Below are positions 1 through 37,808 of a stretch of DNA of 37,808 nt, one piece after another. The DNA is from Bacteroidales bacterium (GTDB lineage Bacteria; Bacteroidota; Bacteroidia; Bacteroidales; JAEINX01): the NCBI GenBank assembly GCA_016342645.1, contig JAEINX010000033.1, positions 1 through 37,808 of the forward strand. The letters are read 5' to 3'. The translations under genes and the position numbers were made by a program. Under the pieces are notes generated by a model. The model was given only the letters and a program-made list of their open reading frames with translations. It did no database searches and had not been told where the DNA came from. How positions within the stretch are numbered: the first letter of the stretch is position 1; the number at the start of each line of letters is the position of its first letter.

Positions 1-2
1 AT

Positions 3-182
3 GAAGTTCATGTATCTACGACTTTTAAAAGTATTAGGATTCTTTGTTTTTTCGATAAAAAGGAATTAGTCGTTTTAACCAATTGCTTTCTTAAAAAAAC
101 GCTAAAGACTCCAAGAAAAGAAATTAAAATGGCTGAGAAATTAAAGATTGAATACTTGAACGAAAAATATGGAGGAAAATAA
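3..182 (+). CDS. higB: HigB-like toxin (Gp49/DUF891 family), C-terminal part only
   Basis: An open frame enters from the left edge of the window with no start codon in it and ends at a TAA at 180-182. The visible 59 residues include FFDKKELVVLTNCFLKKT followed by LKTPRKEIKMAE. This is the typical C-terminal half of the phage Gp49-like/HigB family of RelE-fold mRNA-cleaving toxins, in which a hydrophobic strand is followed by the KTxKTPxxEI helix. The stop lies one base before the preferred start of the next gene, an HTH antitoxin, which is the usual toxin-first higBA order. The N-terminal half lies outside the window, so I cannot tell whether the gene is intact. Confidence 0.72.
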   Translation, partial: EVHVSTTFKSIRILCFFDKKELVVLTNCFLKKTLKTPRKEIKMAEKLKIEYLNEKYGGK

Positions 183-183
183 A

Positions 184-474
184 ATGAAAAACATTAGAGA
201 TTTTGAAGATATTTTAATAGAAAAATACGGAGAAAAAGGAACATCTTTAAGAGATAACTACGATACAGATTCTTTAGCTTTCAGACTTGGTGTTATGCTT
301 AAAGAGGCAAGAAATGAGGCAATGATTACTCAAGAAGAATTGGCTCAAAGAACAGGAACAAAAAAAAGTTATATATCGAGAATTGAAAGAGGACAAAGTG
401 ATATTCAAATCTCAACTTATTATAAATTAATTGAAATCGGGTTAGGGAAACATTTAAACATCTCAATTGCATAA
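184..474 (+). CDS. higA: HigA-like antitoxin, XRE-family HTH protein
   Basis: A protein of 96 residues from the ATG at 184. An in-frame ATG at 169 lies inside the toxin gene, but GGAGG at 171-175 sits eight bases before 184, so I prefer 184. The C-terminal two thirds is a Cro/C1-type helix-turn-helix: LGVMLKEARNEAMITQEELA, then TGTKKSYISRIERGQSD. In higBA systems this protein neutralises the toxin and represses the operon. The gene follows the HigB-like gene directly, so they are almost certainly co-transcribed and translationally coupled. There is nothing after it for 130 bases except AT-rich DNA, followed by a receptor gene on the other strand. Confidence 0.82.
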   Translation: MKNIRDFEDILIEKYGEKGTSLRDNYDTDSLAFRLGVMLKEARNEAMITQEELAQRTGTKKSYISRIERGQSDIQISTYYKLIEIGLGKHLNISIA

Positions 475-605
475 AAAATAATTTACATTCGGTAAGAAGT
501 AGGTAGAATTATTTGGAACATCAGCATTAATTATTCTTAGTGTTAGACAATTATAAATTTTTGGAGAATAATATGTCTTTTTAGAGCTAGGGCAATATTT
601 TTTAA

Positions 606-2987
606 TTAAAATTTTATCATTATCCCTACGGTTGGCAAGATAGTTCCCGAATCGTTAGGGACTGATCTTAAAACATAATCGGTTCCTTGATTAACTGTTT
701 TATAGGAACCATCGGGGTTTTTTTCTCTAATTATATAATCTTGGCCTTTATTTTTAAAATTAAGTATATTTTGAATATCAAGATATAGCATCAATGCCCA
801 ATTTTTAAAAAAATAATATTTATCAACTCTAACATCTAATTGATTAAAAGATTTGAAACGAAGTGAGTTGAGTTTGGAATAATTCAAATAGGGCCTCCCT
901 TGGGCATCCCAGGCTTTTATATTTTCCGACAAATTTAAATCGTAAGGAGTATAAGGCAAACCTCCGACAAAGCGCCACTTGAAACCAAATTGCCAATTGC
1001 GTTTAAATCCTTGTGAGCCCGTTATAGTCAATAGGTTTCTACTATCCCACGATGAAGGAATTAATTTGCTTTTAATATTTGTAAAAAGACTTCTTACGAA
1101 AGTATAAGAAGCCAACAAAGTAAATTTTTTATAATTTACACGATTTAAAATTTCAAAACCCACTGCATGTCCTTTGCCTGTAAAAACTGCCGGCGAAGCA
1201 CCTGCCACACTGCTATATTCTGCACCCTCATTTGCAAGGCTTGCACCGCTTGTCAAATCAATGGGATATTGAAAATAGTCTTTATAGAAGGCTTCGGCTG
1301 AGATTAATACTGAAGACGAAAATCTATGTTCGACACCAAAATTATAATGATTTGCACCAATAAATTCGGCAGTTTTTTTATTTACGAGAAAGCCGGAATT
1401 ATTTCTGTAACCAAGCGTAGTGTATGCAGCTTGCTGAAAGTATCGGCCGATTCCGGCGTTTAAAAGCGTTAAATCGGAAATGGAATATGAAAACGATATT
1501 CGCGGCGAAAGTTGTTTAAGAGGATTGGTCGTATTATCGTTATAGTTATTGGCATCAGTTCTAATCCCAAATGATATCAACAATTTTTTATTAAAAAGGT
1601 TTTTTGAAGCTTGAGCCGATAAACCATACTTAAAAACATCAAGCCTTGTCAAATATTTAAAGTTTATCAGGCTGTCATTTGTAAATTCTTTTTGTGTGGT
1701 TGAATTATAATATTTTGCATACTCCAAGTTTAGCCCAAAATTATATTTTATCCCTTTATTATTTAAAACCAATTCATAACGAAATTTATTCTCGGCTTCG
1801 GTTGAGTGGTAGTCAAAACTTTTTTCAAGACTTTCATTATTATCGGGATATTTATAAAATTCATTATTAAGCATATTTCTACTTAACACTATTGTTTGAA
1901 ATCCCTTTTCAAAAAAATGTTTATAAACCGCTCCGAAAGTATAACTCCATTGATTGTTAACAGGAATTTGGCTCAAAATATATTCTTGAGAGGCATCCGG
2001 ATTTTTTATATTCTTATTTAAATCGAAATGATCTAATGAGCCTATACTAATAATTGTCAATTGGTTTTTAGTATTAATATTTGATTTTATTTTCAATTGA
2101 TAATCGCTAAAAGTGGGCAAAAAAGGTAGATCAAGTGCCGAAAACAGAAATTTCAAATACGACCTTCGTACCGAAAAAATATAATTGGTTTTTTTCCCTA
2201 TCGGCCCGTCTATGGTGAAGGCTGCTTCGCTGGCGCCAATTGAAAATTGATAATTAGTTTTGTCGCGGCTACCTTCTTTTTGTCTAAAGTCGAAAATACC
2301 GCTTAAAGCATTATATTTGTTTGCAGGAAATGAACCTGAATAAAAATCGACCGACTGAATAAAATCGGCATTAATAATTCCGATAGGGCCTCCTGAAGCT
2401 CCCTGAGTTGAAAAATGATTTAAGACAGGTATCTCTACGCCGTCAAGAAAAAAGCGGTTTTCGCTTGGGCCACCTCCGCGGATGATTATATCATTTCTAT
2501 AAGCAGGTGTTGAGCCTACTCCCGGAAACGATTGTATAACCCTTGAAATATCTCTATTGCTGCCCGGATTTCCCTCAATTTCTTTTATTCCTATACTTTG
2601 CATTGCCAGAGGTGCTTCGGGTTTTTTTGCGAAAGGATCGATCCCGACAATTACTTCCGAAAGAACTTCTTCCGAGATGTCCAGGCTGATTTCAATAAAA
2701 GGAATATTGTTATTACTGACGAAAATGTCGGGGCTGATCGTTGTTTTATACCCTATAAATGACACTCTGAGCTTGATATATCCGGGTTGTAATCCGCCAA
2801 TTTGAAAACTTCCGTCAGCATTGCTTATAGTTCCCTTTTTAGTTCCAACAACAATAATATTTGCGAAAGGAACAGCTTCATTATTGCTTGCATCCGTAAT
2901 CCGGCCTTTTACCTCTGCCGATTGGCTCGCCAAAATGGATGAAAACAATAATGCAATTATTGTGAAAAGAAAATATTTAATTTTCAT
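606..2987 (-). CDS. TonB-dependent outer-membrane receptor with carboxypeptidase-like N-terminal domain
   Basis: I start it at the ATG at 2987. A TTG four codons upstream is possible but not needed. The product (about 793 residues) begins with a signal peptide (MKIKYFLFTIIALLFSSILA). Next comes a CarboxypepD_reg-like domain (VKGRITDASNNEAVPFANII, about residues 25-105), then a plug domain (SRVIQSFPGVG, IIIRGGGPSENRFFLDGVEI, about 125-230), then a long beta-barrel ending in phenylalanine, the usual OMP assembly signal. It would import a substrate across the outer membrane using TonB energy. No SusD partner lies beside it, so it is not a SusC/D glycan pair. Its substrate cannot be read from the sequence. 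It stands alone and is divergent from the epimerase gene. Confidence 0.88.
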   Translation of the reverse strand: MKIKYFLFTIIALLFSSILASQSAEVKGRITDASNNEAVPFANIIVVGTKKGTISNADGSFQIGGLQPGYIKLRVSFIGYKTTISPDIFVSNNNIPFIEISLDISEEVLSEVIVGIDPFAKKPEAPLAMQSIGIKEIEGNPGSNRDISRVIQSFPGVGSTPAYRNDIIIRGGGPSENRFFLDGVEIPVLNHFSTQGASGGPIGIINADFIQSVDFYSGSFPANKYNALSGIFDFRQKEGSRDKTNYQFSIGASEAAFTIDGPIGKKTNYIFSVRRSYLKFLFSALDLPFLPTFSDYQLKIKSNINTKNQLTIISIGSLDHFDLNKNIKNPDASQEYILSQIPVNNQWSYTFGAVYKHFFEKGFQTIVLSRNMLNNEFYKYPDNNESLEKSFDYHSTEAENKFRYELVLNNKGIKYNFGLNLEYAKYYNSTTQKEFTNDSLINFKYLTRLDVFKYGLSAQASKNLFNKKLLISFGIRTDANNYNDNTTNPLKQLSPRISFSYSISDLTLLNAGIGRYFQQAAYTTLGYRNNSGFLVNKKTAEFIGANHYNFGVEHRFSSSVLISAEAFYKDYFQYPIDLTSGASLANEGAEYSSVAGASPAVFTGKGHAVGFEILNRVNYKKFTLLASYTFVRSLFTNIKSKLIPSSWDSRNLLTITGSQGFKRNWQFGFKWRFVGGLPYTPYDLNLSENIKAWDAQGRPYLNYSKLNSLRFKSFNQLDVRVDKYYFFKNWALMLYLDIQNILNFKNKGQDYIIREKNPDGSYKTVNQGTDYVLRSVPNDSGTILPTVGIMIKF

Positions 2988-3091
2988 TTTATTTATCAAT
3001 TCTATTTGCTGCTTTATTCAATTTTAAATAATTAATACGTATTTTTACAAACTTAACAAAAATTTAATACATAATCGAATTTTGCATTATT

Positions 3092-3994
3092 ATGGCTAAT
3101 ATTTTAATTACAGGAGGAACAGGTTTAATTGGAAAGGCAGTTTGCAACTTATTGAAAAGTAAATCATACAATGTTGCAGTTTTGTCAAGAAATAAAGAGG
3201 TTGAAGGAGTAAAATCGTTTTATTGGGATTACCAAAATGGGATATTAGATGAAGAAGCGATAGAATTTGCCGATGTTATTGTTCATTTGGCCGGCGAAAA
3301 TATTTCAAATAAGCGATGGAATAAAACCCAAAAACAAATAATATTCGACAGCAGAATTAAAACTGCTGATTTGCTTTTTGCAAAAACCGAAAAAGCAAAA
3401 AGCAAACCGCATGGCTTTATCTCAACATCGGCCATAGCATATTACGGGACCGAAACTTGCGATAAAATTTTCACTGAAAACGACGGGCCGGGAGAGGGTT
3501 TTTTGCCGCAAACTGTTATGGCTTGGGAGAAAAGTGTTGACAAATTTTCTAAACTCGGTATAAGAACCTTAAAGTTTAGAACCGGAGTCGTGTTGTCAAA
3601 AACCGGAGGTGCTTTTGAAAAAATGTCGGCTCCCGTAAAATTGGGCTTGGGAGCAGCTTTGGGAACAGGCAAACAATATATTCCTTGGATAGAAATTTCA
3701 GATTTGGCAGAAATGTTTTTGTTTGCAATTGAAAACAATAAGTTAAACGCTGTTTATAATGCTGTTGCTCCCAATTATATTAACAATTATGATTTTATGA
3801 AAATTCTTGCTTCCTCAATGAATAAAGCTTTATTTATGCCAAATATACCGGCATTCATTATTAAATTGTTATATGGCGAAATGTCGGTAATACTTTTGGA
3901 GGGAAGCAGAATTTCTTCTGAAAAAATTCAATCGGCTGGTTTTGATTTTAAGTTCAAAAATGTTGAGGATGTTGTAAAAGGATTTTTCAGTTGA
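3092..3994 (+). CDS. TIGR01777-family SDR epimerase (YfcH-like)
   Basis: A 300-residue protein of the extended short-chain dehydrogenase/reductase type. The N-terminus MANILITGGTGLIGKAV carries the GxxGxxG dinucleotide-binding loop. VIVHLAGENISNKRW at about residues 63-77 is the signature of the TIGR01777/SDR39U1 group (E. coli YfcH). STSAIAYYGT and ENDGPGEGFLPQTVMAWE follow, and the C-terminal domain (DUF1731-like) ends with DVVKGFF. The true substrate of this family is unknown. The gene stands alone, divergent from a receptor gene and followed by a 500-base gene-free stretch. Length is normal for the family. Confidence 0.9.
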   Translation: MANILITGGTGLIGKAVCNLLKSKSYNVAVLSRNKEVEGVKSFYWDYQNGILDEEAIEFADVIVHLAGENISNKRWNKTQKQIIFDSRIKTADLLFAKTEKAKSKPHGFISTSAIAYYGTETCDKIFTENDGPGEGFLPQTVMAWEKSVDKFSKLGIRTLKFRTGVVLSKTGGAFEKMSAPVKLGLGAALGTGKQYIPWIEISDLAEMFLFAIENNKLNAVYNAVAPNYINNYDFMKILASSMNKALFMPNIPAFIIKLLYGEMSVILLEGSRISSEKIQSAGFDFKFKNVEDVVKGFFS

Positions 3995-4435
3995 GATTAA
4001 TAATTTTTCAACTTAACTTGTGGTCTTATTTTTTGGGAGTATTATATAGAACCTTATTAGACTAAGAATAATTGCTCATCGTTCTCATTTTGTTTAAATA
4101 TTCTCGTTTCATTAAATTATAAAATTCTGACAAACAATTTTTAATAAACCTTTTTCAAAAAGTTAAGAGGAAAAACCAAACTTAAAACAAAAAACTTGAA
4201 AATTCTTTTTTTAAGATACTCGCATCATCAGTAATTAAGAGTCTGATATTTTAGCTTTTATAGCTTTACAATAATAGAATTCAAAAAAACTTTAAATTAA
4301 TTCAAATAGTTTTTAACATTTTTTTTAATTATTATGTGAATCATCTGTCTGTTTATCTTATTATTATCTTGTCATGAGTCAATACTTGTAACAAAATGTT
4401 AATAATTATTAATTTTTTAAAAAATAAATAATATA
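3995..4435. other. Long AT-rich intergenic stretch
   Basis: About 440 bases without a convincing reading frame on either strand. It contains a short near-palindrome around 4148-4166 (CTTTTTCAAAAAG) and a repeated TAGCTTT at 4254-4272. I see no tRNA, hairpin terminator or conserved riboswitch core. It probably holds the leader and upstream control region of the large receptor at 4495. Confidence 0.4.
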
Positions 4436-4443
4436 TATTTTTG
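4436..4443 (+). promoter_or_regulatory. Probable -7 box of the Oar-like receptor gene
   Basis: TATTTTTG matches the Bacteroidota -7 consensus TAnnTTTG and lies about 50 bases before the ATG at 4495. I find no TTG at the correct distance upstream, so this promoter may be weak or need an activator. Confidence 0.45.
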
Positions 4444-4494
4444 TACTTAAGAAAAATATTGAAAATTTTTATTAAACACTAAAATTAATTGCTT

Positions 4495-7400
4495 ATGAAA
4501 AAAACAAACAAATTATTAATGATTGCAGCATTAGTATTATTCTCTGTTGCAACTTTCGGACAAAGCGTTACAACTGCAGGTATTACCGGAAAAGTTACTG
4601 ATGTCGAAGGTGAAGGTTTGATTGGGGCAACCATTATGGTTGTTGAAGAGTCAACAGGAACAATGTATGGTACAATTACAGATGTAAAAGGTTACTATCG
4701 TATTCCAAATATGAATATTGGTGGACCTTATAAAATTACTTTTTCTTATATAGGTTTTAAACCCTTTGAAAAAGATAATGTTTATCTTACTTTAGGCCAA
4801 ACACTGAGAATTAATTCAACTTTGAGTGAGACAGAATTAGAATTGGAAGGTGTTGAAGTTATTGCCTATACGAATGATATTTTCGATGGAAACAGAACCG
4901 GTGCTGAAACGGTTGTGTCAAAAGGCGAAATTCAAGAAATGCCCACATTAACAAGAAGTTTATCAGACTATATTAGATTAACTCCTCAGTCTTCAATAAC
5001 CGGAGGAGGTGGAATATCTATTGCCGGTATGAATAATAGGTATAATACTATTTCTATTGATGGTGCTGTTAATAATGATGTATTTGGATTAGCCGCTTCC
5101 GGAACAAATGGAGGCCAGACAGGTGCAACGGCAATTTCTATGGATGCAATTGATGAATTTCAAATTGTTCTTGCTCCTTACGATGTTAGACAAGGTGGCT
5201 TTGCAGGAGCAAGTATCAATGCTGTTACGAGAAGGGGAACCAATAATTTTGATGGTTCAGCATATTTTTTATATAGAAACCAAAATTTCGCCGGTAAAAC
5301 TCCGGGTAAAATTGAAGTTGATGAGAGAAAAAAACTCGAAGATTTTACAGCTAAGACTTATGGTTTAAGAATTGGAGGCCCAATAATCGAAAACAAATTA
5401 TTCTTCTTCTTAAGCGCTGAGTTTCAAAGAGAGGAAACTCCGCAACCTTACAACCTTTCAGAATATAAAGGAGACACAGATTTAGAAGGTTTAAATTCAT
5501 TGGCAAATAAAATAAGATCATACGGATATGATCCGGGTAGCTTCCTTGATAAAATAGTTAAGCTTAATAGTGATAAAATTCTCGCAAGAATTGATTGGAA
5601 TATTAATGAGCATCACAAATTAATGCTACGACACAGTTACGTTAAAAGTACATCAACTGATCCTTATAGATCATCGACCACACAAATATACTTCAAAAAT
5701 TATGGAGAGTATTTCCCAAGTACAACCAATTCATTTGCTGCTGAATTAAAAAGTAATTGGAATAAATGTTCTAATGACTTAATTATAGGCTATACTACTG
5801 TTAGAGATAATAGGGATCCGATTGGCGATAAATTTCCTGCTGTTCAAATATATGATGGGCAAGGAACTATATTTTTTGGCTCAGAACCTTATTCAACAGG
5901 TAACCAGCTTAATCAGGACATTCTTACTATTAATGAAAACTTTACATTATACAAAGGAGCTCATACTGTAACATTTGGTGCTACAGGTGAACTTAGCAAA
6001 ACATATAATTTATTCATGCGTAAAGCATTTGGTGAATACAGGTTTGCTTCGTTAGACGATTTCCTTAACAATGAAACAGTGTCTGCTTTACAATATGAAA
6101 GAGGATATTCATTGATAGATGATATTGTTGGTGACGGTTCAGCAGCAGCAGCTGATTTTCGCACTTTGAAAGTTGGATTACACATTCAAGATGAATGGTT
6201 ACTTAACGACAACTTCAAAATTACTGCGGGTGTAAGATTTGAAGTTCCATATTATTTAGATCAACCAAACGCACATGGGTATGAATCTGTATGGAAAGGA
6301 TTTAATGATACTACCTTAGCTAAAATCGAAGCTTATGGCTATAACATGCAAGGAGCTGAAGCGGGTAAAATGCCTAAATCACAACTGATGATTAACCCAA
6401 GACTTGGATTCAACTGGGATGTTAAGGGAGATCAAACATGTCAAGTTCGTGGAGGTATTGGAACTTTTACAAGTCGTTTGCCACTTGTTTGGCCTGGTGG
6501 AGCATATACCAATAATGGTGTAACTGTCGGTGGAGTATATTATAAGAGCTCATGGGGATTACCAATTATGTTTAGGCCTAAATGGAATAACCAATACACA
6601 GCTCAAGATTTTGGACAAACTGATCCAATACCATCCGGACAAATGGACCTTTTTGCTAAGGATTTCAAATACCCACAAATACTCAGAACAAGCCTTGCTG
6701 TTGATAAAAAATTGCCATGGGGATTAACCGGTACTGTTGAGGCAATATATACAAAAATCATTAACAATGTGCTTTATGAAAATGTAAATGAAACACCGGC
6801 AGATGGTGATTACTTAACCGGTACACCTGATCACAGGCCAATTTATCCGGGGTCTAAAATTGAATCTGCTTACACAAGAATTATTCTCGGTACAAATACA
6901 AATTTGGGATATGCTTATGATTTAACATTCCAATTATCTAAACAAGAAACTAAAGGTTTTTCAGGAAGTATTGCTTATACCTTTGGTCGTTCAATGGGAG
7001 TTAATGATGGTACTTCATCACAAAACTCATCACAATGGAGATATATGGAGAATGTTAAAGGTCTAAACCATCTCAGTCTTACTTATTCAGACTTCGATCT
7101 TGGATCTAGAGTTATCGCATTCTTAGCATACCGTAAAGAATATGCAAATCATTTTGGAACGTCTGTAAGTTTATACTTTAATGGAGAATCAGGACAAAGA
7201 TATTCTTATGTTTACAATGATTATGGTGATTTAAACGGTGAAGGAGAAAATGCAGGTAACCTAATTTATATTCCAAAAACTCAAAACGATATTACTTTGG
7301 TTGATATTGGTGCTCCGGGTGATGAAGATTATGTTTCGGCAGACCACCAATGGAATAATTTGAACTCTTTAATTGAAAGCGATAAATACCTCAAAAATCA

Positions 7401-7761
7401 TCGTGGTGATTACGCAGAAAGAAATGGTGCAAGACTACCATTTGTTGGCACATTCGATCTAAGAGTAGCTCAGGATTTTTATATAAATGTCGGTAAATCC
7501 GTCAATACCTTACAAGTGTCTTTTGATATTTTCAACTTTGCTAACTTTTTAAACAAAGATTGGGGCACAAAAAGATATATAACAAATGATGCCTATCAAT
7601 TAATCCAATTTAAAGGATTTGAAGATGATGGCACTACTCCAAAATTTAATTACACCGGACCTACTGATGTTGATGATATTTATAGTATTGATGATGCCGG
7701 TGTGTTTAGCTCAAGATGGCAAGCACAAATTGGTATTCGTTACATCTTCGGAAAACAATAA
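4495..7761 (+). CDS. Large Oar-like TonB-dependent receptor
   Basis: The ATG at 4495 is preferred over an in-frame TTG at 4489; it gives 1088 residues. A signal peptide (MKKTNKLLMIAALVLFSVAT, cut after FGQ) is followed by a CarboxypepD_reg-like domain (ITGKVTDVEGEGLIGATI, about residues 30-115). The plug (about 125-245) contains SLSDYIRLTPQSS, NRYNTISIDGA and DEFQIVLAPYDVRQGGFAGA, then INAVTRRGTNNFDGSAYF, which opens the barrel. This arrangement and length match the Oar group of TonB-dependent receptors rather than SusC, and no SusD gene is nearby. The substrate is unknown; Oar relatives have been linked to protein secretion and surface remodelling in other phyla. A strong terminator follows the gene, so it is probably monocistronic. 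Confidence 0.88.
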   Translation: MKKTNKLLMIAALVLFSVATFGQSVTTAGITGKVTDVEGEGLIGATIMVVEESTGTMYGTITDVKGYYRIPNMNIGGPYKITFSYIGFKPFEKDNVYLTLGQTLRINSTLSETELELEGVEVIAYTNDIFDGNRTGAETVVSKGEIQEMPTLTRSLSDYIRLTPQSSITGGGGISIAGMNNRYNTISIDGAVNNDVFGLAASGTNGGQTGATAISMDAIDEFQIVLAPYDVRQGGFAGASINAVTRRGTNNFDGSAYFLYRNQNFAGKTPGKIEVDERKKLEDFTAKTYGLRIGGPIIENKLFFFLSAEFQREETPQPYNLSEYKGDTDLEGLNSLANKIRSYGYDPGSFLDKIVKLNSDKILARIDWNINEHHKLMLRHSYVKSTSTDPYRSSTTQIYFKNYGEYFPSTTNSFAAELKSNWNKCSNDLIIGYTTVRDNRDPIGDKFPAVQIYDGQGTIFFGSEPYSTGNQLNQDILTINENFTLYKGAHTVTFGATGELSKTYNLFMRKAFGEYRFASLDDFLNNETVSALQYERGYSLIDDIVGDGSAAAADFRTLKVGLHIQDEWLLNDNFKITAGVRFEVPYYLDQPNAHGYESVWKGFNDTTLAKIEAYGYNMQGAEAGKMPKSQLMINPRLGFNWDVKGDQTCQVRGGIGTFTSRLPLVWPGGAYTNNGVTVGGVYYKSSWGLPIMFRPKWNNQYTAQDFGQTDPIPSGQMDLFAKDFKYPQILRTSLAVDKKLPWGLTGTVEAIYTKIINNVLYENVNETPADGDYLTGTPDHRPIYPGSKIESAYTRIILGTNTNLGYAYDLTFQLSKQETKGFSGSIAYTFGRSMGVNDGTSSQNSSQWRYMENVKGLNHLSLTYSDFDLGSRVIAFLAYRKEYANHFGTSVSLYFNGESGQRYSYVYNDYGDLNGEGENAGNLIYIPKTQNDITLVDIGAPGDEDYVSADHQWNNLNSLIESDKYLKNHRGDYAERNGARLPFVGTFDLRVAQDFYINVGKSVNTLQVSFDIFNFANFLNKDWGTKRYITNDAYQLIQFKGFEDDGTTPKFNYTGPTDVDDIYSIDDAGVFSSRWQAQIGIRYIFGKQ

Positions 7762-7780
7762 TCTGACAAATCAGAATAAT

Positions 7781-7813
7781 AAAGGCCGCTTCATACGAAG
7801 TGGCTTTTTTTTT
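7781..7813 (+). terminator. Rho-independent terminator after the Oar-like receptor
   Basis: AAAGGCCGCTTC, a four-base ATAC loop, then GAAGTGGCTTT form a 12-bp stem (two G-T pairs) that runs straight into a T tract at 7805-7813. Confidence 0.9.
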
Positions 7814-7814
7814 G

Positions 7815-7822
7815 TATTTTTG
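7815..7822 (+). promoter_or_regulatory. Probable -7 box of the ENPP-like phosphodiesterase gene
   Basis: TATTTTTG matches TAnnTTTG and starts two bases after the T tract of the preceding terminator, about 15 bases before the ATG at 7837. Any upstream element would lie inside the terminator hairpin, and no clear TTG is seen there. Confidence 0.4.
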
Positions 7823-7836
7823 AAAAAAATAATCTA

Positions 7837-9066
7837 ATGAAAAAGCATAATAATCTAACTTTTTTTAGTATAATTTTAATTTTAATATTGGGTTTTACCT
7901 ATTCTTGTAAAAACTTAAAGCAAGCAAAAGAGGAACCTTATGTTGTAATGCTTTCTGTTGACGGTTTTCGGTGGGATTACCCCGATAAAGTCCCAACTCC
8001 AAACCTTGATTATATTGCCGAAAACGGTGTTAAAGCAAAATCATTAAAGCCCTCATTCCCGACAAAAACCTTTCCAAATCATTATTCCATGGCAACGGGT
8101 TTATATCCCGATCATCACGGAATTGTCTTAAATAGTTTTTACGATGAAGAAATGGATAAGTATTATGAAATACGAAATCGTGAAGCAGTTGAAAACCCTG
8201 ATTTCTATGAAGGAGAACCAATTTGGGTTACAGCAGAAAATCAGGATGTAATCTCGGCTTCATATTTTTGGGTGGGTTCGGAAGCTGCCGTAAACGGTGT
8301 TAGCCCGACTTATTGGAAAAAGTACGACCATTATTTTCCTTTCGAGCAAAGAATAGATAGTGTAATTGCATGGTTACAACTCCCCGAAAAAGAAAGGCCT
8401 CACTTAATTTTATGGTATATTCACGAACCCGATAATATTGGCCATCGTTTTGGCCCCGACAGCAAAGAAATTGAAAATTGTGTTGTTTACCTTGATAGCT
8501 TGATTGGAGTTTTTATTACAAAAATCGAAGAATTACCTTATAATGATAAAATTAACATAATAGTAACTTCCGATCATGGAATGTGTTCTATAAGTAAAGA
8601 TAGAACTGTTTATTTACAGGATTATGTTGATAAGAAATGGATTGATATCATTCAAGGATATAATCCTAACTATAATATCAAAGCAAAAGATGAATTTTAT
8701 GATACTTTATATGCAGTTCTAAAAACTATTCCTCATATTAAAGCATGGAAAAATACCGAAGTTCCCGAAAAATTTCATTACGGAACTCATCCTCGGGTGA
8801 TGGATTTTGTTGTACTTGCCGACAGTAGTTGGAGCATTCGTCTTGAAGGTGAAAAAGCAAAAGACGGAGGAACTCATGGTTACGATAATACTAATACTGA
8901 TATGCATGCGATTTTTTATGCTTATGGTCCTGATTTTAAAAAAGGATATTTTCAGAATACTTTTAATAATGTTGATCTATATCCTTTGATTGCAAATATT
9001 TTGGATTTAGAACCTGCGAGAATTGACGGGAAATTTGAGAATGTTAAAATGATGTTGGTTGAGTAA
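7837..9066 (+). CDS. ENPP-type nucleotide pyrophosphatase/phosphodiesterase lipoprotein
   Basis: A 409-residue alkaline-phosphatase-superfamily enzyme of the type I phosphodiesterase/nucleotide pyrophosphatase group. The N-terminus is a lipoprotein signal ending in GFTYSC (Cys24), so it is probably membrane anchored. All the expected active-site blocks are present: SVDGFRWDY (metal Asp42), FPTKTFPNHYSMATGLYP (nucleophile Thr78), HEPDNIGHRFGP (metal Asp and His), TSDHGM (metal Asp and His) and GGTHGYDN (metal His). It should hydrolyse phosphodiester or pyrophosphate bonds in nucleotides or related substrates outside the inner membrane. It lies after a receptor gene but has a terminator in between, so any functional link is inference. 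Confidence 0.9.
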   Translation: MKKHNNLTFFSIILILILGFTYSCKNLKQAKEEPYVVMLSVDGFRWDYPDKVPTPNLDYIAENGVKAKSLKPSFPTKTFPNHYSMATGLYPDHHGIVLNSFYDEEMDKYYEIRNREAVENPDFYEGEPIWVTAENQDVISASYFWVGSEAAVNGVSPTYWKKYDHYFPFEQRIDSVIAWLQLPEKERPHLILWYIHEPDNIGHRFGPDSKEIENCVVYLDSLIGVFITKIEELPYNDKINIIVTSDHGMCSISKDRTVYLQDYVDKKWIDIIQGYNPNYNIKAKDEFYDTLYAVLKTIPHIKAWKNTEVPEKFHYGTHPRVMDFVVLADSSWSIRLEGEKAKDGGTHGYDNTNTDMHAIFYAYGPDFKKGYFQNTFNNVDLYPLIANILDLEPARIDGKFENVKMMLVE

Positions 9067-9114
9067 AATAAGGAATATGGGAAATAATGGTAAATCAATT
9101 AATTGAATTTATTG

Positions 9115-9122
9115 TATTTTTG
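9115..9122 (+). promoter_or_regulatory. Probable -7 box of the TumE-like module
   Basis: TATTTTTG (TAnnTTTG) lies 23 bases before the ATG at 9146. There is no TTG at a 19-21 base spacing, so only half of the consensus is seen. Confidence 0.4.
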
Positions 9123-9145
9123 TAATAAATTAGAAAATTAGAATT

Positions 9146-9463
9146 ATGCATCAGAATCAGCTAAATACTGAACAAATACAACAGTTATTAAACCCTCTAA
9201 TTATTTCCGGTATTTATAAAAACCAAGTAAGTGCTTTAAATGATATTATCCTTGAATTCATAAAGAACAAACTTAAGGCATATAAAACAATAATAGAAAA
9301 GCTTGAACTCAAATATAATATAGACTTTAATGGTTTTACCATTAAGATAAAAAATATTGCATCCATAACAGAGGAAGATGACTGGATGGATTGGAAAGCT
9401 GCATTAGAAATGAAGGAAGCATGGTCTAAAACTCTAAAATCTGTGATGAAAAATGCAAATTGA
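9146..9463 (+). CDS. Small protein, putative antitoxin partner of the TumE-like protein
   Basis: A 105-residue protein with no motif that I can assign firmly. It is predicted to be mostly helical, with a central charged helix (FIKNKLKAYKTIIEKLELKY) and an acidic, tryptophan-rich C-terminal segment (TEEDDWMDWKAALEMKEAW). It overlaps the next gene by 11 bases, a sign of translational coupling. Because the next protein has TumE/DUF6516 toxin motifs, the position suggests the cognate antitoxin. There is no clear helix-turn-helix, unlike the antitoxin of the characterised TumE/TumA system. The antitoxin call rests on context alone. Confidence 0.6.
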   Translation: MHQNQLNTEQIQQLLNPLIISGIYKNQVSALNDIILEFIKNKLKAYKTIIEKLELKYNIDFNGFTIKIKNIASITEEDDWMDWKAALEMKEAWSKTLKSVMKNAN

Positions 9464-9839
9464 TATTGAAGAAATTCTACAATATTTAATATCAAAGAAT
9501 ATTGTTTCACAGATAATTGAGGTTTTTTCTGATGAAACAGTAAATAGAGGGTATTATAAAATTCTTTGCAAATTAATACCCTCTGACTATAAGTTACAAA
9601 TAAAATGGATTAATACACCTGAAAATTTCATTTATTCATATCAATTATTTTCCAACACGCATTTATTAAGATGGGATAATTCACCACATTTTCCAGATAT
9701 AAGCACTTTCCCTCATCATTTTCATGATATTAATGAAAAAATAAAACACTCAATAGTTTCAGGTAAGGATATAAAAACTGATCTGGATATAATATTTAAA
9801 AAAATAATAGCGTTTATTGATAATGAGTTGACAAAATAA
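9453..9839 (+). CDS. TumE/DUF6516-family toxin-like protein
   Basis: A 128-residue protein. The block HLLRWDNSPH (residues 70-79) followed by FPHHFHD (86-92) matches the conserved core of the DUF6516/TumE family as I remember it, where RWDNxPHH and FPHHxH are the hallmark. An N-terminal helical region and a strand-rich middle (KLQIKWINTPENFIYSYQLF) precede it, and the length is typical. Family members are reported as the toxin half of a type II toxin-antitoxin pair, with the target not well defined. Here the gene is second, overlapping a small gene of unknown family. It ends 45 bases before ftsE. The family call is by eye. Confidence 0.72.
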   Translation: MQIDIEEILQYLISKNIVSQIIEVFSDETVNRGYYKILCKLIPSDYKLQIKWINTPENFIYSYQLFSNTHLLRWDNSPHFPDISTFPHHFHDINEKIKHSIVSGKDIKTDLDIIFKKIIAFIDNELTK

Positions 9840-9883
9840 TACACTCAAATATTTATATCGTAAAATTTTTAAAAAGTAATTAA

Positions 9884-10570
9884 ATGTCAAACGAACCAAT
9901 AATCAAACTCGAAAATGTTTCGGTTTTTCAAAAGAAAATATTGATACTTACAAGGGTGAGTTTACAGATATTTCCCGGAGAATTTGTTTACATAATCGGA
10001 AAAACAGGAACCGGCAAAAGCAGTTTGTTAAAAACTTTATATTCTGAAATTCCATTAATGGAAGGCGAAGCAATCGTAGCTGGCTACGACTTGAAAAAAA
10101 TTAAAACTAAGGAAGTTCCATTCCTACGCCGAAAACTTGGAATTGTTTTTCAGGATTTTCAACTACTCATCGACAGAACCGTAAATGATAATCTTTCTTT
10201 TGTTTTGAAAGCAACCGGTTGGAAAAATAATGCTCAAATTCAGGATCGCATTCAGTTGGTTTTACAAAAAGTTGGCATACCGACAAAAGGTTTTAAAATG
10301 CCTCACCAATTATCAGGTGGCGAGCAGCAAAGAGTTGCAATTGCAAGAGCTTTACTTAATGATCCTGAAATTATTCTCGCCGACGAGCCAACCGGTAATT
10401 TAGACCCTGAAACATCTCAGGGTTTGATGAAACTGCTTTTTGATATTAGTGAATCGGGAAGAGCAGTCCTGATGGCGACCCATAATTATTCTATTATACA
10501 AAAGTACCCGGCAAAAATATTGAAATGTGAAGATGGAAACGTTATTTTTTCAGGAAATGAGACTAAGTAA
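9884..10570 (+). CDS. ftsE: FtsE, cell-division ABC transporter ATP-binding subunit
   Basis: A 228-residue ABC ATPase with Walker A GKTGTGKS (39-46), a Q-loop FQDFQLL, the signature [16 protein letters not shown], Walker [13 protein letters not shown] and the H-loop MATHN. The block [20 protein letters not shown] is the FtsE/LolD-type signature, and the short length with no extra domain fits FtsE best. FtsE works with the membrane protein FtsX to activate septal peptidoglycan hydrolases. ftsX is not beside it, which I recall is usual in Bacteroidota. LolD is the alternative. The 3' end overlaps the convergent glycosyltransferase gene by 21 bases. Confidence 0.85.
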
Positions 10571-11692
10571 ACGGGCAACATTCACACTGTTTGAATAATG
10601 TTTTTGAAGTTTTTCTTTTCGTTTTTCTACCTGCGAAACATCAAATTCCATCAAAAACAATTTCTTAATTCTTTCTATTAGTTCATCTGCCGAATTTGAC
10701 TTAAAACAGAGGTCATCAAGGCCCGTACCATTCAACATTTCATTATTAACCAAACAAAACCGTCCATTGTATAAAACATTTAAAAGCTTAAGTTTTAAAC
10801 CCGTAGCTTGAAAAGTAACTAAAACATTTATATGGGCTTCTCTGATCAATTCAAACATCTTCTCGTCTGGAGGATTTGAAATTAACTCTACATTTTCGGT
10901 TTTATCAACAAGTTTTACAATATTTTGAGGAGGATTTGAACCTGCTATTATTAATTTAAAATCAAGATATTTAAAAACCTCATTAATTAAAAATGATGCA
11001 GCATAAGCATTTTCGGGCACTTCGATATTTCCGTGATATAAAGCATATTTTCCTTTTCCGGGTTTAACATCAAAAGTATTGTTCGCATGAAAGCTCGGTA
11101 AAAAATATATTTTACTGTTTTTTTTAAAATTCTTTTTCAAATAATCCGTATCATGCTGTGAAACAACTAACATTATCGAAGCATGTTTTAAAATGTATTG
11201 ATAAACTCTAAGTTTTAATCCCTCAGATAGAAAATATATTTTTTTAAATATATTTTTTTCTACTTTGTATAAATTATAATAATATTTATGTTCAATATTG
11301 CTTTCACGATAAATTTTTACACGGTTTTTCAGTCGCTTATCACTAATTGCATAGCAAGAATGCAAACCTTCAAACAAGATCGGATAATCATCCTTAAGCA
11401 AATTCTTTATCATCTCCTCCGAACGACGGCTTTTAACAATATAAGGTTTCATACTTAAACCTGACAAAAATCCTAACTTTCGTTCGTAATAATACACCTT
11501 CGAGCAATATTTTTCAAGGATAGGGGCACGGTCCCGGCCCGGATACTCAAAACAATGTAGAATAATATTTATTCCCTTTTTATGAAGCGAAATTAATTTA
11601 TAATAAACATCAATTACACCTCCGTAATTCGGTGGGTAAGGAATATCAAAAGCAACGATATGTAAAGAGTTATTTGGGAAGATGATTTTCAT
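10550..11692 (-). CDS. Glycosyltransferase, GT-B fold (GT4-like)
   Basis: A 380-residue protein with the two-domain plan of a retaining GT-B enzyme. The N-terminal part has IPYPPNYGGVIDVYYKLISL (a donor/acceptor-side glycine-rich loop) and the C-terminal part has ALYHGNIEVPEN, FKLIIAGSNPP and GLKLKLLNVLYNGR, which correspond to the nucleotide-sugar binding half. There are no membrane segments; it is probably a cytoplasmic or membrane-peripheral enzyme that builds a surface polysaccharide. The ATG overlaps the stop of the preceding antitoxin-like gene by one base (TAATG), so it is the last gene of a three-gene operon. Sugar specificity cannot be read. Confidence 0.8.
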   Translation of the reverse strand: MKIIFPNNSLHIVAFDIPYPPNYGGVIDVYYKLISLHKKGINIILHCFEYPGRDRAPILEKYCSKVYYYERKLGFLSGLSMKPYIVKSRRSEEMIKNLLKDDYPILFEGLHSCYAISDKRLKNRVKIYRESNIEHKYYYNLYKVEKNIFKKIYFLSEGLKLRVYQYILKHASIMLVVSQHDTDYLKKNFKKNSKIYFLPSFHANNTFDVKPGKGKYALYHGNIEVPENAYAASFLINEVFKYLDFKLIIAGSNPPQNIVKLVDKTENVELISNPPDEKMFELIREAHINVLVTFQATGLKLKLLNVLYNGRFCLVNNEMLNGTGLDDLCFKSNSADELIERIKKLFLMEFDVSQVEKRKEKLQKHYSNSVNVARLLSLIS

Positions 11693-11898
11693 TATTTATC
11701 TCTGAATATTTCTTCCATAGGAATTCCTTTAAGAATTCCTGCTCTATGGGTCTTAAGTCTTTTTTCTGATTCTTCTGCCCAAATCTCATCAATTTGTCGA
11801 TCAGGTTCATCAAGGCTATTCAACAAACCTTCAATGAACATAAATCGATCTTCGGGTTTAAGAGCCAATGCTTTGCCTAATATTTCCTTACCACTCAT
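11692..11898 (-). CDS. Addiction-module antitoxin component, TIGR02574 family, no toxin partner
   Basis: I start it at the ATG at 11898 (MSGKEILGKALALKPEDR); a longer frame to 11940 is open but adds an atypical leader. The 68-residue product matches the TIGR02574 antitoxin family: MSxxEIL at the start, then LKPEDRFMFIEGLLNSLDEP, then WAEESEKRLKTHRAGILKGI and PMEEIF. Such proteins normally precede a ParE/RelE-fold toxin. Here the next gene is a glycosyltransferase that begins on the stop codon (TAATG), and none of the neighbouring genes looks like a toxin. It is therefore either an orphan remnant kept by its place in the operon, or it has another job there. Confidence 0.78.
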   Translation of the reverse strand: MSGKEILGKALALKPEDRFMFIEGLLNSLDEPDRQIDEIWAEESEKRLKTHRAGILKGIPMEEIFRDK

Positions 11899-11993
11899 GT
11901 AAATATCAACTTTTATAATTAATATATCATATTTTACCAACTACAAAAATACGTAAAATTTCCGAATTCAATAACAGGCTCTTTTGTAAACAA

Positions 11994-13121
11994 TTACTTA
12001 CCATCACTTTTTCTAAATTTAGAATATACTTTTATTAATATTTTTTCTTCATTCTCCCAACAAAGTTCTTTAGCGGCAATTTTTGCATTTGAGGAATATT
12101 CTTCAAGTTTTTTCTTATTTCTTAATAACTCATTAAGTTTTTCAGCAACATGTTTAACATCACACTTTTCAATGGCTTCACCTATATTGTATTTTTTTAT
12201 TATTTTGCTTGTTTCGGGAAAAGGTGATATCAAAACAGGTAAGCCTGCTTGAATATAATCAAAAAATTTGTTTGGCAATGAATAATAATAATTTAAGCCC
12301 AAATTTTCCTCCAGTGTGATTCCAATTGTACCAAGTTGTGTATAGGCTTTAAGTTTTTCCAAAGGTATTCTGCCTGTGAAGATAATCTTGTTTTGAAGAT
12401 TTAGTTTAATTGAATAGTCTATCAACTCTTGTTTGATGTCTCCATCACCAATTATTAGCAATATAGCATTGTCAATGTATTGCATAACTTCAATGGCCAA
12501 TTCCAATCCTCTACCCATGTTTAGCGAACCTTGGTATAAGATCACATTTTTGTTATTTGGCAATTTTAAGGAAGGAGGCCCTGTGATTGAATCAGTTTTT
12601 GATAGAAATGGAACATTTCGTACAACCTTAAAATCCTTACCGTATTTGCTATTATAGATATCTGCAATTCCATCACTAACTGTGTATCCGGTTTTTACAT
12701 TTGGCATAAGCATTTTCTCAAGACAAAGCCATATTTTTTTAATTTTAGGTCGATTCTGAAGTTCAGGAACTTCGGGAAAGTATTCATGGCCATCAAAAAC
12801 AAGCGATATATGTTTTAATTTATTTGCTAAATGATTAGCAAGTAATGTATCCAAATCATTTGAAACCAAAAGATCTACTTTATGAAAAAGAAGATAAAGG
12901 AACAACCTGATGTTGTATTCGGCATAAAAAAACGGCCCTTTTTGAAAAAGTAAAAGCATTCGCTTCATTTTATACTTTCTCTTTTTAAGAGGAAGGCTAT
13001 CCTTTTTTTTTCTTCCTACCAGAGTAACATCCCAACCAAGTTTAACTAAAGTATTTGACACTTTATCAACTCTTTGATCGGTTGACAAATCATTAGTAAC
13101 TGAAATTATTACTCTTTGCAT
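11994..13121 (-). CDS. Glycosyltransferase family 4-like protein
   Basis: A 375-residue GT-B glycosyltransferase. The N-terminal half has VIISVTNDLSTDQRVDKVSN and FDGHEYFPEVPELQ, both common in the Glyco_trans_4-like domain of Bacteroidota. The C-terminal half has VILYQGSLNMGRGLELAIEV, IIFTGRIPLEKL and the E-x7-E region LPNKFFDYIQAGLPVLISPF. It would transfer a sugar from a nucleotide donor, probably to a lipid-linked or surface glycan. It is the first gene of the minus-strand operon with the antitoxin-like gene (95 bases on) and a second glycosyltransferase. A -7 box lies 35 bases upstream. Confidence 0.87.
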   Translation of the reverse strand: MQRVIISVTNDLSTDQRVDKVSNTLVKLGWDVTLVGRKKKDSLPLKKRKYKMKRMLLLFQKGPFFYAEYNIRLFLYLLFHKVDLLVSNDLDTLLANHLANKLKHISLVFDGHEYFPEVPELQNRPKIKKIWLCLEKMLMPNVKTGYTVSDGIADIYNSKYGKDFKVVRNVPFLSKTDSITGPPSLKLPNNKNVILYQGSLNMGRGLELAIEVMQYIDNAILLIIGDGDIKQELIDYSIKLNLQNKIIFTGRIPLEKLKAYTQLGTIGITLEENLGLNYYYSLPNKFFDYIQAGLPVLISPFPETSKIIKKYNIGEAIEKCDVKHVAEKLNELLRNKKKLEEYSSNAKIAAKELCWENEEKILIKVYSKFRKSDGK

Positions 13122-13155
13122 TTTTCTATTTCAACCATTTAGTATTTTTTGTTTA

Positions 13156-13163
13156 CAAAAGTA
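13156..13163 (-). promoter_or_regulatory. Probable -7 box of the glycosyltransferase operon
   Basis: Read on the minus strand this is TACTTTTG (TAnnTTTG), 35 bases before the ATG at 13121. It is followed by TAAACAAA, as at 19837-19854, so the two sites share 17 of 18 bases. No TTG lies at the usual distance. Confidence 0.4.
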
Positions 13164-13211
13164 GTTGATTTTTTGCATAATTTGACTTAATTATTTACTT
13201 GAAAAAATAAC

Positions 13212-13228
13212 GTAAATACGGTATTTAC
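13212..13228. promoter_or_regulatory. Perfect palindrome GTAAATAC-g-GTATTTAC, candidate operator
   Basis: Two 8-base arms are exact reverse complements around one G. It lies between the divergent glycosyltransferase and lipoprotein operons, and its right arm falls where the -33 element would be relative to the -7 box at 13247. That position suits a dimeric regulator acting on the lipoprotein operon. Which regulator binds is unknown. Confidence 0.5.
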
Positions 13229-13246
13229 AACTGGTTTTCATTATAG

Positions 13247-13254
13247 TAATTTTG
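13247..13254 (+). promoter_or_regulatory. Probable -7 box of the surface-lipoprotein operon
   Basis: TAATTTTG matches TAnnTTTG, about 93 bases before the first gene at 13347. The -33 position is occupied by the palindrome at 13212-13228 instead of a TTG. Confidence 0.45.
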
Positions 13255-13346
13255 CTTTTTTTAATTAGTAGTTTATGGATTCTTATTACTATTAAGAAAT
13301 TTTTTAACATAAACAATTTAAAGGATCCTAATTAAATTTTTATATA

Positions 13347-14132
13347 ATGAAAAAAGAATGTTTTTTTGCAATCCTAATTTTTTTTATTGGGAGTTTAGTT
13401 TTTCAATCGTGTAAAAGAGAAGGATGTACAAATCCAAAAGCTGAGAATTATGATTTGAAAGCAAAAACTGATGATGGGTCTTGCGTTATTTGTGGATGTA
13501 CAAATCCAAACGCAATAAATTATGATTCTGAGGCAACAAACGATGATGGCTCATGTATAATTTATGGTTGTACAAATCCAGACGCAGATAATTACAATCC
13601 TGATGCAACCACAGACGATGGTTCATGCATAATTAAGGGTTGTACAAATCCAGACGCAGAAAATTATAATCCTGATGCTACAGAGGATGATGGTTCTTGT
13701 ATAATATATGGTTGTACTGATCCTAATGCATTAAATTACAACCCTGAAGCTACAGATGATGATGGAAGTTGTACTTATAACGATCCTAAAGGAGAAGGAG
13801 TTTTTTGGGTAGATACCGATTATGGTATTGGTACTATTAGTGTTTATGTTGAAGGAACATTTGAAGGAAAAATTACAAGTTTTTATTCAACTGGAACTCC
13901 AGATTGTGGAGCTTCAGGTTGTGTAACCATCGAACGTGATCCGGGCTCATATTCTTTTTATGCTGAATCACAACTCGGAATTTATTGGAATGGTTCAATA
14001 ACAATTTCAAGCGGTGGTTGCAAGAGGATGAGATTATATATTACTAAAGAAGGAAAATCATCAATCTCAATTAATGAAGAAGTAGTAAATTCTTTTGTTA
14101 CTCCTTTTGAAGAAATTATGAAACCTATATAA
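13347..14132 (+). CDS. Surface lipoprotein with five GCTNP...DDGSC repeats
   Basis: A 261-residue protein. A lipoprotein signal ends at FQSC (Cys22). Five tandem 24-residue repeats run over residues 26-145, each of the form GCTNPxAxNYxxxATxDDGS followed by C. The paired cysteines and Asp-rich loops suggest disulphide-stapled, metal-binding units, and such repeats are common in Bacteroidota surface and adhesin proteins. A beta-rich C-terminal domain (about 150-261) includes GTISVYVEGTFEGKITSFYS, CGASGCVTIERDPGSYSF and ITISSGGCKRMRLY, and resembles small carboxypeptidase-regulatory-like or PEGA-like domains. It opens an operon: the next gene starts seven bases after its stop. Its function is unknown; surface display or attachment is inferred. 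Confidence 0.8.
   Translation: MKKECFFAILIFFIGSLVFQSCKREGCTNPKAENYDLKAKTDDGSCVICGCTNPNAINYDSEATNDDGSCIIYGCTNPDADNYNPDATTDDGSCIIKGCTNPDAENYNPDATEDDGSCIIYGCTDPNALNYNPEATDDDGSCTYNDPKGEGVFWVDTDYGIGTISVYVEGTFEGKITSFYSTGTPDCGASGCVTIERDPGSYSFYAESQLGIYWNGSITISSGGCKRMRLYITKEGKSSISINEEVVNSFVTPFEEIMKPI
13422..13781 (+). repeat. Five tandem 72-bp coding repeats
   Basis: The DNA of the GCTNP repeats has a strict 72-base period over five units. Units 3 and 4 are nearly identical at DNA level (TGTACAAATCCAGACGCAGA in both), which suggests recent duplication and possible copy-number variation between strains. Confidence 0.85.
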
Positions 14133-14139
14133 TAAAGAA

Positions 14140-15228
14140 ATGAAAATAAAAAGATATTTTTTGTTTATCGTATTGTTATCAATATTATATGGATGTAAAA
14201 AAGACGATAATGACTCATTAAAAGGTTACAGCGATTTCTGGGGGATCTCTCCAAAATACTGGCCTATTGAGATAGGAAATAAATGGGGGTATATTGATAA
14301 AAAAGGCAAAGTTAAAATTGAACCACAGTTCGATGATGTTGGGTGGTTTTGTTTTAATATGGCTGCATATAGAAACAATAACCTTCTCGGCTATATCAAT
14401 GATAAAGGAGAAATTGAAATATTTGCACAGTACATTGAATGCGGACAGTTCACTAGAGAAGGATTAGCTAAAGTTAGAAATCAAAAAAATGACTATGGCT
14501 ACATTGATAAAAAAGGTATAGTTAAGATTGGATTTCAGTTTGAATATGCCTTAAGTTTTCATGATGACATGGCTATAATTAAGAATAACAACCTATTTGG
14601 AGCTATAAATAAAGAAGGAGAAATTGTTATTAAGCCGATATATGAAGATATGTATTATTATTCGGAAGGGCTTGCACGTGTTTCATTAATAAATGAAAAA
14701 TCAGGTTTTATTGATAAAGATGGGAAAATTGTAATTCAAGCTATTTATGATGATGCCGGTTATTTTTCAAATGAAATGGCATGGATTCGTATTGAAGAAA
14801 ATTATGGCTATATTGATAAAACAGGCAAGATAGTAATCAGCCCTACATATTCAAATGCAAAAGCTTTTTGGGAAGAAAAAGCAGCGGTAAAAATTTCAGA
14901 TAAGTGGGGCTATATTGATAAAAATGGCAAATTAGCTATTCCTCTTGTATTTGATGAAGCCTATTATTTTTCCGATGGTGTTGCTTGTGTAAAACAAAAT
15001 GATTACTATGGTTTTATTGATCATAATGGCGATTATATTATTCAACCCCAATTTAAAAATACTGATGAATTTTATAACGGTATTGCTTGGGTAATGTTTC
15101 AAGATAATTCATGGGGATATATTGACAAAGAAGGTAAGATAATTTGGAAATATTCGAGTGAGTTAAAAGAAAAATCAATGTATAAAAATTCAGAAAATCG
15201 TTCAGAAAGAATGCTTTTAAATAATTAA
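14140..15228 (+). CDS. WG-repeat lipoprotein
   Basis: A 362-residue protein with a lipoprotein signal ending in LYGC (Cys19). From about residue 45 to 340 it is built from nine WG/KWG repeats, each like NKWGYIDKKGKVKIEPQFDD, with the [WYL]G[YFA]I[DN]xxG core at each start. WG-repeat proteins are thought to fold as beta-propeller-like or solenoid modules, but their biochemical role is not established. The tail after the last repeat is short and hydrophilic. It is the second gene of the three-gene surface operon, seven bases after the GCTNP lipoprotein and 14 bases before a small outer-membrane barrel. This suggests it is a cell-envelope partner of both. Confidence 0.85.
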   Translation: MKIKRYFLFIVLLSILYGCKKDDNDSLKGYSDFWGISPKYWPIEIGNKWGYIDKKGKVKIEPQFDDVGWFCFNMAAYRNNNLLGYINDKGEIEIFAQYIECGQFTREGLAKVRNQKNDYGYIDKKGIVKIGFQFEYALSFHDDMAIIKNNNLFGAINKEGEIVIKPIYEDMYYYSEGLARVSLINEKSGFIDKDGKIVIQAIYDDAGYFSNEMAWIRIEENYGYIDKTGKIVISPTYSNAKAFWEEKAAVKISDKWGYIDKNGKLAIPLVFDEAYYFSDGVACVKQNDYYGFIDHNGDYIIQPQFKNTDEFYNGIAWVMFQDNSWGYIDKEGKIIWKYSSELKEKSMYKNSENRSERMLLNN

Positions 15229-15242
15229 TAAAATAACATGTT

Positions 15243-15875
15243 ATGAAAATTAAATTACTTTTAGTTTTAGGATTGTTTGTGTTTTCAAGTGCATTTGCAC
15301 AAGTAGAAAAAGGGAATTTAGGAATTGTAAATAGTGCATATTTTGGCTATGTTTCCATGACAAGCCAACCGATATATGATGGGGACTCTGATAGTGATGA
15401 GAAAACTACTACTCAGCAACTCAGCATAAATCCAGTTATAGGATATTTTGTTATTGATAACTTAATGATAGGAATGTCAGTGGCCTATACCACAAAAAAA
15501 ATAAAATATGATGGTGAATGGTCGGATCCTGAAACATCAAGCATAATTGCAGTTAGTGGGGACTATTTTTTTGGAAAAAACAAAGCAAAACCATTTCTGG
15601 AAGCAGCTATAGGATATCGGACATTATCAATTGGGAATAAAGATGAAGATGCATTTAGTGGTTTATCCTTTGGCGGTGGAGCAGGGCTTTGCTATTTTAT
15701 AAATAAAAATATAGGTGCAAATATTGGTTTTGGATATTTAATATCAAAGCTTAAAAACAAATCTGATAAAAAATTTCATTACAATAATAAAGATCTGTCA
15801 TTTAGATTAGGTTTTATCTTTACTATCAATACAATTAAATCAAATTCTAAGAAAAACAAGAATAATTCAATTTAA
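15243..15875 (+). CDS. Small outer-membrane beta-barrel protein
   Basis: A 210-residue protein with a signal peptide (MKIKLLLVLGLFVFSSAFA, cut near AQ). Alternating hydrophobic strands with glycine-rich turns follow, such as ISVIGY-like NPVIGYFVIDNLMIGMSVAY, KPFLEAAIGYRTLSIG, GLSFGGGAGLCYFINKNIGA and the last strand DLSFRLGFIFTINTI. This is the pattern of the OmpW/outer-membrane beta-barrel (porin_OmpA-like, OMP_b-brl) group with about eight strands. It ends with a lysine/asparagine-rich tail rather than a terminal Phe. It closes the operon with the two repeat lipoproteins and may anchor or assist them; a shared function is inference. Confidence 0.82.
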   Translation: MKIKLLLVLGLFVFSSAFAQVEKGNLGIVNSAYFGYVSMTSQPIYDGDSDSDEKTTTQQLSINPVIGYFVIDNLMIGMSVAYTTKKIKYDGEWSDPETSSIIAVSGDYFFGKNKAKPFLEAAIGYRTLSIGNKDEDAFSGLSFGGGAGLCYFINKNIGANIGFGYLISKLKNKSDKKFHYNNKDLSFRLGFIFTINTIKSNSKKNKNNSI

Positions 15876-15905
15876 TATATTTTTAGTTACATACATTTAT
15901 TTTTG

Positions 15906-15952
15906 AAGGCTGTCTTTTATTTCGGATAGAAATGATATAAGATAGCCTTTAA
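15906..15952. terminator. Bidirectional terminator between convergent operons
   Basis: AAGGCTGTCTT (15906-15916) pairs with AAGATAGCCTT (15939-15949) with one G-T pair, 22 bases apart, followed by T residues on the plus strand. It lies between the end of the surface operon and the end of the response-regulator gene, so it can serve both. The loop is longer than usual. Confidence 0.6.
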
Positions 15953-15965
15953 TTAATCATTATAA

Positions 15966-16601
15966 TTACAACTTAATAAAGCCCTCCTTATACGCTTTCA
16001 CAATTGCCTCCACACCACATCTTACATGTAATTTTTTGTATATATTTTTCACATGTGTATCAACTGTATTGAAAGTAATATTAAGTATATCGGCAATTTG
16101 CTTTTTTGGGAAACCTTCAGCCATGAGCATCAATATTTCTTTTTCTCTTTTTGTGATTTTTACTTTAGAGAACTTCTTTTTTCTGAAGAATTGAAGAAGC
16201 ATTTGGGCAATAGATGGACTAAAATAACTTCCACCTGAAATGATTTCATCAATTGCATTTTTAAATCGTTTTTCGGGTTCGCCTTTTAATAAATACCCGC
16301 AAGCTCCTTTTTTCAAAGAGTTAAAAACTTTTTCCTCGTCATCAAATATTGTCAACATGGCTATTTTTGCCTCCGGGCAGTATGAAAGTATATCTACAAT
16401 ACCTGAAATCCCGTCCTTTCCGGGCAAACCGATATCAAGTATCACCAAATCAATTTTTTTACTATTATTAAAATATTCTAAAGCTTCTTCAAGAGAATGA
16501 AAGCATGAATCTACTTCAATGTTTTCAATTGAATTAAGAAGTTCTTCAACTTCATTACAATATTCAATATTATCTTCGATTATTATTGCCTTTAATTTCA
16601 T
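15966..16601 (-). CDS. NarL/FixJ-family response regulator
   Basis: A 211-residue transcription regulator. The receiver domain (residues 1-120) has the acidic pair IIEDN (Glu9, Asp10), the phospho-acceptor Asp56 in VILDIGLPGKDG, the switch Thr in AMLTIFDD and the conserved Lys in YLLKG. The C-terminal LuxR-type HTH (about 145-205) reads KITKREKEILMLMAEGFPKK, then IADILNITFNTVDTHVKNIY. It begins one base after the stop of the sensor kinase, so the two form one operon and surely one signalling pair. Targets are unknown; the facing surface operon is a candidate because of its position. Confidence 0.93.
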   Translation of the reverse strand: MKLKAIIIEDNIEYCNEVEELLNSIENIEVDSCFHSLEEALEYFNNSKKIDLVILDIGLPGKDGISGIVDILSYCPEAKIAMLTIFDDEEKVFNSLKKGACGYLLKGEPEKRFKNAIDEIISGGSYFSPSIAQMLLQFFRKKKFSKVKITKREKEILMLMAEGFPKKQIADILNITFNTVDTHVKNIYKKLHVRCGVEAIVKAYKEGFIKL

Positions 16602-16602
16602 T

Positions 16603-19600
16603 TTACAAATTTATATTAATAATTACCTCAGTTCCTTTTTCGGATGAAGTATTTATCAATAATTCTCCGTTCATATCATTAACTCTTTTTTTAATGCTTT
16701 CCATTCCGGTCCCCTTCGGTTTTTTAAGCATCCCGCAACCATTATCCTTAACTACAATTTTTACTGTTGATCCTGTTTTTGTTAAAATTATTTCGGTATA
16801 ATTGGCTTTTGAGTGTTTGGCAACATTATTTACAAGTTCTTTAATAATCAGGTAGGAGTTGTTAAGAATTTCTGATGGGATATCTTTTCTAAAAAACTCA
16901 TCGTCAAGTTTAATTTTATATTCGATATCATTATGAGTACGAACAATATAATCTGTAAGCCTTGTTTTAATTTTTTTCGGGCTGTCGTTTTCAGGTTTCA
17001 TAAACCAAATAATATCTCTGATTGACTCAACTGTCCGATTACTTAAAACCAAAATATCATTACCGACTTTTTTTGCTTTTTCATCATTAAAACTCTTTCC
17101 AGACATTTTTTGCCCGATTAAATGAATGCTGCTAATATTGGAACCTATTTCGTCGTGCAAATCATGAGCAAGCTTGGTACGAATAGCTTTTACTCTTTTT
17201 GCGTTTCTGTGCCTATTCCATAATATTGCAAGAAGAATACTTACAATTATAAAAAAAACAGCAATTTTAAAAATTAAAGTTGCCCAAAAAGGTGGTTTAA
17301 TAAAAACTGGTATGTGTGTGGTGCTGCTATTCCATTCATCCGGTATTTTTGTTGACTTAAGTCTGATTTTGTATTTTCCATGTGGAAGGTTAGAAAAAAC
17401 TATATTCCTCTGTTTACCCAAGTCTATCCATTCATCATGTAGAGGGTCGATTCGATAAGAATAATGAATTTTTTCCTGATCAGAAAATTCAGGGCTGACA
17501 AAATCAATTGAAAATAAATTCTCAGTCAAATAGCTAATCTCTATACATTTATTAGTATCAGGGAATGCATATTTTCTATTGGTTCCATGAATATGAAATT
17601 CGCTAATTACTAATTCATTTATACTATCAGTTTTAAGAAGGCTGTCGGGATTAAACATAGAAATTCCTTCCTGAGTTCCAAAATACATATTCCCTTTATT
17701 ATCTTTACAATATGCTCCAAAACTAAAAGCATCGTAAACCAGCCCATCTTTGGTGCTAAAATTTCTAAAGGTTTCATTTTCCGGATTAAAGCAACTTAAA
17801 CCATTATTTGTTGATAACCAAAGATTGCCCATTTTATCCTCAAGAATACCAAAAACAGCATCATTGCAAAGACCGTTTGAGGTGGTGTAAATTTTAATTT
17901 CATTTGTTTTTGTATTGATTTTATTCAAACCTCCACCAAAAGTTCCTGCCCAAAGAATTTCATTACTATCTTCAAATACACAAAAAACAGTTTTGCAGGA
18001 AATAGTATTCTTCTCCCCTGATTTATGTTTGTATGATTTTAAAATATTTGCGTTTTCATCAATCATTAAAACTCCACCTTCAGTTCCCAAAAAATAGTTG
18101 CCATTTTTAGATTGAATAATATCAAAAATTAAACTTTCATCAGTAATATCATTTTTATTCCCGAGCAGAAAAGTCTCAATAGTTTTATTATCAGAGTATT
18201 TAATCAAACCACCCATGGCGCAAAACCATGTATTTTTATCTTTGTCGATGAAAATATCCCTTACATACAAATCATAATTTTTAATTTTTTTATTGTAAAA
18301 TGAATCCAATTTTTGTGTATAATGATTATACCTGAAAATTCCATTATATGATCCTTTATGAAAGCTTCCTATCCATAGTGTAGAATCGGTATCAGGCAAA
18401 ACAGATTCAATTATTAATTCATTTTCGGTAAAATTATTTAAATGAAATTTTGTTTTGTTCTCTTTAATATCTATTTGAACTAAACCGCCATCTCGTGTTC
18501 CTGCCCATATATCTCCGGTAAATTCATCAAAACACATACCTCTGATGAAGTTGCCGCTAAGTTGATGAGTTGATGAATTCGATTTTGAAAAATTCTTAAA
18601 TCTATTTTTGTTTTTAGAATAAAAATTAATACCGTTTTGTTCGGTTGTTATCCAAATATTTTTATTTTTATCTTCATAAATTCTTCTTGTCGATACACCT
18701 TTAAAAGACTCTCGACGATTAGGTTGTTGTTGTATATGATCTAATTTATTACCATGTATATCGAAAATTATGACACCCATAGTGCTTGTACTAACCCAAA
18801 CATTTCCCTCAATTTCAGTAAAATAAATAAAATGAAAGTCATTATTTTTTTCTAAGCTGTCAATTTTAACAATTTTTACCGAATCATTATTATCAATAAT
18901 AGCCAGGTCGTATGATTTATTAGCATCTAACTTATTTAACCAGATTTTAGCGAATTTATCTACAAAAAAATATTTTGAATTAAATATATTGCTAAGTAGT
19001 ATTTTATAAGAATTATCGCAAATATTATATTTTATTAACTTATTATCAGAAATAAACCAAACATAATATTTGTCATACTTAACAACAGATAAAACAGCTT
19101 TGTTATAAATCATGTAATTTCTTATGGTTTTTGAAATTTTGTCAAAACATAATAAGCAACTATCATAAGAAAACCATAATTTTGAAATGGATTTCTCTAA
19201 AGATTTTGTTGAAAAAGATGATAAAATGATTTCACTATCTTTCTTATTTTCTAATATAATTACTCTTTTCAATTCCTTATTATATTTGAATTTCAGATTT
19301 CTCAATCGCTTGTTTAATAACGTATCGTATAGCTTAAGTTCAGTAAAATCCAGATATTTTTTCCATGGACAAAATCCGTTTTGATGATTATAAAAATAAA
19401 GTTTTATAAGAGAGTTATTTACAAAAAGTCCAATATCATTATTTTCCTCAATTTTTAATCCGTATTTATGGTAGTTTCCTCCTATTGAAGAACTATCGGA
19501 TGGATTATTCCTGAAAATTTCAAAATCATAACCATCAAAACGATTTAATCCATCTTCAGTTGAAATCCAGATGAAACCATATTTGTCTTGAACTACTTCA

Positions 19601-19740
19601 AACACTGTATTATTTGATAGTCCGTTACTTACGTTGTAATTAATAAATATGTTATCTGAAAAATCGTTTTGTGAAAACAGTAAAGAATTTGTTATCAAAA
19701 CATTTGTAAAAACAAAAATGATTCTAAAAAAAAATCTCAT
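16603..19740 (-). CDS. Beta-propeller sensor histidine kinase
   Basis: A 1045-residue kinase. A signal peptide (to about residue 24) is followed by a periplasmic propeller of Reg_prop repeats (about 35-740), with blades such as DKYGFIWISTEDGLNRFDGY, DKNKNIWITTE, EILWAGTFGGGL and GNLWLSTNNGLSCF. A Y_Y_Y domain follows (HYSYRIDPLHDEWIDLG, about 745-815). One membrane segment at about 820-841 leads to a HisKA_3 dimerisation helix with phospho-acceptor His862 (AHDLHDEIGS) and a HATPase domain (ELVNNVAKH, DNGCGM, GTGMESI). It has the periplasmic design of Bacteroides hybrid two-component systems but no fused receiver or AraC domain; the partner regulator is the next gene. The ligand is unknown. 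Confidence 0.93.
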   Translation of the reverse strand: MRFFFRIIFVFTNVLITNSLLFSQNDFSDNIFINYNVSNGLSNNTVFEVVQDKYGFIWISTEDGLNRFDGYDFEIFRNNPSDSSSIGGNYHKYGLKIEENNDIGLFVNNSLIKLYFYNHQNGFCPWKKYLDFTELKLYDTLLNKRLRNLKFKYNKELKRVIILENKKDSEIILSSFSTKSLEKSISKLWFSYDSCLLCFDKISKTIRNYMIYNKAVLSVVKYDKYYVWFISDNKLIKYNICDNSYKILLSNIFNSKYFFVDKFAKIWLNKLDANKSYDLAIIDNNDSVKIVKIDSLEKNNDFHFIYFTEIEGNVWVSTSTMGVIIFDIHGNKLDHIQQQPNRRESFKGVSTRRIYEDKNKNIWITTEQNGINFYSKNKNRFKNFSKSNSSTHQLSGNFIRGMCFDEFTGDIWAGTRDGGLVQIDIKENKTKFHLNNFTENELIIESVLPDTDSTLWIGSFHKGSYNGIFRYNHYTQKLDSFYNKKIKNYDLYVRDIFIDKDKNTWFCAMGGLIKYSDNKTIETFLLGNKNDITDESLIFDIIQSKNGNYFLGTEGGVLMIDENANILKSYKHKSGEKNTISCKTVFCVFEDSNEILWAGTFGGGLNKINTKTNEIKIYTTSNGLCNDAVFGILEDKMGNLWLSTNNGLSCFNPENETFRNFSTKDGLVYDAFSFGAYCKDNKGNMYFGTQEGISMFNPDSLLKTDSINELVISEFHIHGTNRKYAFPDTNKCIEISYLTENLFSIDFVSPEFSDQEKIHYSYRIDPLHDEWIDLGKQRNIVFSNLPHGKYKIRLKSTKIPDEWNSSTTHIPVFIKPPFWATLIFKIAVFFIIVSILLAILWNRHRNAKRVKAIRTKLAHDLHDEIGSNISSIHLIGQKMSGKSFNDEKAKKVGNDILVLSNRTVESIRDIIWFMKPENDSPKKIKTRLTDYIVRTHNDIEYKIKLDDEFFRKDIPSEILNNSYLIIKELVNNVAKHSKANYTEIILTKTGSTVKIVVKDNGCGMLKKPKGTGMESIKKRVNDMNGELLINTSSEKGTEVIININL

Positions 19741-19753
19741 AAGCTAATCACTG

Positions 19754-19785
19754 CAAAAATATAATCTTCGCAAAATCTTTTTCAA
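19754..19785 (-). promoter_or_regulatory. Full Bacteroidota promoter of the sensor kinase
   Basis: On the minus strand: TTG (19785-19783), 21 bases, TATTTTTG (19761-19754). The start codon at 19740 is 13 bases past the -7 box, so the transcript would have almost no leader. Confidence 0.6.
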
Positions 19786-19863
19786 TAGATATCTTATTTC
19801 CTTTTGTATCTATTTTATTTCTGACATTTAATAATATTTGTTTACAAAAATAGTCATTAATTT

Positions 19864-19894
19864 TTGAAAAAATATTCAAATTCTATTACCTTTG
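19864..19894 (+). promoter_or_regulatory. Full Bacteroidota promoter of murB
   Basis: TTG at 19864-19866, 20 bases, TACCTTTG at 19887-19894. The ATG at 19911 follows 16 bases later, giving a very short leader. Confidence 0.6.
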
Positions 19895-19910
19895 AATTAA
19901 ATTAAAATTA

Positions 19911-20927
19911 ATGAAGATTAAAGAAAATTTTTCTTTAAAAGCATTTAATACATTTGGAATTGATGTGAAAGCAAAATTCTTTGTCGAAATCAATTCTGAT
20001 GAAGATATTTTTTCGTTTTTAAAATTTATTAAAGAAACCGGAGAAGAGTTTTTATTTCTGGGAGGAGGAAGTAATATTTTGTTTTCTAAAAATTTTGACG
20101 GAATAGTTGGAAAAATTAATACTAAAGGGATAAAAATCTGCGAAGAAGATGATAATCAGGTTAAAATTAAAATAAAAGCAGGAGAAGAATGGGATAATCT
20201 TGTTGAGTTTTGTGCAAATAACAATTTTAACGATATAGAAAATCTATCGATGATTCCGGGTACATGTGGTGCTGCACCGATACAAAATATCGGAGCTTAC
20301 GGAACAGAATTAAAAGACGTCCTCATGGAACTTGAGGCAATTAAACTGGAAAGCGGAAAAAAAATCATTTTTCAAAATAATGATTGTGAATTTTCTTATC
20401 GAAACAGTATTTTTAAAAACAAACTAAAAGGAAAATTTTTAATTACCGCAATTTTTCTTAATCTTTCCAAAAAACCGGTTTTTAAAATTGATTATGGCAC
20501 TATTAGAGAAGAAATAAAAAAATTAAAAGAAGAAAAACTTTCTGCAAAAGTAATTCGAAAAGCTATTTGCAATATTCGTAGAAAAAAGCTTCCCGATCCT
20601 TTGGAAATTGGTAATGCCGGAAGTTTTTTTAAAAATCCAATAATTAGCTGTCAGCGATTTCAAAAAATTAAAAATCAATTTGCAGAGATCAAATCATTTC
20701 CTCAGGAGAATGATAAAATAAAATTGTCGGCAGCACAACTCATTGAATTATGTGGATGGAAAGCAAAGAAAATCAAAAATGTAGGTACTTATAGCAAACA
20801 ACCCTTAGTTTTAGTTAATTATGGAAATGCATCGGGAGAAGAAATTGTCTCATTTGCAAATATGATAGAGCAATCGGTTTTTGAGAAATTTGGAATAAAT
20901 CTTGAAAAAGAGGTAAATCAAATTTAA
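19911..20927 (+). CDS. murB: UDP-N-acetylenolpyruvoylglucosamine reductase MurB
   Basis: A 338-residue flavoenzyme that reduces UDP-GlcNAc-enolpyruvate to UDP-MurNAc in the cytoplasm, the second committed step of peptidoglycan synthesis. FAD-binding blocks: LGGGSNILFS (50-59) and MIPGTCGAAPIQNIGAYGTE. The substrate-side Tyr is in CEFSYRNSIF. The catalytic proton donor is Ser238 in GNAGSFFKNP. The C-terminal block AAQLIELCGWKAKKIKNVGT and YSKQPLVLVNYGNASGEE is typical of the long type I enzyme. It is transcribed alone, with its own promoter, divergent from the sensor kinase gene. Confidence 0.96.
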   Translation: MKIKENFSLKAFNTFGIDVKAKFFVEINSDEDIFSFLKFIKETGEEFLFLGGGSNILFSKNFDGIVGKINTKGIKICEEDDNQVKIKIKAGEEWDNLVEFCANNNFNDIENLSMIPGTCGAAPIQNIGAYGTELKDVLMELEAIKLESGKKIIFQNNDCEFSYRNSIFKNKLKGKFLITAIFLNLSKKPVFKIDYGTIREEIKKLKEEKLSAKVIRKAICNIRRKKLPDPLEIGNAGSFFKNPIISCQRFQKIKNQFAEIKSFPQENDKIKLSAAQLIELCGWKAKKIKNVGTYSKQPLVLVNYGNASGEEIVSFANMIEQSVFEKFGINLEKEVNQI

Positions 20928-20970
20928 CTTATTAACCTATTAATTATTTTTAAAAAAAACACTTATTTAC

Positions 20971-21002
20971 TTGGAATTATCAATTAAGAAAATGTAATTT
21001 TG
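20971..21002 (+). promoter_or_regulatory. Full Bacteroidota promoter of gdhA
   Basis: TTG at 20971-20973, 21 bases, TAATTTTG at 20995-21002. The transcript would start near 21010, leaving a leader of about 70 bases made mostly of AATAAATAAAA repeats before the ATG at 21082. Confidence 0.6.
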
Positions 21003-21081
21003 CACTGTGAATTAAATAACATTGTTATTTATTAACAAAAATAATAAAAAATAAATAAAAAATAAATAAAAAATATAAGAG

Positions 21082-22419
21082 ATGAATTTAGAGAGATTTA
21101 TGAATGGCCTGGAAAAGAAACATCCGGGAGAACTTGAATATCTTCAAGCCGTTCGCGAAGTTTTAGAGTCAATAGAAGATGTTGTAAATGAAAATCCTCA
21201 TTTCGAAACCTCTGGCATAATTGATAGGATTGTCGAGCCTGACAGAATTTTAACTTTCAAAGTGCCATGGGTTGATGATAATGGAAAAGTTCATGTTAAC
21301 CTCGGTTATCGTGTGCAATTTAACAATGCAATTGGGCCTTACAAAGGTGGTTTGCGATTTCACCCAAGTGTAAATCTAAGTATTTTAAAGTTTTTAGGCT
21401 TCGAACAAATTTTCAAAAACAGCCTTACATCTCTGCCTATGGGTGGAGGAAAAGGTGGCTCTGATTTCGATCCCAAAGGAAAATCAGATAACGAAATAAT
21501 GCGTTTTTGCCAGGCATTTATGATGGAGCTGTGGAGACTTATCGGCCCTGAAACCGATGTGCCTGCCGGTGATATTGGCGTTGGTGGAAAAGAAATTGGT
21601 TTTCTTTTTGGAATGTATAAGAAATTAGCTCAGGAACATACAGGTGTTTTAACCGGTAAAGGACTAAATTGGGGCGGAAGCCTTATCAGGCCGGAAGCAA
21701 CAGGTTTCGGAGCAGTTTATTTTGCTAAGGAAATGCTCAAAACCAAAGGCGAAACTTTTGAAGGAAAAACAGTAGCTATCAGTGGTTTTGGTAACGTTGC
21801 TTGGGGAGCTACTCAAAAAGTTACCGAATTAGGTGGTAAAGTTGTTACTTTATCAGGCCCCGATGGTTATATTTATGATCCTGAAGGTGTTTCAGGTGAA
21901 AAAATTAAATATATGCTTGAACTTAGAGCTTCAAATCAGGACATAGTAAAACCATATTCTTACGAATTTCCGGAAGCAAAATTCTTTCAGGGAAAACATC
22001 CATGGGAAGTAAAATGCGATGTTGCATTACCTTGTGCAACACAAAATGAGTTAAATAAAGAAGATGCCGAAACATTAGTGAAAAACGGATGTATTTGTGT
22101 TGCCGAAGGTGCAAACATGCCTTCTACTCCTGAAGCTGTTGAAGTATTCCTCGAAAACAAAATCTTATTCGGACCCGGAAAAGCTGTTAATGCTGGTGGT
22201 GTTGCTACTTCAGGCCTCGAAATGTCGCAAAACTCTATGAAACTCGGTTGGCCGGCTAAAGAAGTTGACGAACGCTTGCATCATATTATGATAACCATTC
22301 ATGAATCTTGTGTTAAACACGGAAAAGATGCAGATGGTTATGTAAATTATGTAAAGGGCGCAAATATAGCAGGTTTCTTAAAAGTTGCAAATGCAATGAT
22401 AGATCTTGGTGTTTTGTAA
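21082..22419 (+). CDS. gdhA: Glutamate dehydrogenase, NADP-type
   Basis: A 445-residue hexameric-type glutamate dehydrogenase that interconverts 2-oxoglutarate plus ammonia and glutamate. The active-site blocks are GPYKGGLRFHPSVN, the catalytic-lysine loop LPMGGGKGGSDFDPKGKSD and the Asp-containing VPAGDIGVGGKEIGF. The Rossmann domain shows ISGFGNVAWGATQK. Length and the LNWGGSLIRPEATGFGAVYF block place it with small bacterial biosynthetic (NADPH) enzymes; coenzyme choice is inferred from that similarity. It has its own promoter and terminator and so is monocistronic. Confidence 0.96.
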   Translation: MNLERFMNGLEKKHPGELEYLQAVREVLESIEDVVNENPHFETSGIIDRIVEPDRILTFKVPWVDDNGKVHVNLGYRVQFNNAIGPYKGGLRFHPSVNLSILKFLGFEQIFKNSLTSLPMGGGKGGSDFDPKGKSDNEIMRFCQAFMMELWRLIGPETDVPAGDIGVGGKEIGFLFGMYKKLAQEHTGVLTGKGLNWGGSLIRPEATGFGAVYFAKEMLKTKGETFEGKTVAISGFGNVAWGATQKVTELGGKVVTLSGPDGYIYDPEGVSGEKIKYMLELRASNQDIVKPYSYEFPEAKFFQGKHPWEVKCDVALPCATQNELNKEDAETLVKNGCICVAEGANMPSTPEAVEVFLENKILFGPGKAVNAGGVATSGLEMSQNSMKLGWPAKEVDERLHHIMITIHESCVKHGKDADGYVNYVKGANIAGFLKVANAMIDLGVL

Positions 22420-22437
22420 AATTTTATTTTATTAAAC

Positions 22438-22478
22438 AGCTTCCAGTCCGTTTATTCGGCTTGGAAGCTTTTTTTTTG
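22438..22478 (+). terminator. Rho-independent terminator of gdhA
   Basis: AGCTTCCAGTCCG pairs with CGGCTTGGAAGCT across a six-base loop TTTATT (one mismatch, one G-T), and is followed by a run of T at 22469-22477. Confidence 0.92.
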
Positions 22479-22544
22479 AAAAGATAGGATGATACAAATC
22501 AGGGTGCCGAAAGATGTAGAGTGATGGATTGCTTTGTCTTGTTT

Positions 22545-25178
22545 CTATTTCAGTGCATCCAACTGTTCTTCAATAACTTTAATTTTTGCTTCAGCGTCCA
22601 ATTGTTTTTTCCGTTCCATTTCAACTACCTTTTCGGGGGCGTTATTAACAAAGCGTTCGTTGCTGAGTTTTTTTGATACCGAAATCAAAAAACCTTTAGT
22701 ATATTTTAAGTCATCTTCAAGTTTTTTAATCTCTGATTCAGGGTCAAGTAAATCACTCATAGGAATAAAAAACTCTGTAGATTTTACAATAAACGACAAC
22801 GAATCTTCAACTTTTTCATCCGTATAGTCAATTTTATTCAAATTACAAAGCTTAGAAATCAGGCTATCAAAAGTAAGGTCAGGGCTTTCGTCATTGTTCT
22901 TTTTAATAAAAATTTCAAGTTCTTCTTTGTTCGGAATATTTTTTTCTTTCCTAAAATTTCTTATTGCAATAATTACATCTTTTGCAAATTCAAATTGATT
23001 TAGAATAGTTTTATCGGTTTTGCCGTATTTGGGCATATCAGAAATAATTATGCAGTCATTTTCATCCCTATCTTTTAATAAATGCCAAATTTCTTCGGTA
23101 ATAAAAGGCATGAAAGGATGAAGGATTTTCATAAGTTTTTCGAAAAATTTTATGCTACTTTCAAGTGTATATTTGTCGATAGGTTTTTGATAAGCAGGCT
23201 TTATCATTTCAAGATACCATGAGCAGAAATCATCCCAAATCAATTTATAAGTAAGCATCAAAGCATCCGAAATTCGATATTTTAAAAAGTGATCGTCAAG
23301 AATTTTTATTGTTGAATTTAATTTTGCCTCAAACCATTCAATTGAAATTTTACTCGATTGGGGTTGTATTAAATTTTCGTCAGTTGTCCAGCCTTTTATC
23401 AAACGAAGTGCATTCCATATTTTATTAGAAAAATTCCTTCCTTGCTCGCACAAAATTTCGTCGAAAGGCAAATCATTTCCTGCCGGTGATGTCAATAGCA
23501 TTCCTACTCTAACTCCGTCTGCACCATAAATTTTCATTAACTTGATAGGATCAGGTGAGTTACCAAGAGATTTCGACATTTTTCTTCCTTGCTTATCGCG
23601 AACTATTCCGGTTAAATAAACATTTTTGAAAGGAATGTCGTTTCTATATTCTATGCCTGCCATAATCATTCTTGCAACCCAAAAAAATAAAATTTCGGGA
23701 GCAGTAATCAAATCATTTGTCGGATAATAATATTTAATGTCTTCGTTTTCGGGAAAACGAATTCCATCGAAAACCGAAATCGGCCACAACCAAGACGAAA
23801 ACCATGTGTCCAAAACATCCTCATCTTGTCGAATATCGATAATTTTCAAATCAGGCAAATCAAATTTTTTCTTTGCCATTTCATAAGCTTCTTCCTTGCT
23901 TTTAGCAACAAGCATCTCTCTGTTTGGAAGATAATAAACCGGAATTCTCTGACCCCACCAAAGTTGACGCGAAATACACCAATCTCTGCAATTTTCCATC
24001 CAATGCCGATAAGTGTTTTTGAATTTCTTTGGATAAAAATTAATGGTGTCGTTCATAACTATGTCAAGTGCAGGTTTTGCCAATTCCGACATTTTCAGAA
24101 ACCATTGCAGCGATAATTTTGGTTCAATAATTTCATCGGTTCTTTCCGAAAAACCAATCTTGTTTACATAATCTTCAATTTTTACAAGATGGCCTTTTTC
24201 TTTTAGTTCGGCAACAATTTCATCACGGGCGACAAATCTATCTTTTCCGATAAAAAGTTCGGCTTTTTCATTCAAAGTCCCGTCATCATTAAAAATATCA
24301 ATAGTATCAAGCTTATGCTTTATACCAATATTATAATCATTTATATCGTGAGCAGGTGTGATTTTTAAACAACCTGTTCCAAATTCACGATCAACATATT
24401 CATCCTGAATTATAGGAACCGAGCGATTTACTAAAGGAATTATTACATTTTTCCCGACAAGATGTCGAAATCTTTCATCCTCGGGATTAACACAAACGGC
24501 CGTATCGCCGAGAATTGTTTCGGGGCGTGTGGTAGCAATTGTAAGCCATTGGTCGTTTTCGCCTTCAATTTTATATCTAAAATAATAAAGTTTAGATTGA
24601 ACTTCTTTATGAATAACCTCCTCATCCGAAAGTGCTGTCAGAGCTTTTGGGTCCCAATTCACCATACGAACTCCGCGATAAATAAGTCCCTTATTAAAGA
24701 GGTCAATAAATACATCAATTACCGATTCATACATTGATTCATCCATAGTGAATTTTGTCCTGTCCCAATCGCATGAAGCGCCAAGTTTTTTCAATTGCTC
24801 AAGAATTATTCCGCCATGTTTTTCTTTCCATTCCCATGCGTGATCTAAAAATTCTTTTCTCGAAATTTTTGATTTATCAATACCTTCAGCTTTTAGTTTA
24901 GCAACAACTTTTGCTTCGGTAGCAATTGATGCATGATCGGTACCTGGAACCCAACAAGTATTTTTCCCCTGTAAACGAGCACGCCTTACTAAAACATCTT
25001 GAATGGTGTTGTTCAACATATGACCCATGTGTAATACTCCGGTAACATTAGGTGGTGGAATGGCTATACAATATGCCTCTCTTTCATCGGGAACCGATTT
25101 AAAATACTCTTTATCCATCCAATGTTTATACCATTTATCTTCAGTTGTTGCCGGATTATATTTACTGGGTATCTCCAT
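22545..25178 (-). CDS. valS: Valyl-tRNA synthetase
   Basis: An 877-residue class Ia synthetase that charges tRNA-Val. The HIGH motif is HMGH (50-53) in [18 protein letters not shown], and the KMSKS loop is at residues 533-537 ([14 protein letters not shown]). The inserted CP1 editing domain carries [26 protein letters not shown] is typical of ValS rather than IleS or LeuS. The anticodon-binding domain is followed by the ValS-specific C-terminal coiled coil ([20 protein letters not shown] and on to the end), which grips the tRNA. A -7 box lies upstream at 25237-25244. No T-box leader is visible. Confidence 0.97.
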
Positions 25179-25236
25179 TATTTTGTATTTTTTCTATTAT
25201 ATGTTTTAAATAATCTTTATTTTCTTAATGAATTTG

Positions 25237-25244
25237 CAAAAGTA
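25237..25244 (-). promoter_or_regulatory. Probable -7 box of valS
   Basis: TACTTTTG on the minus strand (TAnnTTTG), 59 bases before the ATG. There is no clear TTG at 19-21 bases. Confidence 0.4.
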
Positions 25245-25424
25245 GAAAAAATCAGAATAGATTGCTTTATAAAGACTTTTAGAAGGATTTTTTTTCAAAG
25301 AATAGTTATATCGTATAATCCAAATAATTTAAGTAATTAAAAATAATAAAATCTAATCAATTATTAGAAATAAATGCCCTAATTTTGTCAAATATTTTAC
25401 TAAAGAAAAATAAATTGCGTTTTT

Positions 25425-26384
25425 ATGCTTAGCAGAAGATATCTTCGGATAAAAGTTTTACAATCAATATATGCTTTTTTTCAATCCAATAACGATAGAA
25501 TTGATGTTGGAGAACGACAATTATTGACTAATTTAAATAAGATTTTTGAATTATACATTCACCAAATTTCTCTCTTACTTGCTATTGTAAATTTTGCCAA
25601 ACAAAGACAAGAAGAAAGCAAGAAAAAATATTTCCCAACTGAAAACGATATTAACCCAAACAGAAAATTTGTGGATAATCGTTTTATAGCCCAAATAGCG
25701 GCAAACAGAGAATTCTTAAAAAAAGAAGACGCTTTAAGAATTTCATGGAAAAATGAAGAAGAATTAATCAGAAGAATTTATGGGATAATTCGTCAAAGTA
25801 ATGATTTTGTTGAATATATGAACTCTTCCGATGAATCTTATAAAGCTGATAAGGAAATAATCGTTAAAATATTTATGAATTATATTGCCGATTCCGAATC
25901 CCTGCAATATTATTTTGAAGAAAAAAACATTAATTGGGTTGTTGATTATCCTACTTCAATAATGATGCTAATAAAAACCATTAACTCATTCAAAGAAAGT
26001 GATGATGAGTTCAAAGCCTTACCAAAACTTTTCAAGAGTGAGGAAAGCAAGGATAATGAAGATGTTGACTTTATTATTCGATTATTTAGAAAATCAATAC
26101 TCAATCGTGAAAAATTCAGCAAGATGATTTCCGAGAAAGTTAAAAATTGGGAAATCGAACGCTTGGCAATTATGGATATAATTATTTTAGTTATGGCTAT
26201 GACTGAAATGATTGAGTTCCCATCAATTCCAATAAAAGTAACATTTAATGAGTATATTGACATTTCAAAAAACTACAGTACTCCTAAAAGTAAGGTTTTT
26301 ATAAATGGGATGTTAGATAAATTATACGTTGAACTAAAAGAAAAAAATAAAATAAAAAAGACAGGAAGAGGATTAATAGAATAG
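25425..26384 (+). CDS. nusB: NusB, transcription antitermination factor (long Bacteroidota form)
   Basis: A 319-residue protein. The N-terminal LSRRYLRIKVLQSIYAFFQS and the C-terminal half (residues about 210-305: LFRKSILNREKFSKMISEKV, WEIERLAIMDIIILVMAMTE, IPIKVTFNEYIDISKNYSTP, SKVFINGMLDKL) match the NusB fold, which with NusE/S10 binds boxA RNA in rRNA antitermination. The family is usually about 140 residues; the long helical insert between the two halves is normal for Bacteroidota. It is divergent from valS and convergent with trmD, 23 bases apart. Confidence 0.92.
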   Translation: MLSRRYLRIKVLQSIYAFFQSNNDRIDVGERQLLTNLNKIFELYIHQISLLLAIVNFAKQRQEESKKKYFPTENDINPNRKFVDNRFIAQIAANREFLKKEDALRISWKNEEELIRRIYGIIRQSNDFVEYMNSSDESYKADKEIIVKIFMNYIADSESLQYYFEEKNINWVVDYPTSIMMLIKTINSFKESDDEFKALPKLFKSEESKDNEDVDFIIRLFRKSILNREKFSKMISEKVKNWEIERLAIMDIIILVMAMTEMIEFPSIPIKVTFNEYIDISKNYSTPKSKVFINGMLDKLYVELKEKNKIKKTGRGLIE

Positions 26385-26407
26385 GCTTATTAATATATTC
26401 CCAAAAT

Positions 26408-27091
26408 TTAATCATCTTCCGAAAAAAGTTCTGGCCTTCGGTGTTTGGTTCGCTCTAATGATTTTTCTAATTTCCATTTTTCAATTTCCTTTTCATTTCC
26501 CGAGAGAAGAATATCGGGTACTTTCATTCCTTTGAATTCACGTGGCCTTGTATAAACCGGAGGTGAAATTAGATTATTTTGAAAAGAATCTGACAATGCA
26601 GAAGTTTCATCATTGAGAACACCCGGAATTAGTCTTGTGATGGTATCGACAAAAACCATGGCAGCTAATTCACCACCAGAAAGAACGTAATCGCCAATTG
26701 ATATTTCTTTTGTAATAAAAAACTCCCGAATCCTTTCATCTATTCCTTTATAATGTCCGCAAAGAATGATGATGTTTTTGAAAGTTGAGATGTGATTAGC
26801 AGATTTTTGCTTGAGCAAATCCCCATCAGGACTCATATAAATAATCTCATCATACTTACGCTCAGATTTAAGTTTTTCAATACAATCAGCAATCGGTTCA
26901 ATCATAATAACCATTCCTGCTCCACCGCTAAAAGCATAATCATCAACACTTTTATGTTTATTTTTTGAATAATCGCGAAGATTATGAAAAAATATTTCAA
27001 TAAGTTTTTTTTCTTTAGCACGTTTTATAATTGAATGAGAAAAAGGCCCGTCAAACATCTCGGGAAATATGCTGATAATATCAATTCGCAT
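26408..27091 (-). CDS. trmD: tRNA (guanine-N1)-methyltransferase TrmD
   Basis: A 227-residue trefoil-knot (SPOUT) enzyme that makes m1G37 in tRNAs with a G36, protecting against frameshifts. Signature blocks: [45 protein letters not shown] and the knot [20 protein letters not shown]. Length is normal. In many bacteria trmD sits in an rpsP-rimM-trmD-rplS operon; here those neighbours are absent and the gene stands alone, divergent from dnaN. A -7 box (TATTTTTG, minus strand) is at 27114-27107. Confidence 0.96.
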
Positions 27092-27106
27092 TTTTATGTT
27101 TTTTTA

Positions 27107-27114
27107 CAAAAATA
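27107..27114 (-). promoter_or_regulatory. Probable -7 box of trmD
   Basis: TATTTTTG on the minus strand (TAnnTTTG), 16 bases before the trmD ATG at 27091. No clear -33 TTG. Confidence 0.4.
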
Positions 27115-27187
27115 ATAAATTAGAATTAATAATTTTTTTCTATTTTTACACATTAATTTTTAATGAAAAACCTAAAAACCTAATAAT

Positions 27188-28318
27188 ATGAAATTCATTG
27201 TATCAAGTTCAACATTATATAAAAACTTACAAGCATTGAGTGGTGTTCTAAGTTCAAACAACACATTACCGATTCTGGACGATTTTTTATTTGAGTTGGA
27301 TGGCCAGCGCCTATCGATCACAGCTTCCGATCTTGAAACAACCATGAAGGTTTCCCTTATGCTTGAAAACGCTGAAGAGTCTGGTGTAGTTGCAATTCCC
27401 GCAAGGATTTTATTGGAAACATTGAAAACTTTTGCTGACATCCCAATTACTTTTTCTATTAATCAGGAAACATTAGGTATTGAAATTTCCGCCGGTGAAG
27501 GAAAATTTAAATTGTCAGGACATAATAGCGATGATTTCCCTCAAACACCTCAATTAGAAGACACAACAACTATCACTGTTGATGCATCAGTTTTAGTAAA
27601 TGCTTTTAATAAAACAATTTTCGCAACGGGTACTGATGAATTAAGGCAAGTAATGTTAGGTGTATTTTGCGAAATTACTCCAGAGGATATTACTTTTGTA
27701 GCTACTGACGCACATAAATTAGTAAAATATAGAAGAACAGACACATTTTCTGACAGTTCGGCTTCTTTTATTTTACCAAAAAAGCCAATAAATAATTTAC
27801 GAAATATTCTCTCAGACGATGATACAAAAGTAAAAATTGAATACAATCAAACAAATGCTTCATTTATTTTTGAAAATGTTATTTTAATTTGTCGTTTAAT
27901 AGATGGGAAATATCCGAATTACGAAGCTGTTATACCTATTGAGAATACTAAAAAATTAATTATCGGACGAACTGATTTATTAACTTCTATTAAAAGGGTT
28001 GCACTTTTTGCAAATCAGTCCACTCTTCAAGTTAGATTTTCAATTTCAGGTAAAGAGCTTATTCTTACTTCCGAAGACCTTGATTTTTCAAATGAAGCCA
28101 AAGAAAGACTTACTTGCAATTATACAGGTGAAGATATTCAGATAGGTTTCAGCTCAAAATTTTTACAGGAAATGTTATCAAATATTGATACTGAACAAGT
28201 ATGCCTTGAGCTTTCAGAATCAAACAGAGCCGGATTAGTTCTTCCGGTTGACAACCCAAGAGAACATGAGCTTATTCTTATGTTAATTATGCCTGTAATG
28301 CTAAATCAGGAGAATTAA
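27188..28318 (+). CDS. dnaN: DNA polymerase III beta subunit (sliding clamp)
   Basis: A 376-residue clamp protein that forms a dimeric ring around DNA and tethers polymerase and repair proteins. Three clamp domains are visible: the start MKFIVSSSTLYKNLQALSGV with LPILDDFLFELDGQRLSITA, the central TDELRQVMLGVFCEI with VATDAHKLVKYR, and the C-terminal end LVLPVDNPREHELILMLIMP, which forms the usual hydrophobic partner pocket. The length is normal. dnaA, recF and gyrB are not next to it; in Bacteroidota dnaN is often away from dnaA. Confidence 0.97.
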   Translation: MKFIVSSSTLYKNLQALSGVLSSNNTLPILDDFLFELDGQRLSITASDLETTMKVSLMLENAEESGVVAIPARILLETLKTFADIPITFSINQETLGIEISAGEGKFKLSGHNSDDFPQTPQLEDTTTITVDASVLVNAFNKTIFATGTDELRQVMLGVFCEITPEDITFVATDAHKLVKYRRTDTFSDSSASFILPKKPINNLRNILSDDDTKVKIEYNQTNASFIFENVILICRLIDGKYPNYEAVIPIENTKKLIIGRTDLLTSIKRVALFANQSTLQVRFSISGKELILTSEDLDFSNEAKERLTCNYTGEDIQIGFSSKFLQEMLSNIDTEQVCLELSESNRAGLVLPVDNPREHELILMLIMPVMLNQEN

Positions 28319-28360
28319 TTTATTTAATTTTAAAGGCAGTTAATACAAATTTCAAGGCCA

Positions 28361-30241
28361 TTAAAAGTCCATAAATTCTTGAAAAACCTGCTGTAAATAT
28401 GCCTTTCCCTCAATGATCACAGAATCTTTTTGAGCATCAGTAACACCGGGTTCCATATTAATAACATAATAATGATCAATTAGTTTATTAATAACAAAGA
28501 AACCCTCCGGTCGCTTCCAGCCTGCCCCCTCATTTAGTTCAAAGTATGCAAAATCAGGGCTGTAGGGATTAAAGAGGTTCTTGCTCCAGAAAAAATCCCT
28601 TGTATCAAGATTGAGTTGTTTAAGTAAAGTCGCAGGAATATCGGTATTTGAAGCAATCCGACAAATTTGCCTGCCTTTAAACTCATCTTTTAGGGGATTT
28701 CCCATAATCAATAACGGAATTCTACGGTACTCAAAAGTTTCAAGCGGATAATTACTATTTGTGTTATGACTATGGTCGGCAACAAGAATAAATATTGTAT
28801 TATCAAACCACGGCTGTTTTCGGGCAAGATCAAAGTACTTTCCCAGACATTTATCGGTATAATACGCTGAATTAAGAAAAGAATTTTCCTTTCCTCCAAA
28901 ATTAATTTGTTTCTCTGAGGGAAAATCATAAGGTGAGTGCGAGCTTAAAGTAAAAATTACCGAGAAAAAAGGTTGCTTCATTTTATTCAGGTCATTAATT
29001 TGTCGGTTGAAAACAAATTCATCATGAATTCCTAATTTTCCCTTAATTACATCGCCCTTAAAATCTTTGCCTTCAACAATATCATCAAATTCATTGAAAA
29101 TTATATATGATTTAATATTTCCGTAAATCAATTGGCCTCCAAAATAGAAGGAAGTATGATAACCTTCCCTATTTAAAATCTTAATAAGACTGGGCAATTT
29201 TTCATATTTTTCGGGGTGATTTGTTAATGTTGTAATCGGTAAGGCAGGGAAACCTCCAAATAATGAAGCCATAGCTTGCTGTGAACGATTCCCGCTTGCA
29301 AAATGTTCGGTAAATAAAATTCCTTCCTTTTCCAGTTTTTTAAAATTTGGAGTAATGCCGGGAAAACCGCTTAAAGATTCAATCAAATCGCCTGCCCAAC
29401 TCTCTAATAAAAACACAACAATATTTGGCCGTTTAGTTTTAAAAATTGAAATTGTAGTATCTTTTTGAACTTCATGAATTTTTCTCACAATTAAACTTGC
29501 TTTTTCTTCAGGAAAGGATTTGAATGGGTTTTCATCAATAAATCGATAATTCTCCATCATACTCATAAATAAATTATAACCTGAATTTAAAGCCGCCAAA
29601 TTTAAAATATTATGCTTTGAATAATATGATTGACTTCTCGTAATCGGTATTTCCTGTAAACCTCCGCGAATGCCAAGAAATAAAAAACAAGGTGTAATAA
29701 GAAGGAATAATATTGAATATTTTATATTTCTTTTTTTAATATTAATCCATTTATAAAATCCTTTTTTATATATAAAATATCCTATAATAAATTGAACAGA
29801 AACAATTAAGATCAAAAGAAAAAACTGCGAAGTGGAAATTGAGTTAAACACTTCATCAGGATTGGATAAATATGTCAGAGCTTTATATGAAAGCTTGGTT
29901 TTCCATTCAGAATAAATACCAAGTTCAGTTGCTGTTATTATTGAAAAAATTAAAATTATAATTCCCGTATAAATCCTCCTTAAAGTATTGATCCACTTTT
30001 GAAGAATTATTGATTGCACGAATAATAAAAAGAATGGAAACAATAAAATATAGCAAGCGACAGAAACATCAAGTTTCAAACCAAAAAAACATGATGCTAT
30101 CGCTTCAGCAACACTGATCTCCTCAAGTTTGAGAAAACCATAATTGTACAATAAAAAAACTATTCTCAGAAAAAAGAAATAAATTATCCAGAACAGAAAT
30201 GATTTTAATAGTGCTGTAACAATTACCTTCATTATTTTCAA
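28361..30241 (-). CDS. LtaS/MdoB-like membrane sulfatase-fold transferase
   Basis: A 626-residue protein. Five hydrophobic segments lie in residues 1-200, followed by a periplasmic sulfatase-fold domain as in LtaS/MdoB (COG1368) phosphoglycerol transferases. The domain shows NIVVFLLESWAGD with metal Glu280, the nucleophile region ASGNRSQQAMASLFGGFPAL with Ser320, FTLSSHSPYDFP and LVADHSHNTNSNYPLETFEY with the metal-binding Asp and His. Bacteroidota make no classical lipoteichoic acid, so it may modify a lipid, glycan or other envelope molecule with a phospho-group. LtaS uses Thr as nucleophile; here the aligned residue seems to be Ser. It is convergent with dnaN. Confidence 0.85.
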   Translation of the reverse strand: MKIMKVIVTALLKSFLFWIIYFFFLRIVFLLYNYGFLKLEEISVAEAIASCFFGLKLDVSVACYILLFPFFLLFVQSIILQKWINTLRRIYTGIIILIFSIITATELGIYSEWKTKLSYKALTYLSNPDEVFNSISTSQFFLLILIVSVQFIIGYFIYKKGFYKWINIKKRNIKYSILFLLITPCFLFLGIRGGLQEIPITRSQSYYSKHNILNLAALNSGYNLFMSMMENYRFIDENPFKSFPEEKASLIVRKIHEVQKDTTISIFKTKRPNIVVFLLESWAGDLIESLSGFPGITPNFKKLEKEGILFTEHFASGNRSQQAMASLFGGFPALPITTLTNHPEKYEKLPSLIKILNREGYHTSFYFGGQLIYGNIKSYIIFNEFDDIVEGKDFKGDVIKGKLGIHDEFVFNRQINDLNKMKQPFFSVIFTLSSHSPYDFPSEKQINFGGKENSFLNSAYYTDKCLGKYFDLARKQPWFDNTIFILVADHSHNTNSNYPLETFEYRRIPLLIMGNPLKDEFKGRQICRIASNTDIPATLLKQLNLDTRDFFWSKNLFNPYSPDFAYFELNEGAGWKRPEGFFVINKLIDHYYVINMEPGVTDAQKDSVIIEGKAYLQQVFQEFMDF

Positions 30242-30289
30242 TTTTTTTTTAATTGGTAAATATATAAAATATTTTATTAATGAAAATAG

Positions 30290-30297
30290 TAACTTTG
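30290..30297 (+). promoter_or_regulatory. Probable -7 box of the DUF4258/MqsA-type module
   Basis: TAACTTTG (TAnnTTTG), 57 bases before the ATG at 30355. No -33 TTG at the right distance. Confidence 0.35.
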
Positions 30298-30354
30298 CAA
30301 AAGAAAAAAGTTTTAAAAGAAACCGTTAACAGTTTAAAGTAAGTTGTAATAAAT

Positions 30355-30600
30355 ATGCAATACGAACAAATACTTTACTCAAACCATGCAGTTAAACAGT
30401 TGTTTCTGCGAGACATTTCAACGAATGAAATAGAATATGTGCTTCAAAACGGAGAAACTATTATTGAATATCCTGATGATAAACCCTATTCTAGCAAGAT
30501 TTTGTTGTCTTTCTGTAATAAGCGACCTTTGCATATTGTACGTAGCTACATTGTTGATGAAAAAGCTATTGTTATTATTACTGCTTATGAACCATCATAG
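30355..30600 (+). CDS. DUF4258 family protein, probable toxin of a toxin-antitoxin pair
   Basis: An 81-residue protein matching DUF4258: SNHAVKQLFLRDISTNEIEY near the start, then GETIIEYPDDKPYSSKILL, then RPLHIVRSYIVDEKAIVIIT ending in AYEP. The fold is predicted to be RelE/BrnT-like (helices followed by an antiparallel sheet). A MqsA-type zinc-finger protein gene follows 45 bases later, the standard arrangement for DUF4258 systems. It is probably an mRNA-targeting toxin, but activity has to be inferred from the family and the neighbour. Confidence 0.85.
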   Translation: MQYEQILYSNHAVKQLFLRDISTNEIEYVLQNGETIIEYPDDKPYSSKILLSFCNKRPLHIVRSYIVDEKAIVIITAYEPS

Positions 30601-30645
30601 GAAATTTGGATGAATGAATTTAAAACACGAAAAAAATAATAAATT

Positions 30646-30876
30646 ATGGAATGTGGAATTTGTAAAAACGGAAAAACAAAACAAGGCTTTGTTACTTTTA
30701 CTCTTGAGCGAAAAAATGTAATTGTAGTTTTCAAAAATGTTCCGGCTTTGGTTTGTGAAAACTGCGGTGATTTTTATCTAACCGAAGAAACAACAAAACT
30801 TTTACTTGAGAAAGCAAGTAAAACTCTTGAAAAGGGTGTTGAATTTGAAATAATCAACCTAAAATATGCTGCTTAA
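30646..30876 (+). CDS. MqsA/YgiT-type zinc-finger antitoxin
   Basis: A 76-residue protein with two CxxC knuckles, CGIC at residues 3-6 and CENC at about 40-43 (VPALVCENCGDFYLTEET), the YgiT/MqsA N-terminal zinc-ribbon. The core ends with helix ETTKLLLEKASKTLEKGVEF. The HTH domain of full-length MqsA is absent, which is normal for the small partners of DUF4258 proteins. It follows the DUF4258 gene and should neutralise its product. Confidence 0.87.
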   Translation: MECGICKNGKTKQGFVTFTLERKNVIVVFKNVPALVCENCGDFYLTEETTKLLLEKASKTLEKGVEFEIINLKYAA

Positions 30877-30910
30877 TTAAAATTTAAAAAGATTTAATAA
30901 TAGAAGTTAG

Positions 30911-30940
30911 AAGTTGTGTAATCCAACTTAGGTTTTCTAT
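30911..30940 (+). terminator. Possible weak terminator after the MqsA-type gene
   Basis: AAGTTG (30911-30916) pairs with CAACTT (30924-30929) over a seven-base loop, followed by a T-rich stretch interrupted by other bases. The stem is short. Confidence 0.3.
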
Positions 30941-30987
30941 TTTTTGACTTAAATCATTGTATAAAACAATATTGTAATGCATTAAAC

Positions 30988-31653
30988 ATGAGTATTAAAA
31001 ATAATTTATTTAAAATATTAAAAAATATTCCTAAAAATGTAAAATTAGTAGCCGTAAGCAAAACAAAACCGGATGAAGATATTTTAGAAGCTTACGATGC
31101 CGGCCAAAGGATTTTTGGGGAAAACAAAGTTCAGGACCTTGCCGCTAAACAACCAAGGCTTCCTCAAGATATCAGGTGGCATTTTATTGGACACCTGCAA
31201 TCAAATAAAGTTAAATATATTGCTAATTTTGTTGATATGATTGAGGCAGTTGAAAGTATTAAATTGCTGAAAGAGATAAATAAACAAGCACTAAAAAACA
31301 ACAAAACAATTAATTGCCTTCTCCAATTTCACATTGCTTCGGAGGAAACAAAATTCGGTTTAGATATGGATGAGGCCGAAGAAATTCTTAAGTGCGAAGA
31401 TTTTAAGAAATTAGAAAATATTAGAATTGCAGGTGTGATGGGAATGGCAACTTTCACATCAGACGAAAATCTTATACATAACGAATTTAACACTTTAAGA
31501 AAATATTATGAGCAATTAAAACAGAAATATTTTTCAGATAAAGAGTACTTTAAGGAGATTTCAATGGGCATGTCAGACGATTATCAAATTGCAATTGCCG
31601 AGGGAAGCACAATGGTCAGAGTTGGGAGTGCAATTTTTGGTGCAAGAGGATAA
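30988..31653 (+). CDS. YggS/PLPBP-family pyridoxal-phosphate homeostasis protein
   Basis: A 221-residue single-domain alanine-racemase-like barrel. The PLP lysine is Lys25 in KLVAVSKTKP. Other hallmarks are FGENKVQDLAAKQP, IRWHFIGHLQSNKVKYI, NIRIAGVMGMATF and the phosphate-binding end EISMGMSDDYQIAIAEGSTM with VRVGSAIFGAR. These proteins bind PLP and help balance free vitamin B6 and amino-acid pools; they have no established catalytic reaction. It is monocistronic. A near-repeat of ATTGTTATATTG (31718-31729 and 31734-31745) lies in the spacer after it. Confidence 0.95.
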   Translation: MSIKNNLFKILKNIPKNVKLVAVSKTKPDEDILEAYDAGQRIFGENKVQDLAAKQPRLPQDIRWHFIGHLQSNKVKYIANFVDMIEAVESIKLLKEINKQALKNNKTINCLLQFHIASEETKFGLDMDEAEEILKCEDFKKLENIRIAGVMGMATFTSDENLIHNEFNTLRKYYEQLKQKYFSDKEYFKEISMGMSDDYQIAIAEGSTMVRVGSAIFGARG

Positions 31654-31811
31654 AAAGCAGAAATCCAAATTAATCAAGCCTCGATAATTGAAATTGCAAA
31701 TATGTTTCAATGACTAAATTGTTATATTGTAATATTGTTATATTGTTGCGGTTTAAAAATTTTATCAAAAAAAATAAATACTGATAACAACATGTTTAAT
31801 TTGTGAATTTA

Positions 31812-32975
31812 TTACCCCAATTGCCTTACTCCATCATCAATCTCAGGAAAATAAAAGTCGGCTTTTAGTCCTGTTTTTTCATAATAGTTTTTACCTACGG
31901 TTTCCTGAAAATTCTCCAAGCAATCGGTTTTTAAAAGATTTACGGTACAACCTCCGAAACCTGCACCTGTCATTCTTGCCCCAATTACACCATCAATTTT
32001 TCTTGCTTCGTCAATTAGAGTATCCAATTCATTACCTGTAACTTCATAATCAATTTTTAAAGAATCATGTGATGCATTCATCAGTTTTCCGAAAGTAATC
32101 AAATCATTTTTTTTCAGCGCTTCAACTGCCGAGATAACTCTATCGTTTTCAGAAACTACATGTTTCGCCCGTTTCATAATTATTTCATCAGGAATCGACC
32201 CTCGGTTATCAATAAATTCTTTTATTGATAATTCACTTAAGTTTTTTATATTTAATCTATTATTCAAATACTTTACAGCTTTAGTACATTCACTAACTCT
32301 TTTATTGTATTTAGAATCGGCTAGTTTCCTTTGTTTATTAGAATTAATTATAACAAGTTTATAATCATCAAGTTTAAATGGTACAAGCTTATAATCTAAA
32401 GTGGAGCAATTAAGAAAAATTGCATGATTTTTTTTGCCTTTTCCAACTGCAAACTGATCCATGATTCCACAATTCACACCAACAAATTCATTTTCGGCTT
32501 TTTGAGAAAGCTTAATCAGCTCAATCAAATTCTTTTCCAAATTAAATAATTTGTTAAATGCAAAAGCCGTAACCAACTCTATTGATGCCGATGATGAAAG
32601 GCCGGCATCATTCGGGATATTTCCATAATATAAAAATTGCACACCTTTAAGCTCAGTTCCATGCTTAGCAAATTGATCAATTACACCTAGAGGATAATTA
32701 ATCCATTCCTCTCTCATTTTCCTGCCAAGGTTTTCAACTCTGATTTTTGTCGAGAAATCAAAATTAAGTGATGAAAATTCAATTTCCGGTTCATTCGTTA
32801 ATCTTAACAAAAGATAAGTTCCGAAAGATATTGCACAAGGAAGAACAAAACCACCATTATAATCAGTATGTTCGCCAATTAAATTCACTCGCCCGGGAGC
32901 AAAAAACACCGAAATTTTGTTATCATTTTTTCCGTATTTTTCTAAAAATGTATTTTTAAGAGATTGAATATTCAT
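31812..32975 (-). CDS. galK: Galactokinase
   Basis: A 387-residue GHMP kinase that phosphorylates galactose to galactose-1-phosphate (Leloir pathway). The galactokinase signature is GRVNLIGEHTDYNGGFVLPC (residues 28-47), the ATP loop is DAGLSSSASIELV, the catalytic Asp is in NCGIMDQFAVG, and the third motif is TGAGFGGCTVNL. The length is normal. No galT, galE or galactose transporter is adjacent, so the rest of the pathway must lie elsewhere. The gene lies downstream of tRNA-Arg and rpmE2 on the same strand, with a terminator after the tRNA. Confidence 0.96.
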   Translation of the reverse strand: MNIQSLKNTFLEKYGKNDNKISVFFAPGRVNLIGEHTDYNGGFVLPCAISFGTYLLLRLTNEPEIEFSSLNFDFSTKIRVENLGRKMREEWINYPLGVIDQFAKHGTELKGVQFLYYGNIPNDAGLSSSASIELVTAFAFNKLFNLEKNLIELIKLSQKAENEFVGVNCGIMDQFAVGKGKKNHAIFLNCSTLDYKLVPFKLDDYKLVIINSNKQRKLADSKYNKRVSECTKAVKYLNNRLNIKNLSELSIKEFIDNRGSIPDEIIMKRAKHVVSENDRVISAVEALKKNDLITFGKLMNASHDSLKIDYEVTGNELDTLIDEARKIDGVIGARMTGAGFGGCTVNLLKTDCLENFQETVGKNYYEKTGLKADFYFPEIDDGVRQLG

Positions 32976-32992
32976 AAGATCAATTTTTAAAT

Positions 32993-33022
32993 GAAAATAC
33001 CCGCCTGAATTTCAAGCGGGTA
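32993..33022 (-). terminator. Terminator after tRNA-Arg
   Basis: On the minus strand, TACCCGC and GCGGGTA (7 bp, 11-base loop; 33022-32998) follow the tRNA 3' end by 12 bases, then ATTTTC. It separates the tRNA from galK. Confidence 0.7.
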
Positions 33023-33034
33023 GTATTATCATTG

Positions 33035-33108
33035 TGAACCCGAAGGGATTCGAACCCCCAACCTCCTGATCCGTAGTCAGGTGCACTATCCAGTTATGCT
33101 ACGGGTCC
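33035..33108 (-). tRNA. tRNA-Arg (anticodon ACG)
   Basis: A 74-base gene. The acceptor stem GGACCCG/CGGGTTC carries one G-T pair, the anticodon stem is CCTGA/TCAGG with loop CTACGGA, and the anticodon ACG lies at 33074-33072. The T loop reads TTCGAAT. It should be A34-to-inosine edited to read CGN codons. The CCA end is not encoded (the discriminator A is followed by CAA). Confidence 0.95.
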
Positions 33109-33144
33109 TTAATTTATACAAACACAATTTTTACAATCAGAAGA

Positions 33145-33180
33145 TGAAAAAATAAAACCCTTATAAAAAAGAATAAGGGC
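33145..33180 (-). terminator. Rho-independent terminator of rpmE2
   Basis: On the minus strand, CCCTTAT (33179-33173) pairs with ATAAGGG (33164-33158) over an eight-base loop, followed by TTTTATTTTTT. It lies 36 bases after the L31 stop codon. Confidence 0.85.
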
Positions 33181-33215
33181 TTTATTATTATCATGAAAAA
33201 CTGAATTTTTTAAAA

Positions 33216-33485
33216 TTATGCTTGTTTATTTTTATCAATATGTTTTTGATATCTGTTTTTAAATTTATCAACACGACCTGCAGTATCAACTAATTGCATT
33301 TTTCCGGTATAAAAGGGATGTGAGGTATGAGATATTTCAAGTTTAATCAATGGATATTCTTTTCCATCTTCCCAAACTATTGTCTCTTTAGTCATAGCTG
33401 TTGATCTTGATAAAAATGTATATTCGTTCGACATATCTTTAAATATAACGAACCTATAATCTTTCGGATGAATGCCTTTTTTCAT
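33216..33485 (-). CDS. rpmE2: 50S ribosomal protein L31, type B
   Basis: An 89-residue protein. The [20 protein letters not shown] start, [20 protein letters not shown] and the [20 protein letters not shown] end are those of L31. The extended middle and the lack of the CxxC zinc pair mark the type B (zinc-independent, C-minus) form. L31 joins the large and small subunits near the A-site finger. It has its own promoter and terminator. Confidence 0.95.
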
Positions 33486-33512
33486 ATTATTTTCTTTTTA
33501 TTTTTGGGAGTG

Positions 33513-33542
33513 CAAAATTATAATCTTTTATATAAAAAACAA
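33513..33542 (-). promoter_or_regulatory. Full Bacteroidota promoter of rpmE2
   Basis: On the minus strand: TTG (33542-33540), 19 bases, TAATTTTG (33520-33513), then CAC. The start codon is 28 bases downstream of the -7 box. Confidence 0.65.
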
Positions 33543-33634
33543 AATCTTTTTTATAATTTTACTATTAATTTTTTTCTTTTTCAAAAAACAATTAAGAAAT
33601 TTACTTTTTATTAAAAAATATTTCAAAAAAATAT

Positions 33635-34867
33635 TTACCTTCTATTCAAACTAATTGACTGAAACTTTCTGTATGACAATGATCTCCAAAGCCATTCGAG
33701 AGGCCCATACCGAAAATATTTCAGCCAAAAATATGAAAACAAAACACAAAAAATCCAAATCGCAAAAACAATATAAATTTGCCCAATACGATCAATTTTC
33801 CCATAAAAACCAAAACCATGGCCATAAAAAATTGTTGTGCAAATTAAAGTTTGAAGAATATAGTTAGTAAAAGCCATCCGTCCTACCGCTGAAAGCAAAT
33901 TTTTCAAACCGGAAAACAAACCTGATTTACAATAAAGCATCGCTAAACTAATATATGCAAAACACACAAAAATACTCCCCCAATAATTATACAATTTTCC
34001 TTTAAACATTGAATATTCCATTGTCCATCCGATGTCGAAATTTTTTACCATACCAACTATTATCAGAAAATAGCCTATCAAAATCCCTATTAGAGCATAA
34101 CTTAGATAAAATTTTGTTGAACGCTTAGCAGTTAAAATATTCAATTTATAAAAGGCCATGCCAATAAGCATTAAGCCCCAAACACGCCAAAGCGAAAACA
34201 TAAAAAATACGAAAGTTTGAACCGTTAATGCAATTGGTATCCGATTTTCCATCTGATCAATCCATCCACTACGGTAGATTAAAAGATCGTGCTCAATAAT
34301 TTCGTTATTCGGTTGCCATTGTTTTAAAGTATGTTGTATGCTTTCATCAGGCCAATAAGGCATCGACCAATTAAAAAATAAAGATAATAAAAATGGAATA
34401 ATTATCAAAGAGCCCCCGACAATCAAAAGAGTTTTCGGAGTCTTTTTTCGAAAAAGAAATGCAATCATTCCAACTAAGGCATAGGTTACCAAAATATCAC
34501 CAAACCAAAGTAAATAAGCATGCAATAATCCAAAAATCAGTAGCCACATCATACGGCGATAATGTAATCCTTTTGAGATTATTCCTTTACTTTCCAAATT
34601 TTGTGACATTAAAACTATTCCCGCACCGAATAAAATTGAAAAAATTGACATGAATTTCCCATCGGCAAAAACATGGCATATTATCCATATCCATTTATTG
34701 ATGCCGTTGAAATCTCCGTAAACATTTGGATTATCATAAGCCGAGAATATCATTGAAAAACTTTGAATATTCATTATCAAAATTCCAAGTACGGCAAAAC
34801 CTCGCAACACATCAATTGATTGAATACGTTGCGTAGGACTTATTGGATTATAGTTTGTAATATTCAT
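33635..34867 (-). CDS. DUF418 membrane protein
   Basis: A 410-residue integral membrane protein with about ten hydrophobic segments. The N-terminal RIQSIDVLRGFAVLGILIMN is the hallmark of the DUF418/acyltransferase-like YeiB family; FADGKFMSIFSILFGAGIVL follows. The C-terminal DUF418 block is GRMAFTNYILQTLICTTIFY with the last part GPLEWLWRSLSYRKF. It is inner-membrane located. Family members are often found near transport or modification genes but have no proven reaction. It is divergent from the KamA-like gene. Confidence 0.9.
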   Translation of the reverse strand: MNITNYNPISPTQRIQSIDVLRGFAVLGILIMNIQSFSMIFSAYDNPNVYGDFNGINKWIWIICHVFADGKFMSIFSILFGAGIVLMSQNLESKGIISKGLHYRRMMWLLIFGLLHAYLLWFGDILVTYALVGMIAFLFRKKTPKTLLIVGGSLIIIPFLLSLFFNWSMPYWPDESIQHTLKQWQPNNEIIEHDLLIYRSGWIDQMENRIPIALTVQTFVFFMFSLWRVWGLMLIGMAFYKLNILTAKRSTKFYLSYALIGILIGYFLIIVGMVKNFDIGWTMEYSMFKGKLYNYWGSIFVCFAYISLAMLYCKSGLFSGLKNLLSAVGRMAFTNYILQTLICTTIFYGHGFGFYGKIDRIGQIYIVFAIWIFCVLFSYFWLKYFRYGPLEWLWRSLSYRKFQSISLNRR

Positions 34868-34940
34868 TTTTAATTATATCAGTTGTCAAAAATATGATTT
34901 TTTTTCTAATTCCGATTATAATTTTTACTAAAGAAAACCT

Positions 34941-34970
34941 TTGAATTTTATTAAAAATATCTTAATTTTG
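34941..34970 (+). promoter_or_regulatory. Full Bacteroidota promoter of the KamA-like gene
   Basis: TTG (34941-34943), 19 bases, TAATTTTG (34963-34970), then CAC. The transcript would start near 34977, which rules out the upstream TTG codon at 34941 as start and supports the ATG at 35034. Confidence 0.7.
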
Positions 34971-35033
34971 CACCATGATACAGAAAAATGCTCGTATATA
35001 ACTCTATATCAATTGACAAACATTAATGAGCCT

Positions 35034-36404
35034 ATGATATTAAAAAAAGAAATATATTTAGAAAATCAAACAAATTATAAAGCATTTTCAATCAATAACA
35101 TAAAAGAAATTCCTCAAATACAAAAGCTTTCAGAGCAAGAATTATTTGAAATAGAAGTAGTTTCACAAGTACTGCCATTTAAAAGCAATTCATACGTTAT
35201 TAACGAATTAATAGATTGGGATAATATTCCAAATGATCCTTTATATATTCTTACTATTCCTCAAAAAGAAATGCTAATACCCAAGCATTTTGATAAAATT
35301 GCAAAGCTTTTAAAATCGGGAGCAGATAAAAAAACAATCACAAAGGCAGCAAACTCTATCAGGATGCAACTTAATCCTCATCCTGCCGGCCAACTTGATT
35401 TAAATGTGCCAAGTATTAATGGTGAACCCATTGATGGCATGCAACATAAATACAGAGAAACTGCATTATTTTTTCCAAGTCAGGGACAAACTTGCCATGC
35501 CTATTGTACTTTTTGTTTTCGATGGCCACAATTTGTTGGTTTGGAAGGTTTGAAATTTGCATCAAAACAGTTAGAGTTGCTACAGGAATATTTCAAAGTT
35601 TACCCTGAAACCACCGACATTCTTTTCACCGGCGGAGATCCCCTCATAATGAATGCAAACTTATTGAATAATTATATTGAACCATTATTAACAAATGTTG
35701 ATAGCCTTAAAAATATTAGGATTGGTTCAAAGGCACTTTCTTATTGGCCGTATAAATTTCTTACTGACCCTGACGCTAAGGAGTTGCTCAAACTTTTTGA
35801 AAAAGTTGTAAAAAAGGGTAAACATTTAGCTTTAATGGCTCATTTCAATCATCCTCGAGAATTGGAAACCAAAGCTGTTCAAGAAGCCATTCGTTTGATC
35901 CGTTCTACCGGTGCTGAAATTAGAACTCAATCTCCTATACTTAATCATATTAACGATAATTCAAATCTTTGGTCTGAAATGTGGCAAAAGCAAGTCTCAC
36001 TTGGCTGTATTCCCTACTACATGTTTGTTGCCAGAGAAACAGGTGCAGCACATTATTTTAACCTCAGTCTTGAAGATATTTTTAGAATTTTCAAAGAAGC
36101 ATATTCAAATGTAAGTGGAATTTGTCGAACTGTTCGAGGGCCAAGTATGTCGGCTGCTCCGGGCAAAGTTCAAGTTGTTGGAATTACGGAAATTAAGGGT
36201 GAAAAAGTTTTTGTTCTTCAATTTATCCAAGGGCGTAATCCTGATTGGGTATTAAAACCTTTCTTTGCAAAATTCAATTCTCAGGCTACATGGCTCAACG
36301 ATCTTAAACCTGCATTCGGAGAAACGAGTTTCTTTTGGCAGGAAGAATATGAGAAAATGACTGGCCAAAATGCTGATTCTTTTGAGTATAAGGATCTCGG
36401 ATAA
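35034..36404 (+). CDS. KamA-family (lysine 2,3-aminomutase-like) radical-SAM/PLP protein
   Basis: A 456-residue protein from the ATG at 35034. The frame is open further to a TTG at 34941, but that lies in the promoter. The radical-SAM cluster motif is Cys154-x3-Cys158-x2-Cys161 (CHAYCTFC). DILFTGGDPLIMN is the SAM/GGxP block, and the end has VRGPSMSAAPGKVQVVG, where Lys378 aligns with the PLP lysine of aminomutases. In lysine 2,3-aminomutase two aspartates hold the substrate side-chain amine. Here the first seems replaced by Arg334 (YMFVARETG) and the second by Ala (SAAPGK), so lysine is an unlikely substrate. The most likely function is a PLP-dependent 1,2-amino shift on another amino acid. 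The name KamA is by family only. Confidence 0.85.
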   Translation: MILKKEIYLENQTNYKAFSINNIKEIPQIQKLSEQELFEIEVVSQVLPFKSNSYVINELIDWDNIPNDPLYILTIPQKEMLIPKHFDKIAKLLKSGADKKTITKAANSIRMQLNPHPAGQLDLNVPSINGEPIDGMQHKYRETALFFPSQGQTCHAYCTFCFRWPQFVGLEGLKFASKQLELLQEYFKVYPETTDILFTGGDPLIMNANLLNNYIEPLLTNVDSLKNIRIGSKALSYWPYKFLTDPDAKELLKLFEKVVKKGKHLALMAHFNHPRELETKAVQEAIRLIRSTGAEIRTQSPILNHINDNSNLWSEMWQKQVSLGCIPYYMFVARETGAAHYFNLSLEDIFRIFKEAYSNVSGICRTVRGPSMSAAPGKVQVVGITEIKGEKVFVLQFIQGRNPDWVLKPFFAKFNSQATWLNDLKPAFGETSFFWQEEYEKMTGQNADSFEYKDLG

Positions 36405-36423
36405 TCTGATTTCAGATATTTTT
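36404..36423 (+). terminator. Short hairpin terminator after the KamA-like gene
   Basis: ATCTG-ATTT-CAGAT (36404-36417) is followed by A and six T. The stem is only 5-6 bp but sits right after the stop codon. Confidence 0.45.
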
Positions 36424-36454
36424 TCATTGCTTCTTTTTTCATATTTATATTTAT

Positions 36455-36462
36455 TATTTTTG
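36455..36462 (+). promoter_or_regulatory. Probable -7 box of the serine-hydrolase gene
   Basis: TATTTTTG (TAnnTTTG), 14 bases before the ATG at 36477. The nearest upstream TTG is 25 bases away, longer than usual. Confidence 0.4.
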
Positions 36463-36476
36463 CAAGAGAATATATT

Positions 36477-37595
36477 ATGAATAAAAAACAAATCATTTTC
36501 CTTTTGTTAACAACAGTCTTCTTTTCTTCTTGCCATGTCGGACGATTTTTTTATTGGAATTTTGCCGATGTCAACGATTATAAAAAATTCCCAGCTTATG
36601 AAATCAATAAATCGGAAAAACCTTTTAAATTTTTTGAAGCAAAGAATTCTATTACTCTGAAAATACCCGAAAAGTTTGAAACAAAAAATAAGAAAATCTC
36701 ATTCGATAAATTTTTAATACAAAATAAAACCATTGCCTTTCTAATAATAAAAAACGATACAATTGTTTTTGAAAAATATTTTAAAGGGTACTCTAAAGAA
36801 TCAATAATGCCTTCATTTTCCGTATCAAAAGCTTTTGTTTCAGCTTTAACAGGAATTGCAATTGAGGATGGGTTTATTAAAAATACAAATCAAAAAGTGA
36901 GTGAATTTTTACCCAAGCTATCAAAAAACGGTTTTGATAAAGTGAGCGTTGAGAATCTTTTGAACATGCGTTCGGGAATTAAATTTAGTGAAGCCTATTT
37001 AAATCCTTTTGCCGAAGCAGGGAAATTTTATTACGGAAAAAACTTAAAAAGATATGTCAGGAAGCTTAAAGTATCGGAAAAACCCGGTGAAAAATACGAA
37101 TATCAAAGCGGAAACACACAGATTCTATCCGAGATAATTGAAAAAACTTCTGGAAAAAAACTTTCAGAGTATCTTGAAGAAAAAATATGGAAACCTATTG
37201 GTATGGAATATGATGCAAGCTGGAATTACGACAGTAGAAAATCAGGAACGATAAAAGCATTCTGTTGTCTAAATGCCAGAGCACGTGATTTTGCAAAACT
37301 TGGAAGATTGTATTTAAAAAACGGGAACTGGGAAGGAATGCAAATAATACCGGTTGAATGGGTGAAAAGAACAACCTCAATAATTAATGATTCAAAAGAT
37401 TCACAGAACTATTCTTATACATATAAATGGCGAGTGATGGAAAACGGATGCTTTTTTGCTAAAGGATTACTTGGCCAATATATTTATGTTGATCCGGTTA
37501 ACAATCTAATCTTCTTAAGATTTGGGACAAGTTATGCAAAAATTGACTGGGCTGATCTTTTTCAAAGTCTTACAAAGCAAATAGAATCAGAATAA
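36477..37595 (+). CDS. Serine hydrolase lipoprotein (beta-lactamase/class C-like)
   Basis: A 372-residue protein with a lipoprotein signal ending in FSSC (Cys19). The penicillin-binding fold of the class C beta-lactamase/DD-peptidase superfamily follows, with SxxK as Ser115-VS-Lys118 (PSFSVSKAF). The block VENLLNMRSGIKFSEAY, the second-Tyr block KYEYQSGNTQILSEII and FAKGLLGQYIYVDP (the KxG-like motif) complete it. It is more like esterase/DD-peptidase relatives (EstB, Pab87) than a true beta-lactamase, so the substrate is unknown. It probably sits on the periplasmic face of the envelope. It follows the KamA-like gene by 72 bases but with a short terminator and its own -7 box between them. Confidence 0.88.
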   Translation: MNKKQIIFLLLTTVFFSSCHVGRFFYWNFADVNDYKKFPAYEINKSEKPFKFFEAKNSITLKIPEKFETKNKKISFDKFLIQNKTIAFLIIKNDTIVFEKYFKGYSKESIMPSFSVSKAFVSALTGIAIEDGFIKNTNQKVSEFLPKLSKNGFDKVSVENLLNMRSGIKFSEAYLNPFAEAGKFYYGKNLKRYVRKLKVSEKPGEKYEYQSGNTQILSEIIEKTSGKKLSEYLEEKIWKPIGMEYDASWNYDSRKSGTIKAFCCLNARARDFAKLGRLYLKNGNWEGMQIIPVEWVKRTTSIINDSKDSQNYSYTYKWRVMENGCFFAKGLLGQYIYVDPVNNLIFLRFGTSYAKIDWADLFQSLTKQIESE

Positions 37596-37628
37596 TTACC
37601 TTCGGCTTTGTTATTTTATTTTGGAATT

Positions 37629-37684
37629 AAGGCTAAAGGCTAAAAGTTAAAGGCTAAAAAAGCTAAAGTAAAAGGTAAAAAGGG
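37629..37684. repeat. Degenerate short-unit repeat (AAGGCTAAA-like)
   Basis: AAGGCTAAAGGCTAAAAGTT is followed by further copies of AAAGGCTAA and AAAGCTAAAGTAAAAGG. The units are 7-10 bases with variable A runs. It appears to be a slippage-prone intergenic repeat and not coding. Confidence 0.6.
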
Positions 37685-37700
37685 TAGGAAGATTGGTGAT

Positions 37701-37753
37701 TGCTTGTGCTTTGCGTTTGGGATTACAAGTCTCCTGTTTTGTGCAATGCAGCA
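37701..37753. repeat. Possible REP-like imperfect palindrome
   Basis: TGCTTGTGCTTTGC on the left and GTGCAATGCAGCA on the right are imperfect reverse complements around a centre GGGATTACAAGTCTCC. It resembles the intergenic palindromes spread through some Bacteroidota genomes. A single copy is in the window, so repetition cannot be seen here. Confidence 0.35.
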
Positions 37754-37762
37754 CCCACTTTT

Positions 37763-37808
37763 TTAGATTTTCATTTCCAGTAGTTGTTCTTGTATTTGGT
37801 TTGGCACT
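37763..37808 (-). CDS. Possible C-terminal end of a gene leaving the window
   Basis: On the minus strand a frame open to the window edge ends VPNQIQEQLLEMKI at a TAA (37765-37763). The hydrophilic, helix-like composition looks like the end of a protein, but fourteen residues are too few to name it or to be sure it is real. Confidence 0.3.
   Translation of the reverse strand, partial: VPNQIQEQLLEMKI

Follow-up and report, generated by a model that had tools for sequence, protein, structure and literature searches.

A KamA-like radical SAM/PLP enzyme encoded by a Bacteroidales bacterium is probably a glutamate 2,3-aminomutase, separate from the recognised enzyme of that name (eam), that makes beta-glutamate as an osmolyte. 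Its gene lies at 35034..36404 on the forward strand of the window, the whole 37,808-nucleotide stretch of DNA that was analysed, and encodes 456 amino acids from an ATG start; an alternative in-frame TTG start upstream, at 34941, would give 487. What is new is that the protein belongs to a widely distributed clade of its own with a distinct pocket; the predicted reaction itself is already known. The analysis establishes the family, the fold, the substitutions in the pocket, the distribution and, for archaea, the linkage to other genes. For this protein we infer the substrate, the product and the physiological role, and likewise the same use in the window's bacterium. A preliminary description had remarked on altered substrate-binding residues in this reading frame and had read them as a sign of a substrate other than lysine. 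That observation and its interpretation are in part confirmed and supported.

The protein has the features of the KamA-type superfamily, namely a CxxxCxxC motif, a PLP lysine and the lysine-aminomutase fold. The NCBIfam subfamily model TIGR00238 matches it at E 8e-37, scoring 126.9 bits against a curated cut-off of 199.2. It also falls below the cut-offs of the models for lysine 2,3-aminomutase (TIGR03820; 109.1 versus 525.4 bits), glutamate 2,3-aminomutase (TIGR04368, eam; 94.9 versus 650 bits) and arginine 2,3-aminomutase (TIGR04468; 88 versus 600 bits). The initial remark that no named group shows this combination of residues therefore holds insofar as every NCBIfam cut-off is missed, but the combination is no singleton and marks a widespread family. 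The Pfam Radical_SAM model reaches only E 0.002, and the sole solved relative recovered by sequence is the lysine 2,3-aminomutase 2A5H (phmmer, E 3.6e-20). An AlphaFold model built on an alignment of 25 family members has a mean pLDDT of 85.6, with values below 50 at residues 1-11, 159-162 and 448-456. This model matches the 2A5H fold with a Z score of 32.2 and 3.5 A over 331 residues at about 22% identity; the next entry has a Z score of 12.9.

The catalytic residues align with those of lysine 2,3-aminomutase, and the reading frame and residue numbering given in the preliminary description are correct. Cys154, Cys158 and Cys161 (35493..35516, forward strand, as for all residues here), the ligands expected for the [4Fe-4S] cluster, align with Cys125, Cys129 and Cys132 of 2A5H, and Arg163 (35520..35522) is the equivalent of Arg134, which presumably binds the substrate carboxylate. 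In that enzyme, the amine of the lysine substrate is held by Asp293 and Asp330. Arg334 (36033..36035) sits at the Asp293 position, where glutamate 2,3-aminomutase has Lys, because the phmmer alignment to 2A5H is free of gaps from residue 309 on, through the window's PYYMFVAR and the PYYIYQCD of 2A5H. This is where the preliminary description had placed it, and the predicted structure, compared at the level of the fold, matches lysine 2,3-aminomutase. It was mistaken about the second position and about the PLP loop, which it took to be Ala and to be shortened. With a clostridial AblA as a guide, SMSAAPGK of the window protein and DAPGGGGK of the lysine enzyme are equal in length, the loop glycines being replaced by alanines. 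Ser371 (36144..36146) therefore takes the place of Asp330, which is Asn in glutamate 2,3-aminomutase, and Lys378 (36165..36167), already proposed as the PLP lysine, is the equivalent of Lys337.

These residues were followed through 92 family rows, comprising the window protein, 77 of the best 80 of at least 591 relatives and 14 further loci; L016, L051, L083 and L088, in which the ORF caller took another frame, were left out. Across this set, which is dominated by the best matches, Arg334, Lys378, Arg163 and Gln299 are invariant (92/92), as are Cys154 and Cys161, and Cys158 is present in 91. Position 371 is Ser in 85 of these same rows, Val in five, Cys in one and Ile in one. Arg334 is also invariant in a 25-row alignment that includes L088. 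Among 14 distant KamA-type rows of the same order, the equivalents of Arg163 and Lys378 are kept in all, and position 334 is Asp in eight, Arg in three, His in two and Lys in one. As the preliminary description had suspected, a KamA-like enzyme in which Arg replaces the Asp on the substrate side therefore probably acts on an acidic amino acid; the 2A5H alignment, the model fold, the invariance within the family and the Lys/Asn pair of a recognised glutamate enzyme all support this.

That Lys/Asn pair, mentioned in the preliminary description, was seen at the 293 and 330 positions of L217, which exceeds the TIGR04368 cut-off (716 versus 650 bits). Two near misses to this model, L218 and L219, have Lys and Thr, and L220 and L221 are of the lysine type (Asp/Asp). 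Common to eam and the family are a cationic residue at the Asp293 position (Lys in L217-L219, Arg in the family) and the predicted reaction. At the Asp330 position stands a small polar residue, Asn in L217, Thr in L218 and L219, and Ser in 85 of the 92 family rows (77 of the 92 being from the best 80 of at least 591). L217 is only 22% identical to the window protein, and eam lies inside the lysine/arginine clade. Judged by cut-off and by clade, the window protein stands outside the eam family. None of 296 Bacteroidota genomes encodes a protein above the TIGR04368 cut-off, and one of 247 genomes does so in the phylum of G065.

Phylogenetic analysis places the family outside the lysine, arginine, glutamate and EpmB groups. 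In a tree of 61 rows, whose bootstrap was not fully settled, the 38 family rows fall on one side of a branch (98/91) that divides them from five other rows with Arg; at the 293 position of the 18 rows left, Asp occurs in 15, His in two and Lys in one. In a second tree, a branch with 100/100 support separates the family from the glutamate enzymes L217 and L218, which group with the arginine and lysine enzymes and well away from the family. The lysine-type L220 stands outside the eam group in this tree. Asp- and Lys-type rows occupy one side of it (100/99) and Arg-type rows the other, and as both trees are unrooted, the branches describe groupings and not the order in which Arg and Asp arose. 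One wrongly picked ORF (BactLAM_L160) was excluded from the trees. Going by these sequences, Lys in eam and Arg in the family look like separate solutions. Arginine 2,3-aminomutase (BlsG; TIGR04468) and EpmB have the KamA core in common with the family, but both keep Asp at position 293 and lie outside it. Two further groups outside the family also have Arg at 293: the PYY motif is missing from one (L025, L026), and the other is rhizobial (L126, L172); in the rhizobial L126, biotin-carboxylase-like genes flank the KamA-like gene. Another KamA-like group (L032, L037), with ORFs of about 525 amino acids, carries His and Asn at the pocket positions (QCHKEKG).

At least 591 stretches encoded a relative of the window protein. 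The best 80 of these, with best-segment identities of 57-64%, come from Bacteroidota, Balneolota, Ignavibacteriota, Calditrichota, Pseudomonadota, Thermodesulfobacteriota, Chloroflexota, WOR-3, Nitrososphaerota and others. More distant members (44-54%) are found on plasmids and megaplasmids of Mycetohabitans, Burkholderia, Nonomuraea, Streptomyces, Rhodococcus and Nocardia, and those that carry an annotation are named lysine 2,3-aminomutase (several), 4Fe-4S protein or hypothetical. The copy on the Nocardia plasmid (L124, 8001-9184) is matched in two tblastn pieces annotated as two hypothetical proteins and is probably broken. No paper assigning this family, or naming a gene for beta-glutamate in ammonia-oxidising archaea, was found in the open-access literature searched.

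Beta-glutamate is stored by cells against salt stress. Genome G114, which we presume to be that of Nitrosopumilus maritimus SCM1, holds a single KamA-type match (at E 1e-8 or better to the family protein), and this match is a family member. It is 58% identical to the window protein and carries Arg and Ser at the pocket positions (VVRDTG, GPSMSATPGK). Its gene lies between a second glutamine synthetase gene and a divergent gene of the MscS type. In one study, beta-glutamic acid is the most abundant identified metabolite of N. maritimus, at 730 mM (PMC8269262). The simplest way of joining these facts is that the family enzyme would make the beta-glutamate of this archaeon.

This arrangement recurs in related archaea. 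In all 23 thaumarchaeal loci among the best 80 of at least 591, the enzyme gene has an MscS-type gene no more than 2 kb away, and in 21 of these 23 the latter is divergent at a distance of 39-183 bp. The MscS domain was confirmed with Pfam in L059 and L095, the latter from Nitrosotenuis and of a different MscS type. Eight further archaeal stretches include a repeat of L095 (L187) and four more with an MscS-type gene; L189, L190 and L194 have none. Archaeal synteny of this kind is partly a matter of shared ancestry.

The family is present in 128 of 200 Nitrosopumilaceae genomes and absent from 72. A second glutamine synthetase, told apart from the canonical enzyme by a score cut of the analyst's own (at least 540 bits versus about 505 or less), occurs in 82 of the 200: 81 of the 128 with the family, 47 of which thus lack the synthetase, and one of the 72 without it (G260). 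The co-occurrence gives 6e-21 in Fisher's test, a value inflated by relatedness, and in 66 of the 81 genomes the synthetase lies within 1 kb of the family gene. The second synthetase (for example L059 7402-8844 and, on the reverse strand, L223 6867-8309) reads ASAMH for GSGMH in at least nine of ten copies, and at least 11 of 12 canonical enzymes have the Gly. The GSGMH loop presumably touches the amino acid substrate. From its sequence, the second enzyme may be guessed to be a candidate beta-glutamine synthetase; it passes the ordinary NCBIfam GlnA model (514 versus 429 bits), and for this reason the role is put as a guess. The guess is encouraged by a report that a glutamine synthetase of Methanohalophilus makes beta-glutamine from beta-glutamate (PMC1224877). 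In G098, the second synthetase gene (L227 7101-8543, reverse strand) is far from the family gene and, by eye, near amt/glnK-like genes, a setting that would suit ordinary nitrogen assimilation.

Bacterial neighbourhoods, including that of the window, lend the osmolyte reading little support. Among the best 80 of at least 591, the stretch fetched contains an MscS-type gene for just three of the 57 non-thaumarchaeal loci and an exchanger-type gene for three, too few for the neighbourhood to serve as proof of an osmotic role. Two loci from Pseudomonadota (L051, L055) each encode an MscS gene of a different type and two Na+/H+ exchangers. Na+ riboswitches are reported upstream of ablA and eam (PMC9337991). 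A salt-linked riboswitch before the family gene was rejected, as Rfam riboswitches were found neither in 23 bacterial loci nor in the window. In the window, the enzyme gene has as neighbours genes for a DUF418 membrane protein and a serine hydrolase, which are uninformative on osmotic stress. The hydrolase, of the beta-lactamase fold (PF00144, Pfam E 4e-32; 36477..37595, forward strand), has a lipoprotein-like start and begins 76 bp downstream of the enzyme gene, with which it is possibly co-transcribed; the pairing is repeated in L010, from the same taxonomic order, with the homologue 59 bp downstream. A tRNA gene (Rfam RF00005) occupies 33035-33108 on the reverse strand, with the galactokinase-like gene to one side of it and the DUF418 gene to the other.

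Actinomycete members, which are nested in the family, have Glu333 and often Val371, and their genes adjoin NRPS, carrier-protein or AMP-binding genes, a setting that suits a beta-amino-acid building block. In Streptomyces sp. NBC_01431 (L121, 2060-9275), the family gene starts 107 bp past an NRPS gene and encodes Glu333 and Val371 in place of Ala/Val and Ser. Plasmid pDK3 of Rhodococcus sp. DK180 (L122, 3035-17299) carries genes for a carrier protein, an AMP-binding protein, the family enzyme, a cupin and a luciferase-like monooxygenase, as well as SidA-type hydroxylase, class I tRNA-ligase-like and saccharopine-dehydrogenase-like genes; we take this cluster to resemble hydrazine-forming natural product pathways. 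An actinomycete radical SAM enzyme, IdnL4, is required for incednine biosynthesis, which proceeds via beta-glutamate; genetic evidence links IdnL4 to the formation of this compound, and its activity was not observed in vitro, according to the same study (PMC11284099). IdnL4 is likened to the family by description (radical SAM, beta-glutamate, actinomycete clusters).

In the predicted reaction, the [4Fe-4S] cluster on Cys154, Cys158 and Cys161 would cleave SAM to give a 5'-deoxyadenosyl radical. Glutamate would be held as an imine on PLP, itself resting on Lys378, with Arg163 gripping the alpha-carboxylate and Arg334 the side-chain carboxylate. The radical would then move the amino group from C2 to C3, yielding beta-glutamate, which would be kept as a compatible solute and not used in protein. 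In the actinomycetes the product probably feeds peptide or polyketide assembly, and in many Nitrosopumilaceae some of it may be converted to beta-glutamine by the linked second synthetase through amidation.

Lysine and arginine as substrates are disfavoured by the pocket residues and the clade. It is barely credible that, as public annotation has it, the protein is a lysine 2,3-aminomutase whose pocket has been rearranged but still yields beta-lysine. Several plasmid records bear that name and the best solved relative is 2A5H, with which the family shares the fold, the Cys motif, the PLP lysine and the carboxylate-binding Arg, but both amine-holding aspartates are replaced (Asp293/Asp330 becoming Arg334/Ser371), one of them by a cation. 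The TIGR03820 score falls far below its cut-off (109 versus 525 bits), the clade is separate, and ablB, the beta-lysine acetyltransferase gene, is absent from all 88 loci scanned.

It is unlikely on balance that the enzyme is a 2,3-aminomutase whose substrate, bound by Arg334 through its side chain, is an acidic or polar amino acid other than glutamate (2-aminoadipate, glutamine, or an acid that is modified or carrier-bound). Arg at the 293 position is common to relatives outside the family (the rhizobial L126 and L172, and L025-L027), so Arg alone does not fix glutamate as the substrate, and the actinomycete members, with their altered pocket, sit beside NRPS, carrier-protein and AMP-binding genes. 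Against this, the recognised glutamate enzyme L217 has the same kind of substitutions, and beta-glutamate is the only such compound reported to accumulate massively in a carrier of the gene (PMC8269262). It is very unlikely that the same radical start leads to another outcome (deamination, epimerisation, or a step of cofactor or peptide modification) and that archaeal beta-glutamate arises by another route, for example from hydroxyglutaryl-CoA. In its favour, one report proposes another beta-glutamate route for methanogens (PMC1224877), and a class I aminotransferase gene, which the osmolyte role does not explain, lies near the enzyme gene in six of 91 loci from several phyla, its domain checked in two. 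The PLP lysine, the Arg for the substrate carboxylate and the full lysine-aminomutase fold are nevertheless kept, and the genome presumed to be that of N. maritimus holds just the one KamA-type match.

More broadly, and with the case for and against evenly balanced, the family may be the enzyme, so far unrecognised, that synthesises beta-glutamate in marine ammonia-oxidising archaea and many bacteria. It would have evolved separately from eam, with an Arg/Ser pocket, and been exchanged between bacteria and archaea; in the archaea an MscS channel and a second glutamine synthetase (for beta-glutamine) would belong to the same module, and the family would be the source of much of the beta-glutamate whose abundance is reported to be greater in deeper seawater. 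If this is true, a gene labelled lysine 2,3-aminomutase would be a marker of beta-glutamate production in very abundant marine archaea and several bacterial phyla. It would also offer a genetic handle on the most abundant identified metabolite of N. maritimus (PMC8269262). The KamA superfamily would then contain a second pocket of the glutamate type, separate from the first, and the family would point to beta-amino-acid gene clusters in actinomycetes.
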